A stretch of 64,000 nucleotides of DNA from Avibacterium avium (GTDB lineage: Bacteria > Pseudomonadota > Gammaproteobacteria > Enterobacterales > Pasteurellaceae): the NCBI RefSeq assembly GCF_900454535.1, contig NZ_UGSP01000001.1, positions 228,501-292,500 on the forward strand. Reading direction: 5' to 3'. The position numbers and the translations under genes were made by a program. Shown here one piece after another: positions 1-64,000 of the stretch. The first letter of the stretch is position 1. Each line of letters begins with the position of its first letter. The notes below the pieces were generated by a model, which searched no databases, was not told where the DNA came from, and worked only from the letters and a program-made list of their open reading frames with translations.

Positions 1-2558
1 CGCACAATCCACGTTCTACGGTGGGGACGATCACGGAAATTCACGACTATTTGCGTTTGCTATTTGCTCGTGTGGGCGAACCACGCTGCCCAAATCATCA
101 TATTCCGTTGGCGGCGCAAACCATTAGCCAGATGGTGGATAAGGTGCTGGCATTGCCGGAAGAAAGCCGAATGATGTTGCTTGCCCCTGTGGTGAAAGAT
201 CGCAAAGGGGAACATATCAAAATTTTAGAACATATTGCTGCGCAAGGTTATATCCGCGCTAGAATTGATGGAGAAATTTGCGATCTTTCTGATCCACCAA
301 AATTAGAATTACAGAAAAAGCACACCATTGAAGTGGTGGTGGATCGCTTTAAAGTCCGTCCAGATTTGGCAACCCGTTTAGCGGAATCCTTTGAAACAGC
401 ATTAGAACTTTCTGGCGGCACGGCAGTGGTGGCGAATATGGACGATCCGAAAGCGGAAGAATTGCTGTTTTCCGCAAACTTTGCTTGTCCGCATTGTGGT
501 TATTCCGTGCCTGAACTTGAGCCGCGCTTGTTTTCCTTTAATAACCCAGCCGGGGCTTGCCCGACTTGTGATGGCTTGGGGGTTCAGCAATATTTTGATG
601 AAAAACGCGTGGTGCAAAATCCAAGCATTTCCTTAGCAGGTGGGGCGATTAAAGGTTGGGATCGGCGTAATTTCTATTATTACCAGATGCTGACTTCTCT
701 CGCCAAACATTATGGTTTTGACGTGGAAAGCCCGTTTGAAGATTTACCTAAAAAAATTCAACACATTATTTTGCACGGTTCAGGTAAAGAAGAAATTGAA
801 TTCCAGTATATGAATGACCGTGGTGATGTGGTGCTACGCCGCCATAGTTTTGAAGGCATTCTCAATAATATGGCGCGCCGTTATAAAGAAACAGAATCAA
901 TGTCTGTGCGTGAAGAATTGGCGAAAAATATCAGCACGCGCCCTTGTAAGGATTGCGGTGGCTCGCGTTTACGCCCTGAAGCGCGTAATGTTTTTATTGG
1001 CGAAACAAATCTGCCTGAGGTTTCCGAAAAGAGCATTGGTGAAGCCTTTAATTTTGTGGATAGCCTTACTCTAAGTGGGCAGCGCGCGCAAATTGCCGAT
1101 AAAATTCTCAAAGAAATCAAAGAGCGCTTGCAATTTTTGGTCAATGTGGGGCTGAATTATCTTTCTCTTTCTCGTTCTGCCGAAACCCTTTCTGGTGGTG
1201 AAGCGCAACGTATTCGTCTAGCTAGCCAAATTGGTGCTGGCTTGGTTGGTGTGATGTATGTACTTGATGAGCCTTCCATTGGCTTGCATCAACGAGATAA
1301 TGAACGCTTACTTAACACCTTGATTCACCTAAGAAATTTAGGTAACACAGTGATTGTGGTAGAACACGATGAAGATGCCATTTTGAGCGCGGATCACATT
1401 ATTGATATTGGCCCAGGTGCTGGTGTGCACGGAGGTAGTGTGGTGGCGCAAGGTACAGCGCAAGAAATTATGCAAAATCCAAACTCACTGACGGGGAAAT
1501 TCTTATCAGGCAAAGAAAAAATAGAAATTCCAAAAAAACGCACCGCACTTGATAAAGAAAAAATCTTAAAACTCAAAGGTGCTTCAGGCAATAATCTGAA
1601 AAATGTCAATTTAGAAATCCCTGTGGGCTTGTTTACTTGTGTTACAGGCGTATCGGGGTCGGGCAAATCTACGCTGATTAACGATACCCTATTCCCACTG
1701 GCGCAAAGTGCTTTAAACCGTGCGGAAAATGCGCAAGCTGCACCACATAAATCCATTCAAGGATTAGAATTTTTTGACAAAGTGATCGATATTGATCAAA
1801 GCCCGATTGGACGTACACCGCGTTCCAATCCTGCCACTTACACGGGCTTATTCACACCAATTCGCGAATTATTCGCAGGCGTGCCAGAATCCCGTGCGCG
1901 TGGTTATAACCCAGGCCGCTTTAGTTTCAACGTGCGTGGCGGACGTTGCGAAGCCTGTCAAGGGGACGGCGTGATCAAAGTAGAAATGCACTTCTTGCCC
2001 GATGTGTATGTGCCTTGCGATCAGTGTAAAGGCAAACGCTACAATCGTGAAACTTTGGAAATTCGCTACAAAGGCAAAACTATTAATCAAGTGCTGGATA
2101 TGACGGTGGAAGAAGCGCGTGAATTTTTCGATGCCATTCCACAAATTGCGCGCAAATTGCAAACCTTGATGGACGTGGGGCTATCCTATATTCGCTTAGG
2201 GCAATCTTCCACCACCCTATCTGGCGGTGAAGCGCAACGGGTGAAATTGGCGACCGAGTTATCAAAACGCGATACAGGAAAAACCTTATATATTCTTGAT
2301 GAACCGACAACTGGCTTACATTTTGCGGATATTAAACAGCTCCTTGAAGTGCTACATCGCTTGCGTGATCAAGGCAACACCATTGTGGTAATTGAGCATA
2401 ATTTAGATGTGATTAAAACCGCAGATTGGATTGTAGATCTTGGTCCTGAAGGGGGAAGTGGCGGTGGTGAGATCATTGCCACAGGTACACCAGAGCAGGT
2501 GGCAAAAGTGAAAGGATCACACACCGCACGCTTTCTTAAGCAAATCCTTGCGAAGTAA
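1..2558 (+). CDS. uvrA: UvrA, excinuclease ABC subunit A (5' end outside the window)
   Basis: DNA-damage recognition ATPase of nucleotide excision repair; it loads UvrB at lesions. The reading frame is open from the window edge and already reads conserved UvrA sequence ([20 protein letters not shown]), so the GTG at 21 is an internal Val codon, not a start. About 850 residues are visible against roughly 940 in the family, so the first Walker A lies upstream. Visible are two ABC signatures ([18 protein letters not shown]), two Walker B segments ([20 protein letters not shown]), the second Walker A (GVSGSGKST) and zinc-binding CxxC pairs (CPHC/CPTC and CEAC/CDQC). It is followed by mreB on the same strand after about 150 bases. 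Confidence 0.97.
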
Positions 2559-2592
2559 AAATGTAAGGAAACGAAAGTGCGCTAATTTTTTC

Positions 2593-2615
2593 CAGCTATT
2601 TGATAAAAATAGCTG
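2593..2615. terminator. Hairpin between uvrA and mreB
   Basis: A perfect 9-bp stem, CAGCTATTT / AAATAGCTG, around a GATAA loop, 35 bases after the uvrA stop. There is no strong T-run directly behind it, so it may be a weak terminator or only an RNA-stabilising hairpin. The rest of the gap up to 2706 is AT-rich and presumably holds the mreB promoter, which I cannot place with confidence. Confidence 0.45.
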
Positions 2616-2628
2616 TTATCAATGCTGA

Positions 2629-3753
<1,125 letters not shown>

Positions 3754-3769
3754 TTTTCATTGCCAATAA

Positions 3770-3807
3770 AAGTGCGGTCAAAAATTTCAACTTTTTTGAC
3801 CGCACTT
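3770..3807. terminator. Uptake-signal hairpin between mreB and mreC
   Basis: Two inverted copies of the uptake signal form a perfect 15-bp stem (AAGTGCGGTCAAAAA at 3770-3784, its complement at 3793-3807) with an 8-base loop. Such paired signals act as rho-independent terminators in Pasteurellaceae. Its place inside the mreBCD cluster suggests partial read-through. Confidence 0.8.
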
Positions 3808-3836
3808 CTTGCTAAGCGATATTCTGAGCAATATTA

Positions 3837-4880
3837 ATGAAACCAATCTTTGGAAAAGCCCCTTACCTTGGCATTCGACTCGCTTTCGCATTGATCGCCT
3901 CGATTGCATTGATTTTGTCTGACGGGCGAACCAATACGATGATCAAAGTACGCAGCGTGATGGAAACTGCCATCGGCAGCGTTTATTATCTTGCCAACAC
4001 CCCAAGAACCGTATTAGACGGCGTATCTTACAATCTTGTTGATACCAACAAATTACAAATCGAAAACAAAGTCCTAAGAGAGCAATTGCGCGAAAAAAAC
4101 GCCGACTTATTGTTATTGGATCAACTGAAAGTAGAAAACCAACGCTTACGCTTATTGCTAAATTCGCCATTGCGTACAGATGAATACAAAAAAATCGCCG
4201 AGGTTTTAACCGCAGAAACTGATGTTTACCGCCAGCAAGTGGTCATTAACCAAGGGGAAAATGACGGCGCTTATGTGGGGCAACCTGTTATTGATGAAAA
4301 AGGTGTAGTTGGGCAGATTATTTCTGTAGGAAGCAACACTAGTCGCGTGCTGTTACTAACGGATGTTACCCATTCGATCCCTGTACAAGTATTGCGTAAT
4401 GATGTGCGTGTGATCGCCAGTGGTACAGGGCACAGTGATGAACTCACCCTAGACAATGTGCCACGCTCAGTGGATATTGTGAAAGGGGATTTACTGGTTA
4501 CATCAGGGCTAGGTGGGCGTTTCCTTGAAGGCTACCCTGTCGCTATTGTGGAAAATGTATCGCGCGATGGTAAAAATTATTTCGCTACTATCACAGCGAA
4601 ACCACTCGCTTCAATGGAACGCTTACGCTATGTTTTATTGCTCTGGCCAAACAGTGAAGATATCCGAAAAGGCACGATTAGCCCTGAAGATGTACGAAAA
4701 ACCGTGCGCCAACGCCTAGCGACACAAACACAGGAAAAACTACCCAAAACGCCAGTAACGGAAGAAAGTGAGGCTGATCAGCCAACAAAAGACACACAAG
4801 AATCACATATTGATCAACCTTTAGATCTCCCTTCTGAACCTGTTGATCCCGAATTACAACCTTATCGAGAGGAAGACTAA
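3837..4880 (+). CDS. mreC: MreC, rod-shape-determining periplasmic protein
   Basis: Bitopic inner-membrane protein that links the MreB cytoskeleton to periplasmic wall synthases. The 347-residue product opens with MKPIFGKAPYLGIRL and one membrane segment (about residues 12-30). A coiled-coil stretch follows (about 65-105, ENKVLREQLREKNADLLLLDQ), then the beta-rich MreC core ending near LRYVLLLW. The C-terminal 60 residues are acidic, Pro/Gln/Glu-rich and probably disordered, as is common in the family. The stop codon overlaps the mreD start (TAATG), so the two are translationally coupled. Confidence 0.97.
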   Translation: MKPIFGKAPYLGIRLAFALIASIALILSDGRTNTMIKVRSVMETAIGSVYYLANTPRTVLDGVSYNLVDTNKLQIENKVLREQLREKNADLLLLDQLKVENQRLRLLLNSPLRTDEYKKIAEVLTAETDVYRQQVVINQGENDGAYVGQPVIDEKGVVGQIISVGSNTSRVLLLTDVTHSIPVQVLRNDVRVIASGTGHSDELTLDNVPRSVDIVKGDLLVTSGLGGRFLEGYPVAIVENVSRDGKNYFATITAKPLASMERLRYVLLLWPNSEDIRKGTISPEDVRKTVRQRLATQTQEKLPKTPVTEESEADQPTKDTQESHIDQPLDLPSEPVDPELQPYREED

Positions 4881-5368
4881 TGCAAGGCAGATTAATTTTG
4901 CAGATTTTTTCCGTATTACTGATTTGCTTAATCGCAATGGTTTTAGAAATTATCCCTTGGCCTGCCAGTTTGTATAACTTCAAGCCTGCGTGGATTATTC
5001 TCGTACTGACTTATTGGGTGCTTGCCTTACCGTCCAAAGTTAATGTCGGCACCGCCTTTGTTCTTGGCGTTGCGTGGGACTTAGTTCTCGGCTCGGTTCT
5101 CGGTGTTCACGCTCTAGTACTTTCCATATATGCCTATTTGCTCGCGAAAAATCACATAATGATTCGCAATTTATCTCTATGGATGCAAGGCGTTGTGGTT
5201 ATTCTCTCCGTCATCGCTATCCGCATTGGTATTTTTATTATCGAACTATTCCTACATAGCGCTGATTTCAACTGGCAAGAAGCCTTCGGCGCCATTGTCA
5301 GCGGCATATTATGGCCTTGGATGTTTTTACTATTACGAAGAATTACCAGACAATTGGGTATTGTTTAG
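4880..5368 (+). CDS. mreD: MreD, rod-shape-determining membrane protein
   Basis: Small integral membrane partner of MreC in the elongasome. The 162-residue product is very hydrophobic, with about five to six predicted membrane helices and the family pattern IIPWPASLYNFKPAWIILVL near residue 20-40. This matches the usual MreD length. It begins one base into the mreC stop codon and is followed by a strong terminator at 5469-5494, so it closes the mreBCD unit. Confidence 0.96.
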   Translation: MQGRLILQIFSVLLICLIAMVLEIIPWPASLYNFKPAWIILVLTYWVLALPSKVNVGTAFVLGVAWDLVLGSVLGVHALVLSIYAYLLAKNHIMIRNLSLWMQGVVVILSVIAIRIGIFIIELFLHSADFNWQEAFGAIVSGILWPWMFLLLRRITRQLGIV

Positions 5369-5468
5369 AAAATTTAAGTATTGAAGGAATAAAAGCTAAA
5401 ACTCAGAAATTACCGCTTTAATTTAAAGAGTACTTATTCTTCCTAATATTTTTCTAATAATTGTTCTT

Positions 5469-5494
5469 AGCCTCGCCAAAAAGCGAGGCTTTTT
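5469..5494 (+). terminator. Rho-independent terminator after mreD
   Basis: An 8-bp GC-rich stem, AGCCTCGC / GCGAGGCT, with a CAAAAA loop, followed directly by a T-run. It separates mreBCD from def. Confidence 0.88.
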
Positions 5495-5582
5495 CCTTGA
5501 TACACAGTACCTTTCTATTGGCGTTTTAGTGGGAAAATCGTTACACTATGCCGACAATTTTAATAGAGGAAAAAATAAGCTT

Positions 5583-6089
5583 ATGGCATTACTAGATGTT
5601 TTAATTTATCCCGATGAGCGTTTGAAGATCGTGGCTTCGCCTGTGGAAAAATTTGATGATGAATTGCATACGTTAATTGATAATATGTTCGAAACAATGT
5701 ATCACGAACAAGGTATCGGGCTTGCTGCAACACAAATTGATGCACATAAACGATTAATTGTTATTGATATTGAAGGTAACAAAGAAAATCAAATCGTTCT
5801 TATCAATCCTGAAATTATTGAAAGCTCAGGCGAAACAGGTATTGAAGAAGGCTGTCTTTCATTGCCAGGAATGAACGGCTTTGTGCCTCGCAAAGAGAAG
5901 CTGAAAGTCCGTGCCTTAGACAAAAACGGCAAAGAGTTTATTCTTGATGCTGACGGGCTATTGGCGATTTGTATTCAGCACGAAATCGATCATTTAAATG
6001 GTATCGTATTCGCTGACTATTTATCCCCGCTGAAACGCCAACGGATGAAAGATAAACTATTAAAACTAAAAAAACAATTAGCAAAATAA
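5583..6089 (+). CDS. def: Peptide deformylase
   Basis: Metalloenzyme that removes the N-formyl group from nascent proteins. From the ATG at 5583 it encodes 168 residues (169 in E. coli). All three family motifs are present: GIGLAATQ near residue 44, EGCLSLP near 90 with the metal-ligand Cys, and QHEIDHLNG near 132 with the two His ligands and catalytic Glu. I prefer this ATG to the in-frame start at 5529, because the 18 extra residues are not family-like and an AGAGGA ribosome site lies 12 bases upstream of 5583. The usual partner fmt does not follow, because the satellite element starts about 150 bases downstream. Confidence 0.96.
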
Positions 6090-6105
6090 TTGTTAGTAAA
6101 TTATC

Positions 6106-6136
6106 ACCGCACTTATTAAATAATGTGCGGTTTTTT
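6106..6136 (+). terminator. Terminator after def
   Basis: ACCGCAC at 6106 pairs with GTGCGGT at 6125, with an AT-rich partly self-complementary centre, followed by six T. One arm is part of an uptake signal (ACCGCACTT). Confidence 0.75.
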
Positions 6137-6243
6137 ACGCTTTCCTATAATCTCTTCATAGACAATAGAATAACAAGCTACACAACACGATTGGTTACGT
6201 CAGATTATTTCCCAACCTATAACAAACAACAAACGAGACCATT

Positions 6244-6257
6244 TGGCGAACGTGGGC
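6244..6257. other. Distal attachment site core (att)
   Basis: TGGCGAACGTGGGC, identical to the last 14 bases of tRNA-Arg (CCA end, acceptor stem and the edge of the T stem) at 17191-17204. It marks the element end farthest from the integrase. Chromosomal sequence after def lies to its left. Confidence 0.85.
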
Positions 6258-6322
6258 AACTCCATTTTTTAGCGCTAATTCTTTGAATTTTATATCTATT
6301 TTATTTTTTCTTGTTTGTTGCA

Positions 6323-6345
6323 GGGATCTAAACAGGGATCTAAAA
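6323..6345. repeat. Putative integrase arm-type site, left
   Basis: A 23-bp stretch holding two copies of GGGATCTAAA separated by three bases. It differs at one base from 17050-17072 near the other end. An inverted half (ATCCCTGC at 6345-6352) pairs with GCAGGGAT at 6320. Paired short direct repeats just inside both att sites are typical of arm-type integrase sites; the role is inferred. Confidence 0.5.
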
Positions 6346-6567
6346 TCCCTGCTTGAGTATAAAACAGGAATCGAAAAGGCGGCAAGGCTGGGGATTTTTA
6401 CAGCGGTGATTTCCCCTATTTTGTTCAGTGCAGATAACAGGAATTCCGTTATTGGGCTTGCCTATGCCTTTCAGTTTATCGATAAAAGTTTGATTGATTT
6501 TTTCATCGTGCAAAAAGTAGGCTGATTTAGGCAAAATATGCGAGCCAGACCAAATATTAGATTTTTG

Positions 6568-6873
6568 TTTCACCCTTTCACCCTTTCACCCTGTTTATCT
6601 TTATCACATTGATTTTAAATAGTTTTTTCCTTTTTTAGTAGGGTGAATAAGGGTGAAAGGGTGAAAAAATGAGGTGAAAAATGCGAAATTTGTTTAATAA
6701 ATGAACAAAATTTAAGAAAAAAAGTCATTTTTGAACAATAAATAATCAAAAGGGTGAAAAAATGCAAAAAAGGGTGAAACAAGGGTGAAAAAATGAATTT
6801 TCTATTTTTCCTATTTTTTTATTATAAATCATATGGTTATATGTAGTTAGGGTGAAAAAGTGAAAGGGTGAAT
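6568..6873. other. Candidate replication origin: GGGTGAA iterons
   Basis: Twelve copies of an 8-mer, GGGTGAA(A/T). Three abut head-to-tail as TTTCACCC at 6568-6591; eight read GGGTGAA at 6641, 6651, 6659, 6752, 6772, 6783, 6850 and 6866; one is degenerate (GGTGAAA, 6673). The intervening DNA is nearly pure A/T. The block lies just beyond the 3' end of the helicase-primase gene. P4 alpha binds GGTGAAC-type iterons at ori and crr, so this is best read as the cis replication site of the element. No convincing gene lies between 6137 and 6990. Confidence 0.65.
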
Positions 6874-6923
6874 AAGAAAAATCAGTTTGGCTGTGTCTTT
6901 TGTTTTTTATATCACTTTGGAAT

Positions 6924-6948
6924 AAAAAAGAGCGCTATTATGCGCCCT
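6924..6948 (-). terminator. Terminator after the helicase-primase gene
   Basis: Read on the minus strand: GGGCGC, loop ATAATA, GCGCTC (one G-U pair), then CTTTTTT. It lies about 50 bases beyond the stop of the helicase gene and would end the long leftward operon before the iterons. Confidence 0.55.
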
Positions 6949-6996
6949 TTGTTTGATTGGTTTACTGTTAATATTTTCAATAAATTACTCACTGCA

Positions 6997-8898
6997 TTAT
7001 GCGTTTCTCCATTTTTCTATTGTTTTCTGCTTGTCTTTGAATGTGGCATTTGTGTAGTTGTACCCGCCTTTTAGCTGCTTATTAGTGAATTTGATTTTAT
7101 AGCCAGCGGTTTTAAATGCTTGTTGCATTTCGGCGAGTAAATCTTTTGGCTTTAACCTTGCTTTATCTGTTCGCCCTAAGATGTCGCAAAAAAACAAATA
7201 GCACCAATAAAGACGATCAAAAACAAAAGGGCTTTCAATGCTTGGCATTCCTTTCATACTTCCTAGAATTAAGCCTTTATTGCTGACTTCGGGCAATAAA
7301 TCGAACTCTTCGATAAATTCTAAAATATGATCGTTTTCGGTTTTCATCGCTAAGGCTTCTTTACTCTTTTGCTGTCGTAGTAAGGCTTGTTTAGCTTCTT
7401 CTGGTTGTTTAAATTCATCATAAAGTTTGCGGATTATCCCGCCTAATTCTTGTTGAATTTTCTCAAATAGCTGATCATCTCTTTCGCTATCTTCAACGGC
7501 TTTATAGAATGGAAATAACACGCGTCTTCTTTCCATTCCGCCGCCGTCATTTTTATAAATTGGCAAGGTATTAGAACAGATAGCAATAATTGCGTTTACT
7601 TTACTACTAAATGATTTTTTATTTTTGGGGTTGAAAGAAATATCATCACCGCCAGAAATTGCTTTAATAATTGAAGCATCGCCAATGTAGCGGGATTGAT
7701 CAGGTGAAAATAAAAACGTTTTATTTAAGATAATATCTCGCGCCTTATCGTCTTTTAAAAGCTCTAAATCTATCGCGGTATAATTTCCCTCGCCACTAAT
7801 TAACTTTGCTACTTCTAGAAATGTACTTTTACCGCTTCCCGCTTCGCCTATTAATTCTAAGGTTAATTGCCAGTCATAACGATTATTTAAAATCATATAA
7901 AGAGCAGCTAATAAAGATTTTTTCCGCTCAATACTGTCATAGCTGATAAAATTGATCCATTTATCAAAATTAGGCGTAGGGGTTTGCGTTTCCAAATAAT
8001 CGCAGGGGTTAACGCCTGTTAAATAGTAGTCTTTACTATGTGGCATAAATTGCAACGTATTTTTATTTAGTACGCCATTTTTAAAAGCTAAGAGTTTCAC
8101 ATCAGTTTGCATAAATAGCGGTAAATCTACATTAAGGCATTTGATAATATTGTTTAAACTCTCAACGCTTCCGTATTTTGTGCCGTATTCCTCAAAAAAC
8201 TGCTTAATTTGACGTTGTAATTCATTTTCTTGGATTATTTCCCAAATAATACCGTTGTAACGGTAAATTATCCCTTGATCCGCGTGATAAGCTAAGGGAA
8301 TTTTTAGCCATTTGTAAAAATATTCTGCTTTTTCAGCTGGGCTAAGTTTTTTCAGGGTTTCCGCGTCAAGCTCAATTAATTCAGGTGTTGCCGCTTCTAG
8401 GCTTGCTTCATTGTTACGAATGCGGGAAATATAGCCGCTTAAATCTTCTAAAAGCTCGCCAATATTGTTTCTTAACGTTAAATGCTGAATAGCTGTTGTT
8501 TTAGTTAAATGCGTGCATAAATCTGTTAGAACTTGCTGATTTTCTCTAATTGTGATGCCGTCAACACTTGTTTTAACTTTAAAAAACTCATCTGTATCAA
8601 TAATGCTTGCAACTTGATGTTCTAACGGCAAAATATCCAGCTTATAAAGTTCTGATAGATTTGTATTGTCTAAAATAATTGGAATTTCTTCATAACGTTT
8701 AGCATTATCCGCATCAGTTAAATCTGCTAGCATTTTCCAGCCTGTGCCAAGCCCATTTGTTTTTAAATCTTTAGGATCTGAACGATAAAAATTCCAAACA
8801 TTATCACCGATTAAAATAAATATTTCTTTTTGGCTATTGGGAGTAGTTTTCAATAATGCCCCTAAGTTAGGGGCTTTTTTTCTCTTTCCGTTCATCAT
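6997..8898 (-). CDS. P4/D5-type replicative helicase-primase of the satellite
   Basis: A 633-residue protein whose C-terminal half is a superfamily 3-like helicase of the P4 alpha / D5 (DUF5906-like) type. It has Walker A GEAGSGKST (about residue 350), a Walker B-like segment (TFLFSPDQS, about 388), the motif SGGDDISFNPKNKKSF, and the conserved sensor stretch IAICSNTLPI. The N-terminal 300 residues show no zinc finger or TOPRIM signature that I can see, so primase activity is uncertain. It is last in the leftward operon, overlapping the upstream small gene by four bases (ATGA), and stops just before the iteron block it probably binds. The final 60 residues are basic and may bind DNA. Confidence 0.85.
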   Translation of the reverse strand: MMNGKRKKAPNLGALLKTTPNSQKEIFILIGDNVWNFYRSDPKDLKTNGLGTGWKMLADLTDADNAKRYEEIPIILDNTNLSELYKLDILPLEHQVASIIDTDEFFKVKTSVDGITIRENQQVLTDLCTHLTKTTAIQHLTLRNNIGELLEDLSGYISRIRNNEASLEAATPELIELDAETLKKLSPAEKAEYFYKWLKIPLAYHADQGIIYRYNGIIWEIIQENELQRQIKQFFEEYGTKYGSVESLNNIIKCLNVDLPLFMQTDVKLLAFKNGVLNKNTLQFMPHSKDYYLTGVNPCDYLETQTPTPNFDKWINFISYDSIERKKSLLAALYMILNNRYDWQLTLELIGEAGSGKSTFLEVAKLISGEGNYTAIDLELLKDDKARDIILNKTFLFSPDQSRYIGDASIIKAISGGDDISFNPKNKKSFSSKVNAIIAICSNTLPIYKNDGGGMERRRVLFPFYKAVEDSERDDQLFEKIQQELGGIIRKLYDEFKQPEEAKQALLRQQKSKEALAMKTENDHILEFIEEFDLLPEVSNKGLILGSMKGMPSIESPFVFDRLYWCYLFFCDILGRTDKARLKPKDLLAEMQQAFKTAGYKIKFTNKQLKGGYNYTNATFKDKQKTIEKWRNA

Positions 8899-9146
8899 AA
8901 CTTAACCTCTGATGTAACCAATTCACTTAATTGAGAATGTATTTCCTCTTGCAGGCTTTCTAAGTGTTTTAGGTAAACTTGTTCTATCTGCGCCATTGCA
9001 TTTACTCGCTCTAATTTTTCGCGAGTGTCTTCACCTAAGTTGAACGCTGCTAAAGTTTCATAAAAATAGGGGAATGTTGCTAAGTTTTCTAATTCAGCGC
9101 TAAACTGCTCATTCAGTGCTTGAATGTGTTGTAATTTATTTTTCAT
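8895..9146 (-). CDS. Small satellite protein, function unknown
   Basis: An 83-residue, Leu/Glu-rich, probably all-helical protein with heptad-like spacing (IQALNEQFSAELENLATF at the N-terminus). It overlaps the gene before and the helicase gene after by four bases each (ATGA), so all three are translationally coupled in one operon. I recognise no family. Position directly before the replication protein suggests a helper in replication or its control, but that is inference only. Confidence 0.7.
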   Translation of the reverse strand: MKNKLQHIQALNEQFSAELENLATFPYFYETLAAFNLGEDTREKLERVNAMAQIEQVYLKHLESLQEEIHSQLSELVTSEVKL

Positions 9147-9499
9147 TCTAGCCCCCTATTTTGGCTAATTTGAGTGGGTAGGCCGTTGATAATGGCTTGC
9201 AATGAATGCGTTACGCCGCGCAAATTCCCATTATGTAAATACACTTTAGCGGCATTGAAGAAGTGTTCTACAAAGTGAACGCCTAGTTGGGCTTGCTCAT
9301 CTGTTAATATCTCATCGATATAAAGCCTTGCTTCTGTATTTTGTGCATAAGTTGGGATATATGCCGTTAATTCCACGCTTTTTAAGCAATGTTTTGCCTC
9401 TTCTAACTGGTTAGCTTTTAGCGCTTTCTTTGTTTCTGCGAGAAAGTGTTCAATGATTTTTACTTTTTCTGTAAGGTTTTTTGGTGTGAGATTACGCAT
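9143..9499 (-). CDS. Small satellite operon protein, function unknown
   Basis: 118 residues from the ATG at 9499 (MRNLTPKNLTEKVKIIEHF). That start is preceded by an A/G-rich ribosome site, AAGGGGGGG, and overlaps the end of the Ash/Icd-like gene by eight bases; the in-frame start 24 bases earlier has no such site. The protein is predicted mostly helical, with two similar-looking helical segments (AEEAKHCLKS-type and NLRGVTHSLQ-type), which may mean an internal helical repeat. Its stop overlaps the next start. No family is recognised. Confidence 0.7.
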   Translation of the reverse strand: MRNLTPKNLTEKVKIIEHFLAETKKALKANQLEEAKHCLKSVELTAYIPTYAQNTEARLYIDEILTDEQAQLGVHFVEHFFNAAKVYLHNGNLRGVTHSLQAIINGLPTQISQNRGLE

Positions 9500-10046
9500 A
9501 GCGCCCCCCCTTAATGCGGGCAAAACAAATCGCCTCTTGTGGGGTGAGGTTTAGGAATTGGCGCGCGTGCGCTTCGCTTTTGGCATAGGTTGAAACGTGT
9601 AGGCGAGAGCCGACTAATTGGAATTTGTAGATCATTGCTGATAGTCCTATAGTAAATTTTTCAAAGACTACCGCTAGACTTCTCACGGTCGGGCGGTAGA
9701 ACGTAACAGGGTGAGAAACTGCCCCTACAGGATAAGCAGCCACGCTTAAAGCGTGCCTGTTACGCTCTACCATTGATGAACACGCCTTAAATTGGCGTTC
9801 TTTAGGTGTGCGAAAATTACGAACAAAAAAAGCACGGGTTGGCGTGCTGTTCGCCTGCAGTAAATTATTCAGCTTCTCACGGCTGGCTTTCGATTTTGCG
9901 AAAGCGGGGAAAGCATAATTTGAAGCTTGGTCATTTGTCAATAAATATGCGTGAATAATTGAAAATAAGTTGTTATTTTTTCTTTTTAGTGTAATATCCC
10001 ACATTAAGTTATGGTTATTTTTAATCGTAATGAAACAATCCTTCAT
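9492..10046 (-). CDS. Ash/Icd-like phage protein
   Basis: 184 residues. The centre and C-terminus carry the pattern CSSMVERNRH ... FYRPTVRSLAVVFEKFT ... MIYKFQLVGSRLH. This is typical of proteins annotated as Ash family or 'host cell division inhibitor Icd-like' in prophages and P4-type satellites. The start at 10046 has a good AAGGA site eight bases upstream. Residues about 60-130 are encoded by a strongly structured nucleotide segment (9668-9764), so selection there may act on RNA as well as protein. In P4 the equivalent leader region produces the CI immunity RNA and early control proteins. The exact function here is unknown. Confidence 0.6.
   Translation of the reverse strand: MKDCFITIKNNHNLMWDITLKRKNNNLFSIIHAYLLTNDQASNYAFPAFAKSKASREKLNNLLQANSTPTRAFFVRNFRTPKERQFKACSSMVERNRHALSVAAYPVGAVSHPVTFYRPTVRSLAVVFEKFTIGLSAMIYKFQLVGSRLHVSTYAKSEAHARQFLNLTPQEAICFARIKGGRYA
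9668..9764 (-). ncRNA. Candidate structured RNA (P4 CI-like immunity RNA)
   Basis: Three perfect stems nest or abut within 97 bases. CGTAACAGG (9702) pairs with CCTGTTACG (9756). Inside it, CACGCTT (9741) pairs with AAGCGTG (9749). Beside them, CTACCGC (9668) pairs with GCGGTAG (9693). The segment lies inside the Ash/Icd-like reading frame. P4 regulates its leftward operon through a short structured CI RNA in the same genetic position. That this is such an RNA is inference from position and pairing. Confidence 0.4.
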
Positions 10047-10080
10047 AAATCCTTACCTTGTTGGTTGTTAAGGGGAACTT

Positions 10081-10115
10081 AAAGCGCACGATGGCACAAA
10101 TCTCAAGTGCGCTTT
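10081..10115. other. Hairpin between the Ogr-like and Ash/Icd-like genes
   Basis: AAAGCGCAC and GTGCGCTTT form a perfect 9-bp stem with a 17-base loop in the 93-base gap of the leftward operon. On the plus strand a T-run follows, so it would terminate rightward transcription; on the minus strand it could act as an attenuator. Confidence 0.4.
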
Positions 10116-10139
10116 TTCTTTGCCTGAATTTTGCCCCGT

Positions 10140-10349
10140 TCATTTGGGATCTTGTTGCCATTTATGGCTGGGTGTAACCGGTTTAAATACGCCTTTTTTA
10201 ATGTCGCTTAATTGGGCGGTGATTGTGCCTTTAATATCGCATTCCACGCAGTAAACAAGGGCTTGTGTTACGCACGCGCTAGGGCGTTCTGATGTGCGGA
10301 TATTTAATGCTTTTCCACATTCTGGGCATTGAATTTTTAAACCTTTCAT
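10140..10349 (-). CDS. Ogr/Delta-like zinc-binding regulator
   Basis: 69 residues from the ATG at 10349 (MKGLKIQCPECGKALNIRT), which overlaps the preceding stop as ATGA; the longer in-frame start is not needed. Two cysteine pairs (CPEC near residue 8 and CVEC near 35) and the stretch SERPSACVTQALVYCVEC match the Ogr/Delta zinc-finger activators that switch on P2 late promoters. In a satellite such a protein lets the element drive helper late genes or its own capsid gene. Promoter targets are not visible with certainty. Confidence 0.75.
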   Translation of the reverse strand: MKGLKIQCPECGKALNIRTSERPSACVTQALVYCVECDIKGTITAQLSDIKKGVFKPVTPSHKWQQDPK

Positions 10350-10570
10350 TTTTTCCCTGCCATTTCTTGCTTGCACATTTCAATTAATTGCTTTTTCTGT
10401 TCCGTGGTGAAGCCATTCATTAATTTGAAAAGGTGGGCTCTGAAAGATGCTGGATTTTTTAGCGTATCCTCTCTTTGAATATCCATATAAAGAAAAAACA
10501 TTACAATTAATTGTTCTTCCATTCCCAAATGAATAAATGCGCGAATAAATTCGATTTGTTCTTTTTTCAT
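10346..10570 (-). CDS. Small satellite protein, function unknown
   Basis: 74 residues from the ATG at 10570 (MKKEQIEFIRAFIHLG), chosen because AAGGAAA lies ten bases upstream and the ATG overlaps the alpA stop (ATGA). The longer frame would sit within alpA. The sequence is helical and Met/Phe-rich (EEQLIVMFFLYMDIQ), ending in a Lys-rich tail. It is coupled to AlpA before and the Ogr-like protein after. I recognise no family. Confidence 0.65.
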   Translation of the reverse strand: MKKEQIEFIRAFIHLGMEEQLIVMFFLYMDIQREDTLKNPASFRAHLFKLMNGFTTEQKKQLIEMCKQEMAGKK

Positions 10571-10752
10571 TGCGGTGTTTCCTTGTTTGGGTTGTTGTGA
10601 TCTAACCACGCTTGCACGTCTTCTAATTGCCATAAGCTACGTTTACCAATTTTGATCGGCTTTGGAAAATCGCCTGATTTGACGAGATGATAGATTTTTG
10701 TTCTGCCGCCGATTTTCATTGCTTGTAATTCTTTTAAGGTTAAAAGCGTCAT
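10567..10752 (-). CDS. AlpA-family transcriptional regulator (first copy)
   Basis: 61-residue winged-helix DNA-binding protein of the AlpA / excisionase type: MTLLTLKELQAMKIGGRTKIYHLVKSG, then DFPKPIKIGKRSLWQLEDVQAWL, the standard helix-turn-helix plus wing. Such proteins control integrase, excision and the early operon in P4-like satellites. An AAAGGAG site precedes the start. It heads the run of overlapping genes down to the helicase, and a perfect 9-bp hairpin separates it from the capsid gene upstream. Confidence 0.85.
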   Translation of the reverse strand: MTLLTLKELQAMKIGGRTKIYHLVKSGDFPKPIKIGKRSLWQLEDVQAWLDHNNPNKETPQ

Positions 10753-10773
10753 TGTGTTTACTCCTTTAAAATT

Positions 10774-10797
10774 GGCGTAACCTTGGGCGGTTACGCC
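10774..10797. terminator. Hairpin between the capsid gene and alpA
   Basis: A perfect 9-bp inverted repeat, GGCGTAACC / GGTTACGCC, with a 6-base loop, just after the capsid stop. Only a weak T-stretch (AATTTTAA) follows on the minus strand, so it may attenuate rather than fully stop transcription. Confidence 0.55.
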
Positions 10798-10804
10798 GCG
10801 AAAA

Positions 10805-11794
10805 TTAGCCTAAAATCACCATTGCAGGATCAACCGCTGCCATTAAGCCCAAATCTTCCACAACATAGCCTTCAAAGCGCCAATAGCTCACGACTTCCCG
10901 CTTTCTTTCGTCATCTTGTCGGATTGAATAGCGCCCACTGCGGTTATGCGTGTAAAGACTTAAATTCTGTAATGTCGTGACTACTGCGCCATAAAGTGGA
11001 AACTGTGGCGGGGTGAGGGTTTTCATTCCGCCGAATTGATTAGTGATATAGTGATTTTGCAAACCTACTTTATCCTGCTCTGCTGGGGTTGCGCTGGTGA
11101 TCGGCTGTTCTTCCCGTGCCAATAACCCAGCACCCACTAAAAAGACAAGATCGTTGCGGTTTCTGTGGTGTTCATCTAATTGATTTCTTAGGGCAATGGC
11201 TAAGGCATCTAAGCTGGCATAATCAGCATTTTCACCAAAGATTTTTAGTTTGCCGTTTTTGCCCGTGGCTTTCACATTTTCGGGCTTTTGCTCGGCAAGC
11301 AAAGCTAGCCAGCCTTTATTCACGTCAGAAAGATCAACGGCTGCCGTATTTTGCGCAACGCTTTTACCCGCCCAGCCGATTTGCATAATATTGGCCGCGA
11401 TTTGATCTAAAACAAATTCATCAATCAACTGATCAAATTTTTCTGGGTAAAGGTTGAAAAGATCTAGCATTCCCCATTTCAATGTAATGCCGCTATCTGT
11501 TTCATACACTTGATAGCCATCTTCGTGATCAGATTGTTCAATGATATGGCGTTCTAGGTATTGTCGCCCTGTGATATTAGGCTTGAGAGGCCCGAAAATT
11601 TTACGTCCTTGCTCATTATGAACGGGGATTGCGTTAATTGCTTTGAGGAAATCAGAACGCTGGGTAATTTTTTCAAGCATTGCTTGAACTTCGTATTTCT
11701 CTAGCGAGAAAGCGTCTTTATTGTACTGATCTTCGGCATTAAACTGCTTTGCCTTGTTTTTTCTGTATTGGTGAAGTGCGGTTAAAAAATCCAT
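10805..11794 (-). CDS. P2-type major capsid protein (gpN-like) carried by the satellite
   Basis: 329 residues from the ATG at 11794, chosen for the AGGAG site nine bases upstream; the frame is open ten codons further without a site. By eye it aligns with P2 gpN over most of its length: RSDFLKAINAIPV against the SSDFLTRINIVPV segment, NKGWLALL against VGWLQKY, the nearly invariant DYASLDALAIA, LVFLVGAGLLA, and a C-terminal block NLSLYTHNRSGRYSI ... GYVVEDLGLMAAVDP. P2 gpN is 357 residues; the N-terminal scaffold-contact region is shorter here. P4 encodes no capsid protein and remodels the helper shell with Sid, so a lone capsid gene is unusual. No scaffold/protease or portal gene is present. 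Confidence 0.85.
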   Translation of the reverse strand: MDFLTALHQYRKNKAKQFNAEDQYNKDAFSLEKYEVQAMLEKITQRSDFLKAINAIPVHNEQGRKIFGPLKPNITGRQYLERHIIEQSDHEDGYQVYETDSGITLKWGMLDLFNLYPEKFDQLIDEFVLDQIAANIMQIGWAGKSVAQNTAAVDLSDVNKGWLALLAEQKPENVKATGKNGKLKIFGENADYASLDALAIALRNQLDEHHRNRNDLVFLVGAGLLAREEQPITSATPAEQDKVGLQNHYITNQFGGMKTLTPPQFPLYGAVVTTLQNLSLYTHNRSGRYSIRQDDERKREVVSYWRFEGYVVEDLGLMAAVDPAMVILG

Positions 11795-12012
11795 TGTTTT
11801 TCTCCTATCTGTGGTTGGTGTCAAAAAATCAAAAAAGTGTTTTTTCTACGCTCGCCAAAGCCGAAAACTGCTTTTTTTGTTTGCGGGGGGAATGGTAGGA
11901 GAGAACCAAAAGAAAATAGGGCAATTGCCTTAAAATTTTTTAGAAAAATTTTTATTATGTTGTTTTTGTTCGTTTTTTATTTATTTCTGCCGTTTGCTGT
12001 TTTTTAGGTAAT

Positions 12013-12036
12013 AAAAAAGCCTAGCGATTGCTAGGC
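12013..12036 (-). terminator. Terminator after the 358-residue unknown gene
   Basis: On the minus strand GCCTAGC / GCTAGGC form a 7-bp stem with a 4-base loop followed by six T. It lies 11 bases beyond the stop at 12047 and isolates that gene from the capsid gene. The 218 bases from 11795 to 12012 hold the capsid ribosome site and AT-rich DNA, in which I see no clear promoter. Confidence 0.85.
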
Positions 12037-12046
12037 GTTTGAAAGG

Positions 12047-13123
12047 TTAGTTTTTGTAAATTGGGTTTGTTTTATCATTTAATAGGGCTATGGCTTCTCT
12101 GATTTTCTGTTGATAGGTTTTTTGGCTTCTTGGCTCTATGCCTTCTAATTCTAGTGCCTTTTGCATTTCCTTTGTGATGTATGCCATATTTAGTCCGTGT
12201 GCTTTCCAATATCTCCCCTTGTTGCCATTATGCGCTTTATCCATTGCAAGAATAACGCCTAATAGTGCGGTTTTTTGGGTTTCTATAATGCGGTCTTTCG
12301 CGTCATTTTGCGCTTTTGTAATCGGTGCTTCTTTGTTTTCTTTGGTTTTCTTTTCTATGGTGAATAGTTTATTATTTTCTATCATAAAATGATAGTTTTC
12401 TATAATATCTTCAAGATCTCTTTTTAAGATATAAACGTCATCTAATATATTCAAAGTAAATTCATAATTTAACGATGAGTCAATGCAAAGAGTAGTGAAT
12501 GTTTCCGTTTGATCAGAATTTACTTGTTTTTTTCTTATCTCATCAAAACAGAAATAAAATCTATTAAGAAACGTATTTATTATTATTTTCTTTGATTTTA
12601 TATTTTCAATTCTTGACTTTTCATAAATATGTAGCGTTTCAGGATCTGCTTGCGATATTGATTTGTGATTTTTATCCACTAAAAAGTATCCGCTAAAACT
12701 ATTAATATTCTCTAATACATCTTTAAAATTGTTATCCTCGCAAAAGTAATCTTTCTCATCTCTATTTACTCTATATAATTTATTAGCAGATAGATTCAGA
12801 TTTTCATAGAAATAAAGTTTATTTTTTATGGTTATATCTATCTCGTCATAAGAAAAATCATCTACTTCACTATAGTATTCAATATATACATCTCTATTTT
12901 CTGATAAATAGAAAAAATCAAAAGAAAAATTCACCCTAGGAATATATTTATCCTTTTTCTTTGTAAAATAAACTTTTCTATTCTCATAGGATATAAAAAT
13001 AAATAAATCTATATTAAAATCTGAAAATAATAAATTCAATAGATCAATCTCTTTGCCAAATCTTCTTCTGTATTCAGTGAGCAAATTTCCTATAGTAATG
13101 AATTCATTGTCTAAAGGGTGCAT
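12047..13123 (-). CDS. AT-rich accessory protein of the satellite, function unknown
   Basis: 358 residues, Phe/Tyr/Asn/Asp-rich, with markedly AT-rich codon use compared with neighbours. Roughly residues 1-270 look like an alpha/beta region with many aromatic residues and no motif I recognise. A basic linker (KKTKENKEAPITKAQ) leads to a C-terminal segment of about 75 residues (LLGVILAMDKAHNGNKGRY ... IREAIALLN) that looks like an independent helical domain. It has its own terminator and sits between structural-type genes. Accessory loci of P4-like satellites often hold anti-phage genes, so it is a cargo candidate by position only. Confidence 0.75.
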   Translation of the reverse strand: MHPLDNEFITIGNLLTEYRRRFGKEIDLLNLLFSDFNIDLFIFISYENRKVYFTKKKDKYIPRVNFSFDFFYLSENRDVYIEYYSEVDDFSYDEIDITIKNKLYFYENLNLSANKLYRVNRDEKDYFCEDNNFKDVLENINSFSGYFLVDKNHKSISQADPETLHIYEKSRIENIKSKKIIINTFLNRFYFCFDEIRKKQVNSDQTETFTTLCIDSSLNYEFTLNILDDVYILKRDLEDIIENYHFMIENNKLFTIEKKTKENKEAPITKAQNDAKDRIIETQKTALLGVILAMDKAHNGNKGRYWKAHGLNMAYITKEMQKALELEGIEPRSQKTYQQKIREAIALLNDKTNPIYKN

Positions 13124-13233
13124 TTTTGCCTCTCTTTATTATGGTTTTATTTCCATAATTATACTGTTTATTATTACAGTTGTGAAGTGCTATATTGTGC
13201 TAGGTGGTGTAAATTGGAAAGTGTGAATAGAGA

Positions 13234-13258
13234 AAAGAAAAGCCGCACAAGGCGGCTT
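13234..13258 (-). terminator. Terminator after the coiled-coil gene
   Basis: On the minus strand AAGCCGC / GCGGCTT form a 7-bp stem with a 5-base loop followed by TTTTCTTTT. It lies just past the stop at 13270. Confidence 0.8.
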
Positions 13259-13269
13259 AATCGCGTGAA

Positions 13270-13950
13270 TTATTGTTTTTCTTTGAGTTCTTGCAAGCGG
13301 CGGCGGGCAAAAAAGCCTGTGCCTAGCGTCTGATATAGAATTTTAGGCTTATCTATTCCTAAAGGGGATTTTTCGGGATTCTTAATAAATGGTTTTACCT
13401 TCTTACTTAAATCTTCTAAAAATACTTGTTCTACAGTCATATGTAGCTGGTTTAGTGTGTTTATTTCTCTATCATCTAAGCATTCTACATAAAGACTACA
13501 TAGGAAATTTAGGGTTTTTATAATGTTTTCATCTTGAATAAGTTCTTGCGTAAGCTCATAGATATACTTATTTAATTCAGTATATTTTGATCTAGCTGCT
13601 GAAGCTGTTTTGCTGTATTCTTCAAGTTTGAAAATTTCAATTTTATTTTCTGTTTCCTTATTCAGTTTTTCTAATAAGGTGATTTTTCTTGCATTTGAAT
13701 TAAGCTGATCTGAAAGTTTGTCAAATTCAGCAAAGTCTAGATTTGCGCTTTCTACGTCTAATGAGCCATCTAATTTCTTTTCAAGATCAATATTTTCAGC
13801 TTGTAATGCTTGAATAATTGCATTATTGCGATTAATAATTTCTTGTTTCTTTGCGATTTCATCATTCGATTTTTTTAATGCTTCTAGCGCCTCTTCGTAT
13901 TCCGCTTTTTTCTGAATAAAGGTTTCGTTTTGGGTTATAGTATTTAGCAT
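13270..13950 (-). CDS. Coiled-coil satellite protein, function unknown
   Basis: 226 residues, of which about 1-150 are strongly predicted coiled coil (AEYEEALEALKKSNDEI, LDKLSDQLNSNARKIT-like heptads). A more compact helical C-terminus ends in a basic RRRLQELKEKQ tail. An ACGGAGA site precedes the start. It lies 18 bases after the 221-residue gene, so the two are probably co-transcribed. Size, helical make-up and place beside structural genes recall P4 Psu, the capsid-decorating Rho antagonist, but I see no convincing sequence match and leave the function open. Confidence 0.7.
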   Translation of the reverse strand: MLNTITQNETFIQKKAEYEEALEALKKSNDEIAKKQEIINRNNAIIQALQAENIDLEKKLDGSLDVESANLDFAEFDKLSDQLNSNARKITLLEKLNKETENKIEIFKLEEYSKTASAARSKYTELNKYIYELTQELIQDENIIKTLNFLCSLYVECLDDREINTLNQLHMTVEQVFLEDLSKKVKPFIKNPEKSPLGIDKPKILYQTLGTGFFARRRLQELKEKQ

Positions 13951-13968
13951 AGTTTTTTCTCCGTAGTA

Positions 13969-14634
13969 TTATTTTTCTGGGGATGGTTGGCTTTTATCAC
14001 TTGAGAAAATAGAAGATATTTTATCTAATCCTTTTTTGGCTGCTCCTTTAAAATCGCCTTGATTTAAACGGCCTGAAAAGCTCGGATCTTTTTCTGTGCC
14101 ATCAATTTTTTCTTCAGCTTTATTTGGTTTAGCCTGTGTAGGCTGTGCTTTAGGGTGGTTTTCTTTTTGTACTATTTTCTTTGGTTTTGGTTTGCGTTTT
14201 TCTTTTTTCTCGCTAACACTATTAGCTTCTTTTAAAATAAAACTTACATTCCAAGCCATAAAGTCATCTTGTTCTACAATATCAACTTCACCGCTGAATT
14301 TTACTTCTCTAATGTTCATTGCTTGCGCAGTTCTTGATGAAACTCTATATTTAATTTGTCCACCTGTTCCATCAGTGCCTTCAGCTAAATTAATTAGATC
14401 AGTTAGCCATTTTTCCTCTCTATATGGAATCATTCCTTTAACGTGGAGTTCTTTCGCCTTTATCCCTTTATCTGCTTTTTTTGTGCTAGATTTACGGCCA
14501 CTCATATCCGCTTCTTCTCGTCTAAAAGTACCAGTGATACTTAAATTATGCATAAGAATGGGTTTGCCATTTAATGCAATTAGAATAGCAGGAGATTTTC
14601 TTTTTGTTTCAGTTTTTTCAGTTGTTTCAGGCAT
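13969..14634 (-). CDS. Possible phage baseplate-like protein
   Basis: 221 residues. About residues 15-140 are beta-rich with the pattern ILIALNGKPILMHNLSITGTF ... RREEADMSGRKSSTKKADKGIKAKELHVKGMIP ... AWNVSFILKEANSVSEKKE. This resembles small proteins annotated as 'baseplate complex protein' in phages and prophages; the match is from memory and not certain. The last 80 residues are Lys/Pro-rich and look disordered. AAAGGAAA precedes the start. A tail-type protein without any tail operon is odd for a satellite. Alternative: a DNA-binding or decoration protein. Confidence 0.5.
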   Translation of the reverse strand: MPETTEKTETKRKSPAILIALNGKPILMHNLSITGTFRREEADMSGRKSSTKKADKGIKAKELHVKGMIPYREEKWLTDLINLAEGTDGTGGQIKYRVSSRTAQAMNIREVKFSGEVDIVEQDDFMAWNVSFILKEANSVSEKKEKRKPKPKKIVQKENHPKAQPTQAKPNKAEEKIDGTEKDPSFSGRLNQGDFKGAAKKGLDKISSIFSSDKSQPSPEK

Positions 14635-14775
14635 TTTATTTTTCCTTTTTTTGTTGATATAATATTTGCGTTTAATTTAAAACTTTAGATTAAACAAGGG
14701 TTCTTGAAATATTCTTATACTTCAAGAAAATAACTATATTAAACTAAATCTCGTTTTTTGTTTTCGTGAGCATAT

Positions 14776-14805
14776 AGCCCTAGATAATAAAATTTATCTA
14801 GGGCT
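14776..14805 (-). terminator. Hairpin after the second alpA
   Basis: A perfect 12-bp stem, AGCCCTAGATAA / TTATCTAGGGCT, with a 6-base loop, immediately after the AlpA stop. No T-run follows on the minus strand, so efficiency as a terminator is uncertain. The 170 bases from here to the next gene are AT-rich without another visible signal. Confidence 0.6.
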
Positions 14806-14807
14806 AT

Positions 14808-15005
14808 TTATTTCGCTCTTCTTCTTAACTTTTCTTCAATCCAGCTATCCACTTCACTTTCTAACCATACAACACGATTGCTTGCAATCGTAATACTTTT
14901 AGGGAATTTCCCCCCGCGCATATAGTTATAAATGGTAGATTTGCTAAGGCTTGTTCTTGTAATAACTTCATCTAGTGAAATAAAGCGTTCTTTTTTCTCT
15001 TTCAT
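14808..15005 (-). CDS. AlpA-family transcriptional regulator (second copy)
   Basis: 65 residues with the AlpA winged-helix pattern: FISLDEVITRTSLSKSTIYNYM, then GKFPKSITIASNRVVWLESEVDSWI. TATAGGAGT lies upstream of the start. It diverges from the Ogr-like gene at 15481 across a 475-base repeat-rich region, the likely control region for both. Two different AlpA proteins in one element suggest separate control of integration/excision and of the replication operon. Confidence 0.88.
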   Translation of the reverse strand: MKEKKERFISLDEVITRTSLSKSTIYNYMRGGKFPKSITIASNRVVWLESEVDSWIEEKLRRRAK

Positions 15006-15480
15006 TTATACTCCTATAATTTGAACGGCTATAAATGCTATAGCACTTAATTACATAGATAAATATTAGGGGATTTAATATAGGGATTAAATGAATTTGC
15101 CTTGTGATATTAATTATCACAATAACAAGATGAACAAATTAATTAAAATGGCTAGAAAGTTTCCATTGTGCGGGTAAAATCCTACGTCACGTCATACGGC
15201 ACGAAAAAAGCAATCTCACTCCCGCGTTTTTTGTGTCAAAAATTGCCATTTTTTCAGTTAATTTTCAGTATAGTTTTTATTTAATTTATTGAAAATAAAG
15301 GAAATATACTCAATTTTGTTAGTTTCCTTAACTGAAAAAATTACAGTTAATTTCAGTGAATTTCAGTTAAGAAAAAGCACTAAATAGAATATTAAATAGT
15401 TAATTGATTGAAATTAAAGGAAATTTTTAATTTTACGTGAGTGATATGCCAAAAATTTTTTACAGTTAAGAGATTGAACA
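15006..15480. promoter_or_regulatory. Divergent control region with CAGTTAA repeats
   Basis: 475 bases without a gene. CAGTTAA occurs at 15255, 15344, 15364 and 15463, inverted at 15328, with variants CAGTGAA (15354) and CAGTATA (15266). A second element, TTGAAA(A/T)TAAAGGAAAT, occurs twice, near 15288 and 15409. The spacing of the repeats and the divergent regulator genes suggest operators for AlpA or Ogr-like proteins, or a second replication element. No clear -35/-10 pair is assigned. Confidence 0.5.
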
Positions 15481-15759
15481 ATGCCAAGAGCCTTTAAAAT
15501 TTATTGCACAGCTTGCAAAAGCCGAGCAACAATTACAAGAACAGAAAGACCACTTCAAGGCTTTAGCCGTCTTTATTGTTCTTGCAATAATCCAGAATGC
15601 TTGCATCGTTTTGTAATGAATTTAGAATTTAGCCATACCACAAGAACAAGCCTACTAGATAAAGACGTTTTTATTAACACACTTATAAGCCAATTTTCGC
15701 CAGAAGATAAGGCTAAAATGCTTGCTGCATTACAAAAAGAAACTAGCCCCAATAAATAG
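15481..15759 (+). CDS. Ogr/Delta-like late-transcription activator
   Basis: 92 residues with the Ogr/Delta zinc-finger arrangement: CTAC near residue 9 and CNNPEC near 37, with the typical context KSRATITRTER, LYCSCNNPECLHRFVMNLEFSHTT. P2 Ogr and P4 Delta bind late promoters and recruit RNA polymerase. It is the only plus-strand gene of the element and ends convergently with the integrase, sharing a bidirectional hairpin. With the smaller zinc protein at 10140-10349 the element holds two members of this family. Confidence 0.85.
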   Translation: MPRAFKIYCTACKSRATITRTERPLQGFSRLYCSCNNPECLHRFVMNLEFSHTTRTSLLDKDVFINTLISQFSPEDKAKMLAALQKETSPNK

Positions 15760-15765
15760 GGGCTA
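15744..15765. terminator. Bidirectional terminator between ogr-like gene and integrase
   Basis: TAGCCCC / GGGGCTA with an 8-base AT loop; the plus-strand stop codon (TAG, 15757-15759) lies in the loop and arm. A-rich sequence flanks both sides, so it can serve both convergent genes. Confidence 0.7.
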
Positions 15766-15769
15766 AAAA

Positions 15770-16978
15770 TTAGGCTTTAATGGCTTCTATTTTACATTTC
15801 TCCACATAATCCCCCCAAGTTTGCATAATCTCAATTCTTGATTTCCACTTTTTCGATTTATCATAAGCTGCCCGAACCTTGCCTTTATTTTCGTGTGAAA
15901 GACATAGTTCAATAGCTTCAGAAGAAAATACATCAAGATCGTGAAGATAGGTACTAGCAATAGAGCGCAAACCGTGGGCGACTAAAAGCCCTTTAAATCC
16001 CATTCGCTTTAGCGCCACATTTGCCGCCTGTGTACTCATATGATTAGTGTAAGGTGCGGTATAGGTTGAGAATACATATTTCCTATTTCCATTATATCGC
16101 CGCATTTGCTCTAAAATATATAAGGCTTGAGTAGATAAAGGAACGCTATGCGGCCGTTTTCCTCCTTTCATTTTTTCAGCAGGAATATGTAGCACTTTAT
16201 TTTTGAAATCAATTTCTGACCATTCAACCCGTACCGCTTCCGCAGAACGCAACATTGTTAATAGCTGCCATTCTATTAAAAGTGCGGTGGGGCGTTGAAT
16301 ATTCGCATTTTGCAATACTTTAAATAAATAAGGTAATTCGCTTGGGGGAATTGTTGGCTGATGCACCGCCTGAATATAATTAAATTCATTATGAATTCCC
16401 CTTAATGGATTTTTAATAATTAATTCTTCATCTTCCGCAAGTTGAAATATCTGATTTAAAGAAACATTAATTTTATAAAGTGTATTAGAATGCTTAAGCG
16501 GACTAAGTGCAGAAAAAATAGATTTTAAGCTCACTTCTTTAATGTTCATCTCTCCAACAACGGGGAATATATAAACTTCAAGCCGCCGAAAAGCCTCTTT
16601 GATAGTTTGCTCTTTTACCTTTCCTTGTTGCAATCGCCGATCTCGCCATTTGATCGCCAACTCCCTTAAAGTCATCATATCATTCTCCAAGCGCTCAAAT
16701 TGTGCATTTTTATAACCTAGCGGATCAATATTCTGCACAAGTAGCGTGCGATATTCCTGCGCAATTTCTCTAGCTTTTGCCAAAGATAAATCAGGGAATG
16801 CCCCTAAACTAACTTTCTTATGCTTCTTAAAGTATTTATAGGCGAAATACCAAATCTTAGCGCCATTAGGCTTTACTCTAATGTAAAGCCCTTGCCCATC
16901 AGATTTAATGTATTCTTTCGCCATAGGCTTTAGATTTTGAAGGGTAGTATTGGTTAAAGGTTTAACAATTTTGCTCAT
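15770..16978 (-). CDS. P4-type tyrosine integrase
   Basis: 402 residues, the usual length of P4-family integrases. The N-terminal arm-binding DUF4102-type domain is clear (LKPMAKEYIKSDGQGLYIRVKPNG, KKVSLGAFPDLSLAKARE), followed by a SAM-like core-binding region. In the catalytic domain the first Arg is in LLTMLRSAEAVRVEW, the HxxR box is AHGLRSIAST, and the second His and Tyr are in LSHENKGKVRAAYDKSKK. The gene points away from the tRNA-Arg it targets, 213 bases from the gene's 3' end, as is standard. It would recombine the 14-bp cores at 6244 and 17191. Confidence 0.93.
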   Translation of the reverse strand: MSKIVKPLTNTTLQNLKPMAKEYIKSDGQGLYIRVKPNGAKIWYFAYKYFKKHKKVSLGAFPDLSLAKAREIAQEYRTLLVQNIDPLGYKNAQFERLENDMMTLRELAIKWRDRRLQQGKVKEQTIKEAFRRLEVYIFPVVGEMNIKEVSLKSIFSALSPLKHSNTLYKINVSLNQIFQLAEDEELIIKNPLRGIHNEFNYIQAVHQPTIPPSELPYLFKVLQNANIQRPTALLIEWQLLTMLRSAEAVRVEWSEIDFKNKVLHIPAEKMKGGKRPHSVPLSTQALYILEQMRRYNGNRKYVFSTYTAPYTNHMSTQAANVALKRMGFKGLLVAHGLRSIASTYLHDLDVFSSEAIELCLSHENKGKVRAAYDKSKKWKSRIEIMQTWGDYVEKCKIEAIKA

Positions 16979-17015
16979 ATCTCATAACCTTATGAAAAAT
17001 AAAGGATAATTAACC

Positions 17016-17072
17016 TTTTAGATCCCTCGTAAGATTCCCTCTAAGGTGAGGGATCCAAACAGGGATCTAAAA
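17016..17072. repeat. Putative integrase arm-type sites, right
   Basis: TTTTAGATCCC at 17016 (inverted), a degenerate GATTCCCT near 17033, and GGGATCC / GGGATCT copies at 17050 and 17062. The 23-bp block 17050-17072 matches 6323-6345 with one mismatch. Location between integrase start and att core fits arm-type sites. The bases from here to the tRNA hold nothing else except a partial att copy at 17166. Confidence 0.5.
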
Positions 17073-17190
17073 AGCACGGATGCAAGCAAACAAAGAAAAA
17101 CACAAACGAACAAACACGAACGGCAACCCGTTGTTTTTGTTACATTTCCTATAAATTTTGAACATTGGCGAACGTAAAAAAACAATAGAA

Positions 17191-17267
17191 TGGCGAACGT
17201 GGGCGGAGTCGAACCGCCGACCTGTCCCTTAGGAGGGGACTGCTCTATCCTGCTAAGCTACACGTTC
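17191..17267 (-). tRNA. tRNA-Arg (anticodon CCT)
   Basis: A 77-base cloverleaf with encoded CCA. Acceptor stem GAACGTG pairs with CACGTTC. The anticodon loop CTCCTAA sits between GTCCC and GGGAC. It is the integration target: its last 14 bases are repeated at 6244. The tRNA itself remains intact because the element carries a matching 3' end. Confidence 0.95.
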
Positions 17268-17382
17268 TTTTGCGTTTCAGTTTGACACAAATATGTAATG
17301 ATGAAAAGCACGGGATAAGAAATAAAGTGCGGTGTAAATTTTGTTAATTTTCTAGTAAGAAAAAAGATAGTGATGAGATATG

Positions 17383-17411
17383 AAAAAAGCCGCTAATTTT
17401 CATTAGCGGCT
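17383..17411 (-). terminator. Terminator after tRNA-Asn
   Basis: On the minus strand AGCCGCTAAT / ATTAGCGGCT form a 10-bp stem with a 4-base loop followed by six T. It ends the tRNA-Phe - tRNA-Asn transcript. Confidence 0.88.
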
Positions 17412-17421
17412 CTTAGGAATT

Positions 17422-17497
17422 TGGCTCCTCCTGCTGGACTTGAACCAGCGACATATGGATTAACAGTCCACCGTTCTACCGACTGAACTAAGGAGGA
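17422..17497 (-). tRNA. tRNA-Asn (anticodon GTT)
   Basis: 76 bases with CCA. Acceptor TCCTCCT pairs with AGGAGGA; the anticodon loop contains GTT between GGACT and ATCCA-side stems. It is co-transcribed with tRNA-Phe, four bases upstream. Confidence 0.95.
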
Positions 17498-17501
17498 ATA
17501 G

Positions 17502-17577
17502 TGGTGCCTCGAGGCGGAATCGAACCACCGACACGGGGATTTTCAATCCCCTGCTCTACCGACTGAGCTATCGAGGC
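17502..17577 (-). tRNA. tRNA-Phe (anticodon GAA)
   Basis: 76 bases with CCA. Acceptor GCCTCGA pairs with TCGAGGC; anticodon stem GGGGA / TCCCC holds GAA. It is first in the Phe-Asn pair behind a good promoter. Confidence 0.95.
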
Positions 17578-17595
17578 AACGCATCAGTGGTGCGT

Positions 17596-17624
17596 ATTAA
17601 ACGATTTTTAGCGTCTTAAGTCAA
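17596..17624 (-). promoter_or_regulatory. Promoter of the tRNA-Phe/Asn pair
   Basis: On the minus strand TTGACT, 17-bp spacer, TTTAAT, with transcription expected to start about ten bases before tRNA-Phe. Sigma-70 type. Confidence 0.7.
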
Positions 17625-17733
17625 TCATTAATTTTAACTTTTTTACGTTTTTTTGTTTGTTTGAATATTTAACAAGCGAAACGCATAGAAATACAGCAAA
17701 AATCGCATAAAAAATCAAAACCACTTTTAATTT

Positions 17734-18810
17734 TTATCGTCTAACACGATAACTTTTTTGTGCCTTATCCACCTTAATTAAATAATTTCTTGCTTGTGAA
17801 GATGGGTGTGCCGTGGTCAAAATTCGGTACACTTGCTCAGGATATAAGCGGTTGATTTGTTCAATCGCCATATCTTTATCTTCGTGGAACACGCGCAACA
17901 CCGCACCTGCCCCGCTGTTATACGCAGAAATCATCGCAAAACGTTTAGACGTTGGATTGGTGATGCCATCTAAATATTTATTTTGTAATAGCCATAAATA
18001 CGATGCACCTGCATCAATATTTTTTTCAGGATCAAATAAATAGCTTTTTGACGGCTGACCAGCGCGCCCTTTCATTTGGAACACATCACGTCCAGCAGTA
18101 CGCGGCACCACTTGCATTAAGCCGATAGCATTAGCATAGCTAATCGCATAAGGGTTGAAACTAGATTCCGTTTGCATAATACCTAAAATCAAGCTTTCAT
18201 CAAGGTTATAGCGTCTAGCTGCACGGCGCACCATTGGTAGGTATTTTTGCGCACGCACGGCAACGTGGTTAGCAATCATTGGGATCACCACAAACTGCAC
18301 CATTCTGCCGTTACTTAAACGGCGTGTTTGCAATTTATTTTGTAGAAGATAATCAGCAAAATTACCTGCAATAAACTCGTTGGTAATTTGTTGTCCCAAA
18401 TTATCCACTACCTGCCCAACAAGGAATGGGCGAGAGCTTATCGGCACATCACCTGAAGCAAATAAATCGATACCGTTGGCATCGGATCCCATTAATAGCG
18501 TATGCACAATAGAATTATGCAGACGATTAAGATCTTGCTGAGTTTCTACGGTGATCGTACCTTCATCAAAGCTAACGTGGCTGCGAGTGTAAAAACTGTC
18601 GGTGTATTTCACATAGTCTTTACGGCTTGCCACTAATAATTCATTTACGCCCCAAATTTGATCGATATTATGGGAAAATTGCCCTGTTAAAATATCTAAC
18701 CCGCGCGTATCTTTGCTAAACGCCTCATCATTATAGACACGCTTATGGCTTGAGCCACCACAGGCAAATAAAAAGGGAATGATTAATGCAATAACATATT
18801 TTTTCATCAT
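17734..18810 (-). CDS. mltC: MltC, membrane-bound lytic murein transglycosylase C
   Basis: Outer-membrane lipoprotein that cleaves peptidoglycan glycan strands. 358 residues. The signal peptide ends in the lipobox LFAC (Cys17). An N-terminal MltC-specific domain is followed by a C-terminal SLT domain: catalytic Glu in [13 protein letters not shown], then AIGLMQVVP and the AYNSGAGAV box. Start and yggX stop overlap (TAATG). Order mutY-yggX-mltC matches other gamma-proteobacteria. An alternative start one codon later (ATGATG) cannot be excluded. Confidence 0.96.
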
Positions 18811-19085
18811 TATTTTTCTTCTGGTGGAACGTAGCCTTCAATATGAACATCTTTACCTTCAAATAAGAAATTCACCATTTCTTGTTCTAATAATTGGCGA
18901 TGTTCGGCATTCATCATATTTAATTTTTTCTCATTAACGAGCATTGTTTGTTTTTTCATCCACTCGCCCCAAGCCTGTTTGCTGATATTATCAAAAATAC
19001 GTTTGCCTAATTCGCCTGGGTAAAGTTGAAAATCTAGCCCGTCCGCCTCTTGTTTTAAATAGGCACAAAATACCGTTCTTGCCAT
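18810..19085 (-). CDS. yggX: YggX, Fe(II)-trafficking / oxidative-damage protection protein
   Basis: Small cytosolic protein that helps iron handling and protects iron-sulfur proteins. 91 residues, as in the family ([20 protein letters not shown]). It has the conserved Cys7 and the motif [20 protein letters not shown]. The start overlaps the mutY stop by one base and the stop overlaps the mltC start, giving a tight three-gene unit. Pairing with MutY fits a joint role in handling oxidative damage. Confidence 0.96.
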
Positions 19086-20203
19086 TATTCTTTTCCTTTT
19101 GCTAACTGTAATAAAAGATTTTTGACTGGCGTTGCCAGTCCAATTTGATCAGGATTTTGCGGATCATACCAATATTTGACCGCACTTTGTATAGAAGATT
19201 CATACTTGCCGTGATTTTCACCCACCTTTTTCCAATCAGAGCGATTAGCGTCCTCGCCGTGATATTCCTGCTTCACATAAATCGGGTGAATCATTAAGTG
19301 AAAATGGCTAAAGGTATGGCGAAAAGCTGGCCATTCCTGATAAAAATCCACGTTTTGACGCGCCAAATAAGCCAATAAATCCTGCTTGCTGTCAAATTGT
19401 GGAAAACAATACAAACCGCCCCACAAGCCCGCATTTTCACGCTGTTCTAATGCCACCTTGCCTTGTCGCTGCCAAATCAAGAAATAACTTTGTCGCTCGG
19501 GTAAGGTTTTCTTTGGCTTCTTCGCAGGATAATCTTGCCAATTTTGTTGTAAATTTGCACCGCACTTTGCAGATAACGGACAAAGCGCACATTTCGGTTT
19601 CGTGCGTGTACACACCATCGCGCCAATATCCATCATCGCTTGATTAAAATCTGCCACACGCTGTGTTGGCGTTACTTCAGCACTTAACTGCCAAAGCTGG
19701 TTTTCCACTTTTTTCTCGCCCGCCCAGCCTTCAACCGTAAAATAACGGGACAGCACACGTTTCACGTTGCCATCTAAAATAGGATAAGGGGCATTTAAGC
19801 AAGAAGACAGAATTGCCCCCGCCGTGCTTCGACCAATGCCTTTTAACGCCTGTACTTGCTCAAATTCAGTGGGGAAATTGCCCTGATACTGATCGCGAAT
19901 GATTTGTGCCGATTGGTGCAAATTTCTTGCCCGTGCATAATAGCCCAAGCCCGTCCACAAATGCAGCACTTCATCAAGGGGCGCATCGGCAAGATCAATG
20001 ATGGTAGGAAACCGTTGCATAAAGCGTTCAAAATAAGGAATCACCGTGGCAACTTGAGTTTGTTGTAACATTACCTCGGACAGCCAAACGCCATAAAGGG
20101 TTTTATTTTGCTGCCAAGGTAAGTGTTTGCGTCCAAATTGATCGTACCAGCTAAGTACAGCACTAGCAAAAAGATCATCTGGGGAAGATTGAGCTTGTAA
20201 CAT
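19085..20203 (-). CDS. mutY: MutY, adenine DNA glycosylase
   Basis: Removes adenine mispaired with 8-oxoguanine. 372 residues. Catalytic Glu43 lies in [11 protein letters not shown]; the helix-hairpin-helix is [10 protein letters not shown]; catalytic Asp144 lies in ILDGNVKRV. The 4Fe-4S cluster cysteines are Cys198, 205, 208 and 214 (C-x6-C-x2-C-x5-C). A C-terminal NUDIX-like domain for 8-oxoG recognition follows ([25 protein letters not shown]). It is the first gene of mutY-yggX-mltC and diverges from trmB across 185 bases. Confidence 0.97.
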
Positions 20204-20388
20204 AAATCCAAGGTTTCAATAAAAGTATAAGTGTATCACAGAGAGAAATTGAACAAAATGTACAAAAAAAATCACCGCACTTTTACCTTTTCCCTTGCGT
20301 GATGGAGAGCGAACCCATAGAATAGCCGTTCAATATCATTTCGTGCATTTTATCAACAATAAAATGTATTTTAGCAGTAAGATTTTCA

Positions 20389-21141
20389 ATGACAGAACAA
20401 CAAACCAGCTTTGCGGATCAAAAACGTAAAACCGTTGAAACCGCTGAATTTACTGCAGACGGACGCTACAAACGTAAAGTGCGTAGTTTCGTGTTGCGTA
20501 CAGGGCGATTAAGCGATTTTCAGCGTAATATGATGAATGAATATTGGCCGATTTATGGCTTATCACATCAAACAGAACCTTTTGATTTTAAAAAGATTTA
20601 TGGCAACGACAAGCCTGTTATTTTAGAAATTGGTTTTGGAATGGGAAAATCCCTAGTGGAAATGGCGGAGCAAAATCCAGATAAAAACTATCTAGGAATT
20701 GAAGTGCATACCCCCGGTGTGGGTGCGTGCATTGCTTATGCTGTGGAAAAGAAAGTAAAAAATCTACGCGTTATCTGCCACGATGCGACAGAAATTTTAC
20801 GCGATTGCATTGCCGATGGCAGCCTTGCTGGCTTACAGCTTTTTTTCCCCGATCCTTGGCATAAAGCGAAGCATCATAAACGCCGCATTGTACAGCCGCA
20901 TTTTGTGCAAACTGTCTGCCAAAAGCTCGCTAACCACGGCTTTATTCATATGGCAACAGATTGGGAAAATTATGCGGAACAAATGTTAGACGTATTGCAA
21001 AACAATCCACAGTTACGCAATACTTCCGCCACAAAGGACTATATTCCACGTCCTGAAAGCCGCCCTCTGACCAAGTTTGAACAGCGCGGTCATCGCTTGG
21101 GACACGGTGTATGGGATTTATATTTTATTAAAACTGAATAA
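20389..21141 (+). CDS. trmB: TrmB, tRNA (guanine-N7-)-methyltransferase
   Basis: Methylates G46 in the variable loop of tRNAs using S-adenosylmethionine. 250 residues. The SAM-binding motif I is [16 protein letters not shown], followed by [15 protein letters not shown], and the catalytic/substrate block [15 protein letters not shown] is intact. The first 45 residues are charged and variable, as usual. It is divergent from mutY and followed 29 bases later by yggL. The gap before it (20204-20388) carries an uptake signal near 20275 and presumably both promoters. Confidence 0.97.
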
Positions 21142-21170
21142 TATCAGCCTAGAAACACGAGGAGAAAACG

Positions 21171-21509
21171 ATGGCTATTCAACGTAACAGAAGACAACGC
21201 AAAAAAATGCACCTTGCAGAATTCCAAGAATTAGGCTTTTTAGTAAACTGGCAATTCGCAGAAAATACTCCGATTGATAAGATTGATGAAATTGTAGATC
21301 GTTTTATCAATGAAGTCATTCGTCCAAATGGCTTAGCTTATGAAGGTAGCGGTTATTTACATTGGGAAGGTTTAGTCTGCTTAGAAGAAATCGGAAAATG
21401 TGATGAAAGCCACCGCGAACTAGTAAAAAACTGGTTAGAAAGCAATGGATTACAACAAATTGAAATCAGCCAACTGTTTGATATTTGGTGGGAATATCCT
21501 GCAAAATAA
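21171..21509 (+). CDS. yggL: YggL family (DUF469) protein
   Basis: 112-residue cytosolic protein with the family signature: RRQRKKMHLAEFQELGF near the N-terminus and PNGLAYEGSGYLHWEGLV in the middle. YggL-type proteins are reported to associate with the 50S ribosomal subunit; the precise role is unsettled. A GAGGAG-like site precedes the start (ACGAGGAGAAA). It is probably co-transcribed with trmB and ends at a strong terminator. Confidence 0.92.
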   Translation: MAIQRNRRQRKKMHLAEFQELGFLVNWQFAENTPIDKIDEIVDRFINEVIRPNGLAYEGSGYLHWEGLVCLEEIGKCDESHRELVKNWLESNGLQQIEISQLFDIWWEYPAK

Positions 21510-21536
21510 TCTGTCGGTAGCACTATATAAATGATT

Positions 21537-21562
21537 AAAATCCTGCAACAGCAGGATTTTTT
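21537..21562 (+). terminator. Terminator after yggL
   Basis: AAATCCTGC / GCAGGATTT with an AACA loop and a T-run directly behind. Confidence 0.88.
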
Positions 21563-21689
21563 ATACGCCTTATTTTAAGGCTAACACCGACTAAGTGCGG
21601 TGATTTTTTCCAACTTTTTCATTCAAAAATCCAAGCAAAACAAAAGGGCATCTTTGATCTGCCCCCAAAAAGTTAGACTATATTCTAAT

Positions 21690-22484
21690 TTAATTCAAGG
21701 ACTGAGTTCTGTATTCCACAGGGCTTAGTCCTTTGAGCTTCACTTGAATACGCTCATTATTGTAGTAATGAATGTACTCGTGAATCACTTTTTCAAGCTG
21801 TTCAAAGGTTTCAAACCGCTTGCCAAAGTAACATTCCGTCTTCAATCGCCCGAAAAAGCTTTCCATCGCACCATTATCAAGGCAATTGCCTTTTCTCGAC
21901 ATACTTTGCGTAATACCGTGTTTTTTCAATATCTCCCGATAACCCATCATTTGATACTGCCACCCTTGGTCGGAATGCAGTATCGGTTTTCCCCCCGCTA
22001 ATCGGTTCACCGCCTGGGTCAACATTCTGGTTATCTGCTCAAAATTCGGACTTCTCGCCACATCATAAGCAATAATTTCGTTATTAAACAAGTCTTTAAT
22101 TGGTGATAAATACACTTTGCCTTCCGCACATTTGAACTCGGTGATATCCGTTACCCACTTCTCATTCGGCATCGTTGCCGTAAAATCCCGTTGCAACAGA
22201 TTATCGGCAATGTGTCCCACTTTGCCTTGGTAAGAACGATATTTTTTCTGCTTACTTTTTCCTTTTAACCCCAAACGTTGCATTATCGCTTGCACCCTTT
22301 TGTGGTTAATAATTAAGTATTTCCTTAATTCCAAGGTAATTCGACGATAACCATAATTTTCGTCATTTTTGCGATAAATTTCCTCTATTTTCTGTGAAAT
22401 CGCTACATTTTTATCCGACTTTGGCTTGAGATGATAAAAGAACGAACTGCGTGCCAATCCGATTAGCCTGAGTAACAATTCCAA
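21690..22484 (-). CDS. IS3-family transposase OrfB (DDE catalytic part)
   Basis: Retroviral-type integrase core. Catalytic residues lie in WVTDITEF (first Asp), [10 protein letters not shown] (second Asp) and [12 protein letters not shown] (Glu). The frame is open upstream of the TTG at 22484, through [19 protein letters not shown], and continues into the end of orfA. A -1 ribosomal shift near the A-rich run at about 22525 (GCAGAAAAAGCC) would therefore give the OrfAB transposase, as in other IS3 elements. The start shown is only the first possible start codon. The C-terminus ends with the usual [16 protein letters not shown]. Confidence 0.9.
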
Positions 22485-22507
22485 CGGGAAACGCGAGCGT
22501 AAGGCAT

Positions 22508-23017
22508 TTACGATGGCGGCTTTTTCTGCATTTTTTGTTGGTTGAGTTCCTGCAACTTTTTTAGCATTGCATTCTCCGCTTCTAATTCCAAAATTCGGTA
22601 ACGCAAGCGTTCTTCTTCTGTTTTGGGCGTTGGTGGCATTTTAGGTGAGTTGAGTTTCATACTTGGACGACCTTTAGGTTTGAGTAATAACCCATCTATA
22701 CCTTGTTTTTCAAAGCGTTGCAACCATTGGCTAATTATCCCTGAACTGGGGATATCAAAGCGAAAGCAGGCGGCTTCAGCGGAGCACTGGCCTTTTTTGA
22801 TAGCTTGAATAACCTTTAATTTAAACTCAACAGAATAATATCGTTTTTTACCTAACACAGCTAATCCATTGATTCCATTATGATTAAATTTCGCAATCCA
22901 ACGTGTTAACGTTCTTTGAGGAAGCTGAAAATACTGGCGAGTAAGCGAACGGTTTTTTCCATTTTGATGATAAAAGTCGAGCACTTGTTGTTTGAAATGT
23001 TGAGTATATTTAGTCAT
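22508..23017 (-). CDS. IS3-family transposase OrfA (DNA-binding part)
   Basis: 169 residues with two helix-turn-helix modules: [22 protein letters not shown] at the N-terminus, and [23 protein letters not shown] in the middle. A C-terminal leucine-zipper-like segment ([18 protein letters not shown]) for dimerisation follows. This is the IS150-type OrfA layout. It ends just after the likely frameshift region and recognises the terminal inverted repeats when fused to OrfB. Confidence 0.9.
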
Positions 23018-23079
23018 AAAAAATCTGCACCTTAATCAGTTGGTTGTTTAGTCCAACTTTTGGGGTGCAGATCACTTTC

Positions 23080-23086
23080 GATGCCC
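23080..23086 (-). terminator. tuf operon terminator, split by the IS
   Basis: GATGCCC here and GGGCATC at 21646-21652 are the two arms of one hairpin. With the IS removed, the minus strand reads GGGCATC, GAAA, GATGCCC and TTTTG, a standard rho-independent terminator for tuf. The arms are now 1.4 kb apart. Confidence 0.8.
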
Positions 23087-23121
23087 TCTCTTAACTTTCT
23101 AGTGCTACCTAGCAATCATCA

Positions 23122-24342
<1,221 letters not shown>

Positions 24343-24409
24343 TCAAAATACCACATTAACCAATTGAATTAAGTTTAAACTATTAATAAGAGAAAGGTGA
24401 AGTTAAGGC

Positions 24410-24485
24410 TGGTGCTGATAGGCGGATTTGAACCGCCGACCTCACCCTTACCAAGGGTGCGCTCTACCAACTGAGCTATATCAGC
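24410..24485 (-). tRNA. tRNA-Thr (anticodon GGT)
   Basis: 76 bases with CCA. Acceptor GCTGATA pairs with TATCAGC; anticodon stem CACCC / GGGTG holds GGT. It is the last tRNA before tuf, equivalent to E. coli thrT. Confidence 0.95.
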
Positions 24486-24489
24486 GCTT

Positions 24490-24564
<75 letters not shown>

Positions 24565-24605
24565 AGTCCTAAATTCATCTGTCCCATCAGAATTCATCTA
24601 AAAAA

Positions 24606-24690
24606 TGGTGGAGGGAGAAGGATTCGAACCTTCGAAGGCTGAGCCGGCAGATTTACAGTCTGCTCCCTTTGGCCGCTCGGGAATCCCTCC
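24606..24690 (-). tRNA. tRNA-Tyr (anticodon GTA)
   Basis: 85 bases with a long variable arm and CCA. Acceptor GGAGGGA pairs with TCCCTCC; anticodon GTA lies in CAGACTGTAAATCTG. Equivalent to E. coli tyrU. Confidence 0.95.
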
Positions 24691-24724
24691 GCACTAAATG
24701 AATGAACTTGACTACGATTGGTTA

Positions 24725-24800
<76 letters not shown>

Positions 24801-24820
24801 GTCGTAAGCAAGTGAGGCGT

Positions 24821-24848
24821 ATTATAGGGAAATTTTTATCACTGACAA
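24821..24848 (-). promoter_or_regulatory. Promoter of the tRNA-tuf operon
   Basis: Minus strand: TTGTCA, 16-bp spacer, TATAAT, followed by ACGCCTC, a GC-rich discriminator typical of stringently controlled stable-RNA promoters. A- and T-tracts directly upstream (24849-24880) look like an UP element. Confidence 0.8.
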
Positions 24849-25014
24849 GGTTTTTTTTGAAAAAAAATAGATTTTTTTTATTGTTCGGCTATTTATCAGT
24901 CAAAATGCACAAAATTTATAAAAAAAGTGCCAATTTATTCTAAATTTCACTAATCATAAGCAAATTTATAGGGTATATTTCTATTCAACATTCTATAAAT
25001 ATGAAGACAACATT

Positions 25015-25968
25015 GTGGCATTTTCTGATTCAACTTTATTAAATGAGCAATTAACGCCCTTTCTTTCTTTTGATCGCCAGCAATGGGCAGAATTACGCAA
25101 ATCCGTTCCATTAAAACTCACCGAACAAGATCTCAAGCCTTTGCTAGGGATTAACGAAGATCTGTCATTAGATGAAGTTAGCACTATTTATCTGCCGTTG
25201 GCGCGTTTAATTAACTACTATATTGAAGAAAATCTGCGCCGTCAGACTGTTTTAACCCGTTTTCTTGGTGGGGATAAACAAAGAACCCCTTATATTATCA
25301 GCATTGCAGGCAGTGTTGCGGTGGGGAAAAGTACTTCCGCGCGGATTTTGCAATCACTCTTATCTAACTGGCCACAAGTGCGTAAAGTGGATCTCATCAC
25401 CACCGATGGCTTTTTATATCCTTTAGAAAAACTCAAAAAAGATAACCTGTTACAAAAGAAAGGCTTTCCTGTTTCTTATGATACGCAACGCCTGATCCAT
25501 TTCTTGGCTGATATAAAATCAGGCAAACGCAATGTGAGTGCGCCGATTTATTCTCATTTAACTTACGATATTGTGCCTGATCAGTTTGATTATGTTGATC
25601 AGCCCGACATTCTTATTTTAGAAGGATTGAATGTACTACAACGAGGAAATAGCAATACAAATCAAGTCTTTGTTTCTGATTTTGTCGATTTTTCTATTTA
25701 TGTTGATGCGGAAGAAAGCCTATTAAAAGAATGGTACATTCGCCGTTTTCTTAAATTTCGCCAAAGTGCCTTTAATAATCCTGATTCTTACTTTAAACAC
25801 TATGCTAGCCTTTCCGAGCAAGAAGCCGTTGCCACAGCGAGCAAAATTTGGGAAGACATCAACGGCAAAAACCTGCGAGAAAATATTCTGCCGACCCGTG
25901 AACGCGCCAATTTAATTTTAACTAAGGGCGCAAATCACGCGGTGGAAAAGGTTAAATTAAAGCGCTAA
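25015..25968 (+). CDS. coaA: CoaA, type I pantothenate kinase
   Basis: Phosphorylates pantothenate, the committed step of coenzyme A synthesis. 317 residues (316 in E. coli). Walker A is [15 protein letters not shown] (about residue 100), followed by [11 protein letters not shown] and the substrate block [13 protein letters not shown]. The start is a GTG (GTGGCATTTTCTG), which is the only in-frame start giving the family N-terminus. The feedback-regulated enzyme sits alone; coaD, two steps later in the pathway, is elsewhere in this window (53939). Confidence 0.97.
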
Positions 25969-26002
25969 AACACAAAATTCCTAAAAAAATCACCTCTCTT
26001 TT

Positions 26003-26033
26003 AATCCATCTATTCTAACTAGATGGATTTTTT
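26003..26033 (+). terminator. Terminator after coaA
   Basis: AATCCATCTA / TAGATGGATT with a 7-base loop followed by a T-run. The following 130 bases before pepE are AT-rich; I see no certain promoter. Confidence 0.85.
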
Positions 26034-26163
26034 GTGATATTGCTCAAAAAAACTGCCTTTTTATTGTAAATTTCATTCTCTTTTCCTGATCTAACAACGC
26101 ATAATACTCATAAAGAGTAATCATTCCTTACTCTTATGCATTATATTCAACAAGGAGGCAAGA

Positions 26164-26883
26164 ATGAAAAATATGCTTTTAATGAGCGGTTCTAAATACC
26201 AAAATACGGGTTATCTCGTGCATTGTATGCCGTGGCTGAAAAGCTTTCTTTCTACATACAAAGGAAAAACTATTGGATTTGTACCTTATGCAGGTGTGAG
26301 CCGTAGTTATGATGAGTATGAAACGCTGGTGCAACAAGCCTTGGCAGAGCTAGAAATGGACGTGGTTTCTGTCCATCGTGGCAAGCGTCATTTAGATATT
26401 ATTGAGCAAGCTGATGTGGTCGCCATTGGCGGTGGTAACACATTCTGCCTAATCAATGGATTGTATGAACACCATTTATTAGACGCCATTCGTCAAAAAG
26501 TGCAACAAGGCACGCCTTATTTTGGCTGGAGCGCCGGGGCAAATGTGGCAGGCAAAACCATTATGACCACCAATGATATGCCAATTCTTTATCCGCCTTC
26601 CTTTGACGCCTTAAATCTTTTCCCACATCAAATTAATCCACACTTTATTTCTGGCAAAATTGCAGGGCATAACGGTGAAAGCCGTGAAGAACGCTTGGCG
26701 GAATTTTTGATTGTCAATCCTGAATCGCACGTTTACGCCTTACCTGAAGGTACGGCATTACAGATTCAAGGCAATCAAGCCAAAGTGCTGGATATTAGCG
26801 AAGCACAGCAAAGTGCGGTGCTAAAATTCAGCAAAAATGGACAATGCGAACGCTATGCAAGCGATGTTACCTTTGATTACTAA
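26164..26883 (+). CDS. pepE: PepE, alpha-aspartyl dipeptidase
   Basis: Serine peptidase of family S51 that hydrolyses dipeptides with N-terminal aspartate. 239 residues. The nucleophile elbow [10 protein letters not shown] places Ser123; the IGGGNTFCL turn at about 88-96 is also typical, and a His lies in the NPHFISG segment. AAGGAGG precedes the start. It is followed 11 bases later by the dicarboxylate carrier gene, so peptide-derived aspartate or its products may be exchanged by that carrier. Confidence 0.95.
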
Positions 26884-26894
26884 GGAGAAGAAAA

Positions 26895-28187
26895 ATGCTT
26901 GAACTTAAATCTTTTGTAGCGATTTTGGGCGTTATCGCTGCGGTTTATTTACTGGTAAAAAAATATGAAACGCGCACCGTATTAATTGGCTTGGGGTTGA
27001 TGATGTCCCTGCTCACTCTAAACCCAATGGGCGCATTCGACGCTTTTGCAAAATCAATGACCAGCGGCGGCTTGATTATGGCGATCTGTTCTAGTATGGG
27101 TTTTGCTTATGTAATGAAATACACAAAATGCGACACCCATCTGGTGCATTTAATGACGAAGCCGCTTTCAGGACTCAGATTTTTCTTAATCCCTTTTGCC
27201 ACGGTGATCACCTTCTTTATTAATATCGCGATCCCTTCTGCGGCTGGTTGTGCCGCTGCAGTTGGCGCAACTTTAATCCCCGTGCTAAAAAGTGCTGGCG
27301 TACGCCCAGCCACCGCGGGGGCTGCGATTTTGGCAGGAACGTTCGGCTCAATGATGAGTCCGGGCTCTTCTCATTCTGCAATGATCGCGGAAATGTCCAA
27401 CTTAACCATTACGCAAGTGAACTTATCTCACGCGCCTTACACAATGATCGCAGGAGCGATTGCGGCAGTTTCACTGACCTTGGTTGCATTAATGTTGAAA
27501 GATTACGGTGAAGAACACCGTCAAGCCTATTTAGCTGAAGCGAAAGAAGCGGAACAATCTTTCCAAAAATCGAACCTCCTTTTTGCCATTGCGCCTTTAT
27601 TACCGTTGGTGATTTTGGTGATCGGCGGTACGTCTTTACAAGAAATCCCTGCGCTGGCGTGGACAAAAATGGGCGTGCCACAAGCAATGTTAATTGGTGC
27701 AATTTACGCCATTATCGTCACCCGAGTTTCCCCAGCGAAAATTACCGAAGAATTCTTTAACGGAATGGGCAGCGCTTATGCAAACGTGCTAGGTATCATT
27801 ATTTCCGCCAGCGTTTTTGTGGCAGGATTAAAATCCACCGGCGCCATTGACAGTGCGATTGAGTTCCTTAAACATTCCAACGAATTCGTACGCTGGGGCG
27901 CAACCATCGGGCCATTCTTAATGGGCTTGCTCACCGGTTCTGGCGATGCGGCAGCCATTGCTTTCAACACGGCGGTAACACCACACGCGGTAGAATTAGG
28001 CTATACCCACTTAAATCTTGGTATGGCAGCGGCTATCGCAGGGGCTATCGGACGCACCGCTTCCCCTATTGCTGGCGTAACCATTGTATGCGCTGGCCTA
28101 GCAATGGTTAGCCCAGTGGAAATTGTCAAACGTACTGGCTTAGGAATGGTGCTTGCGGTGTTATTCTTAGCATTATTTATGCTCTAA
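26895..28187 (+). CDS. DcuC-family anaerobic C4-dicarboxylate carrier
   Basis: 430-residue inner-membrane protein with about 12 hydrophobic segments. The C4-dicarboxylate anaerobic carrier pattern includes SAAGCAAAVGATLIPVLKSAG, GTFGSMMSPGSSHSAMIAE and GSGDAAAIAFN. DcuC proteins export succinate and exchange dicarboxylates during fermentation. TAAGGAG precedes the start. It pairs with pepE in one unit, an arrangement that would couple aspartyl-peptide use to dicarboxylate exchange. DcuC versus DcuD assignment is not possible by eye. Confidence 0.88.
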   Translation: MLELKSFVAILGVIAAVYLLVKKYETRTVLIGLGLMMSLLTLNPMGAFDAFAKSMTSGGLIMAICSSMGFAYVMKYTKCDTHLVHLMTKPLSGLRFFLIPFATVITFFINIAIPSAAGCAAAVGATLIPVLKSAGVRPATAGAAILAGTFGSMMSPGSSHSAMIAEMSNLTITQVNLSHAPYTMIAGAIAAVSLTLVALMLKDYGEEHRQAYLAEAKEAEQSFQKSNLLFAIAPLLPLVILVIGGTSLQEIPALAWTKMGVPQAMLIGAIYAIIVTRVSPAKITEEFFNGMGSAYANVLGIIISASVFVAGLKSTGAIDSAIEFLKHSNEFVRWGATIGPFLMGLLTGSGDAAAIAFNTAVTPHAVELGYTHLNLGMAAAIAGAIGRTASPIAGVTIVCAGLAMVSPVEIVKRTGLGMVLAVLFLALFML

Positions 28188-28208
28188 CTAAGCAGGCATA
28201 ATAAATAA

Positions 28209-28247
28209 AAGTGCGGTGAAAAAATTCAACAAATTTTCACCGCACTT
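28209..28247. terminator. Uptake-signal hairpin after the DcuC-family gene
   Basis: AAGTGCGGTGAAAA / TTTTCACCGCACTT, a 14-bp stem with an 11-base loop; paired uptake signals serving as a terminator, in either direction. Confidence 0.8.
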
Positions 28248-28307
28248 CTGTATTTTACTGATAATAAAGGTTTTCCCTAGTTTTCCTTTGCTCAGTGAGT
28301 AATGACA

Positions 28308-28664
28308 TTAAAAGAATAAGATCCCGCCCCAGGTTAGCGCAACGATAATCAACGTGACAAACACGGCGGCTGAGCCTTGATCTTTCGCGCGTCCTGAAAG
28401 TTCGTGATGTTCCGTGCCAATGCGATCCACCACGGCTTCAACCGCGCTGTTGAGCAATTCTACTGCTAACACCAACAACACTGAACCAATCATTAAGATT
28501 AATTCGATTTTGTCGTCAGCCAAGAAAAACGCCAAAGGGATTAAAATGCACGCACAAAATACTTCGTGGCGAAAGGCGGTTTCGTTTTTGAAAGCACTTT
28601 TTAAGCCTTGCATTGAATAGCCTGTGGATTTGATTAAATGGGTCAAGCCCGTTGTTTTTTCCAA
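28308..28664 (-). CDS. dgkA: DgkA, diacylglycerol kinase
   Basis: Small trimeric inner-membrane kinase that recycles diacylglycerol to phosphatidic acid. 118 residues with an amphipathic N-terminal helix and three membrane segments. The signature ELLNSAVEAVVDRIG contains the catalytic Glu and metal-binding residues. It lies 110 bases downstream of relA on the same strand, with an uptake signal in the gap. Confidence 0.95.
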   Translation of the reverse strand: MEKTTGLTHLIKSTGYSMQGLKSAFKNETAFRHEVFCACILIPLAFFLADDKIELILMIGSVLLVLAVELLNSAVEAVVDRIGTEHHELSGRAKDQGSAAVFVTLIIVALTWGGILFF

Positions 28665-28773
28665 TTTTCTTTCCTTATTAACTTATTGAATGGGATAACT
28701 CAATTTTTCGCTTTAATCGCAACAAAATTACACGAAAAACCACCGCACTTATTTTTGCTTATAACCGCTTTTC

Positions 28774-31005
28774 TTATAAACGTTTTGCTTCGATCACATC
28801 ATCTAATTTTGCTAAACGAGCGAGGATTTTACTCAGCATTTGCACGTTGTTTAGCTCAATTTCCATATCCATCGTGGCGATTTGTTTTTTCGTATCCGTA
28901 CGGCTTGATACGCCTAGCACGCTGATCTTTTCATTAGCCAACACGGTGGTAATATCACGCAACAAGCCGTGGCGATCACTGGCGATAATGCGAATACTAA
29001 TGCGGAAACCGCTGGCATAGCTCTCGCCCCAAATGGATTCCACCACGCGTTCTGGGTGGCTGGCTTGCAATTCCAAAAACTGTTCACAATCACTACGATG
29101 AATAGAAATGCCACGCCCCATTGTGATGTAGCCCACAATGTCATCACCGGGAATTGGCTGGCAACAGCGCGCGATGTGGTGCATTAAGTTGCCCACACCT
29201 TCTACGATCACATAGCCTTTTGACGCATTTTTTTGCGCAGAATTCACCGCACTTTTCTGTGCAACGTGGCGTAAAATCTGTTCATCGGTTTCTTGTGGCG
29301 TGGTTTTAATCAGTTTGCTTTGCAAAAAGTTAATCAGCTGATTAAGGCGAATATCGCCGCCGCCAATGCCTGCATACAAATCTTCTAAATTTTTCAGATT
29401 ATAACGTGGCAAGGCATACTGCTCCACTTGCTTGAGTGCAATGCCTAAACGTGCAATTTCATTTTCTAACAGCTCTTTACCTGCTGGAATATTTTTATCG
29501 CGATCTAATTTCTTAAACCACGCCGCAATTTTAGCGCGCGATTTGCTGGTGTTAGTGAAACCTAAATTCGGATTAAGCCAATCTCGGCTTGGATTTGGCG
29601 TTTTTTGCGTGATGATTTCAATTTGATCGCCCATTTGCAGCTGATAAGTAAAGGGCACAATGCGTCCGCCCACTTTCGCGCCAATGCAACGATGCCCGAT
29701 TTCACTATGAATGGCATAAGCAAAATCCAACGGCGTTGAGCCTGTAGGCAGGTCGATCACTTCGCCTTTTGGGGTAAACACATAAACCCGATCATCAAAC
29801 ACTTGGCTGCGCAACTCGGCAATCACTTCGCCAGAATCGGTAATATCATCTTGCCACGCTAATAATTTACGCAACCACGCAATTTTATCTTCATAGGCAG
29901 AACGCCCTGTTACACCCTCTTTATATTTCCAGTGTGCCGCCACGCCAAGCTCGGCATCATCGTGCATTTGTTGGGTGCGAATTTGCACTTCCACGGGTTT
30001 GCCGCCTTTGCCCAACACTACGGTATGAATGGATTGATAGCCGTTCGGTTTCGGGTTTGCCACATAATCATCAAATTCTTTCGGTAAATGTTTAAAGTGG
30101 GTATGCACAATGCCAAGGGCAGAATAACAATCTTGCAGTTTTTGAACGATCACGCGCACCGCGCGAACATCATATAAATCACTAAATTCTAAGTGTTTTT
30201 TCTGCATTTTCCGCCAAATGCTATAAATATGTTTCGGGCGGCCATACACTTCCACTTGATCGATATTTTCTTGTAAATAGCGAGTGAGATCTGCCACAAA
30301 ATCTGCAATATATTGCTCACGATCTAAACGGCGTTCTTTCAACAACTTGGCAATCATTCGATACTGTTCAGGGTGCAAATAGCGGAAGCAATAATCTTCC
30401 AGCTCCCATTTCAGTTGCCCAATTCCTAAACGATTGGCAAGAGGTGCATAAATATTGGCACATTCTTTTGCTGCCAGCACTTTCTCTTCTTCCGAACAGC
30501 AATTTTCCGCATCACGCAAAAAGGCAATGCGTTCAGCCAGTTTGATAATCACGCAACGGAAATCGTCCACCATCGCCAACAGCATACGGCGCACATTGTC
30601 CACTTGCAGGGAATTGGCAGAATGGCTCGCGTTTAACTGGCGAATGTTATCCATTTCCAGCACGCCTTTCACCAGCTTGCTAATCGCCGTGCCAAAATCT
30701 TCGCTAATTTGCTCCAGCGCAACGATATTATGGCTCACCACAGGATAAATCATTGCCGTGATCAGGCTTTCGCTATCCATATTCAGGCTGTGCAAAATTT
30801 CCACCATTTCCACCCCTGAAAATAGCGAACAATGCAGCTGCGGATTTTCCACCGTGTTTTGGTGCTGCTGGATTTTATCTTGCGAATAATGCCAAGCCAG
30901 CACCAACTTCTCTGCCAGCTCAGAAGAAAGCCCTAAGCTTTCGCTCCATTGCTCAATCACAAAATCTTTCGGGTTAAGTAGGTGTGAACCTCGAACAGCA
31001 ACCAT
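28774..31005 (-). CDS. relA: RelA, (p)ppGpp synthetase I
   Basis: Ribosome-associated GTP pyrophosphokinase of the stringent response. 743 residues (744 in E. coli). Order: an N-terminal HD-like domain lacking the HD hydrolase pair (ITAMIYPVVSHN, so synthesis only); the synthetase domain (YDVRAVRVIVQKL, KPNGYQSIHT); the TGS domain (VFTPKGEVIDLPTGSTPLDFAY); the zinc-finger/RIS region (HHIARCCQPIPGDDIVGYI); and a C-terminal ACT domain. It lies 16 bases after rlmD, the same order as in other gamma-proteobacteria. Confidence 0.97.
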   Translation of the reverse strand: MVAVRGSHLLNPKDFVIEQWSESLGLSSELAEKLVLAWHYSQDKIQQHQNTVENPQLHCSLFSGVEMVEILHSLNMDSESLITAMIYPVVSHNIVALEQISEDFGTAISKLVKGVLEMDNIRQLNASHSANSLQVDNVRRMLLAMVDDFRCVIIKLAERIAFLRDAENCCSEEEKVLAAKECANIYAPLANRLGIGQLKWELEDYCFRYLHPEQYRMIAKLLKERRLDREQYIADFVADLTRYLQENIDQVEVYGRPKHIYSIWRKMQKKHLEFSDLYDVRAVRVIVQKLQDCYSALGIVHTHFKHLPKEFDDYVANPKPNGYQSIHTVVLGKGGKPVEVQIRTQQMHDDAELGVAAHWKYKEGVTGRSAYEDKIAWLRKLLAWQDDITDSGEVIAELRSQVFDDRVYVFTPKGEVIDLPTGSTPLDFAYAIHSEIGHRCIGAKVGGRIVPFTYQLQMGDQIEIITQKTPNPSRDWLNPNLGFTNTSKSRAKIAAWFKKLDRDKNIPAGKELLENEIARLGIALKQVEQYALPRYNLKNLEDLYAGIGGGDIRLNQLINFLQSKLIKTTPQETDEQILRHVAQKSAVNSAQKNASKGYVIVEGVGNLMHHIARCCQPIPGDDIVGYITMGRGISIHRSDCEQFLELQASHPERVVESIWGESYASGFRISIRIIASDRHGLLRDITTVLANEKISVLGVSSRTDTKKQIATMDMEIELNNVQMLSKILARLAKLDDVIEAKRL

Positions 31006-31021
31006 AACGCCTTCCTATTTA

Positions 31022-32335
31022 TTATTTCCGTTCAAAGAGAGTAATGCTCTCCAAATGCCCCGTATTCGGGAACATATCGATCATTGCCACTTGGGTTAAT
31101 TGATAGCCTGCTTGCAACAACATTTGTGCATCGCGCACGAGCGTTGCGGGATTGCAAGATACATACAACACTTTTTCTGCCTGTAACTGACACAAAAATG
31201 GCATTGCAAATGCCGCACCCGTGCGTGGGGGATCGAGCAAAATCTTACTAAATGCTTGGCTTGCCCATTGTTGTTCCGCAAAAGATTGAGCCAGATCGCC
31301 TTGATAAAATTGGACATTTTTACAGCCATTTCGTTCCGCATTTTGTGTCGCTTTCTGCACCATTTCCGCCACGCCTTCTACGCCCACCACTTGCTTGGCT
31401 TGACGGCTTATAGGCAAGGTGAAATTGCCCATTCCGCAGAATAAATCCAGCACCTGATCTTGGGCATTTAACTCAAGCCAATCTAGCGCAGTGTTAATCA
31501 TTGCTTGATTGAGTTGCGAGTTAATCTGAATAAAATCACGCACATCAAAATGCAGCCGTTGCCCATTGTTCAATTCATAATAAGGGCTTTCGCCATAAAG
31601 CTGCTGGATTTGCACATCATCTTGCACGAACAGCATTAAGCGCTCTTGGCGAGCAAACTCAAGTAACAAAGTGCGGTCGTTTTCTGCCAAATTTTTTTGA
31701 TGACGTAGCAATAATGCCACACCATTATCCGCTCGCACCAGTTCAATATGACCTAAATTTTTCGGGTTAGACCAGTTTTGCAAAAGTGCGGTGATTTTTG
31801 GCAACAAATGATTGAGTGCCGTTTCAATCACAAGGCAAGATTGCACTGGCTCAATATTTTGCGAATTTTTTTGCCGAAAACCAATGCGCAGCCCCTGCTT
31901 TTTATCCCAATTTATACTCAAGCGCAAACGGCGGCGATAATGCCATTGGCTGCCCACAATTCGGGGCATTAAGGTGATAGGTTCAGCTTGCAATTTCGTT
32001 AAACGCTGAAATAAGGCGCGCTCTTTAACTTCCCGCTGCATTGCCAAGAGAATATGCTGAGTTTGGCAGCCACCACATTTTGCATAATGCGCACAAGCAG
32101 GCTGCACACGCTGTGGGCTAGTTTGCAACCATTTTTTCGCAACCCCTTTGCCATATTGACGCTTTTCTTCCAACACCTCGACCTGCACTTTTTCATCAGG
32201 CAGCGCATTTTCGATAAACCACGTTTTACCTTGAATCTTCGCCACGCCTAGCCCTTGATAATCTAAATCTTGCACTTGCGCAGTAAAAGTGCGGTGTTTT
32301 TTTTCCACTTTTTTCGGGGAGTAAAGTAATGCCAT
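31022..32335 (-). CDS. rlmD: RlmD, 23S rRNA (uracil-1939-C5)-methyltransferase
   Basis: SAM-dependent RNA methyltransferase with a 4Fe-4S cluster. 437 residues. An N-terminal TRAM domain (AQVQDLDYQGLGVAKIQGKT) is followed by cluster cysteines in CAHYAKCGGC and a fourth in VQSCLVIE. The SAM site is DLFCGMGNFTLPI and the catalytic Cys is in YVSCNPATLVRD. It starts three bases after the recO stop and precedes relA, so recO-rlmD-relA are probably co-transcribed. Confidence 0.97.
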   Translation of the reverse strand: MALLYSPKKVEKKHRTFTAQVQDLDYQGLGVAKIQGKTWFIENALPDEKVQVEVLEEKRQYGKGVAKKWLQTSPQRVQPACAHYAKCGGCQTQHILLAMQREVKERALFQRLTKLQAEPITLMPRIVGSQWHYRRRLRLSINWDKKQGLRIGFRQKNSQNIEPVQSCLVIETALNHLLPKITALLQNWSNPKNLGHIELVRADNGVALLLRHQKNLAENDRTLLLEFARQERLMLFVQDDVQIQQLYGESPYYELNNGQRLHFDVRDFIQINSQLNQAMINTALDWLELNAQDQVLDLFCGMGNFTLPISRQAKQVVGVEGVAEMVQKATQNAERNGCKNVQFYQGDLAQSFAEQQWASQAFSKILLDPPRTGAAFAMPFLCQLQAEKVLYVSCNPATLVRDAQMLLQAGYQLTQVAMIDMFPNTGHLESITLFERK

Positions 32336-32338
32336 AGG

Positions 32339-33049
32339 TTATTTCTGATACAAAATATGTTGGGTGAATAATTCTCGACTTTTCAAAGGCTTACTGCCTA
32401 AATAAGGCTTCAAGGCAATGCGAATAAAGCGTTTCGCAGCTTGCAACACCGCCTGATCGTGAAACTCTCGCCGCTCAAACGCCAGCAGTTCTCTGCCATA
32501 AAAAGTGAGATTATCCTTAATTAAAGAAGCAATAAAGCCTTTTTCTTCGCGATAACGATAGGTCATATTTTCATCGACAGGCTCGCCTGAACCTGCACAA
32601 TGGCAAAAATCAATGCCATAGCCCATTGCTGTAAGTAATTGAAATTCAAAGGTTCGCAGACTTGGTTCGACAGACTCAGACACACTCGCCAAGCCCGTAA
32701 TACATTTTAGATAGTCTTGGAAAATCTCAGGATAAGGAGTTTCAACGGCCAACAAACGCATCAGCAACTCATTCACATAAAAACCGCTATAAAGCGCCGT
32801 AGGCTGCATTGGCAAAGTGAGCGATGCCGCTTCGGCTTTAGTCAGGGTTTTTAGCTCCCCCTTTCCAGTCCAACGCAGAAGCAACGGCGTAAACGGCTGC
32901 AAAATGCTTTTCCACGCTGAACGCTTTGTTCTCGCCCCTTTCGCAATCACCGTCAAACGCCCCGTTTCTTCCGTAAACAAATCCACCAATAAACTTGTTT
33001 CGCTGTACGCCCTGCGATGCAAAACAAAGCCCCGCTGCCAATTTTCGAT
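32339..33049 (-). CDS. recO: RecO, DNA repair protein (non-canonical start likely)
   Basis: Recombination mediator of the RecFOR pathway that loads RecA on gapped DNA. The family N-terminus ([21 protein letters not shown]), OB fold and helical C-terminus with [23 protein letters not shown] are all present. The frame holds no ATG, GTG or TTG upstream of the conserved WQRGFVL stretch; an in-frame TGA lies just before. A good AAGGA site sits seven bases before an ATC at 33049, which I use as the start (236 residues). The only standard start, TTG at 33022, would delete conserved residues. A sequencing error is possible. Confidence 0.85.
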
Positions 33050-33323
33050 AACCGTATCCTTAGCTAATCATTCGTTGAAGTGGGGATATTTTAACAGATT
33101 TTTTGTAGAGTTAGGGGGAAAAGTGCGGTGGGAAAACCGCAAAATTTAGGTACATAAAAGGTAAAGTAGAGTAGTCCTTAACTCGCCGTCTTTAATGTAA
33201 TTTTTCTATTCGGTGGGCTAAAGTCTACCCTACGCACTAAAGCCCCTTGAATCTGTTGTTGTTCAATGGAAAAGGTGCTAGGATCGGTTCAATATTCGTT
33301 CAAGTCTATTAGAGAGAAACCAA
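33050..33323. other. Intergenic region before the toxin-antitoxin pair
   Basis: 274 bases without a gene. It holds an uptake signal near 33120, a degenerate palindrome (GGTGGGCTAAAGTCTACCC, 33212-33230) of the family that recurs at 34158-34531, and from 33257 onward the left arm of a long inverted repeat. Confidence 0.7.
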
Positions 33324-33509
33324 ATGTTTAAAGAAAAAGGTTATGATGAATTTTTAGCGGAAAAAATCCGCCGTGCTGATGAAGATTTTAAAGCGGGGCG
33401 TGTTTTTACCCTTGAGCAAGCTAATGCAAAATGGCAGGCAACGATTGAACGAAAAGCAGCAGAACTCGCCAAACAAGAAGAAGCCTTGCTCGGTGGAGCT
33501 TATGACTAA
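33324..33509 (+). CDS. Antitoxin of a ParE/RelE-type module (copy 1)
   Basis: 61 residues, MFKEKGYDEFLAEKIRRADE then a charged helical tail ending LLGGAYD. The stop overlaps the start of a truncated ParE/RelE-type toxin by eight bases, the usual antitoxin-toxin coupling. The first 24 residues and the upstream DNA are almost identical to the inverted copy ending at 33843. The family is recognised by context and size only. An AGAGAGAAACC stretch precedes the start. Confidence 0.7.
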   Translation: MFKEKGYDEFLAEKIRRADEDFKAGRVFTLEQANAKWQATIERKAAELAKQEEALLGGAYD

Positions 33510-33720
33510 TATCATTTTATCTGATTTAGCCCTAAATGATATTGATGAGATTCTAGCCAGTGTTTATGAGTTCACTGGCTTTATTTCCACGCCGCAAAAA
33601 TTACAACAAGAATTTAACAAAACTTTTGAACTTATCGCCTTTATGCCCCAAGCTATCGGTCGAATGCGCAATGATGGAACGCGCGAAGCCTTCCAGCTCC
33701 TTCAGGAATATAGGCAATAA
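33502..33720 (+). pseudogene. ParE/RelE-type toxin, 3'-truncated (copy 1)
   Basis: 72 residues from the ATG at 33502: MTNIILSDLALNDIDEILASV ... ELIAFMPQAIGRMRNDG. The N-terminal two-thirds fit a ParE/RelE toxin. After the GRMRND motif the frame runs into DNA antisense to the second toxin, so the C-terminal beta strands are missing. Family members are usually 90-100 residues. Probably inactive. Confidence 0.65.
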
Positions 33721-33850
33721 CATCAATTTTGTTGAAAATATCATCTGCAAGTTTTATTCCACTATTTTCATAACCAGTGTATTCAATTATATTCGCGATA
33801 ATATCACGCAAATCTTGTTGTGCATTACCAGAGAGAATGACTTTAGCCAT
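33653..33850 (-). pseudogene. ParE/RelE-type toxin, 3'-truncated (copy 2)
   Basis: 65 residues from the ATG at 33850: MAKVILSGNAQQDLRDIIANI ... VIAYIPEGAGRLRAF, then out-of-family HHCAFDR. As in copy 1, the sequence ends right after the GR-R motif where the two genes collide tail to tail. It overlaps copy 1 by 68 bases in antisense. The start overlaps the antitoxin stop at 33843. Probably inactive. Confidence 0.65.
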
Positions 33851-34022
33851 AAATCAAAAATTCACGCTCTGCCATCGCTAATTCTTTCGATTTTTGTTCA
33901 ATCAATTGGCGAATATCTTCTTTGGATTCCGCTAATGAAATAACATTACCAGCCTTAAAATCCTCATCGCCACGGCGGATTTTTTCCGCTAAAAATTCAT
34001 CATAACCTTTTTCTTTAAACAT
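33843..34022 (-). CDS. Antitoxin of a ParE/RelE-type module (copy 2)
   Basis: 59 residues read on the minus strand: MFKEKGYDEFLAEKIRRGDE, then DFKAGNVISLAESKEDIRQ and a tail ending MAEREFLIYG. The N-terminus equals copy 1 except one residue; the C-terminus differs, so the two probably bind different toxins. The stop overlaps the toxin ATG at 33850. It falls below common length cut-offs and is easily missed in annotation. Confidence 0.7.
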   Translation of the reverse strand: MFKEKGYDEFLAEKIRRGDEDFKAGNVISLAESKEDIRQLIEQKSKELAMAEREFLIYG

Positions 34023-34559
34023 TTGGCTTCTCTCTAATAGACTTGAACGAATATTGAACCGATCCTAGCACCTTTTCCAGTGAACAACAATAGAAAGGGC
34101 TTCTTCCCTTGATTTCTATTCGGGCGAGTACAAAGAGATTTGGGGAATTGTGTTATTGGGGCGTATGCAATACGCCCCTACGAGATCATCGGGCATTGGT
34201 GGATATTGAAAGATTCGTTGGGGGGCTTTAGCCTACCATTTTTTGATGTGTTTTTTCTATGCGGTGGGCTTTAGCCCACCCTACGTTTGGTTTAAATAAT
34301 GTTGAAACGCAAAAGAGCGGTGGGAAATTTTGAAATTTTTCACCGCTCTTTTTTTAATGTTTTGATGATTTGTAGGGGCTGGCCTATGTGCCAGCCCGAA
34401 TGGGTGGTTGTGTTAAATAGTGGTTGTGTTGAATGGTGGGCGGACACATCGGTCCGCCCCTACGGGGTATTGGTGGATATTATTGAGGGAGATTTGGGGA
34501 ATTGTGTTATTGGGGCGTATGCAATACGCCCTTTTTATATGAGGTTTATTGGGGTAAAT
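34023..34559. repeat. Cluster of intergenic palindromes
   Basis: No gene. Perfect hairpins at 34158-34178 and 34512-34531 (GGGGCGTAT, loop GCA, ATACGCCC), 34263-34280 (GGTGGGCTTTAGCCCACC), 34376-34397 (GGGCTGGC / GCCAGCCC) and 34438-34459 (GGGCGGAC / GTCCGCCC). Several are preceded by a G-run or TAGG and followed by CCTACG. The first two share about 40 bp of identical upstream sequence (34136 and 34490). This looks like a family of REP-like elements. Confidence 0.75.
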
Positions 34560-34583
34560 AAAAAGCCCACCGCGAGGGTGGGC
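34560..34583 (-). terminator. Terminator after the adhesin gene
   Basis: Minus strand: GCCCACC, loop CTCGC, GGTGGGC, then five T. It lies 44 bases after the adhesin stop. Confidence 0.88.
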
Positions 34584-34626
34584 TTTGTTAAGCGTTTTAT
34601 TGCTTCCAACAGGTGGAAGATAATGA

Positions 34627-37600
34627 TTAGATGATGAATTCAGACTTAGCTAATAAATCTTCTAAGCTGTTTACACCATTAACTGTTACGCTGTTGTACT
34701 GGTTGCTATCACCTGACTTGAAGGTCAATGTCTGTGAACCAACATCAAAGCGAGCATCGTGTAACAATTTGAATGATGATGCATCATTCACGCCTGCAAA
34801 CACAAGTTTGTCATCAGCACCGAAGTCAGTGATGGTATCTCTACCGTTTCCGCCGTTTAGGTTGTACACAAACTTATCAGCGCCTTCGCCACCAGTTAGG
34901 GTGTCGTCACCGCCTCCGCCGATGATGATGTCGTCACCTGCACCGCCGTTGATGGTGTCGTTACCACCTGTTGCGTTGTTTGAAAGCACGTCTTTCCAGT
35001 TTTCTTGGAGATAATCGTATGCTTCTTTCTGAGTATCGCTCCAGTTCATACCAGAACCAGAAGTATCGATCACATCACCGAAGATCACATCGTTACCATC
35101 ACCACCGTAGATAGTGTCATCACCACCAGTAGAGGTAACTACTTCAGTGCCACCAGTTTCTAATGCAGTGCTCAAGCCAGAAAGGTTGTTACCGTCAATC
35201 AGAGTTGCTTCGCCCGCTTTATGGCCTTCCATTGCAGCAGGACGCCAGTTCGGGAAGTCCACCAATGGGCTACTTGGAACAGTCGCTTCACCACCATCAG
35301 CTGGTGTGTTATCAAAGTAATCCAAGATGTGCGCTCTATTATCGCCTGGTTTTGTCCTATCAAATGGACTATTTGTTACACCAGTAATACCAATCGCATG
35401 AACTTTCGATACTGCAGCAACAGGGTCGTATGCAGCAAATGCGGTTGCTGGGGTATCCCAAGATGGGTCACCATCAGAAATGAGGTAAGTTACATTTTCA
35501 TAGTTCCGTGTTTCGCCACCACTCATCGCTTCAGTGAAGAACGCATTTGCTTTGTTAAACGCTGAAGAGTATGAAGTATGGCCGTCATACACTCGAGTGT
35601 CTCGCGATGCCTCACTAGGAGTTGACCAAGAGTCAATTCTTCTGTTCAACTCTTGAGCATCTGCTGCAGTAAAGTTAGAGTACTTCGTTACTACCTCTGC
35701 ATCTTGAGCAAACGTTACCAGCTCGAAATTCACCGTACCATCATGATTACCGAGTTTAGTAATCAGCTCTTTCACTGCTGCTTTAACTGTTCTCCAGATA
35801 GAGTCTGGATTACCCATCGAACGAGTAACGTCAAACAATACTACTGCATTGTAATCACCACCTGGTTTCACGATGGAATTCGTACCACCTTGATCACCAA
35901 TCACAACGTCTGCTTGGTTGGTTGTTTCACCTTCAGTTGCCAAGCTTGCTGGTTTGGTTTCACTTGGGCCATCAATCGCTGACGGATTCACTCTGATAGT
36001 GTCGTTGCCATCTCTGCCAAGGATAAAGTGACCATCTTTCTCTACATTTTCGTTGGTTACAGTCAATGTAGATCGGGCATCTGCTTTACCATCAGTAATG
36101 GTGTAGTTGATCACTGGTAAAGTACCTGTGTAACCATCTACTGGCGTTACTTTATAAGTACCATTGCTTTGGATTTCTAATGTACCTACTTTCGTACCAC
36201 CTTGCATCAAGTCAACTGATGTTGAGCCACTTGCAGAAACTGTTGTATCTACGCCATTAACGGTTACTTTCGTTACGGTTAATGATGATGGGCCATCAGT
36301 ATCTGTATCTGCACCATTATCAGCACGAGTTGCGTTTTTACCTGTAATCACGTTACCTTGTGCAGGAACATCTGTTGTTGCTTTATCAACATCAGGGTTC
36401 GCCACTGGCGGTTGGTTCGCTACATTGCCGTTAGTTACGGTTAATGTTGCATTCGCATCCGCTTTGCCATCAGTAATGGTGTAGTTGATCACTGGTAAAT
36501 CACCAACGTAATCTTCTTCAGGCGTTACTTTATAAGTACCGTCTTTTTGGATTTCTAGCGTACCTACTTTTTGACCATCTTTCATCAGATCAACGGTAAC
36601 TTTATCGCCATTGGTCGGCACGTTTGTTGGTTGGCCGTTAATGGTTACTTTGGTTACTGTTAATGGTGATGTCGGTCCATTGTCTGGATCGCTATCATTA
36701 TTCAACACATTACCTGTCGCAGGATTTGCAGTAGTTGCAGTACCTGTGTCATTTTGCGCTACTGGCGGTTTGTTATCAACATTTTGGTTAGTTACTGTTA
36801 ATGTTGATGTCGCAGTGTCTTTGCCATCACTGATTGTGTAAGTGATTTGTGGCAATTCACCGGTATAACCTTCAGCAGGTGAAACAATGTAGTTACCATC
36901 GCTACCGATTACCAACGTACCTACGATTACGCCATCTTTGGTTAACTGAGCTGTTGTTGAGTACGCACCCGGAGTTACTTCTGTTTCACGGCCATCAATA
37001 ACAACTTTAGTTACTTTTAATGGATCTGGTTGGCTATCAGGATCTCTATCCGCATTAGTTGTGCCTTCGTTTGTGCCTTCACCAGTGATTACGTTACCTC
37101 TCGCAGGATCTGCTGTAGTTGCAGTATCTGTATCAGGTCGAGCTACTGGTGGCTCATTAACAGGGTTGTTGTTGGTTACTGTTAATGTTGATGTCGCAGT
37201 GTCTTGGCCATCGCTTACAGTGTAAGTGATTTCTGGCAATTCACCTGTGTAACCCTCTTTCGGTGTAACAATGTACTTACCATCTTTGTCAATTACCAAG
37301 GTACCCACTATTTCATCACCGTTCATCAATTGAACTGTAGCAACACCGTCTTTAGGAACAACTGTATCCTGACCATTTACAGTTACTTTGGTTACTGTTA
37401 ATGCTGATGGACCTCTATCTGGGTCAGTATCGTTAGTCAATACGTTGCCAGTTGCAGGGGTTTCCGTAGTCGCTGCTCCTGTATCTGCTTGCGGTTGAGG
37501 CGGCTGATTAACAGGGTTGTTGTTAGTTACTGTTAATGTTGATGTTGCAGTATCTTTGCCATCACTGATTGTGTAAGTGATTTGTGGCAATTCGCCTGTG

Positions 37601-40600
37601 TAACCCTCTTTCGGTGTAACAATGTAGTTACCATCTTTACCAATTACCAATGTACCTACTGTTTCATCACCGTTCATCAATTGAACTGTAGCTACACCAT
37701 CTTTAGGAACTTCTGTATCCTGACCATTTACAGTTACTTTAGTTACTTCCAATGGTTGTGGTTGGCTATCAGGATCGCTATCCGCATTAGCTGTGCCTTC
37801 GTTTGTGCCTTCACCTGTGATTACGTTACCTGTCGCAGGTTCTGCTGTAGTTGCAGTATCTGTATCTGCATTCGCTACTGGTAATTCGTTCTTATCGGCG
37901 TCTGCATCAGCGTCTGCATCTGCATCAGCGTCCGCATCTGCGTCCGCATCTGCGTCAGCGTCGGCATCAGCATCAGCATCAGCATCTGCATCTGCGTCTG
38001 CGTCAGCGTCTGCATCAGCGTCGGCATCGGCGTCCGCATCAGCATCTGCATCGGCGTCGGCATCAGCATCAGCGTCTGCATCGGCATCGGCGTCTGCATC
38101 TGCGTCTGCATCTGCATCAGCGTCTGCATCTGCATCAGCGTCTGCATCGGCGTCAGCATCAGCATCGGCATCCGCATCTGCATCAGCATCAGCATCGGCG
38201 TCAGCATCGGCATCCGCATCGGCATCGGCGTCGGCATCCGCATCGGCGTCAGCGTCGGCATCAGCATCCGCGTCGGCATCCGCATCGGCGTCAGCGTCGG
38301 CATCAGCGTCGGCATCTGCATCAGCGTCCGCATCTGCATCTGCGTCGGCATCAGCGTCTGCGTCAGCGTCAGCATCAGCGTCGGCATCTGCATCAGCATC
38401 TGCGTCTGCATCGGCGTCTGCATCGGCGTCAGCGTCAGCGTCTGCATCAGCGTCTGCATCGGCATCGGCATCGGCATCAGCGTCGGCATCTGCGTCAGCG
38501 TCTGCATCAGCGTCAGCATCGGCGTCTGCGTCCGCATCAGCATCGGCGTCGGCATCAGCATCTGCATCAGCGTCTGCGTCTGCATCAGCGTCCGCATCTG
38601 CGTCAGCGTCTGCATCGGCATCTGCGTCAGCGTCTGCATCGGCATCTGCGTCGGCGTCGGCATCGGCATCTGCATCGGCATCAGCGTCTGCATCAGCATC
38701 AGCGTCGGCGTCGGCATCAGCGTCCGCATCAGCATCTGCGTCGGCATCAGCGTCGGCGTCTGCGTCAGCATCTGCGTCGGCATCAGCATCGGCGTCCGCA
38801 TCAGCATCTGCATCGGCGTCGGCATCAGCATCGGCGTCCGCATCAGCATCGGCGTCCGCATCGGCATCGGCATCGGCATCTGCATCAGCGTCTGCATCGG
38901 CGTCGGCATCAGCGTCCGCATCGGCATCGGCATCGGCGTCGGCATCTGCGTCAGCATCTGCGTCTGCGTCGGCATCAGCATCAGCGTCCGCATCAGCATC
39001 GGCGTCCGCATCGGCATCGGCATCTGCATCAGCGTCTGCATCGGCGTCGGCATCAGCATCGGCGTCCGCATCGGCATCGGCATCGGCGTCGGCATCTGCG
39101 TCAGCATCTGCGTCCGCGTCTGCGTCTGCATCAGCGTCGGCGTCTGCATCAGCATCTGCATCGGCATCAGCGTCGGCATCGGCATCGGCATCTGCGTCAG
39201 CATCAGCGTCGGCATCCGCATCTGCATCAGCGTCAGCGTCTGCATCTGCATCTGCATCTGCATCGGCGTCTGCGTCTGCATCAGCATCAGCATCAGCGTC
39301 GGCGTCGGCGTCTGCATCGGCGTCAGCGTCTGCATCGGCATCTGCATCAGCGTCAGCATCGGCATCAGCGTCGGCGTCTGCATCAGCATCGGCGTCCGCA
39401 TCTGCATCAGCGTCAGCATCAGCATCCGCGTCTGCGTCGGCATCAGCGTCCGCATCAGCATCTGCGTCTGCATCAGCGTCGGCGTCTGCATCAGCATCTG
39501 CGTCTGCATCGGCATCAGCGTCTGCGTCGGCATCGGCATCAGCGTCTGCATCTGCGTCTGCATCAGCGTCCGCGTCGGCATCAGCATCGGCGTCCGCATC
39601 AGCATCTGCATCTGCGTCGGCATCAGCATCTGCATCTGCGTCGGCATCAGCGTCAGCATCGGCATCTGCATCAGCATCAGCGTCTGCGTCAGCGTCTGCG
39701 TCAGCATCTGCGTCAGCGTCGGCGTCTGCGTCAGCATCTGCATCGGCGTCTGCATCAGCATCCGCGTCTGCATCAGCGTCAGCATCGGCGTCAGCATCAG
39801 CATCGGCATCTGCGTCAGCATCGGCATCTGCATCAGCGTCGGCGTCCGCATCTGCATCGGCGTCAGCATCAGCGTCTGCATCGGCATCAGCGTCGGCATC
39901 AGCATCTGCGTCTGCATCAGCGTCGGCGTCTGCATCAGCATCTGCGTCTGCATCTGCATCGGCATCTGCGTCCGCATCAGCGTCAGCATCTGCGTCAGCG
40001 TCAGCATCGGCATCTGCGTCAGCGTCGGCGTCTGCATCGGCGTCTGCGTCAGCATCCGCATCGGCGTCCGCATCTGCATCAGCGTCGGCGTCGGCGTCTG
40101 CATCGGCGTCGGCATCGGCGTCGGCATCGGCATCAGCATCAGCATCAGCATCGGCATCCGCATCCGCATCCGCATCGGCGTCGGCATCAGCATCTGCATC
40201 TGCATCAGCGTCCGCATCGGCATCTGCATCAGCATCTGCGTCTGCGTCAGCGTCGGCATCTGCATCAGCGTCTGCATCAGCGTCTGCATCAGCGTCGGCA
40301 TCTGCATCAGCATCAGCATCGGCGTCTGCATCAGCATCAGCGTCTGCGTCTGCATCTGCGTCGGCATCAGCATCTGATTCAGATGGATCTTTCGCTGTGT
40401 CGCGATCTTCTGGGCCTACGTTGCCTGCTTCATCTGTTGCACGACCTACTACTTCGCTGCCGTCTTTCACTTTATCTGCTGGGATAGTAACTACACCTGT
40501 TTCTGGATCTACGGTTACGCCTGGGTTTTCATCTGGGTTGGTGATTTCCCAAGTGCCGTCTTCACCTTTCTCTACGGTTACAGTGTGATCTTCACCGTCT

Positions 40601-43600
40601 TCATCGGTGTAGGTGATTTCCACTTCTTTGGTGTCTTTATCTGCAGGTGGTGTTACTTCCACTGAACCATCATCTTTCGCATCCACATCTGGCGCGCCTG
40701 GGGCTACCGTATCGATTGGATCTTTCGGAATGTTTGGTTTTTCTTCCGCTGTGGTTGTGTCGTCTTCACCTGTGTTACCTGCTTCGTCTGTTGCTTTACC
40801 AGTAACCTCACCGCCATCTTTCACTTTATCTTCTGGAATAGTGATTACGCCAGTTTCTGGATCTACGGTTACACCTGGGTTTTCATCTGGGTTAGTGATT
40901 TTCCACGTGCCGTCGTCATCTTTTTCAACAGTTACAGTGTGATCTTCACCATCTTCACCTGGATAAGTTACTTCTACTTCTTTAGTATCTTCATCTGCTG
41001 GTGGTGCAACCGTAATTGAACCATCTGGTTGTGCTACTACGTCTGGTTTGCCTGGTGGTGTTGTATCTACCGTTGTGGTATCGCTGCCTTTCGGACTTTC
41101 AATACCATCTGGATTTACCACTTTTGCAGTTACTTTTAAGGTGCCGCCAGTTTCTGGGATATCGTCTGCTGGTACATCAACAATGATTGAACCATTTGCA
41201 ATATCTTCAGGCGTTAAGGTTTTAGTTACATCTGGTTGGCCGTCACCATCAGTGTCAACTTCTACTTTGTCACCTTCTTTGGCATCGTTTGGCAGAGTTA
41301 CTTTCACTTGAACGCCATCTTCGACTTCTTTGCCGTTCAATACGCCATCGCCGCCGTCAAGAATTTCAACACCTGGTTGACCACGTGGTGGTTCTTTGTC
41401 GGTTAAGTCGATAGGCTCTTTTGCAGTGTCGCTGTCTGTACCTGTGTTACCAGCTTCATCTGTAGTCGTAACAGTTACTTCGCCGCCATCTTTTACTGCT
41501 TCTGGTGGAATGGTTACAACACCTGTTTCTGGATCTACAGTTACACCTGGGTTTTCATCTGGGTTGGTGATTTTCCAAGTACCGTCTTCACCTTTTTCTA
41601 CGGTTACCGTGTGATCTTCACCGTCTTCACCTGGGTAGGTTACTTCCATATCCGTAGTGTCTTCGTCCACTGGATCGATGGTTACTGAACCGTCTTGGTT
41701 CGCATCTACATCTGGTGTTGGTGCTGTGGTGTCAACTTTAGCTTGATCTGTACCTTTAGGGCTTACTGCGCCATCGTTATTAGTGATGGTTGCAGATACG
41801 GTTAATGTGCCGCCACTTGCTGGTACATCTTCTGCTGGTACATCAACAGTGATTTCACCTTTTGCGATGTCTTCTGCTGTAAGGGTAACTGTTACATCTG
41901 GTTGACCGTCACCGTCAGTGTCCACTTCTACTGTGTTACCTTCTTTGGCTTCTTTTGGTAGGGTGATTTTCGCATTAACGCCTTCTTTCACTTCTTCACC
42001 ATTTAAGATGCCATCACCGCCATCAAGAATCTCAACAATAGGGGCTTCTACAGGTGGAGCTTTCGCTGTGTCGCTATCGCCTTCACTTGTGTTGCCAGCT
42101 TCGTCTGTTGCGGTTGCAGTTACTTCGCCACCGTCTTTTACCTTGTCTTCTGGAATAGTAACAATGCCAGTTTCTGGATCTACGGTTACACCTGGGTTTT
42201 CATCTGGGTTAGTGATTTTCCAAGTGCCGTCTTCACCTTTCTCTACGGTTACAGTGTGGTCTTCACCATCTTCACCTGGGTAAGTAATTTCTACTTCTTT
42301 GGTGTCTTCATCAGCTGGTGGAGCAACTTTCACTGAACCGTCATTTTGCGCTTCTACATCTGGCGCAGCTGGTGCGGTAGTGTCAGGATTGTTGCCTGCT
42401 GTATCACGATCTTCAGGACCAGTGTTACCAGTCTCATCAGTTGCACGACCTACTACTTCGCTGCCGTCTTTCACTTTATCTGCTGGGATAGTAACTACAC
42501 CTGTTTCTGGATCTACGGTTACGCCTGGGTTTTCATCTGGGTTAGTGATTTCCCAAGTGCCGTCTTCACCTTTCTCTACGGTTACAGTGTGATCTTCACC
42601 GTCTTCATCGGTGTAGGTGATTTCCACTTCTTTGGTGTCTTTATCTGCAGGTGGTGTTACTTCCACTGAACCATCATCTTTCGCATCCACATCTGGCGCG
42701 CCTGGGGCTACCGTATCGATTGGATCTTTCGGAATGTTTGGTTTTTCTTCCGCAGTTACAGTGTCGTCTTCACCTGTGTTACCTGCTTCGTCTGTTGCTT
42801 TACCAGTAACCTCACCGCCATCTTTCACTTTATCTTCTGGAATAGTGATTACGCCAGTTTCTGGATCTACGGTTACACCTGGGTTTTCATCTGGGTTGGT
42901 GATTTTCCAAGTGCCGTCTTCACCTTTTTCTACAGTTACGGTGTGATCTTCACCATCTTCACCTGGATAAGTTACTTCTACTTCTTTAGTATCTTCATCT
43001 GCTGGTGGTACGACAGTGATTGAGCCGTCTGGTTGTGCAACTACATCTGGTTTGCCTGGTGGTGTTGTATCTACCGTTGTGGTATCGCTGCCTTTCGGAC
43101 TTTCAATACCATCTGGATTTACCACTTTTGCAGTTACTTTTAAGGTGCCGCCAGTTTCTGGGATATCGTCTGCTGGTACATCAACAATGATTGAACCATT
43201 TGCAATATCTTCAGGCGTTAAGGTTTTAGTTACATCTGGTTGGCCGTCACCATCAGTGTCAACTTCTACTTTGTCACCTTCTTTGGCATCGTTTGGCAGA
43301 GTTACTTTCACTTGAACGCCATCTTCGACTTCTTTGCCGTTCAATACGCCATCGCCGCCGTCAAGAATTTCAACACCTGGTTGACCACGTGGTGGTTCTT
43401 TGTCGGTTAAGTCGATAGGCTCTTTTGCAGTGTCGCTGTCTGTACCTGTGTTACCAGCTTCATCTTTCGTAGTAACAGTTACTTCGCCACCATCTTTTAC
43501 TGCTTCTGGTGGAATGGTTACGATACCTGTTTCAGGATCTACAGTTACACCTGGGTTTTCATCTGGGTTGGTGATTTTCCAAGTACCGTCTTCACCTTTT

Positions 43601-46600
43601 TCTACGGTTACCGTGTGATCTTCACCGTCTTCACCTGGGTAGGTTACTTCCATATCCGTAGTGTCTTCGTCCACTGGATCGATGGTTACTGAACCGTCTT
43701 GGTTCGCATCTACATCTGGTGTTGGTGCTGTGGTGTCAACTTTAGCTTGATCTGTACCTTTAGGGCTTACTGCGCCATCGTTATTAGTGATGGTTGCAGA
43801 TACGGTTAATGTGCCGCCACTTGCTGGTACATCTTCTGCTGGTACATCAACAGTGATTTCACCTTTTGCGATGTCTTCTGCTGTAAGGGTAACTGTTACA
43901 TCTGGTTGACCGTCACCGTCAGTGTCCACTTCTACTGTGTTACCTTCTTTGGCTTCTTTTGGTAGGGTGATTTTCGCATTAACGCCTTCTTTCACTTCTT
44001 CACCATTTAAGATGCCATCACCGCCATCAAGAATCTCAACAATAGGGGCTTCTACAGGTGGAGCTTTCGCTGTGTCGCTATCGCCTTCACTTGTGTTGCC
44101 AGCTTCGTCTGTTGCGGTTGCAGTTACTTCGCCACCGTCTTTTACCTTGTCTTCTGGAATAGTAACAATGCCAGTTTCTGGATCTACGGTTACACCTGGG
44201 TTTTCATCTGGGTTAGTGATTTTCCAAGTGCCGTCTTCACCTTTCTCTACGGTTACAGTGTGGTCTTCACCATCTTCACCTGGGTAAGTAATTTCTACTT
44301 CTTTGGTGTCTTCATCAGCTGGTGGAGCAACTTTCACTGAACCGTCATTTTGCGCTTCTACATCTGGCGCAGCTGGTGCGGTAGTGTCAGGATTGTTGCC
44401 TGCTGTATCACGATCTTCAGGACCAGTGTTACCAGTCTCATCAGTTGCACGACCTACTACTTCGCTGCCGTCTTTCACTTTATCTGCTGGGATAGTAACT
44501 ACACCTGTTTCTGGATCTACGGTTACGCCTGGGTTTTCATCTGGGTTAGTGATTTCCCAAGTGCCGTCTTCACCTTTCTCTACGGTTACAGTGTGATCTT
44601 CACCGTCTTCATCGGTGTAGGTGATTTCCACTTCTTTGGTGTCTTTATCTGCAGGTGGTGTTACTTCCACTGAACCATCATCTTTCGCATCCACATCTGG
44701 CGCGCCTGGGGCTACCGTATCGATTGGATCTTTCGGAATGTTTGGTTTTTCTTCCGCAGTTACAGTGTCGTCTTCACCTGTGTTACCTGCTTCATCAGTG
44801 GCTTTACCCGTCACTTCACCGCCGTCTTTCACTTTATCTTCTGGAATAGTGATTACGCCAGTTTCTGGATCTACGGTTACACCTGGGTTTTCATCTGGGT
44901 TGGTGATCTTCCAAGTGCCGTCTTCACCTTTTTCTACGGTTACAGTGTGATCTTCACCATCTTCACCAGGATAAGTTACTTCTACTTCTTTAGTATCTTC
45001 ATCTGCTGGTGGTACGACAGTGATTGAGCCGTCTGGTTGCGCTACTACATCTGGTTTGCCTGGTGGCGTTGTGTCAACTGTAGTGGTGTCGCTACCTTTA
45101 GGGCTGTCGACGCCATCTGGATTAACTACTTTCGCAGTTACTTTTAGTGTACCGCCTGTTTCTGGGATGTCGTCTGCTGGTACGTCAACAACGATTTCAC
45201 CATTTGCGATGTCTTCTGGTGTGAGAGTTTTAGTCACATCTGGTTGGCCGTCGCCATCAGTGTCGACTTCTACTGTATCACCTTCTTTGGCATCTTTTGG
45301 CAGAGTTACTTTCACTTGAACGCCATCTTCTACTTCTTTGCCGTTCAATACGCCATCGCCGCCATCAAGAATTTCAACACCTGGTTGACCACGTGGTGGT
45401 TCTTTGTCGGTTAAGTCGATAGGCTCTTTTGCAGTGTCACTGTCTGTACCTGTGTTACCGCCTTTATCGGTTACAGTTGCTGTAACTTCGCCACCATCTT
45501 TTACTACTTCTGGTGGAATGGTTACGATACCTGTATCTGGATCTACGGTTACACCTGGGTTTTCATCTGGATTAGTGATTTTCCATTTACCGTCTTCACC
45601 TTTTTCTACGGTTACCGTGTGATCTTCACCATCTTCACCTGGGTAAGTTACTTTAATGTCTGTTGCATCTTCGTCAACTGGATCGATGGTTACTGAACCG
45701 TCTTGGTTCGCATCTACATCTGGTGTTGGTTTTGCAGTATCAACTTTAGAAAGATCCATACCTTTAGGGCTTACTGCACCATCGTTATTAGTGATGGTTG
45801 CAGATACAGTTAATGTGCCGCCGCTTGGTGGTACATCTTTTGCTGGTACGTCAATAACTACGTTGCCATTTGCAATATCTTCAGCTGTAAGTGTGATAGT
45901 TTGATCTGGCTCGCCATCACCATCAGTATCTACTTTTAAGATATTACCTTCTTTGGCTTCTTTTGGTAGGGTGATCTTAGCTTTAACGCCATCTTCAACT
46001 TCTTTCGCGTTTAAGATACCGTCGCCACCGTCAAGAATCTCAACGATAGGGGCTTTCACTAATGGTGCTTTTGCTGTTGCACTATCACTATCACCTTCAT
46101 TACCAGATTTATCAGTTGCAGTCGCAGTTACTTCACCGCCATCTTTTACTTTGTCTTCTGGAATGGTAACAATGCCAGTTTCAGGATCTACAGTTACACC
46201 TGGATTTTCATCTGGGTTAGTGATTTTCCAATTACCGTCTTTATCTTTTTCTACGGTTACTGTGTGATCTTCACCATCTTCACCTGGATAGTTGATATCA
46301 ACTTTTTGAGTGTCAGCATCTTTTGGCGGAGCAACTTTTACTGAACCGTCATTTTGTGCTTCTACATCTGGTTTGCCTGGTGGGGTTAAATCTTTATTAG
46401 TTGGTGTATTATCATCAGTAGTAGTACCTGGATTATTGCCAGCAATTCCTTTGCCTTCTTCACCTGTATTACCACTTTCGTCAGTCGCTTTACCTGTTAC
46501 TTCGCTGCCATCTTTTACTTTGTCTGCAGGAATAGTCACTACACCAGTATCTGGATCTACAACTAAGTTAGGATCAGTTGTTTTCCATTTACCGTCATCA

Positions 46601-47913
46601 CCTTTTTCTACTGTTGAAGTGTGGTCGTTACCATCTTCATCTGTATAGGTGATTTCTACTTTTTTGGTATCAGGATCAGATGGTGGTGTTACCACTACTG
46701 AACCGTCGACTTTCCCGTCTACGCTAGGTTGACCAGGAGGTGTAGTATCAGGATTGTTACCAGCGTTTGTTTTACCTTCTTCACCAGTATTGCCACTTTC
46801 GTCAGTCGCTTTACCTGTTACTTCGCTGCCATCTTTTACTTTGTCAGCAGGAATAGTCACTACGCCAGTATCTGGATCTACAACTAAGTTTGGATCAGTT
46901 GTTTTCCATTTGCCGTCATCACCTTTTTCTACTGTTGAAGTGTGGTCGTTACCATCTTCATCTGTATAGGTGATTTCTACTTTTTTGGTATCAGGATCAG
47001 ATGGTGGGGTTATCACTACTGAACCATCGCCTTTTGCGTCTACATCTGGTTGACCCGGAGGTGTAGTATCAGGGTTGTTACCAGCGTTTGTTTTACCTTC
47101 TTCACCAGTATTACCGCTCTCGTCAGTCGCTTTACCTGTTACTTCGCTGCCGTCTTTTACTTTGTCAGCAGGAATAGTAACTACGCCAGTATCTGGATCT
47201 ACAACTAAGTTAGGATCTGTTGTTTTCCATTTACCGTCATCACCTTTTTCTACTGTTGAAGTGTGGTCGTTACCATTTTCATCGGTATAGGTAATTTCAA
47301 CTTTTTTGGTGTCAGGATCAGATGGTGGAGTAATTTTTACTGAACCATCACTTTGCGCTTCTACATCCGGTCTAGCTGGTGGAGTTGTATCTCCAGGGTT
47401 ACTATTACTGTCACTACCACCAAAATTTCCACCTTTAGTTAATGCAACACCAGCAATAGCAAGTGGAAGTAATGCTAATAACCATAATGGACTAAATGCC
47501 CAGAATGCACCAATTGGATTACCACCCAATGCTTGACCGGCAGATACTTGATCTGCTAATTCAGTTACTGCATCTGGTTGTAATGTACTTTCTGGAACAT
47601 AAGGATAGACTGAACCATTTTCATGCATACCTACAAGTAAACTATCCTTGTAAGCGGCTACGTCCTCATCATAGTAATTAATGATGATTAAATCTGGGTT
47701 TTCGATATCAGAACCTTCAAACGCAATTTTTAAATCTTTACCATCGCGTTTGATCATAATGTTTTCTGGCGCAAACCCCGTTTTTTCATCAATAAATTGA
47801 TAATTCACTTTATTTTGTGCAGCGATAGCAGTTACCGTGCCCGATTTTAAGTGAATTGTCTCTAGCGTTTCTTTAGCGCTATTAATTTTTAACGTTATAT
47901 TATTGTTAGCCAT
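34627..47913 (-). CDS. Giant type-I-secreted repeat adhesin (BapA/RTX-like, 4428 residues)
   Basis: Very large acidic surface protein. Residues 1-130: a BapA-prefix-like N-terminus, then a hydrophobic stretch (about 138-165, SPLWLLALLPLAIAGVAL). Residues about 170-2510: 21 bacterial Ig-like modules of about 110 residues (DTTPPGxPDV ... DxTGVVTIP ... TDxxGNTG). Residues 2514-3340: uninterrupted Asp-Ala repeat. Residues about 3341-3990: five cadherin/VCBS-like modules (PATGNVLxND ... PxxGYTGELPxITYTISDGK). Around 4020: a von Willebrand A domain (VVLFDVTRSMG). About 4265-4350: RTX nonapeptides (GGDGNDVIFG, GGAGDDIIIGGGGDD), then a C-terminal secretion signal. The layout fits calcium-folded export through a type I system; no exporter gene is in the window. 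The OmpA-like lipoprotein gene lies 24 bases upstream. Confidence 0.93.
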   Translation of the reverse strand: MANNNITLKINSAKETLETIHLKSGTVTAIAAQNKVNYQFIDEKTGFAPENIMIKRDGKDLKIAFEGSDIENPDLIIINYYDEDVAAYKDSLLVGMHENGSVYPYVPESTLQPDAVTELADQVSAGQALGGNPIGAFWAFSPLWLLALLPLAIAGVALTKGGNFGGSDSNSNPGDTTPPARPDVEAQSDGSVKITPPSDPDTKKVEITYTDENGNDHTSTVEKGDDGKWKTTDPNLVVDPDTGVVTIPADKVKDGSEVTGKATDESGNTGEEGKTNAGNNPDTTPPGQPDVDAKGDGSVVITPPSDPDTKKVEITYTDEDGNDHTSTVEKGDDGKWKTTDPNLVVDPDTGVVTIPADKVKDGSEVTGKATDESGNTGEEGKTNAGNNPDTTPPGQPSVDGKVDGSVVVTPPSDPDTKKVEITYTDEDGNDHTSTVEKGDDGKWKTTDPNLVVDPDTGVVTIPADKVKDGSEVTGKATDESGNTGEEGKGIAGNNPGTTTDDNTPTNKDLTPPGKPDVEAQNDGSVKVAPPKDADTQKVDINYPGEDGEDHTVTVEKDKDGNWKITNPDENPGVTVDPETGIVTIPEDKVKDGGEVTATATDKSGNEGDSDSATAKAPLVKAPIVEILDGGDGILNAKEVEDGVKAKITLPKEAKEGNILKVDTDGDGEPDQTITLTAEDIANGNVVIDVPAKDVPPSGGTLTVSATITNNDGAVSPKGMDLSKVDTAKPTPDVDANQDGSVTIDPVDEDATDIKVTYPGEDGEDHTVTVEKGEDGKWKITNPDENPGVTVDPDTGIVTIPPEVVKDGGEVTATVTDKGGNTGTDSDTAKEPIDLTDKEPPRGQPGVEILDGGDGVLNGKEVEDGVQVKVTLPKDAKEGDTVEVDTDGDGQPDVTKTLTPEDIANGEIVVDVPADDIPETGGTLKVTAKVVNPDGVDSPKGSDTTTVDTTPPGKPDVVAQPDGSITVVPPADEDTKEVEVTYPGEDGEDHTVTVEKGEDGTWKITNPDENPGVTVDPETGVITIPEDKVKDGGEVTGKATDEAGNTGEDDTVTAEEKPNIPKDPIDTVAPGAPDVDAKDDGSVEVTPPADKDTKEVEITYTDEDGEDHTVTVEKGEDGTWEITNPDENPGVTVDPETGVVTIPADKVKDGSEVVGRATDETGNTGPEDRDTAGNNPDTTAPAAPDVEAQNDGSVKVAPPADEDTKEVEITYPGEDGEDHTVTVEKGEDGTWKITNPDENPGVTVDPETGIVTIPEDKVKDGGEVTATATDEAGNTSEGDSDTAKAPPVEAPIVEILDGGDGILNGEEVKEGVNAKITLPKEAKEGNTVEVDTDGDGQPDVTVTLTAEDIAKGEITVDVPAEDVPASGGTLTVSATITNNDGAVSPKGTDQAKVDTTAPTPDVDANQDGSVTIDPVDEDTTDMEVTYPGEDGEDHTVTVEKGEDGTWKITNPDENPGVTVDPETGIVTIPPEAVKDGGEVTVTTKDEAGNTGTDSDTAKEPIDLTDKEPPRGQPGVEILDGGDGVLNGKEVEDGVQVKVTLPNDAKEGDKVEVDTDGDGQPDVTKTLTPEDIANGSIIVDVPADDIPETGGTLKVTAKVVNPDGIESPKGSDTTTVDTTPPGKPDVVAQPDGSITVVPPADEDTKEVEVTYPGEDGEDHTVTVEKGEDGTWKITNPDENPGVTVDPETGVITIPEDKVKDGGEVTGKATDEAGNTGEDDTVTAEEKPNIPKDPIDTVAPGAPDVDAKDDGSVEVTPPADKDTKEVEITYTDEDGEDHTVTVEKGEDGTWEITNPDENPGVTVDPETGVVTIPADKVKDGSEVVGRATDETGNTGPEDRDTAGNNPDTTAPAAPDVEAQNDGSVKVAPPADEDTKEVEITYPGEDGEDHTVTVEKGEDGTWKITNPDENPGVTVDPETGIVTIPEDKVKDGGEVTATATDEAGNTSEGDSDTAKAPPVEAPIVEILDGGDGILNGEEVKEGVNAKITLPKEAKEGNTVEVDTDGDGQPDVTVTLTAEDIAKGEITVDVPAEDVPASGGTLTVSATITNNDGAVSPKGTDQAKVDTTAPTPDVDANQDGSVTIDPVDEDTTDMEVTYPGEDGEDHTVTVEKGEDGTWKITNPDENPGVTVDPETGVVTIPPEAVKDGGEVTVTTTDEAGNTGTDSDTAKEPIDLTDKEPPRGQPGVEILDGGDGVLNGKEVEDGVQVKVTLPNDAKEGDKVEVDTDGDGQPDVTKTLTPEDIANGSIIVDVPADDIPETGGTLKVTAKVVNPDGIESPKGSDTTTVDTTPPGKPDVVAQPDGSITVAPPADEDTKEVEVTYPGEDGEDHTVTVEKDDDGTWKITNPDENPGVTVDPETGVITIPEDKVKDGGEVTGKATDEAGNTGEDDTTTAEEKPNIPKDPIDTVAPGAPDVDAKDDGSVEVTPPADKDTKEVEITYTDEDGEDHTVTVEKGEDGTWEITNPDENPGVTVDPETGVVTIPADKVKDGSEVVGRATDEAGNVGPEDRDTAKDPSESDADADADADADADADADADADADADADADADADADADADADADADADADADADADADADADADADADADADADADADADADADADADADADADADADADADADADADADADADADADADADADADADADADADADADADADADADADADADADADADADADADADADADADADADADADADADADADADADADADADADADADADADADADADADADADADADADADADADADADADADADADADADADADADADADADADADADADADADADADADADADADADADADADADADADADADADADADADADADADADADADADADADADADADADADADADADADADADADADADADADADADADADADADADADADADADADADADADADADADADADADADADADADADADADADADADADADADADADADADADADADADADADADADADADADADADADADADADADADADADADADADADADADADADADADADADADADADADADADADADADADADADADADADADADADADADADADADADADADADADADADADADADADADADADADADADADADADADADADADADADADADADADADADADADADADADADADADADADADADADADADADADADADADADADADADADADADADADADADADADADADADADADADADADADADADADADADADADADADADADADADADADADADADADADADADADADADADADADADADADADADADADADADADADADADADADADADADADADADADADADADADADADADADADADADADADADADADKNELPVANADTDTATTAEPATGNVITGEGTNEGTANADSDPDSQPQPLEVTKVTVNGQDTEVPKDGVATVQLMNGDETVGTLVIGKDGNYIVTPKEGYTGELPQITYTISDGKDTATSTLTVTNNNPVNQPPQPQADTGAATTETPATGNVLTNDTDPDRGPSALTVTKVTVNGQDTVVPKDGVATVQLMNGDEIVGTLVIDKDGKYIVTPKEGYTGELPEITYTVSDGQDTATSTLTVTNNNPVNEPPVARPDTDTATTADPARGNVITGEGTNEGTTNADRDPDSQPDPLKVTKVVIDGRETEVTPGAYSTTAQLTKDGVIVGTLVIGSDGNYIVSPAEGYTGELPQITYTISDGKDTATSTLTVTNQNVDNKPPVAQNDTGTATTANPATGNVLNNDSDPDNGPTSPLTVTKVTINGQPTNVPTNGDKVTVDLMKDGQKVGTLEIQKDGTYKVTPEEDYVGDLPVINYTITDGKADANATLTVTNGNVANQPPVANPDVDKATTDVPAQGNVITGKNATRADNGADTDTDGPSSLTVTKVTVNGVDTTVSASGSTSVDLMQGGTKVGTLEIQSNGTYKVTPVDGYTGTLPVINYTITDGKADARSTLTVTNENVEKDGHFILGRDGNDTIRVNPSAIDGPSETKPASLATEGETTNQADVVIGDQGGTNSIVKPGGDYNAVVLFDVTRSMGNPDSIWRTVKAAVKELITKLGNHDGTVNFELVTFAQDAEVVTKYSNFTAADAQELNRRIDSWSTPSEASRDTRVYDGHTSYSSAFNKANAFFTEAMSGGETRNYENVTYLISDGDPSWDTPATAFAAYDPVAAVSKVHAIGITGVTNSPFDRTKPGDNRAHILDYFDNTPADGGEATVPSSPLVDFPNWRPAAMEGHKAGEATLIDGNNLSGLSTALETGGTEVVTSTGGDDTIYGGDGNDVIFGDVIDTSGSGMNWSDTQKEAYDYLQENWKDVLSNNATGGNDTINGGAGDDIIIGGGGDDTLTGGEGADKFVYNLNGGNGRDTITDFGADDKLVFAGVNDASSFKLLHDARFDVGSQTLTFKSGDSNQYNSVTVNGVNSLEDLLAKSEFII
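37894..40374 (-). repeat. Asp-Ala dipeptide repeat, 827 codons
   Basis: 2481 bases of GAY-GCN codons encode (Asp-Ala)413-Asp without a single interruption; it begins after PSES and ends before KNELPVA. Both Asp codons and all four Ala codons are mixed irregularly, so the DNA is a degenerate hexamer rather than a perfect microsatellite. Other frames stay open as a by-product, giving spurious ORFs (Ser-Ala, His/Arg/Leu- and Met/Pro/Thr-rich). Confidence 0.97.
40613..44620 (-). repeat. Two tandem near-identical 2004-bp units within the adhesin
   Basis: Sequence at 40613 recurs at 42617 and again at 44621, an exact offset of 2004 bp (668 codons, six Ig-like modules). Long stretches are identical between the copies (for example 41918-42592 and 43922-44596). 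A third, more diverged unit lies toward the N-terminus, up to about 46300. Confidence 0.9.
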
Positions 47914-47937
47914 AATTTATGTTTTACCTTTTTGTGA

Positions 47938-48828
47938 CTACTTGCCACCGTGTACGACAATGCTTACACGACGGTTTGGTTGGTTACAAGCTTGACGCTC
48001 TTTCGCATTTCTTGGGAAACGCGCTTTACAATCAGCAATTAACGGTTCGCTTTCACCACGACCTTCAGCTGTAATTAAGCTTGCATCTACACCACCTGCA
48101 GCTAATGCTTTTTTCACTGTCGCTGCACGTTTAAGAGAAAGTTTTTGGTTATAAGCCGCACTTCCTTCTGGATCGGTATGACCAACCACTGTAACATCAC
48201 TGATTTTTTCTTTAATTTGTTTAATCTCTGCAGCAACAGCTGAAACTTCTTGTTTGCCTTGTGGCAACATATTCGCATAATCAGAACGATTGAATTTGAA
48301 TAATGCTGATGCTTCAAGATTAAATTTTCTCAATACTTTTGAGCATTCTTTCAAGTGTTCAACACGAGAAAGTGTATGTGTTTGCTCTGGGATGTTTTTA
48401 AGCTCTTCTCTTGCTTGTTGTTCATCCACTTGAACGAGCGTTGGTTTACCATTAGCGTTTGTTACTTTAAAGAAAGAAACTTGGTTTACTGCTAGATCAT
48501 AGAAGTTACCATCATGTTCTTTCGCATAATAACCTGGATCGCGGTGAGTAAATTCACTGTAAAGTTTTTGGTTTTCTGCACAAACTGTTTCTTGACGGTA
48601 GGCATTCGGTTGTAACGACGCTAAATATTCACTGTTAATGTAAACATTCACCGTTGGTCCATCAATTGCATCTGCTTGACGATAAATCACAACAGAAGAA
48701 CGCCCTTCTGGAACCACGTTGCTATATGGTACATTCTTTGTATCAACCCAATTTAATTTTTGAGTTGTACATCCTGCAACTGCAAGAGGGAGCAATACCA
48801 AAGCGAGTTGTTGATATTTAAATCTCAT
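47938..48828 (-). CDS. OmpA-family outer-membrane lipoprotein
   Basis: 296 residues. A lipoprotein signal ends in AVAGC (Cys20). The middle region (about 25-165) is of unrecognised family. The C-terminal OmpA-type peptidoglycan-binding domain contains VVGHTDPEGSAAYNQKLSLKRA and a final NRRVSIVV. GAATAGGAG precedes the start. It lies 24 bases upstream of the adhesin gene on the same strand, so the two form one unit. It probably anchors to the wall and assists adhesin display or the export complex; that role is inferred. Confidence 0.85.
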   Translation of the reverse strand: MRFKYQQLALVLLPLAVAGCTTQKLNWVDTKNVPYSNVVPEGRSSVVIYRQADAIDGPTVNVYINSEYLASLQPNAYRQETVCAENQKLYSEFTHRDPGYYAKEHDGNFYDLAVNQVSFFKVTNANGKPTLVQVDEQQAREELKNIPEQTHTLSRVEHLKECSKVLRKFNLEASALFKFNRSDYANMLPQGKQEVSAVAAEIKQIKEKISDVTVVGHTDPEGSAAYNQKLSLKRAATVKKALAAGGVDASLITAEGRGESEPLIADCKARFPRNAKERQACNQPNRRVSIVVHGGK

Positions 48829-49063
48829 AAAATTGAACTCCTATTCATCAAAAATATAGTATGTATGCTACACAAAGATGAACAATGAAAGACGATTTGA
48901 TTTAATAAAAATTAAATCAAAAGAAATTCCTTTTTCCATCGAAAATAAACTATTAACAAAATCATCTTCACGCAAAATGCAGCAGACCGATTTTCTAATC
49001 AGTTGCTTTATGCTAATAATTTTTAGGATGTACTCAAGAAACACCACTGACAAGACCAATAGC
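48829..49063. promoter_or_regulatory. Leader region of the lipoprotein-adhesin operon
   Basis: AT-rich, 235 bases between the lipoprotein start and the heptamer array. It holds the AGGAG ribosome site. Small open frames on both strands lack ribosome sites and family features. A proximal promoter is likely, but I cannot assign one confidently. Confidence 0.45.
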
Positions 49064-49152
49064 TTTAGCGTTTAGCGTTTAGCGTTTAGCGTTTAGCGTT
49101 TAGCGTTTAGCGTTTAGCGTTTAGCGTTTAGCGTTTAGCGTTTAGCGTTTAG
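49064..49152. repeat. Heptanucleotide tandem repeat (TTTAGCG)12
   Basis: Twelve perfect head-to-tail copies of TTTAGCG (49064-49147) plus a partial TTTAG. It lies 236 bases upstream of the lipoprotein start, outside any credible gene. Tandem 7-mers upstream of Haemophilus hmw adhesin genes alter transcription by copy-number change; the same role is inferred here. Confidence 0.97.
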
Positions 49153-49510
49153 TATTGTCCTTTTAAGGGATCAGCTCAAGCACTTAATCAGCTTAAGCAG
49201 TTAAATTGATAATTATCGGTTCGTTAGGTTTTCATTAAATAAAGAAAGTTACTACCCAAAACTCATCCTTGAAGAAATTACCAATATCCCTTCTTCAAAT
49301 ATAAAAAACTGTTTTTTGTTAGACAGTTTCTTTTTTGTTATTCATAATCTGTAAAGATTACTTGCCAAATTGCACACAATACGCACAATTATGACCCTGC
49401 CATTATAACGGACGGGGGGAGAGAAAGTCATCACTTTTATTTGGTATTTTCTATCAATTTTCCTTGATGAAGATCAAATTTTTGTAAATTTACCTTACTA
49501 ATCGATCATT
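49153..49510. promoter_or_regulatory. Distal upstream region with FNR-type box and promoter
   Basis: 358 bases without a gene. It holds a perfect FNR-type palindrome TTGAT-GAAG-ATCAA (49464-49477), a TATAAT -10 on the minus strand (49402-49407) with an imperfect -35 (TGACTT, 17-bp spacing), and a weak bidirectional hairpin AAACTG / CAGTTT with flanking T-runs (about 49308-49337). Transcription toward the lipoprotein gene would pass the hairpin and the heptamer array. Assignment is tentative. Confidence 0.45.
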
Positions 49511-52500
49511 TCACATACAGTAATTTACTTTTCGTGCAAATAACCCACTTAATCCAATCGAATTTGAACCTTTCAGCAAGATTAAATCCTTCTCTTTAAT
49601 GAGGGTTGGCAAGGCAGCTTTCAACTGTCCCACATCATCAAATACAGAAAAACTGTATTTCGATTTAGATAAAACCGGTGCAGCCATTCGACTTACACTT
49701 TTTCCTACTAACACAATATGGCGAACCTTCATTTCACTCAGCCATTCACCAAGCTGTTGGTGATATTTATCGCTATCTGTTCCCAACTCCAGCATATCCC
49801 CAATAATCAGTAGTTTATGTTTAATTGGTCGCGTAATCTGTGCAAAATTATCCAATGCAGCAGACATAGAAAGCGGATTTGCATTGTAAGCATCATCAAT
49901 CACTTCAATATCAAAACCATTAAATTTAGTTTTAAATCGCTCATTTCTGCCTGATACTGGTGAGAAAGAAGATAGTCCAGCAAGGATTTTTTTCATATCA
50001 AGCTGAAAATAATGAGCAATCGCCAAAATTGTCATTGCATTTAGCACAAAATGCTTACCACTTACGGCTAATTTCACTTTAACTGTTTTACCATCAGGGA
50101 AAACGATTTCAGATGCTCTTTTACTATAAGTCATTAACTTCACATCAGCCTGTGAATGCTCACCATAAGTTAGCACCTTCAATCCTTTGGCTTCTGCTAA
50201 GGGTGCAATTAAATCAAATTGTGGAATATCTCGACAGATCACCGCAACTTGTCCTGCTTTCATAGACTCAAAAATGCGGGCTTTTTTAAGCGCAATATTT
50301 TCTACTGTATGATGATATTCAAGATGAGCGGGCGCGATATTAGTAATAATGGCAATATCAGGCTGCACCAATTGGCTATTAAGACTCATATTGCCAATCG
50401 CCATTTCTAATATCCAAAAATCATCGCGCTGATCCATTGATGCCATATTCCACGCAATTCCTATCGGTAAATTGGCACTGGATAGCGTCTGCTCAGCTTG
50501 TCCAATTTGTTTTAAGGTGTGGGAAAGCATAAAAACTGTACTCGTTTTACCCGCACTTCCTGTTACACCAATCACTTTACCTTTAAAGGCTTTTCTTGAT
50601 GCCGAACCAATATCCAGCACCGCACGGCGAACATCTTTAACTAATAGCACTGGCGCATCGGTGGTATAAACTGCATTCTCATCATCAGTAATAACGCCCG
50701 CGGCTTCTCTTCTTAATAATGAATTAATGCTCACTCTAGGTAAGTATCCCTGCGTCATTCCTTTACCACGTTCAACCAATAAATGATGTGGTTTAAAACT
50801 TTTCGGCCACGCGCAAAGTCCATTAGCAAACCAACCTGCTTTTGGTTCAACAATCCAACGTCCATTGGTGATTTTCGGTAAGGTTATCTTATTTAACACA
50901 TTAGGAGCCTCATTATCTGCATCTGCTTCTTTTGTTAGACTTGCTGGATATTTACCACTTACCAGAATTTCTCTATATCCCACTAATCCTGATAAATAAT
51001 GCTCTACATCATCAATGCGCACTCGGAAAGCGTGGTGACGAATAAAAAAGCCATGCAAAATTCGCTGCGGATTTTTGAAATACATTGCTACTTCAGGATA
51101 GAAGAAACCATTAATTAGATATTTTGCTCGATTATGTAAAGCTTGATAGAACACGGACACATCAAAATCTGCCAACACTTCATCTTTATATTCAGGGAAC
51201 TCATCGAGTTTCAATAGCATTTTGTGAAAGGCGACTGAAAGTTCAAGCAACGTAGGGAAAGTGGTGATACGATTGTTGATAAAACTCACATAACCATCAA
51301 TATTTCTTACCGCAAAGGCAAAGTATTTCTTCTCTGGCAGGTATTTAACCAACTCATTAGAACAATAAGATAACCAGTGATCGTGTGCTTTTTCATGTTT
51401 ATTTTCAATAAAATAATCAAATGCCTTAACGACACAATCGAGCCAACGGGGATCTTTATCCATTCCATAAAGACGCATTAAACCAAACGCCGCTTCCCCA
51501 TCATAATAAATAATGCGATTTTCTTCTTTTACTGACAAATCCTCGGCATTGAGAACATGCACAAACCCACCGTTAGCTTTCTGCATCGCCAAAATGCCAC
51601 AAGCTAATTTTTCACAAAGCGCAAGATATTGTTGCTTACGCGAAGTGGTCGGGAATACGGTCAAATACTTAACCAAAGCCAAAATGGCCACTGCATTTGC
51701 CCCTAATTTGATTTCATTTCCCGTATCAACAACATAAGCTTTATCCGCATAATCTCGAATTGACTGTGTAATTAAATAATCCAATGCCTTATCTATTTGC
51801 GCTTTCACCTCTGCAAAGAATTTTTCATCAACATTCTGATCGCTGCTCTGTGCTTGCTGATAATAGGATTCATAGCCCTCTAACATTGCATAAGTACTAC
51901 TCGCGTGACGCAATGTATTGTAAGTCGGGATCACTCGGTCAAAGCAAGGGAAATAACCATATTCATAAATACCATTTTCTTTCACTTGCTTAGATAAATA
52001 ATGGGTAGATAACTGGATTAATTGTTCAACTTGTGGAAGTTCAAAACTCGCAACTTTACGATGCCCTTGATAACGCGGCTGAGTATCTAGCGTGTAATAT
52101 TTTGCTTGTTCCACATCAATGAAAAAACCTGCCGTTTGAAACACAATCATTTTTTCATCGGGCAAAAATGCTGGCATCTGACTACTTCCGTGACGTGCCT
52201 TAATATAACGCACTAAATTGTCTTGATTTACGCAAGCAGAAGTTACATCTGCCCCTGAATATAAACAAGCATTAGCATTTAACTCCATTTCAGTTAAAAG
52301 CAACCAAGGCTCACGTTTGCCTTCAAAGGCAATCCCTGCACGGAAATAATTACGTTTATAACGTGATAAATCCTTGTTAAATTTATCCCATTCCGTCAAA
52401 TTACCATTTAATGCCCATTCCACGCGGATATATTTAATTGGATACTCAAATTTATTTTGCAACAAAGAAATATTCGCTTGCACCTTATCAGCCAACGCAT

Positions 52501-52660
52501 CTGCACTTAAGGCAGATATATCCAGCCATATTGTCTTAACCTTTGCTCTTACCGTACCATCGCTCACAGACAAAATAAGCACCTGCGATAAAGGATTTGC
52601 TGCATCGTAAATTCGGTTACGTTTCACTTCATTACAAACATCTAGCACCAATTGTTTCAT
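49511..52660 (-). CDS. Alpha/alpha-toroid-like protein fused to a MurF-like ligase
   Basis: 1049 residues. The C-terminal part (about 600-1049) is a Mur ligase closest to MurF: ATP loop GVTGSAGKTST, TNIAPAHLEYH, the carbamylated-Lys-type stretch ALKKARIFE, DDAYNANPLSMSAAL, IGDMLELGTDSDKYH and LLKGSNSIGL. Residues about 215-480 look like an alpha/alpha toroid: YNTLRHASSTYAMLE, GANAVAILALVKYL, YYDGEAAFGLMRLYG, DHWLSYCSNELVKYL. Residues 1-200 are unassigned. True MurF is about 450 residues and lies in the dcw cluster, so this is a paralogue that probably ligates an amino acid or peptide to a non-standard acceptor. It stands alone, with its own ribosome site (AAGGAAC region). Confidence 0.8.
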   Translation of the reverse strand: MKQLVLDVCNEVKRNRIYDAANPLSQVLILSVSDGTVRAKVKTIWLDISALSADALADKVQANISLLQNKFEYPIKYIRVEWALNGNLTEWDKFNKDLSRYKRNYFRAGIAFEGKREPWLLLTEMELNANACLYSGADVTSACVNQDNLVRYIKARHGSSQMPAFLPDEKMIVFQTAGFFIDVEQAKYYTLDTQPRYQGHRKVASFELPQVEQLIQLSTHYLSKQVKENGIYEYGYFPCFDRVIPTYNTLRHASSTYAMLEGYESYYQQAQSSDQNVDEKFFAEVKAQIDKALDYLITQSIRDYADKAYVVDTGNEIKLGANAVAILALVKYLTVFPTTSRKQQYLALCEKLACGILAMQKANGGFVHVLNAEDLSVKEENRIIYYDGEAAFGLMRLYGMDKDPRWLDCVVKAFDYFIENKHEKAHDHWLSYCSNELVKYLPEKKYFAFAVRNIDGYVSFINNRITTFPTLLELSVAFHKMLLKLDEFPEYKDEVLADFDVSVFYQALHNRAKYLINGFFYPEVAMYFKNPQRILHGFFIRHHAFRVRIDDVEHYLSGLVGYREILVSGKYPASLTKEADADNEAPNVLNKITLPKITNGRWIVEPKAGWFANGLCAWPKSFKPHHLLVERGKGMTQGYLPRVSINSLLRREAAGVITDDENAVYTTDAPVLLVKDVRRAVLDIGSASRKAFKGKVIGVTGSAGKTSTVFMLSHTLKQIGQAEQTLSSANLPIGIAWNMASMDQRDDFWILEMAIGNMSLNSQLVQPDIAIITNIAPAHLEYHHTVENIALKKARIFESMKAGQVAVICRDIPQFDLIAPLAEAKGLKVLTYGEHSQADVKLMTYSKRASEIVFPDGKTVKVKLAVSGKHFVLNAMTILAIAHYFQLDMKKILAGLSSFSPVSGRNERFKTKFNGFDIEVIDDAYNANPLSMSAALDNFAQITRPIKHKLLIIGDMLELGTDSDKYHQQLGEWLSEMKVRHIVLVGKSVSRMAAPVLSKSKYSFSVFDDVGQLKAALPTLIKEKDLILLKGSNSIGLSGLFARKVNYCM

Positions 52661-52827
52661 CTTATGTTCCTTAAAAATAACTTTCGATAAAAATTGTATC
52701 TCACAATTTCATTTGCTGAAAACACTATATACAAATCTCATCAAAAAAGAATAAAAGTGCGGTAATTTTTAGTGGAATTTTTATCGTAAGAAAAGAAATG
52801 ATGCAACGACACCATTAAGATAAAAGC

Positions 52828-52858
52828 AAAAAAGTAGGAAACCATTTCCTACTTTTTT
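52828..52858. terminator. Bidirectional terminator after the ROK kinase
   Basis: GTAGGAAA / TTTCCTAC with a 3-base core loop, flanked by six A and six T. It ends the leftward kinase transcript. The gap 52661-52827 holds an uptake signal near 52756 and the upstream region of the ligase fusion gene. Confidence 0.85.
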
Positions 52859-52870
52859 ATTGCCTTGCAA

Positions 52871-53836
52871 TTATTTTATCACTAACGCTGCAGCACCTTT
52901 TACGCCAGCGGAATCAAGCAGTTGGCTTGGTTTGATTTGCAGGTTTTGTAGGGATACGCCTAAGGCATAGTGCGGTAGGAATTTTTGTACTTTTTCGATG
53001 ATGAAATCGGCGGATTTTGCGACTCCACCAGCCAGTACAATAAGTTCAGGATTAAAAATATTAATCAGCACGCCTAAGCCGTAAGCCAAATATTTTGCGA
53101 AGCTATCCACCACTTGCAGCGCGAGATGATCACCTTTTTTGGCGTATTCAAAAATATGATGTGCTTGTAGAGAATCTAAATCCGTGGAAAAACGTTGGAA
53201 AAATTCACCGCACTTTTGTTTATCCATTTCAGGCGCGGAAAGAAGTTTTTTAGCTTCTCGTACTAATCCCGGGGCAGAGGTGTAGGTTTCCAAGCAGCCT
53301 GTTAAACCGCAGCCGCACTTCATTCCTTGTTCGTTCACCATAATATGGCCAAATTCGCCCGCGCAGCCGCCCGAACCAGACAACACCTTGCCGTTTAGTA
53401 AAATGCCTGAAGCAATGCCCGTGCCAATTGGTACAACGATAAGATTTTCTACGCCTTGCCCTGCGCCGAATAAATGTTCACCCAAGGTGATGGCGCGTAC
53501 ATCGTTTTCCACCACCACATTTTTGTGAGAAATTTCTTCCATTAATTGCTTGGCATTGAAATCATTGCCCCAAGAAAAATTGGCCGCGATTTTAACGATC
53601 GCTTGATCCACCACTGGGCCTGGAATTCCCAAGCCGATGCCTACTAATTGTGCTTCTGAAAGCTGATGTTGCGCAAGCAAATCTAAAATGGTCTGCCAAA
53701 TGCGAGAAAAAGTAGCTCTTGCCCCTTGTTGAGATAAAGTCGGAATGCTCTGTTCTGCGAGAATATTAAAATGGTTGTCTAAAATGCCGATTTTTGTGTT
53801 TGTGCCGCCAATGTCCACGCCTGCGTAATATTTCAT
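52871..53836 (-). CDS. ROK-family sugar kinase (glucokinase-like)
   Basis: 321 residues from the ATG at 53836; GGAG lies six bases upstream, and it overlaps a longer start five codons earlier that would bury that site. Features: N-terminal phosphate loop AGVDIGGTNTKIGI, catalytic Asp in VVVENDVRAITLGE, glycine-rich VVPIGTGIASGI, and the ROK zinc motif CGCGLTGCLE with the preceding GEFGHIMV. Substrate could be glucose, N-acetylmannosamine or N-acetylglucosamine; sequence alone does not decide. It stands alone between the Mur-ligase fusion and coaD. Confidence 0.88.
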   Translation of the reverse strand: MKYYAGVDIGGTNTKIGILDNHFNILAEQSIPTLSQQGARATFSRIWQTILDLLAQHQLSEAQLVGIGLGIPGPVVDQAIVKIAANFSWGNDFNAKQLMEEISHKNVVVENDVRAITLGEHLFGAGQGVENLIVVPIGTGIASGILLNGKVLSGSGGCAGEFGHIMVNEQGMKCGCGLTGCLETYTSAPGLVREAKKLLSAPEMDKQKCGEFFQRFSTDLDSLQAHHIFEYAKKGDHLALQVVDSFAKYLAYGLGVLINIFNPELIVLAGGVAKSADFIIEKVQKFLPHYALGVSLQNLQIKPSQLLDSAGVKGAAALVIK

Positions 53837-53938
53837 CATCAACTCCATTTATTTCAGTAGCCAGAAAATGCATTATTAACATACGCTATTTAAGCGGAAA
53901 AAACTATGATAAATATCATAGAGATAGCGTGATAAGGA

Positions 53939-54430
53939 TCACAATTTTGACTGAAATAATGCCTGTTGCACAGCCTGAGGCACAAGTTCACTCACATCGC
54001 CGCCGTGTAGATGAATTTCTCGCACGATGGTGGAAGAAACAAAGGCCCATTTTTCGCTAGGTGGGAAAAATAAACTTTCCACGCCTTGTCCATTTTCATT
54101 TTTGGTTAATAAGCGGTTTAGGCTGGCGAGTTGCAGTTCGTATTCAAAATCGGTGGTGGTTCGCACGCCGCGGATAATGGCGTTAATGTGTTTTTCTTGC
54201 ACCACCTTAGCCAACAGATCGGCAAAGCCAAATACTTCCACATTGGGTAAGTGAGCGACCGCTTGCTGTGCAATTTTCACTCTAGTGTCTAAATCAAACA
54301 AAGGCTTTTTGCTTGGACTGGCAGCGATGGCAACAAAAACTTTGGAAAAAAGCACCGCGCTTCGTTCAATAATATCTAAATGCCCGTTGGTGATGGGATC
54401 AAAGGTGCCGGGGTAAATTACGGTTGTCAT
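53939..54430 (-). CDS. coaD: CoaD, phosphopantetheine adenylyltransferase
   Basis: Fourth step of coenzyme A synthesis: transfers AMP to 4'-phosphopantetheine. 163 residues. The nucleotidyltransferase signature [16 protein letters not shown] is at the N-terminus, followed by [12 protein letters not shown] and the SSTIVREI motif. It lies 47 bases after waaA on the same strand, the same order as in E. coli (waaA-coaD), so the two are probably co-transcribed. Confidence 0.97.
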
Positions 54431-54477
54431 TTTTTCTCCTTTAAGTTCTGCTATGGCGTTCAGGCAAAATTCTGTGT

Positions 54478-55761
54478 TTATGGGGCTTCTAAATAAGGTT
54501 GAAGTAAATCGAGCAAACGTTGTAAAGCACCGCGATTTTCTAATAAAACGCCGTAGCCCGCTTTCCCTGTGCGTTCACGCAAGGCAGAAGAATTTAGCAA
54601 AATTTCCACCGCTCTTGCGATGGCTGCAGCATTATTATTCACTTCAACAAAGCCCTGAACTTCCATTAAATTGCGGTAAACTTCGGGGAAATTGAAGGTA
54701 TATTTACCACTCACCACAGGAATTTGGAAAGCGAGCGGTTCAAGGGGATTATGTCCGCCTCGTTTCACTAAACTGCCCCCTACAAAGGCGACATCGGCCA
54801 AGGCGTACATTAACATTAGCTCACCCATTGTATCACCTAGCACCACTTGGGTATCAGCTTGTGGCGCACGATTTTCACTGCGGCGCACAAAGGTAAAATG
54901 CTGTTTTTCAATTTGCTCCGCCACTTCGTTAAAACGTTCTGGGTGGCGTGGCACGAGAATCAGCAATAAATCGGGAAAGGTTTGTAATAATAAACGGTGA
55001 CTTTCTAAAATCAGGCTTTCTTCACCTTCGTGAGTGCTGGCGGCAACCCACACAGGGCGTTGTTGTTTCCATTGGGCTTTGAGCTTTTCGGCTTCAGTAA
55101 GTAAGCTCTCACTTAGCACTAAATCATATTTAATATTGCCTGTGAGTTTGAGCTTTTCTGGATCGTAACCCAGTTTGAGATAACGCTGTCCGCTGATGTT
55201 ATCCTGCGGCGCGATCAGGCTGATTTTACTTAAAATGGCTTGGATATAACTTTCCAGCCAACCATAACGTTTTGCTGATCGGGCTGACAAACGGGCGTTG
55301 GCGATAATAAACGGAATGTGCTGTTTGTGTAGCTGATAAATTAAATTTGGCCAAATCTCAGTTTCGATGACAATGCAGACTTTCGGTTGAATGAAACGAA
55401 CAAAGCGTTTAATCGCCCCAGGTAAGTCGTAAGGCAAATAAAAATGGCTGACTTGATCACCAAAAGCAGCTTTGACGCGCTCAGAGCCTGTTGGCGTAAC
55501 GGTAGTAAGCGTAATGGATAATTCAGGGTAACGGCGTTGAATCGCTTTGACCAAAGGGGTGGCTGCAATCACTTCCCCAACGGACGCTGCGTGGATTAGC
55601 ACGCCATTCGGTTTTGGCGGGGTTTGCGTGGCACGATAAATGCCATAACGCTCCAAAATCCGCTGACGATAAGCCGGCGCTTTTAGGCTACGTAACAAAA
55701 TAAATAGCCAAATCAGCGGTTGAACAAGATACATTATGCAAGTGTAAATTCTGTGCCACAT
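54478..55761 (-). CDS. waaA: WaaA (KdtA), Kdo transferase
   Basis: Inner-membrane GT30 glycosyltransferase that adds 3-deoxy-D-manno-octulosonate to lipid A precursor. 427 residues (425 in E. coli). An N-terminal membrane anchor ([17 protein letters not shown]) is followed by [16 protein letters not shown] with the catalytic Glu, the ETEIWPNLI motif, and the donor-site block [18 protein letters not shown]. In Haemophilus and relatives WaaA is often monofunctional with a separate Kdo kinase (kdkA); no kinase gene is next to it here. Confidence 0.96.
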
Positions 55762-55801
55762 AGCCGTTTCTTCATTAAGCCAAAAAATTGAGAAATTTGC
55801 C

Positions 55802-55840
55802 CCGCACTTTATTCATACACCTTGGCAAGATAAAGTGCGG
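55802..55840. terminator. Uptake-signal hairpin between mnmA and waaA
   Basis: CCGCACTTTAT / ATAAAGTGCGG, 11 bp, with a 17-base loop, built from two inverted uptake signals 19 bases beyond the mnmA stop. No strong T-run follows on the minus strand. Confidence 0.55.
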
Positions 55841-55858
55841 TGGAATTTCGCGAAGTTT

Positions 55859-57013
55859 TTATTTGATTGATTGTTCAATAATTCCGCCGCCAAGGCAAAT
55901 TTCCCCTTGGTAGAATACGGCAGATTGCCCTGGGGTTACTGCGATTTGCGGTTCATCAAAACGCACTTCAATGCTGTCATCATTAAGGGGAATGATTTGG
56001 CAAGGAATATCTGTTTGACGATAACGGGTTTTCACCGTGCAACGCAGGGGTTCGCGAATGGGTTGGCGATCTACCCAGTGCAACTGTTGCGCGATTAATC
56101 CACTGGAAAGCAAGGCGGAATTATCCAAGCCCTGAGCAACTACTAACACATTGTTAGTGAGATCTTTTTCCACTACATACCACGCATTTTCCGCTTTGCC
56201 TTTCACGCCGCCAATGCCTAGGCCTTTGCGTTGCCCTAAGGTGTGATACATCAAACCTTGGTGGCGTCCGATGACTTCGCCCTCGGTGGTTTTGATGTCC
56301 CCTGGTTGCGCAGGCAAATAACGCGCCAAGAAATCTTTGAATTTACGTTCGCCGATAAAACAAATGCCGGTGGAATCTTTTTTCTTCGCGGTAACCAAGC
56401 CTAAATCTTCTGCAATGGCTCGCACCACGGGCTTTTCAATATCGCCCACAGGAAACAGACTTTGCGCCACTTGGCTTTCACTTAAAGTATAAAGGAAATA
56501 GCTTTGGTCTTTGTTAGGATCTAAACCACGCAATAATTGCGCTTTACCATTGTGATCACGGCGGCGCACATAATGCCCTGTGGCGATATAATCCGCCCCC
56601 AGATCTTCGGCGGCATATTCCAAAAAGGCTTTAAACTTGATTTCTTTGTTGCACAGAATATCAGGGTTTGGCGTGCGGCCAGCTTTGTATTCCGCTAAAA
56701 AATGTTCAAAAACATTGTCCCAATATTCAGCGGCAAAATTGATTTTATGTAATTTGATGCCGAGCTTGTCGCATACCGCTTGTGCGTCCGCCAAATCTGC
56801 GGCAGCGGTGCAGTAATCGGTATCATCGTCTTCTTCCCAGTTTTTCATAAACAAGCCTTCCACTTGGTAGCCTTGTTGTTGAAGAATAAAGGCAGAAACG
56901 GAAGAATCCACGCCACCAGACATTCCACAAATCACTTTAATTTTGCTGTTTTCTGCACGTTGGCTTTCGCTTAATGCAGGGAAATATTGTTCATAAGTTT
57001 TTGATTTCATCAT
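55859..57013 (-). CDS. mnmA: MnmA, tRNA-specific 2-thiouridylase
   Basis: Thiolates U34 of tRNA-Lys, Glu and Gln. 384 residues. PP-loop [13 protein letters not shown] (about residue 30), the catalytic cysteine in [12 protein letters not shown], and the second catalytic cysteine in [12 protein letters not shown] are intact; a C-terminal beta-barrel domain follows. The start is an ATGATG pair; either codon is possible. It lies 41 bases downstream of nqrM, so it may be read from the nqr operon, the same order as in H. influenzae. Confidence 0.96.
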
Positions 57014-57054
57014 AATTTTTTCAAATTTTTAACCGCACTTTGGTTATTCAGAAA

Positions 57055-57303
57055 TTATTTTACTTCGTAGAAATTCGTTTCGCTTTTGTTGAAGCGATCT
57101 AATTCTGATGCGTCCACTTCGCCTTTTTCCACTTTGGCTTTTAAGTTATCGCAAGGCTCATCGCAATCGCATACTTTCTTTAAGCCAAGAGAAGAAATCC
57201 CCCCGCAGCTGCCTGAAATGGATTTACGTTTAATGATATAGCCGATGGACATCGCTAAAATCACCGCAAGGAAAAAGCCGAAAGTAATAAAAAACAGTTC
57301 CAT
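57055..57303 (-). CDS. nqrM: NqrM, Na+-NQR maturation factor
   Basis: 82-residue membrane-anchored protein (former DUF539): one N-terminal membrane helix (FITFGFFLAVILAMSIGYI), then four conserved cysteines in SGSCGG and KKVCDCDEPC. NqrM is needed to mature Na+-NQR, probably by delivering iron to the intersubunit Cys4[Fe] site between NqrD and NqrE. It lies ten bases after apbE, in the standard nqr-apbE-nqrM order. Confidence 0.93.
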   Translation of the reverse strand: MELFFITFGFFLAVILAMSIGYIIKRKSISGSCGGISSLGLKKVCDCDEPCDNLKAKVEKGEVDASELDRFNKSETNFYEVK

Positions 57304-57313
57304 TTTTTCACCT

Positions 57314-58357
57314 TTATGGATTGATTAATTGTTTAAATGCGGAAGACATTTTTACTTCAAAACCACTTTCTGTTTTGATGATTAAATATACCGCTAATTG
57401 TTGCTGCTCCGCCACTTTGAGCGCTTCATCTTCACCGAGTACAAACAAGCCTGTGGATAAGCCGTCTGCCGTCATTGATGAGGGATCAAGCACGGTGATT
57501 GACGCCAAATGATGCTGAATTGGGCGACCTGTTTGCGGATTAATTTCGTGAGAATAACGCACACCATTTTCTTCAAAATAAATGCGATAATCGCCTGAAG
57601 TTGCCATTGCCAGATTGTGTAAACCGACCACTTGTTCCACGCTTCTTGAACCGTCCGTAGTAGGTTTTTCAATGGCAATTTGCCAAGGCTTGTTTTCGCT
57701 GTTGTTGCCTTTAGCACGGATTTCGCCGCCAATTTCCACCATATAGTTGCCAACGTGCAAACTTTCAAGATAGTCCGCTACTTGATCAACACCAAAGCCT
57801 TTGGCGATGGAAGATAAATCTACATAAAGTTCTGGCACAGCTTTTTCTAAGTAAAATTTGCCCGCACTTTCGCTCAGTGTTAATTTTTCAATGCCTACCC
57901 ACGCACGGCGTTCATCAAGCTGTTGCTGGGTTGGGGCTTTTTCCACGCGTTTTTCTGGGCCGAATCCCCATAGGTTCACCAATGGGCCTACGGTAACATC
58001 TAATGCGCCTTGTGTAACCTTATTTAAGCGAATGGCTTCACCTATCACTTTGGCCAGATCCGCAGAAATTTCAATCGGGGTATTCACCGCGCGGTTTTGG
58101 TTAAAACGGCTTAATTCAGAAGTGGGAATATAGGTGGACATTTTGTCATTCACGTCTTTTAAGATTTTTTCCACCCCTTCGTGGGTATCCGCTGCCGATT
58201 GGGTTGCTTCTGCGGTGATGTATTTAATGTGGTAAGTAGTTCCCATTGTTTTACCGCTTAAGGTAACAATTTCGGGATCTTTTTGGCAGGCGGTTAGGCT
58301 ACTCACCAAGAGTAAGGCGATGGCCCAGCCGTAAACCGTTTTGACTTTTCTTAACAT
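57314..58357 (-). CDS. apbE: ApbE, FAD:protein FMN transferase
   Basis: Periplasmic lipoprotein that attaches FMN to Thr residues of NqrB and NqrC. 347 residues. The signal peptide ends in the lipobox LTAC (Cys24). Family motifs are GKTMGTTYHIKY, DVTVGPLVNLWGFGP, DLSSIAKGFGVDQVA, EIGGEIRAKG, and the Mg-binding region near TADGLSTGLFVLG. It lies 85 bases downstream of nqrF, beyond a hairpin at 58397-58418. The substrates' SGAT sites are visible in the neighbouring nqrB and nqrC. Confidence 0.96.
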   Translation of the reverse strand: MLRKVKTVYGWAIALLLVSSLTACQKDPEIVTLSGKTMGTTYHIKYITAEATQSAADTHEGVEKILKDVNDKMSTYIPTSELSRFNQNRAVNTPIEISADLAKVIGEAIRLNKVTQGALDVTVGPLVNLWGFGPEKRVEKAPTQQQLDERRAWVGIEKLTLSESAGKFYLEKAVPELYVDLSSIAKGFGVDQVADYLESLHVGNYMVEIGGEIRAKGNNSENKPWQIAIEKPTTDGSRSVEQVVGLHNLAMATSGDYRIYFEENGVRYSHEINPQTGRPIQHHLASITVLDPSSMTADGLSTGLFVLGEDEALKVAEQQQLAVYLIIKTESGFEVKMSSAFKQLINP

Positions 58358-58396
58358 AAATCTATCGCTAATTTTTCTGTGGCTAAAAATGGCTAA

Positions 58397-58418
58397 AGCG
58401 GTCAGAAATCTGACCGCT
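58397..58418. terminator. Hairpin between nqrF and apbE
   Basis: AGCGGTCAG / CTGACCGCT with a 4-base loop. A T-rich tail follows on the plus strand and only TTTAGCC on the minus strand, so leftward read-through from nqr into apbE is likely. Confidence 0.5.
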
Positions 58419-58442
58419 CTTTTTCTTTATTTAACAGCGTTA

Positions 58443-59666
58443 TCAACCGCCAAAGTCATCTAATAAGATGTTTTCGTCTTCAACACCTAAGTCTTTGAGC
58501 ATTTTGATTACTGCTGCATTCATCACTGGAGGCCCACACATATAGTATTCACAGTCTTCTGGTGCTTCGTGATTTTTCAGATAGTTTTCATAAAGCACAT
58601 TGTGGATAAAGCCTGTGTAGCCGTCCCAATTATCTTCTGGCAATGGATCAGAAAGTGCCACGTGCCATTTGAAGTTGTCGTTTTCTGCTTGTAGGGTATC
58701 GAAATCTTCTACATAGAACATTTCACGTTTTGAACGTGCCCCATACCAGAATGACATTTTACGTTTTGATTTCAAACGTTTTAATTGGTCGAAGATATGT
58801 GAACGCATTGGTGCCATACCTGCCCCCCCACCGATAAATACCATTTCTGCATCAGTATCTTTCGCGAAGAATTCACCGAATGGACCAGAAATAGTTACTT
58901 TATCACCCGGTTTTAATGACCAAATATAAGAGGACATTTGACCCGGTGGTGCATCTGGGTTGCTTGGTGGTGGCGTTGCAATACGCACGTTAAGCATAAT
59001 GATGCCCTTCTCTTCTGGGTATGAAGCCATTGAGTAAGCGCGCACAATTGGCTCGTCCACTTTTGAAACATAACGCCATAGGTTATATTTATCCCAGTCT
59101 TCGTGGTATTCTTGTGGAATATCGAAGTCTTTGTAATAAACCGTATGTGGATCTGCTTCAATTTGGATATAACCACCCGCACGGAATGGCACTTCTTCCC
59201 CTTCAGGAATTTGTAATTTAAGCTCTTTGATGAAGGTTGCTTTGTTGTCGTTAGAAATAACGGTACATTCCCATTTTTTCACGCCGAACACTTCTTCAGG
59301 TAATTCAATTTGCATATTGGTTTTAACATTTACCTGACAAGCTAGACGATAACCTTCTTTTGCTTCACGTTTTGAAATGTGAGAAAGTTCTGTTGGTAGA
59401 ATATCACCACCGCCCTCAGTTACTTTCACCACACATTGACCACAAGAGCCGCCGCCCCCGCAAGCTGAAGATACGAAAATCCCTTTGCTTGCTAATGCGC
59501 CTAATAATTTTCCACCTGCTGGCAAGTGAATGGCTTTGCTTGGATCGTGATTGATTTCAATAGTAATGTCCCCTGAGTTTACGAGTTTAGATTTAGCAAA
59601 CAAGATAATTGCTGCTAACGCTAAAACCACCACAGTGAACATTGCAATACCTAAAATAATTTCCAT
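58443..59666 (-). CDS. nqrF: NqrF, Na+-NQR subunit F (NADH-binding)
   Basis: Entry subunit of the sodium-pumping NADH:quinone oxidoreductase. 407 residues. One N-terminal membrane helix, then a plant-type 2Fe-2S domain with Cys69, 75, 78 and 110 ([12 protein letters not shown] ... LAC). An FAD-binding domain follows (RAYSMASYP) and an NADH-binding domain ([24 protein letters not shown]). It is the last structural gene of nqrABCDEF, 14 bases after nqrE. Confidence 0.98.
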
Positions 59667-59680
59667 TTAGTATCCCCTTC

Positions 59681-60277
59681 TTATAACTGAATACCTGAAA
59701 ATGACATAAAGCCAAGCGCCATTAGACCTACGGTGATAAAGGTGATCCCTAAACCACGCAAGCCTGCTGGAATATCAGCATATTTCATTTTTTCAGTTAA
59801 ACCGGCAAGTGCCACGATAGCAAGCATCCAACCTGTTCCTGCACCGATACCATAAACCACAGATTCAGCAAGGTTGTATTCACGTTGCACCATAAAAGAT
59901 ACCCCACCGAAAATCGCACAGTTTACGGTGATTAACGGTAAGAAGATCCCTAATGCGTTATAAAGTGCGGGGAAAAATTTGTCCAAAACCATTTCTAGGA
60001 TTTGTACTAATGCCGCAATCACACCGATGAAGGTGATAAAGCGTAAGAAACTTAAATCTACGCCTTCTACTAACGCACCATCTTTTAAGATGTGAGTATA
60101 AACAATTTGGTTTGCTGGTACGGCGATACCTAATACTACGATTACCGCGATCCCTAAACCAAAGGCTGTTGAAACTTTCTTTGAAACCGCAAGGAATGTA
60201 CACATACCAAGGAAGAAAGAAAGTGCCATATTTTCAATAAAAATGGACTTAACAAATAGACTTAAATAGTGTTCCAT
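59681..60277 (-). CDS. nqrE: NqrE, Na+-NQR subunit E
   Basis: Integral membrane subunit, 198 residues with six predicted helices. NqrD and NqrE are paralogues inserted in opposite topology; together they coordinate the intramembrane iron centre through paired cysteines (here in FLGMCTFLA and VNCAIFGGV). The start lies one base after the nqrD stop. Length and sequence match the family end to end. Confidence 0.98.
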
Positions 60278-60278
60278 C

Positions 60279-60902
60279 TTATTTCTCCACTTGCTCTGGT
60301 TTCCAAGTTCTTAAGCCCCAAATTAAGAAGCCGATAATAAAGAACGCACTTGGTGCAAGTAAGGCTAAACCATTTGCTTGATACCAACCACCGTCTTGGA
60401 TAGTTTGTAACACGGTAATGCCAAATACTTTACCCGAACCAATTAATTCACGTAAAAATGCGACAATGATTAGGATCACACCATAACCGATACCGTTACC
60501 TAAACCATCAACAAAACTTGCCAATGGTGGCTCTTTCATTGCAAATGCTTCTGCGCGCCCCATTACGATACAGTTGGTAATGATTAAGCCAACGAATACC
60601 GAAAGCTGTTTAGATAACTCATAAGCATAGGCTTGCAACACTTGGTCCACAAGGGTTACTAATGATGCAATGATCGCCATTTGCACGATAATACGGATAC
60701 TATTTGGAATATAGTTACGGATACAAGAAATAAAGAAACTTGAAAATGCCGTTACTAAACTTACTGCGATTGCCATTACCACCGCAGTTTCTAATTTTGT
60801 CGTTACCGCAAGTGCTGAACAGATCCCCAAAATTTGCAATGCAATTGGGTTGTTGTTCACGATTGGAGATAACAATAATTTTTTCATATTTGCATTAGCC
60901 AT
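60279..60902 (-). CDS. nqrD: NqrD, Na+-NQR subunit D
   Basis: Integral membrane subunit, 207 residues with six predicted helices. The conserved cysteines of the NqrD/E iron site lie in LGICSALAV and [14 protein letters not shown]. The start codon overlaps the nqrC stop by one base, and nqrE follows directly. It is homologous to RnfE/RsxE-type proteins, but the nqr context decides the assignment. Confidence 0.98.
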
Positions 60903-61678
60903 TAGTTAGCCTCCGCTCTAAGTTTGTCTAAATACGGGCCAAAACCATCGCGACCAAACCAGTAATCAAAAGAACCTTGTACCCCTTTTGTAGTTAAAGT
61001 TGCACCAGATAAACCATCGATACCGTGTTCTTTATCTGCTGAAGCACCTTTGCCAATTTTAATCGCTACTTGATCTTGAGCATTAAAGAGTTTTTTACCC
61101 ACAAAGTATTTCTGCCAGTTTGGATTGGCGATTTCGCCCCCTAAACCTGCGGTTTCACCTTGTTCATAGTAAGTAATCCCTTTAATGGTATTTGCATCTG
61201 GCGCAACAGACACAAAGCCATACATCACAGACCACAATCCTGTACCATAAATTGGTAACACGATTTGTGAGGTTTTGCCTTGTGCATCTTTCACTAAATA
61301 AACCTCAGCATATTTCGCCCGCACTTTAATGCCAGCTTTATCTTCTTCAGGTTTAATTGCTACGCTTTCAGCAGGATCTTTTACCGCAACACGCGCATCA
61401 AAGTTTTTGATGTCGCTCACATAATCACCCGTTGCAAGATCCACAATTTTCGGCTCAATGTTTTCTGCATAAAGGGCTTTAATTTCCGCACCTTTTGCTT
61501 TAGCGGGTAATAATCCTGCTACACTGAGAATGTTTTTCTGTTTATCTAATAATTTTTGCTCATTTTGCGTCGGTTTCAAACCTACTGCCGCACTTGCTAC
61601 GATAATTGAGCAAACTAAGCTGACTAAAACAACAACAAGGATTGTTCCGCCAACACTATCTTTATTAAACTTAGCCAT
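60902..61678 (-). CDS. nqrC: NqrC, Na+-NQR subunit C (covalent FMN)
   Basis: 258 residues from the ATG at 61678 ([19 protein letters not shown]), which gives the family N-terminus and membrane helix; the frame is open 20 codons further but that part only mirrors the end of nqrB. The periplasmic domain carries the flavinylation motif [10 protein letters not shown], with FMN expected on Thr227, attached by ApbE. The start lies inside the last codons of nqrB (eight-base overlap), indicating translational coupling. Confidence 0.97.
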
Positions 61679-62909
61679 TGCGCGCTCTCCGACGTTTGAT
61701 ATTTGCTTGAACAACCAGATAGTCAAAAATTGGGGCAAATAAGTTAGCTAATAAGATAGCTAACATCATTCCTTCTGGATAAGCTGGATTAACCACACGA
61801 ATAATCACCGCCATTGCACCAATTAATGCACCGTACCACCATTTACCTTTGTTGGTGAATGAGGCTGATACTGGGTCAGTTGCCATAAATAACATACCTA
61901 AAGCAAAACCACCCAATACTAAGTGCCAATGCCAAGGCATTGAGAATAATGGGTTGGTGTCTGAACCAATCACATTAAATAGGGTAGAAGTAGCAATCAT
62001 ACCGATCATCACACCGGCGATAATACGCCAAGAGGCAATGCGTGCGAACACAATCACCGCCGCACCAATTAATAATGCAAGGGTAGAAACTTCACCGATT
62101 GAACCTGGGATATTCCCTAAGAATGCGTCCATCCATTGAATTGGCTGACCTGTGGTTACTTGTTTTAATGCACCTTGACCGCCTGTTGCCCATTGTGAAA
62201 GTGCAGTTGCGCCAGAGAAACCATCAGCTGCGATCCATACCGAATCCCCTGAGATTTGTGCTGGATAAGCAAAGAATAAAAACGCACGACCTGCTAATGC
62301 TGGGTTCATAAAGTTTTTACCTACACCACCAAACACTTCTTTGGCCACCACAACCCCAAACGTTGTCGCTAACGCCGCTTGCCATAATGGCAATGTTGGC
62401 GGAACGATAAGGGCTAATAAAATAGAGGTTACGAAGAAACCTTCGTTAATTTCGTGTTTACGCACTGTGGCAAATAACACTTCCCAGAAACCGCCCACAA
62501 GGAATACGGTTAAATAAATTGGTAGGAAGAAAATTGCACCTAATGCCATTTTTGCTAGCACGCCAGCATCTTGTGAAACCAATCCTAATGCGTTGGCTAA
62601 AGCAAAATGCCAGTCATTGGCCACATTTTGTGCCAAGTTCTGTGCAAAATCGCCCACTTTTAATGCAAGGATAGATTGCTCACCTACATTAAACATACCG
62701 TAGAACATTGCTGGGAATAATGCCAACCACACTAATACCATCATACGTTTAGAATCTAACGCATCACGGACGTGAGAAGCTTTCGCCGTTACCGTACCTG
62801 GCGTGTATAAGAAAGTTGCCGTTGCTTCATAAAGGGCATACCACTTCTCATATTTACCACCCGGTAAAAAAGCAGGTTCCATTTTCTCTAAAAGATGTTT
62901 TAAACCCAT
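61671..62909 (-). CDS. nqrB: NqrB, Na+-NQR subunit B (covalent FMN)
   Basis: Largest membrane subunit and probable site of sodium transport and quinone reduction. 412 residues with about ten membrane helices. The flavinylation site is [10 protein letters not shown] (FMN on Thr235). The conserved loop [20 protein letters not shown] is present. It lies two bases after nqrA and overlaps nqrC. Confidence 0.98.
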
Positions 62910-62911
62910 TT

Positions 62912-64000
<1,089 letters not shown>

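Follow-up and report, generated by a model that had tools for sequence, protein, structure and literature searches.

Lone P2-family capsid genes in P4-like satellites of Pasteurellaceae: a likely origin from helper-type phages and a possible role in setting capsid size

Satellite P4 shrinks the heads of its helper P2 by means of Sid, an external scaffold that binds the helper's capsid protein gpN on its sir loop (residues 183 to 224) and on a second surface of the A-domain (PMC7552001); the P4 record lists no capsid gene. SaPIbov5 differs in that a lone homologue of the helper's major capsid protein, Ccm, enters the helper shell, fills its pentamers, and drives assembly of T=4 capsids, so that size-setting by a lone capsid homologue is already known from cos-type SaPIs (PMC5052747, PMC8569155). 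Ccm is of HK97 type, belongs to a Gram-positive PICI, and works on a helper capsid with its own scaffold domain. Capsid-forming PICIs (cf-PICIs) also carry capsid genes of phage origin, with three capsid radiations reported (PMC11389934), but encode every protein that their small capsids and their packaging require (PMC12409344). Small capsids of a Pasteurella satellite were reported in 2018: PmCI172, a PICI of Pasteurella multocida, forms small-headed particles with contractile tails and carries a major capsid homologue suspected of a role in size-setting, its helper being described as Mu-like (PMC6092414). The available text of a 2025 paper still calls the genes or mechanisms behind Pasteurella small capsids unknown (PMC12409344).

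Here we describe a P4-like element of 10,961 bp at tRNA-Arg(cct) of Avibacterium avium, which lies in a window of 64,000 nucleotides, the whole stretch of DNA that was analysed (contig NZ_UGSP01000001.1). A 14-bp sequence, that of the tRNA-Arg 3' end, marks both boundaries of the element; it occurs twice in the window, with 0 matches expected by chance. The features of the element are collected in Table 1. A 23- to 25-bp arm-type repeat like that near its two ends is also found near both ends of loci L024, L026, L030, L095, and L096.

Table 1. Features of the satellite element, in window coordinates
Feature	Position	Strand	Basis
Left attachment core TGGCGAACGTGGGC	6244..6257	+	exact repeat, tRNA-Arg 3' end
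Integrase arm-type repeat, left copy (inferred role)	6322..6345	+	24-bp repeat, 96% identical
P4-alpha-like helicase (D5_N + DUF5906)	6997..8898	-	PF08706 1.2e-12, PF19263 3.9e-13
Conserved small ORF, 83 aa	8895..9146	-	three Avibacterium relatives, 95-98%
Conserved small ORF, 126 aa	9143..9523	-	92-98% in three relatives
Ash-family protein	9492..10046	-	PF10554 7.7e-8
C4 antisense RNA	9689..9777	-	Rfam RF01695, 59.3 bits (gathering score 45)
Weak Ogr/Delta-like zinc finger	10140..10376	-	PF04606 7.8e-4, under curated cut-off
Conserved ORF, 95 aa	10346..10633	-	99% in three relatives
AlpA-type regulator 1	10567..10752	-	PF05930 1.1e-7
Lone P2-family major capsid protein (clade A)	10805..11794	-	PF05125 1.2e-73; tree; dN/dS; fold
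Satellite ORF, 358 aa	12047..13123	-	matches in L024, L094, L096, L100, L199
Coiled-coil-like satellite ORF, 226 aa	13270..13950	-	85-95% in three Avibacterium relatives; matches in other satellites
HP1 ORF34-like baseplate protein	13969..14634	-	PF25759 HP1_ORF34 1.7e-57
AlpA-type regulator 2	14808..15005	-	PF05930 1.1e-17
HP1-type cos region (putative packaging site)	~15155..15475	+	aligns with HP1 nt 21-257
Ogr/Delta late-gene activator	15481..15759	+	PF04606 7.8e-10; homologues adjoin portal gene of HP1-type phages
P4-type tyrosine integrase	15770..16978	-	PF00589, PF13356, PF22022
Integrase arm-type repeat, right copy (inferred role)	17049..17072	+	pairs with left copy
Right attachment core	17191..17204	+	inside tRNA-Arg(cct) 17191-17267 (-)

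The likeness to P4 extends to a tyrosine integrase with an arm domain at a tRNA gene, AlpA and Ogr/Delta regulators, a putative helper-type cos, a length about one-third that of the helper type, and the C4 antisense RNA, which is a P4 hallmark and here sits within the Ash ORF on the same strand. The integrase relatives in L024 to L026 align with P4 int at 29 to 31%. The D5-type helicase may be of the alpha type: near-identical copies of it in L024 and L026 align with P4 alpha at 31 to 32% over about half its length, Pfam reporting no primase domain. P4 Sid or Psu gave no best hit at E 1e-3 in the fetched satellites, and PF07455, a profile that finds psu but not sid in P4, matched in none of the 140 Pasteurellaceae genomes, in a scan where no control gave a match either. 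Because sid and psu were not found, we file the element as P4-like in architecture, a sid/psu-free variant, and not as a standard P4 member. The integrase, AlpA, Ogr/Delta, Ash, and helicase genes had all been listed in a first-pass annotation of this DNA, which missed the ORF34-like baseplate gene and did not include the C4 antisense RNA or the cos-like region. PADLOC gave a single weak match, to the 226-aa ORF. The motif TGT-N12-ACA, the P2 Ogr site, was absent from the 300 bases upstream of the satellite capsids and likewise of four phage capsids; phage late promoters may lie further upstream. Elsewhere in the window, an ORF at 21690 to 22484 resembles an IS3-type transposase, as judged by eye.

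The central claim of the first-pass annotation, that a gpN-like capsid stands in a P4-like element without terminase, portal, or scaffold, is borne out. The capsid ORF encodes 329 aa from its ATG, or 339 aa from an upstream TTG at 11824, and besides the Pfam family Phage_cap_P2 it matches PHROG 70 at 1.3e-72; it is an intact, complete P2-family major capsid protein. An AlphaFold2 model, built on an alignment of 52 of 97 homologues plus the window capsid, is confident (pLDDT 88) except at residues 235 to 242, which fall by alignment position inside the 241-270 stretch considered below. Among PDB entries it matches gpN of P2 best, as seen in the P4 procapsid (7jw1, E 3.5e-22), in line with the comparison to gpN that had been suggested. 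Pfam matched no terminase, portal, scaffold, sheath, or tube gene among the 14 ORFs of the element. The full capsid and packaging gene set of a cf-PICI was likewise absent, and we rejected that identity since no further head or packaging gene was matched among these 14 ORFs. The host genome contains no other P2-family capsid, so by that test no P2- or HP1-type phage is resident.

Across 140 Pasteurellaceae genomes, PF05125 matched at 80 places in 61 genomes (one of the 80 rows being a second piece of L109), and the surroundings of all 80 were gene-mapped by blastp and classified from those maps. Phage head operons account for 47, among them L081, which keeps only the genes downstream of the capsid. 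Another 26 are lone capsids in satellites, spread over 25 genomes and 15 of 43 genera. The remainder comprise L105, unclassified on a short contig, two phages with a broken capsid gene (L112 and L114), and three fragments (L110, L111, and L113). In L105 (607 to 3120, genome G150) the capsid domain lies within an 837-aa ORF, which is either a real fusion or an assembly join. The general gene order at the lone-capsid loci is integrase, in some cases Ogr, AlpA, capsid, AlpA, Ogr-like, Ash, and helicase, with single genes unmatched in some and with four loci (L031, L093, L097, and L108) truncated where the retrieved stretch or the contig ends. The same general gene order, looked for across Pasteurellaceae, is present in 25 of the 140 genomes with the capsid still alone, and in none of the 26 loci was the rest of a head operon present.

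Full-length satellite capsid copies have no internal stops, and their dN/dS values (NG86) are far below 1: 0.07 to 0.17 among four Avibacterium copies, 0.08 to 0.34 in a second clade A group, and 0.11 to 0.17 and 0.07 to 0.15 in two clade B groups, the latter with dS above 2. Phage capsid pairs gave 0.04 to 0.12 (11 of 16 pairs computable). The satellite capsids are thus under purifying selection and selectively maintained, and the element's status as a satellite, with the capsid as one of its kept genes, stands. Neither of the two findings that the first-pass annotation had named as refuting, a full head and tail operon in close relatives or inactivated capsid genes across strains, came to light. 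The locus could alternatively be a decaying P2/HP1-type prophage that has lost its other head genes, as the HP1-like ORF34 in the same element and the capsid fragments adjoining integrases in two other genomes (L110 and L111) might suggest. We regard this as extremely improbable, given that the satellite capsids form clades of their own, have dN/dS well under 1, and keep the same general gene order in 15 genera. Gene maps of relatives, capsid tree, and dN/dS together led us to reject it; the portal, terminase, scaffold, capsid, and tail operons of a P2/HP1-like prophage were matched neither in the window element nor in its mapped relatives, whose capsids are lone.

The capsid is not universal among related elements. 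Of 21 integrases at least 50% identical to that of the window, 16 have a capsid in the same element, two are split between contigs, and three are capsid-free. One of these three, L199 (G092), is an otherwise complete clade-A-like satellite without a capsid; between 4700 and 6750 it has the usual neighbours and, at the expected capsid position, a short stretch free of any capsid ORF. Other P4-like elements in Pasteurellaceae without a capsid are L203, L204, and L207. The tRNA-Arg neighbourhood was located in three congeners that lack this satellite, with no match to the window integrase in G002 and G004 and a 36% match in G006. At the congener locus L213 the downstream neighbour of the tRNA-Arg site differs from that in the window, and L213 therefore does not establish an empty site.

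Outside the family, scans of viral contigs with the window capsid, the P. multocida protein P0032, and the clade B capsid L103 returned no relatives. Among plasmid records, 71 had a capsid match, and two Pseudomonas ones, among the 20 listed, were taken further. A Pseudomonas element, pHS87b or phage vB_Pae_U10 (U10), resembles the Avibacterium element in having an integrase, AlpA-like regulators, a primase/helicase, Ogr, and a lone P2-family capsid, but is independent of it. The published account of pHS87b presents it as an integrative plasmid and mentions a capsid protein, and the word "satellite" does not occur in the available text of that report (PMC4739549). After the lone capsid of the Pseudomonas satellite comes a 250-aa protein (L048 9431-10183, L049 9641-10393), called an exonuclease in one record and without a Pfam match above cut-off. 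As a control, viral contigs whose capsid is related to that of U10 were inspected, the best 80 out of at least 598; 79 had a scaffold or terminase match in the stretch retrieved, and the one without was itself a U10-like satellite.

A maximum-likelihood tree was computed from 80 capsids, 27 from satellites and 53 from phages. Seven rows had been dropped beforehand (L105; L081, incomplete; L110 to L114, broken or fragmentary), and capsid starts were trimmed to an inner start in L024 to L026, L094, L096, L097, and L106. Clade A, with 11 rows including the window, groups with HP1-type phages; clade B, with 15 rows, nests within P2-type phages; and the U10 capsid adjoins that of phage phi3, with 80% protein identity. 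The well-supported branches need at least three changes between phage and satellite, and none of 200 bootstrap trees had just one. A constraint that unites all satellite capsids was rejected (p-AU 5.5e-61), as was one uniting the 26 from Pasteurellaceae (p-AU 9.5e-32); long branches are present, and the warning about them applies to the AU test too. These results indicate that satellite capsids arose at least three times, the Pseudomonas one being the third origin. The three changes could instead represent fewer gains combined with losses, though the satellite clades nest apart among phage rows. In a wider quick tree, which carries its own long-branch warning, the P. multocida proteins P0032 and P0097 fall in clade A.

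We then compared packaging sites. The cos-like region of the window, aligned with HP1, scored 63 against a maximum of 35 in 10 plain letter shuffles per strand, and 73 with a lighter gap cost, so that the element appears by homology to carry a helper-type cos. With the 300 bases to the right of the HP1 cos (annotated cosL in its record) as query, nine of the 11 clade A elements scored 64 to 116, the window 73; the other two, L093 and L097, lie on contigs that end short of the site, and L201 and L202, which probably hold their integrase sides, scored 99 and 86. By the same query the 15 clade B elements gave 27 to 46 and U10 gave 21. Among the HP1 and phi3/pHS87b comparisons, shuffle controls accompany the score of 63. 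In an alignment of the window, HP1, CFP3, and 10 related elements, the cos core of HP1 is nearly unchanged in CFP3 and most clade A satellites, while the Avibacterium copies, including that of the window, are more diverged. Next to L210, the HP1-like prophage of the Avibacterium genome G006, no HP1 cos was found; with a split sheath gene and no match to any later tail gene, this prophage may be decayed.

For clade B we used as queries up to 450 bases downstream of the portal gene in 32 P2-type phages, the place of the cos in P2. Fourteen of the 15 clade B elements scored 78 to 187, with L099 at only 48; the 11 clade A elements scored 44 to 52 and shuffles (three plain letter shuffles for the best of the 32 queries) 25 to 41. 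The shared stretch lies between AlpA and the integrase in all 15, crossed only by short unassigned ORFs, and is by its position a putative cos. P2's own ends matched none of five of these P2-type phages (scores 21 to 30). In the third lineage, the capsid genes of phi3 and pHS87b are 81% identical over 941 bp. The two also have in common a non-coding stretch of 163 bp, again a putative cos, and two pieces of 51 to 56 bp near the portal and ogr genes. Genome G013 has tandem satellites on its contig 5, one (of L030 and L031) with a clade A capsid and HP1-type cos and the other with a clade B capsid and P2-type putative cos.

Capsid lineage therefore agrees with the lineage of the cos or putative cos in all three cases, and we infer that the donor of the capsid is the helper phage. 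Resident phages are weaker evidence on helper identity than packaging sites: HP1-type head operons are co-resident with 3 of 11 clade A satellites and P2-type ones with 2, and P2-type head operons are co-resident with 6 of 15 clade B satellites and HP1-type ones with 2. It might be argued that the capsid gene is carried to serve host immunity or to exclude superinfecting phages, with no part in satellite transfer, as P4-like satellites carry anti-phage hotspots (PMC9122126). At least three acquisitions from lineages that agree with the packaging site speak against such a role, as does the lack of a sid or psu hit, which leaves the size-setting role unfilled, and we consider it very unlikely.

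The data are best accounted for if the capsid of the window was taken from the HP1-type phages that would package the satellite, and if its protein co-assembles with the head proteins of the helper into shells large enough for the satellite and too small for the helper genome. This we think probable, the small shells being a prediction. The window element is 0.339 the length of HP1, close to the ratios of P4 to P2 (0.346) and of pHS87b to phi3 (0.344), and 19 of 25 related loci measure ~10.1 to 12.4 kb (rough values, in part based on short repeats), a range in keeping with a small shell that limits size. The same lengths weigh on the alternative that the satellite capsid fully replaces that of the helper in shells of unchanged size, for example to evade capsid-sensing host defences or anti-satellite changes in the helper. 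The full-length protein with a predicted complete fold would suit such a replacement, as would the U10 protein with its 80% identity to the phi3 capsid and equal region lengths, but Ccm, the closest tested case, cannot on its own replace the helper capsid (PMC5052747). Same-size replacement thus seems quite unlikely.

Where the satellite capsids differ from those of phages bears on how they might act. The phage groups in this comparison comprised all but L033 and phi3. In clade B the sir loop is 24 to 29 residues long versus 36 to 44 in P2-type phages, with ranges that do not overlap, and residues 194 to 199 are deleted. Clade A keeps the phage length (35 to 36 versus 34 to 37 residues) and the U10 and phi3 capsids show no indel in the regions compared (dN/dS 0.21), so that the argument from the sir loop rests on clade B. 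Residues 241 to 258 are among the three windows with the largest extra divergence in both clades; the stretch most changed in clade A is 241 to 270 in the A-domain, and its only consistent indel is near 252. In PMC7552001 the alpha6-alpha6' loop is ordered under Sid, but the available text gives no residue numbers for it that would make 241 to 270 a Sid contact, and residues 254 to 260 are unmodelled there. Other regions are strongly changed as well, including residues 31 to 48, just after the cleaved N-arm, which form the most changed window in clade B.

Such changes in the A-domain and N-terminal region would also make a plausible dominant-negative subunit, and it is conceivable that the satellite capsid enters helper shells only to stall assembly and cut helper yield, the satellite travelling in shells of normal size, possibly in concatemeric form. 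A head of helper size would be about filled by three satellite lengths, and Ccm expressed alone lowers helper titre 10^3- to 10^4-fold (PMC5052747). Set against this, U10 keeps all 32 positions that are near-invariant in phages and 24 of them are kept in 10 or more of the 11 clade A rows, but only 15 in 14 or more of the 15 clade B rows. Moreover, helper-type packaging sites are kept in three lineages, and packaging of the satellite itself would suffer from a pure poison too. We judge this unlikely, and the precedent of Ccm, the length ratios of about one-third, and the changes in the capsid therefore lead us to prefer redirection of size by a built-in capsid mimic.

Under size redirection, an HP1-type phage would infect or be induced, and the satellite's Ogr/Delta protein would help to switch on late genes. 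The portal, scaffold/protease, terminase, and tails of the helper would be used, because the satellite has none of its own. The satellite capsid would then enter the growing shell and favour a smaller lattice, much as Ccm pentamers do in SaPIbov5, with its changed A-domain as the likely site. Finally, the helper terminase would start from the HP1-type cos to load the DNA of the satellite, while the helper genome, with three times the length, would be excluded. Counting against size redirection are the phage-length sir loop of clade A, the capsid-free elements L199, L203, L204, and L207, the diverged cos core of the window, the weak score of L099, the purely positional basis of the clade B cos, the strong changes elsewhere in the capsid such as at residues 31 to 48, the promoter scan without a hit, and the absence of a resident helper-type capsid gene.

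The ORF34-like gene, a second helper-type structural gene, may serve to modify tails or to steal them. In L025 and L026 it has 52% identity to HP1 orf34, and the gene recurs in clade A satellites (L025 12902-13567, L026 5069-5677, and L096 10045-10710, as well as the window) at two positions, upstream or downstream of the capsid, with no match in L024.

The first-pass annotation had suggested a third satellite strategy. This is too strong, as Ccm is known and PmCI172 is suspected of the same; what we did not find in print is that P4-like satellites use a lone capsid, that it arose in them repeatedly, and that its lineage agrees with that of the packaging site, although this is weak evidence for absence. 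The available text of PMC8628076 contains none of the strings "Pasteurell", "Haemophilus", or "Pseudomonas", and its four capsid passages mention no capsid gene carried by a P4-like element. The open-licence literature likewise yielded no P4-like satellites with capsids in Pasteurellaceae or Haemophilus, nor with their own capsid in Pseudomonas, again weak evidence. The Avibacterium element shares with SaPIbov5 a lone homologue from the capsid family of its presumed helper, and differs in having a P2-family capsid, a P4-like architecture, and a helper type with a separate scaffold/protease, gpO. With PmCI172, compared by description only, it shares the host family and a major capsid homologue, and it differs from cf-PICIs in that its capsid stands alone.

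More tentatively, we propose that P4-like satellites have repeatedly taken their major capsid gene from the same helper that lends them its packaging site, with the A-domain, and in clade B the loop gripped by Sid, remodelled so that their own subunits impose the small lattice, unlike the outside clamp of Sid. This would be the small-capsid gene of Pasteurella satellites such as PmCI172. If so, satellites would control size through a scaffold, outer or inner, or through a mimic of the capsid, and the last route would have evolved at least four times, Ccm included. The Pseudomonas element, with phi3 as a close living phage, offers a testable pair, and the pairing of capsid and packaging-site lineages would provide a way to name a satellite's likely helper from sequence. 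For the Pasteurellaceae, the lone capsid, present in 25 of 140 genomes, is a concrete candidate gene for the small capsids of Pasteurella.
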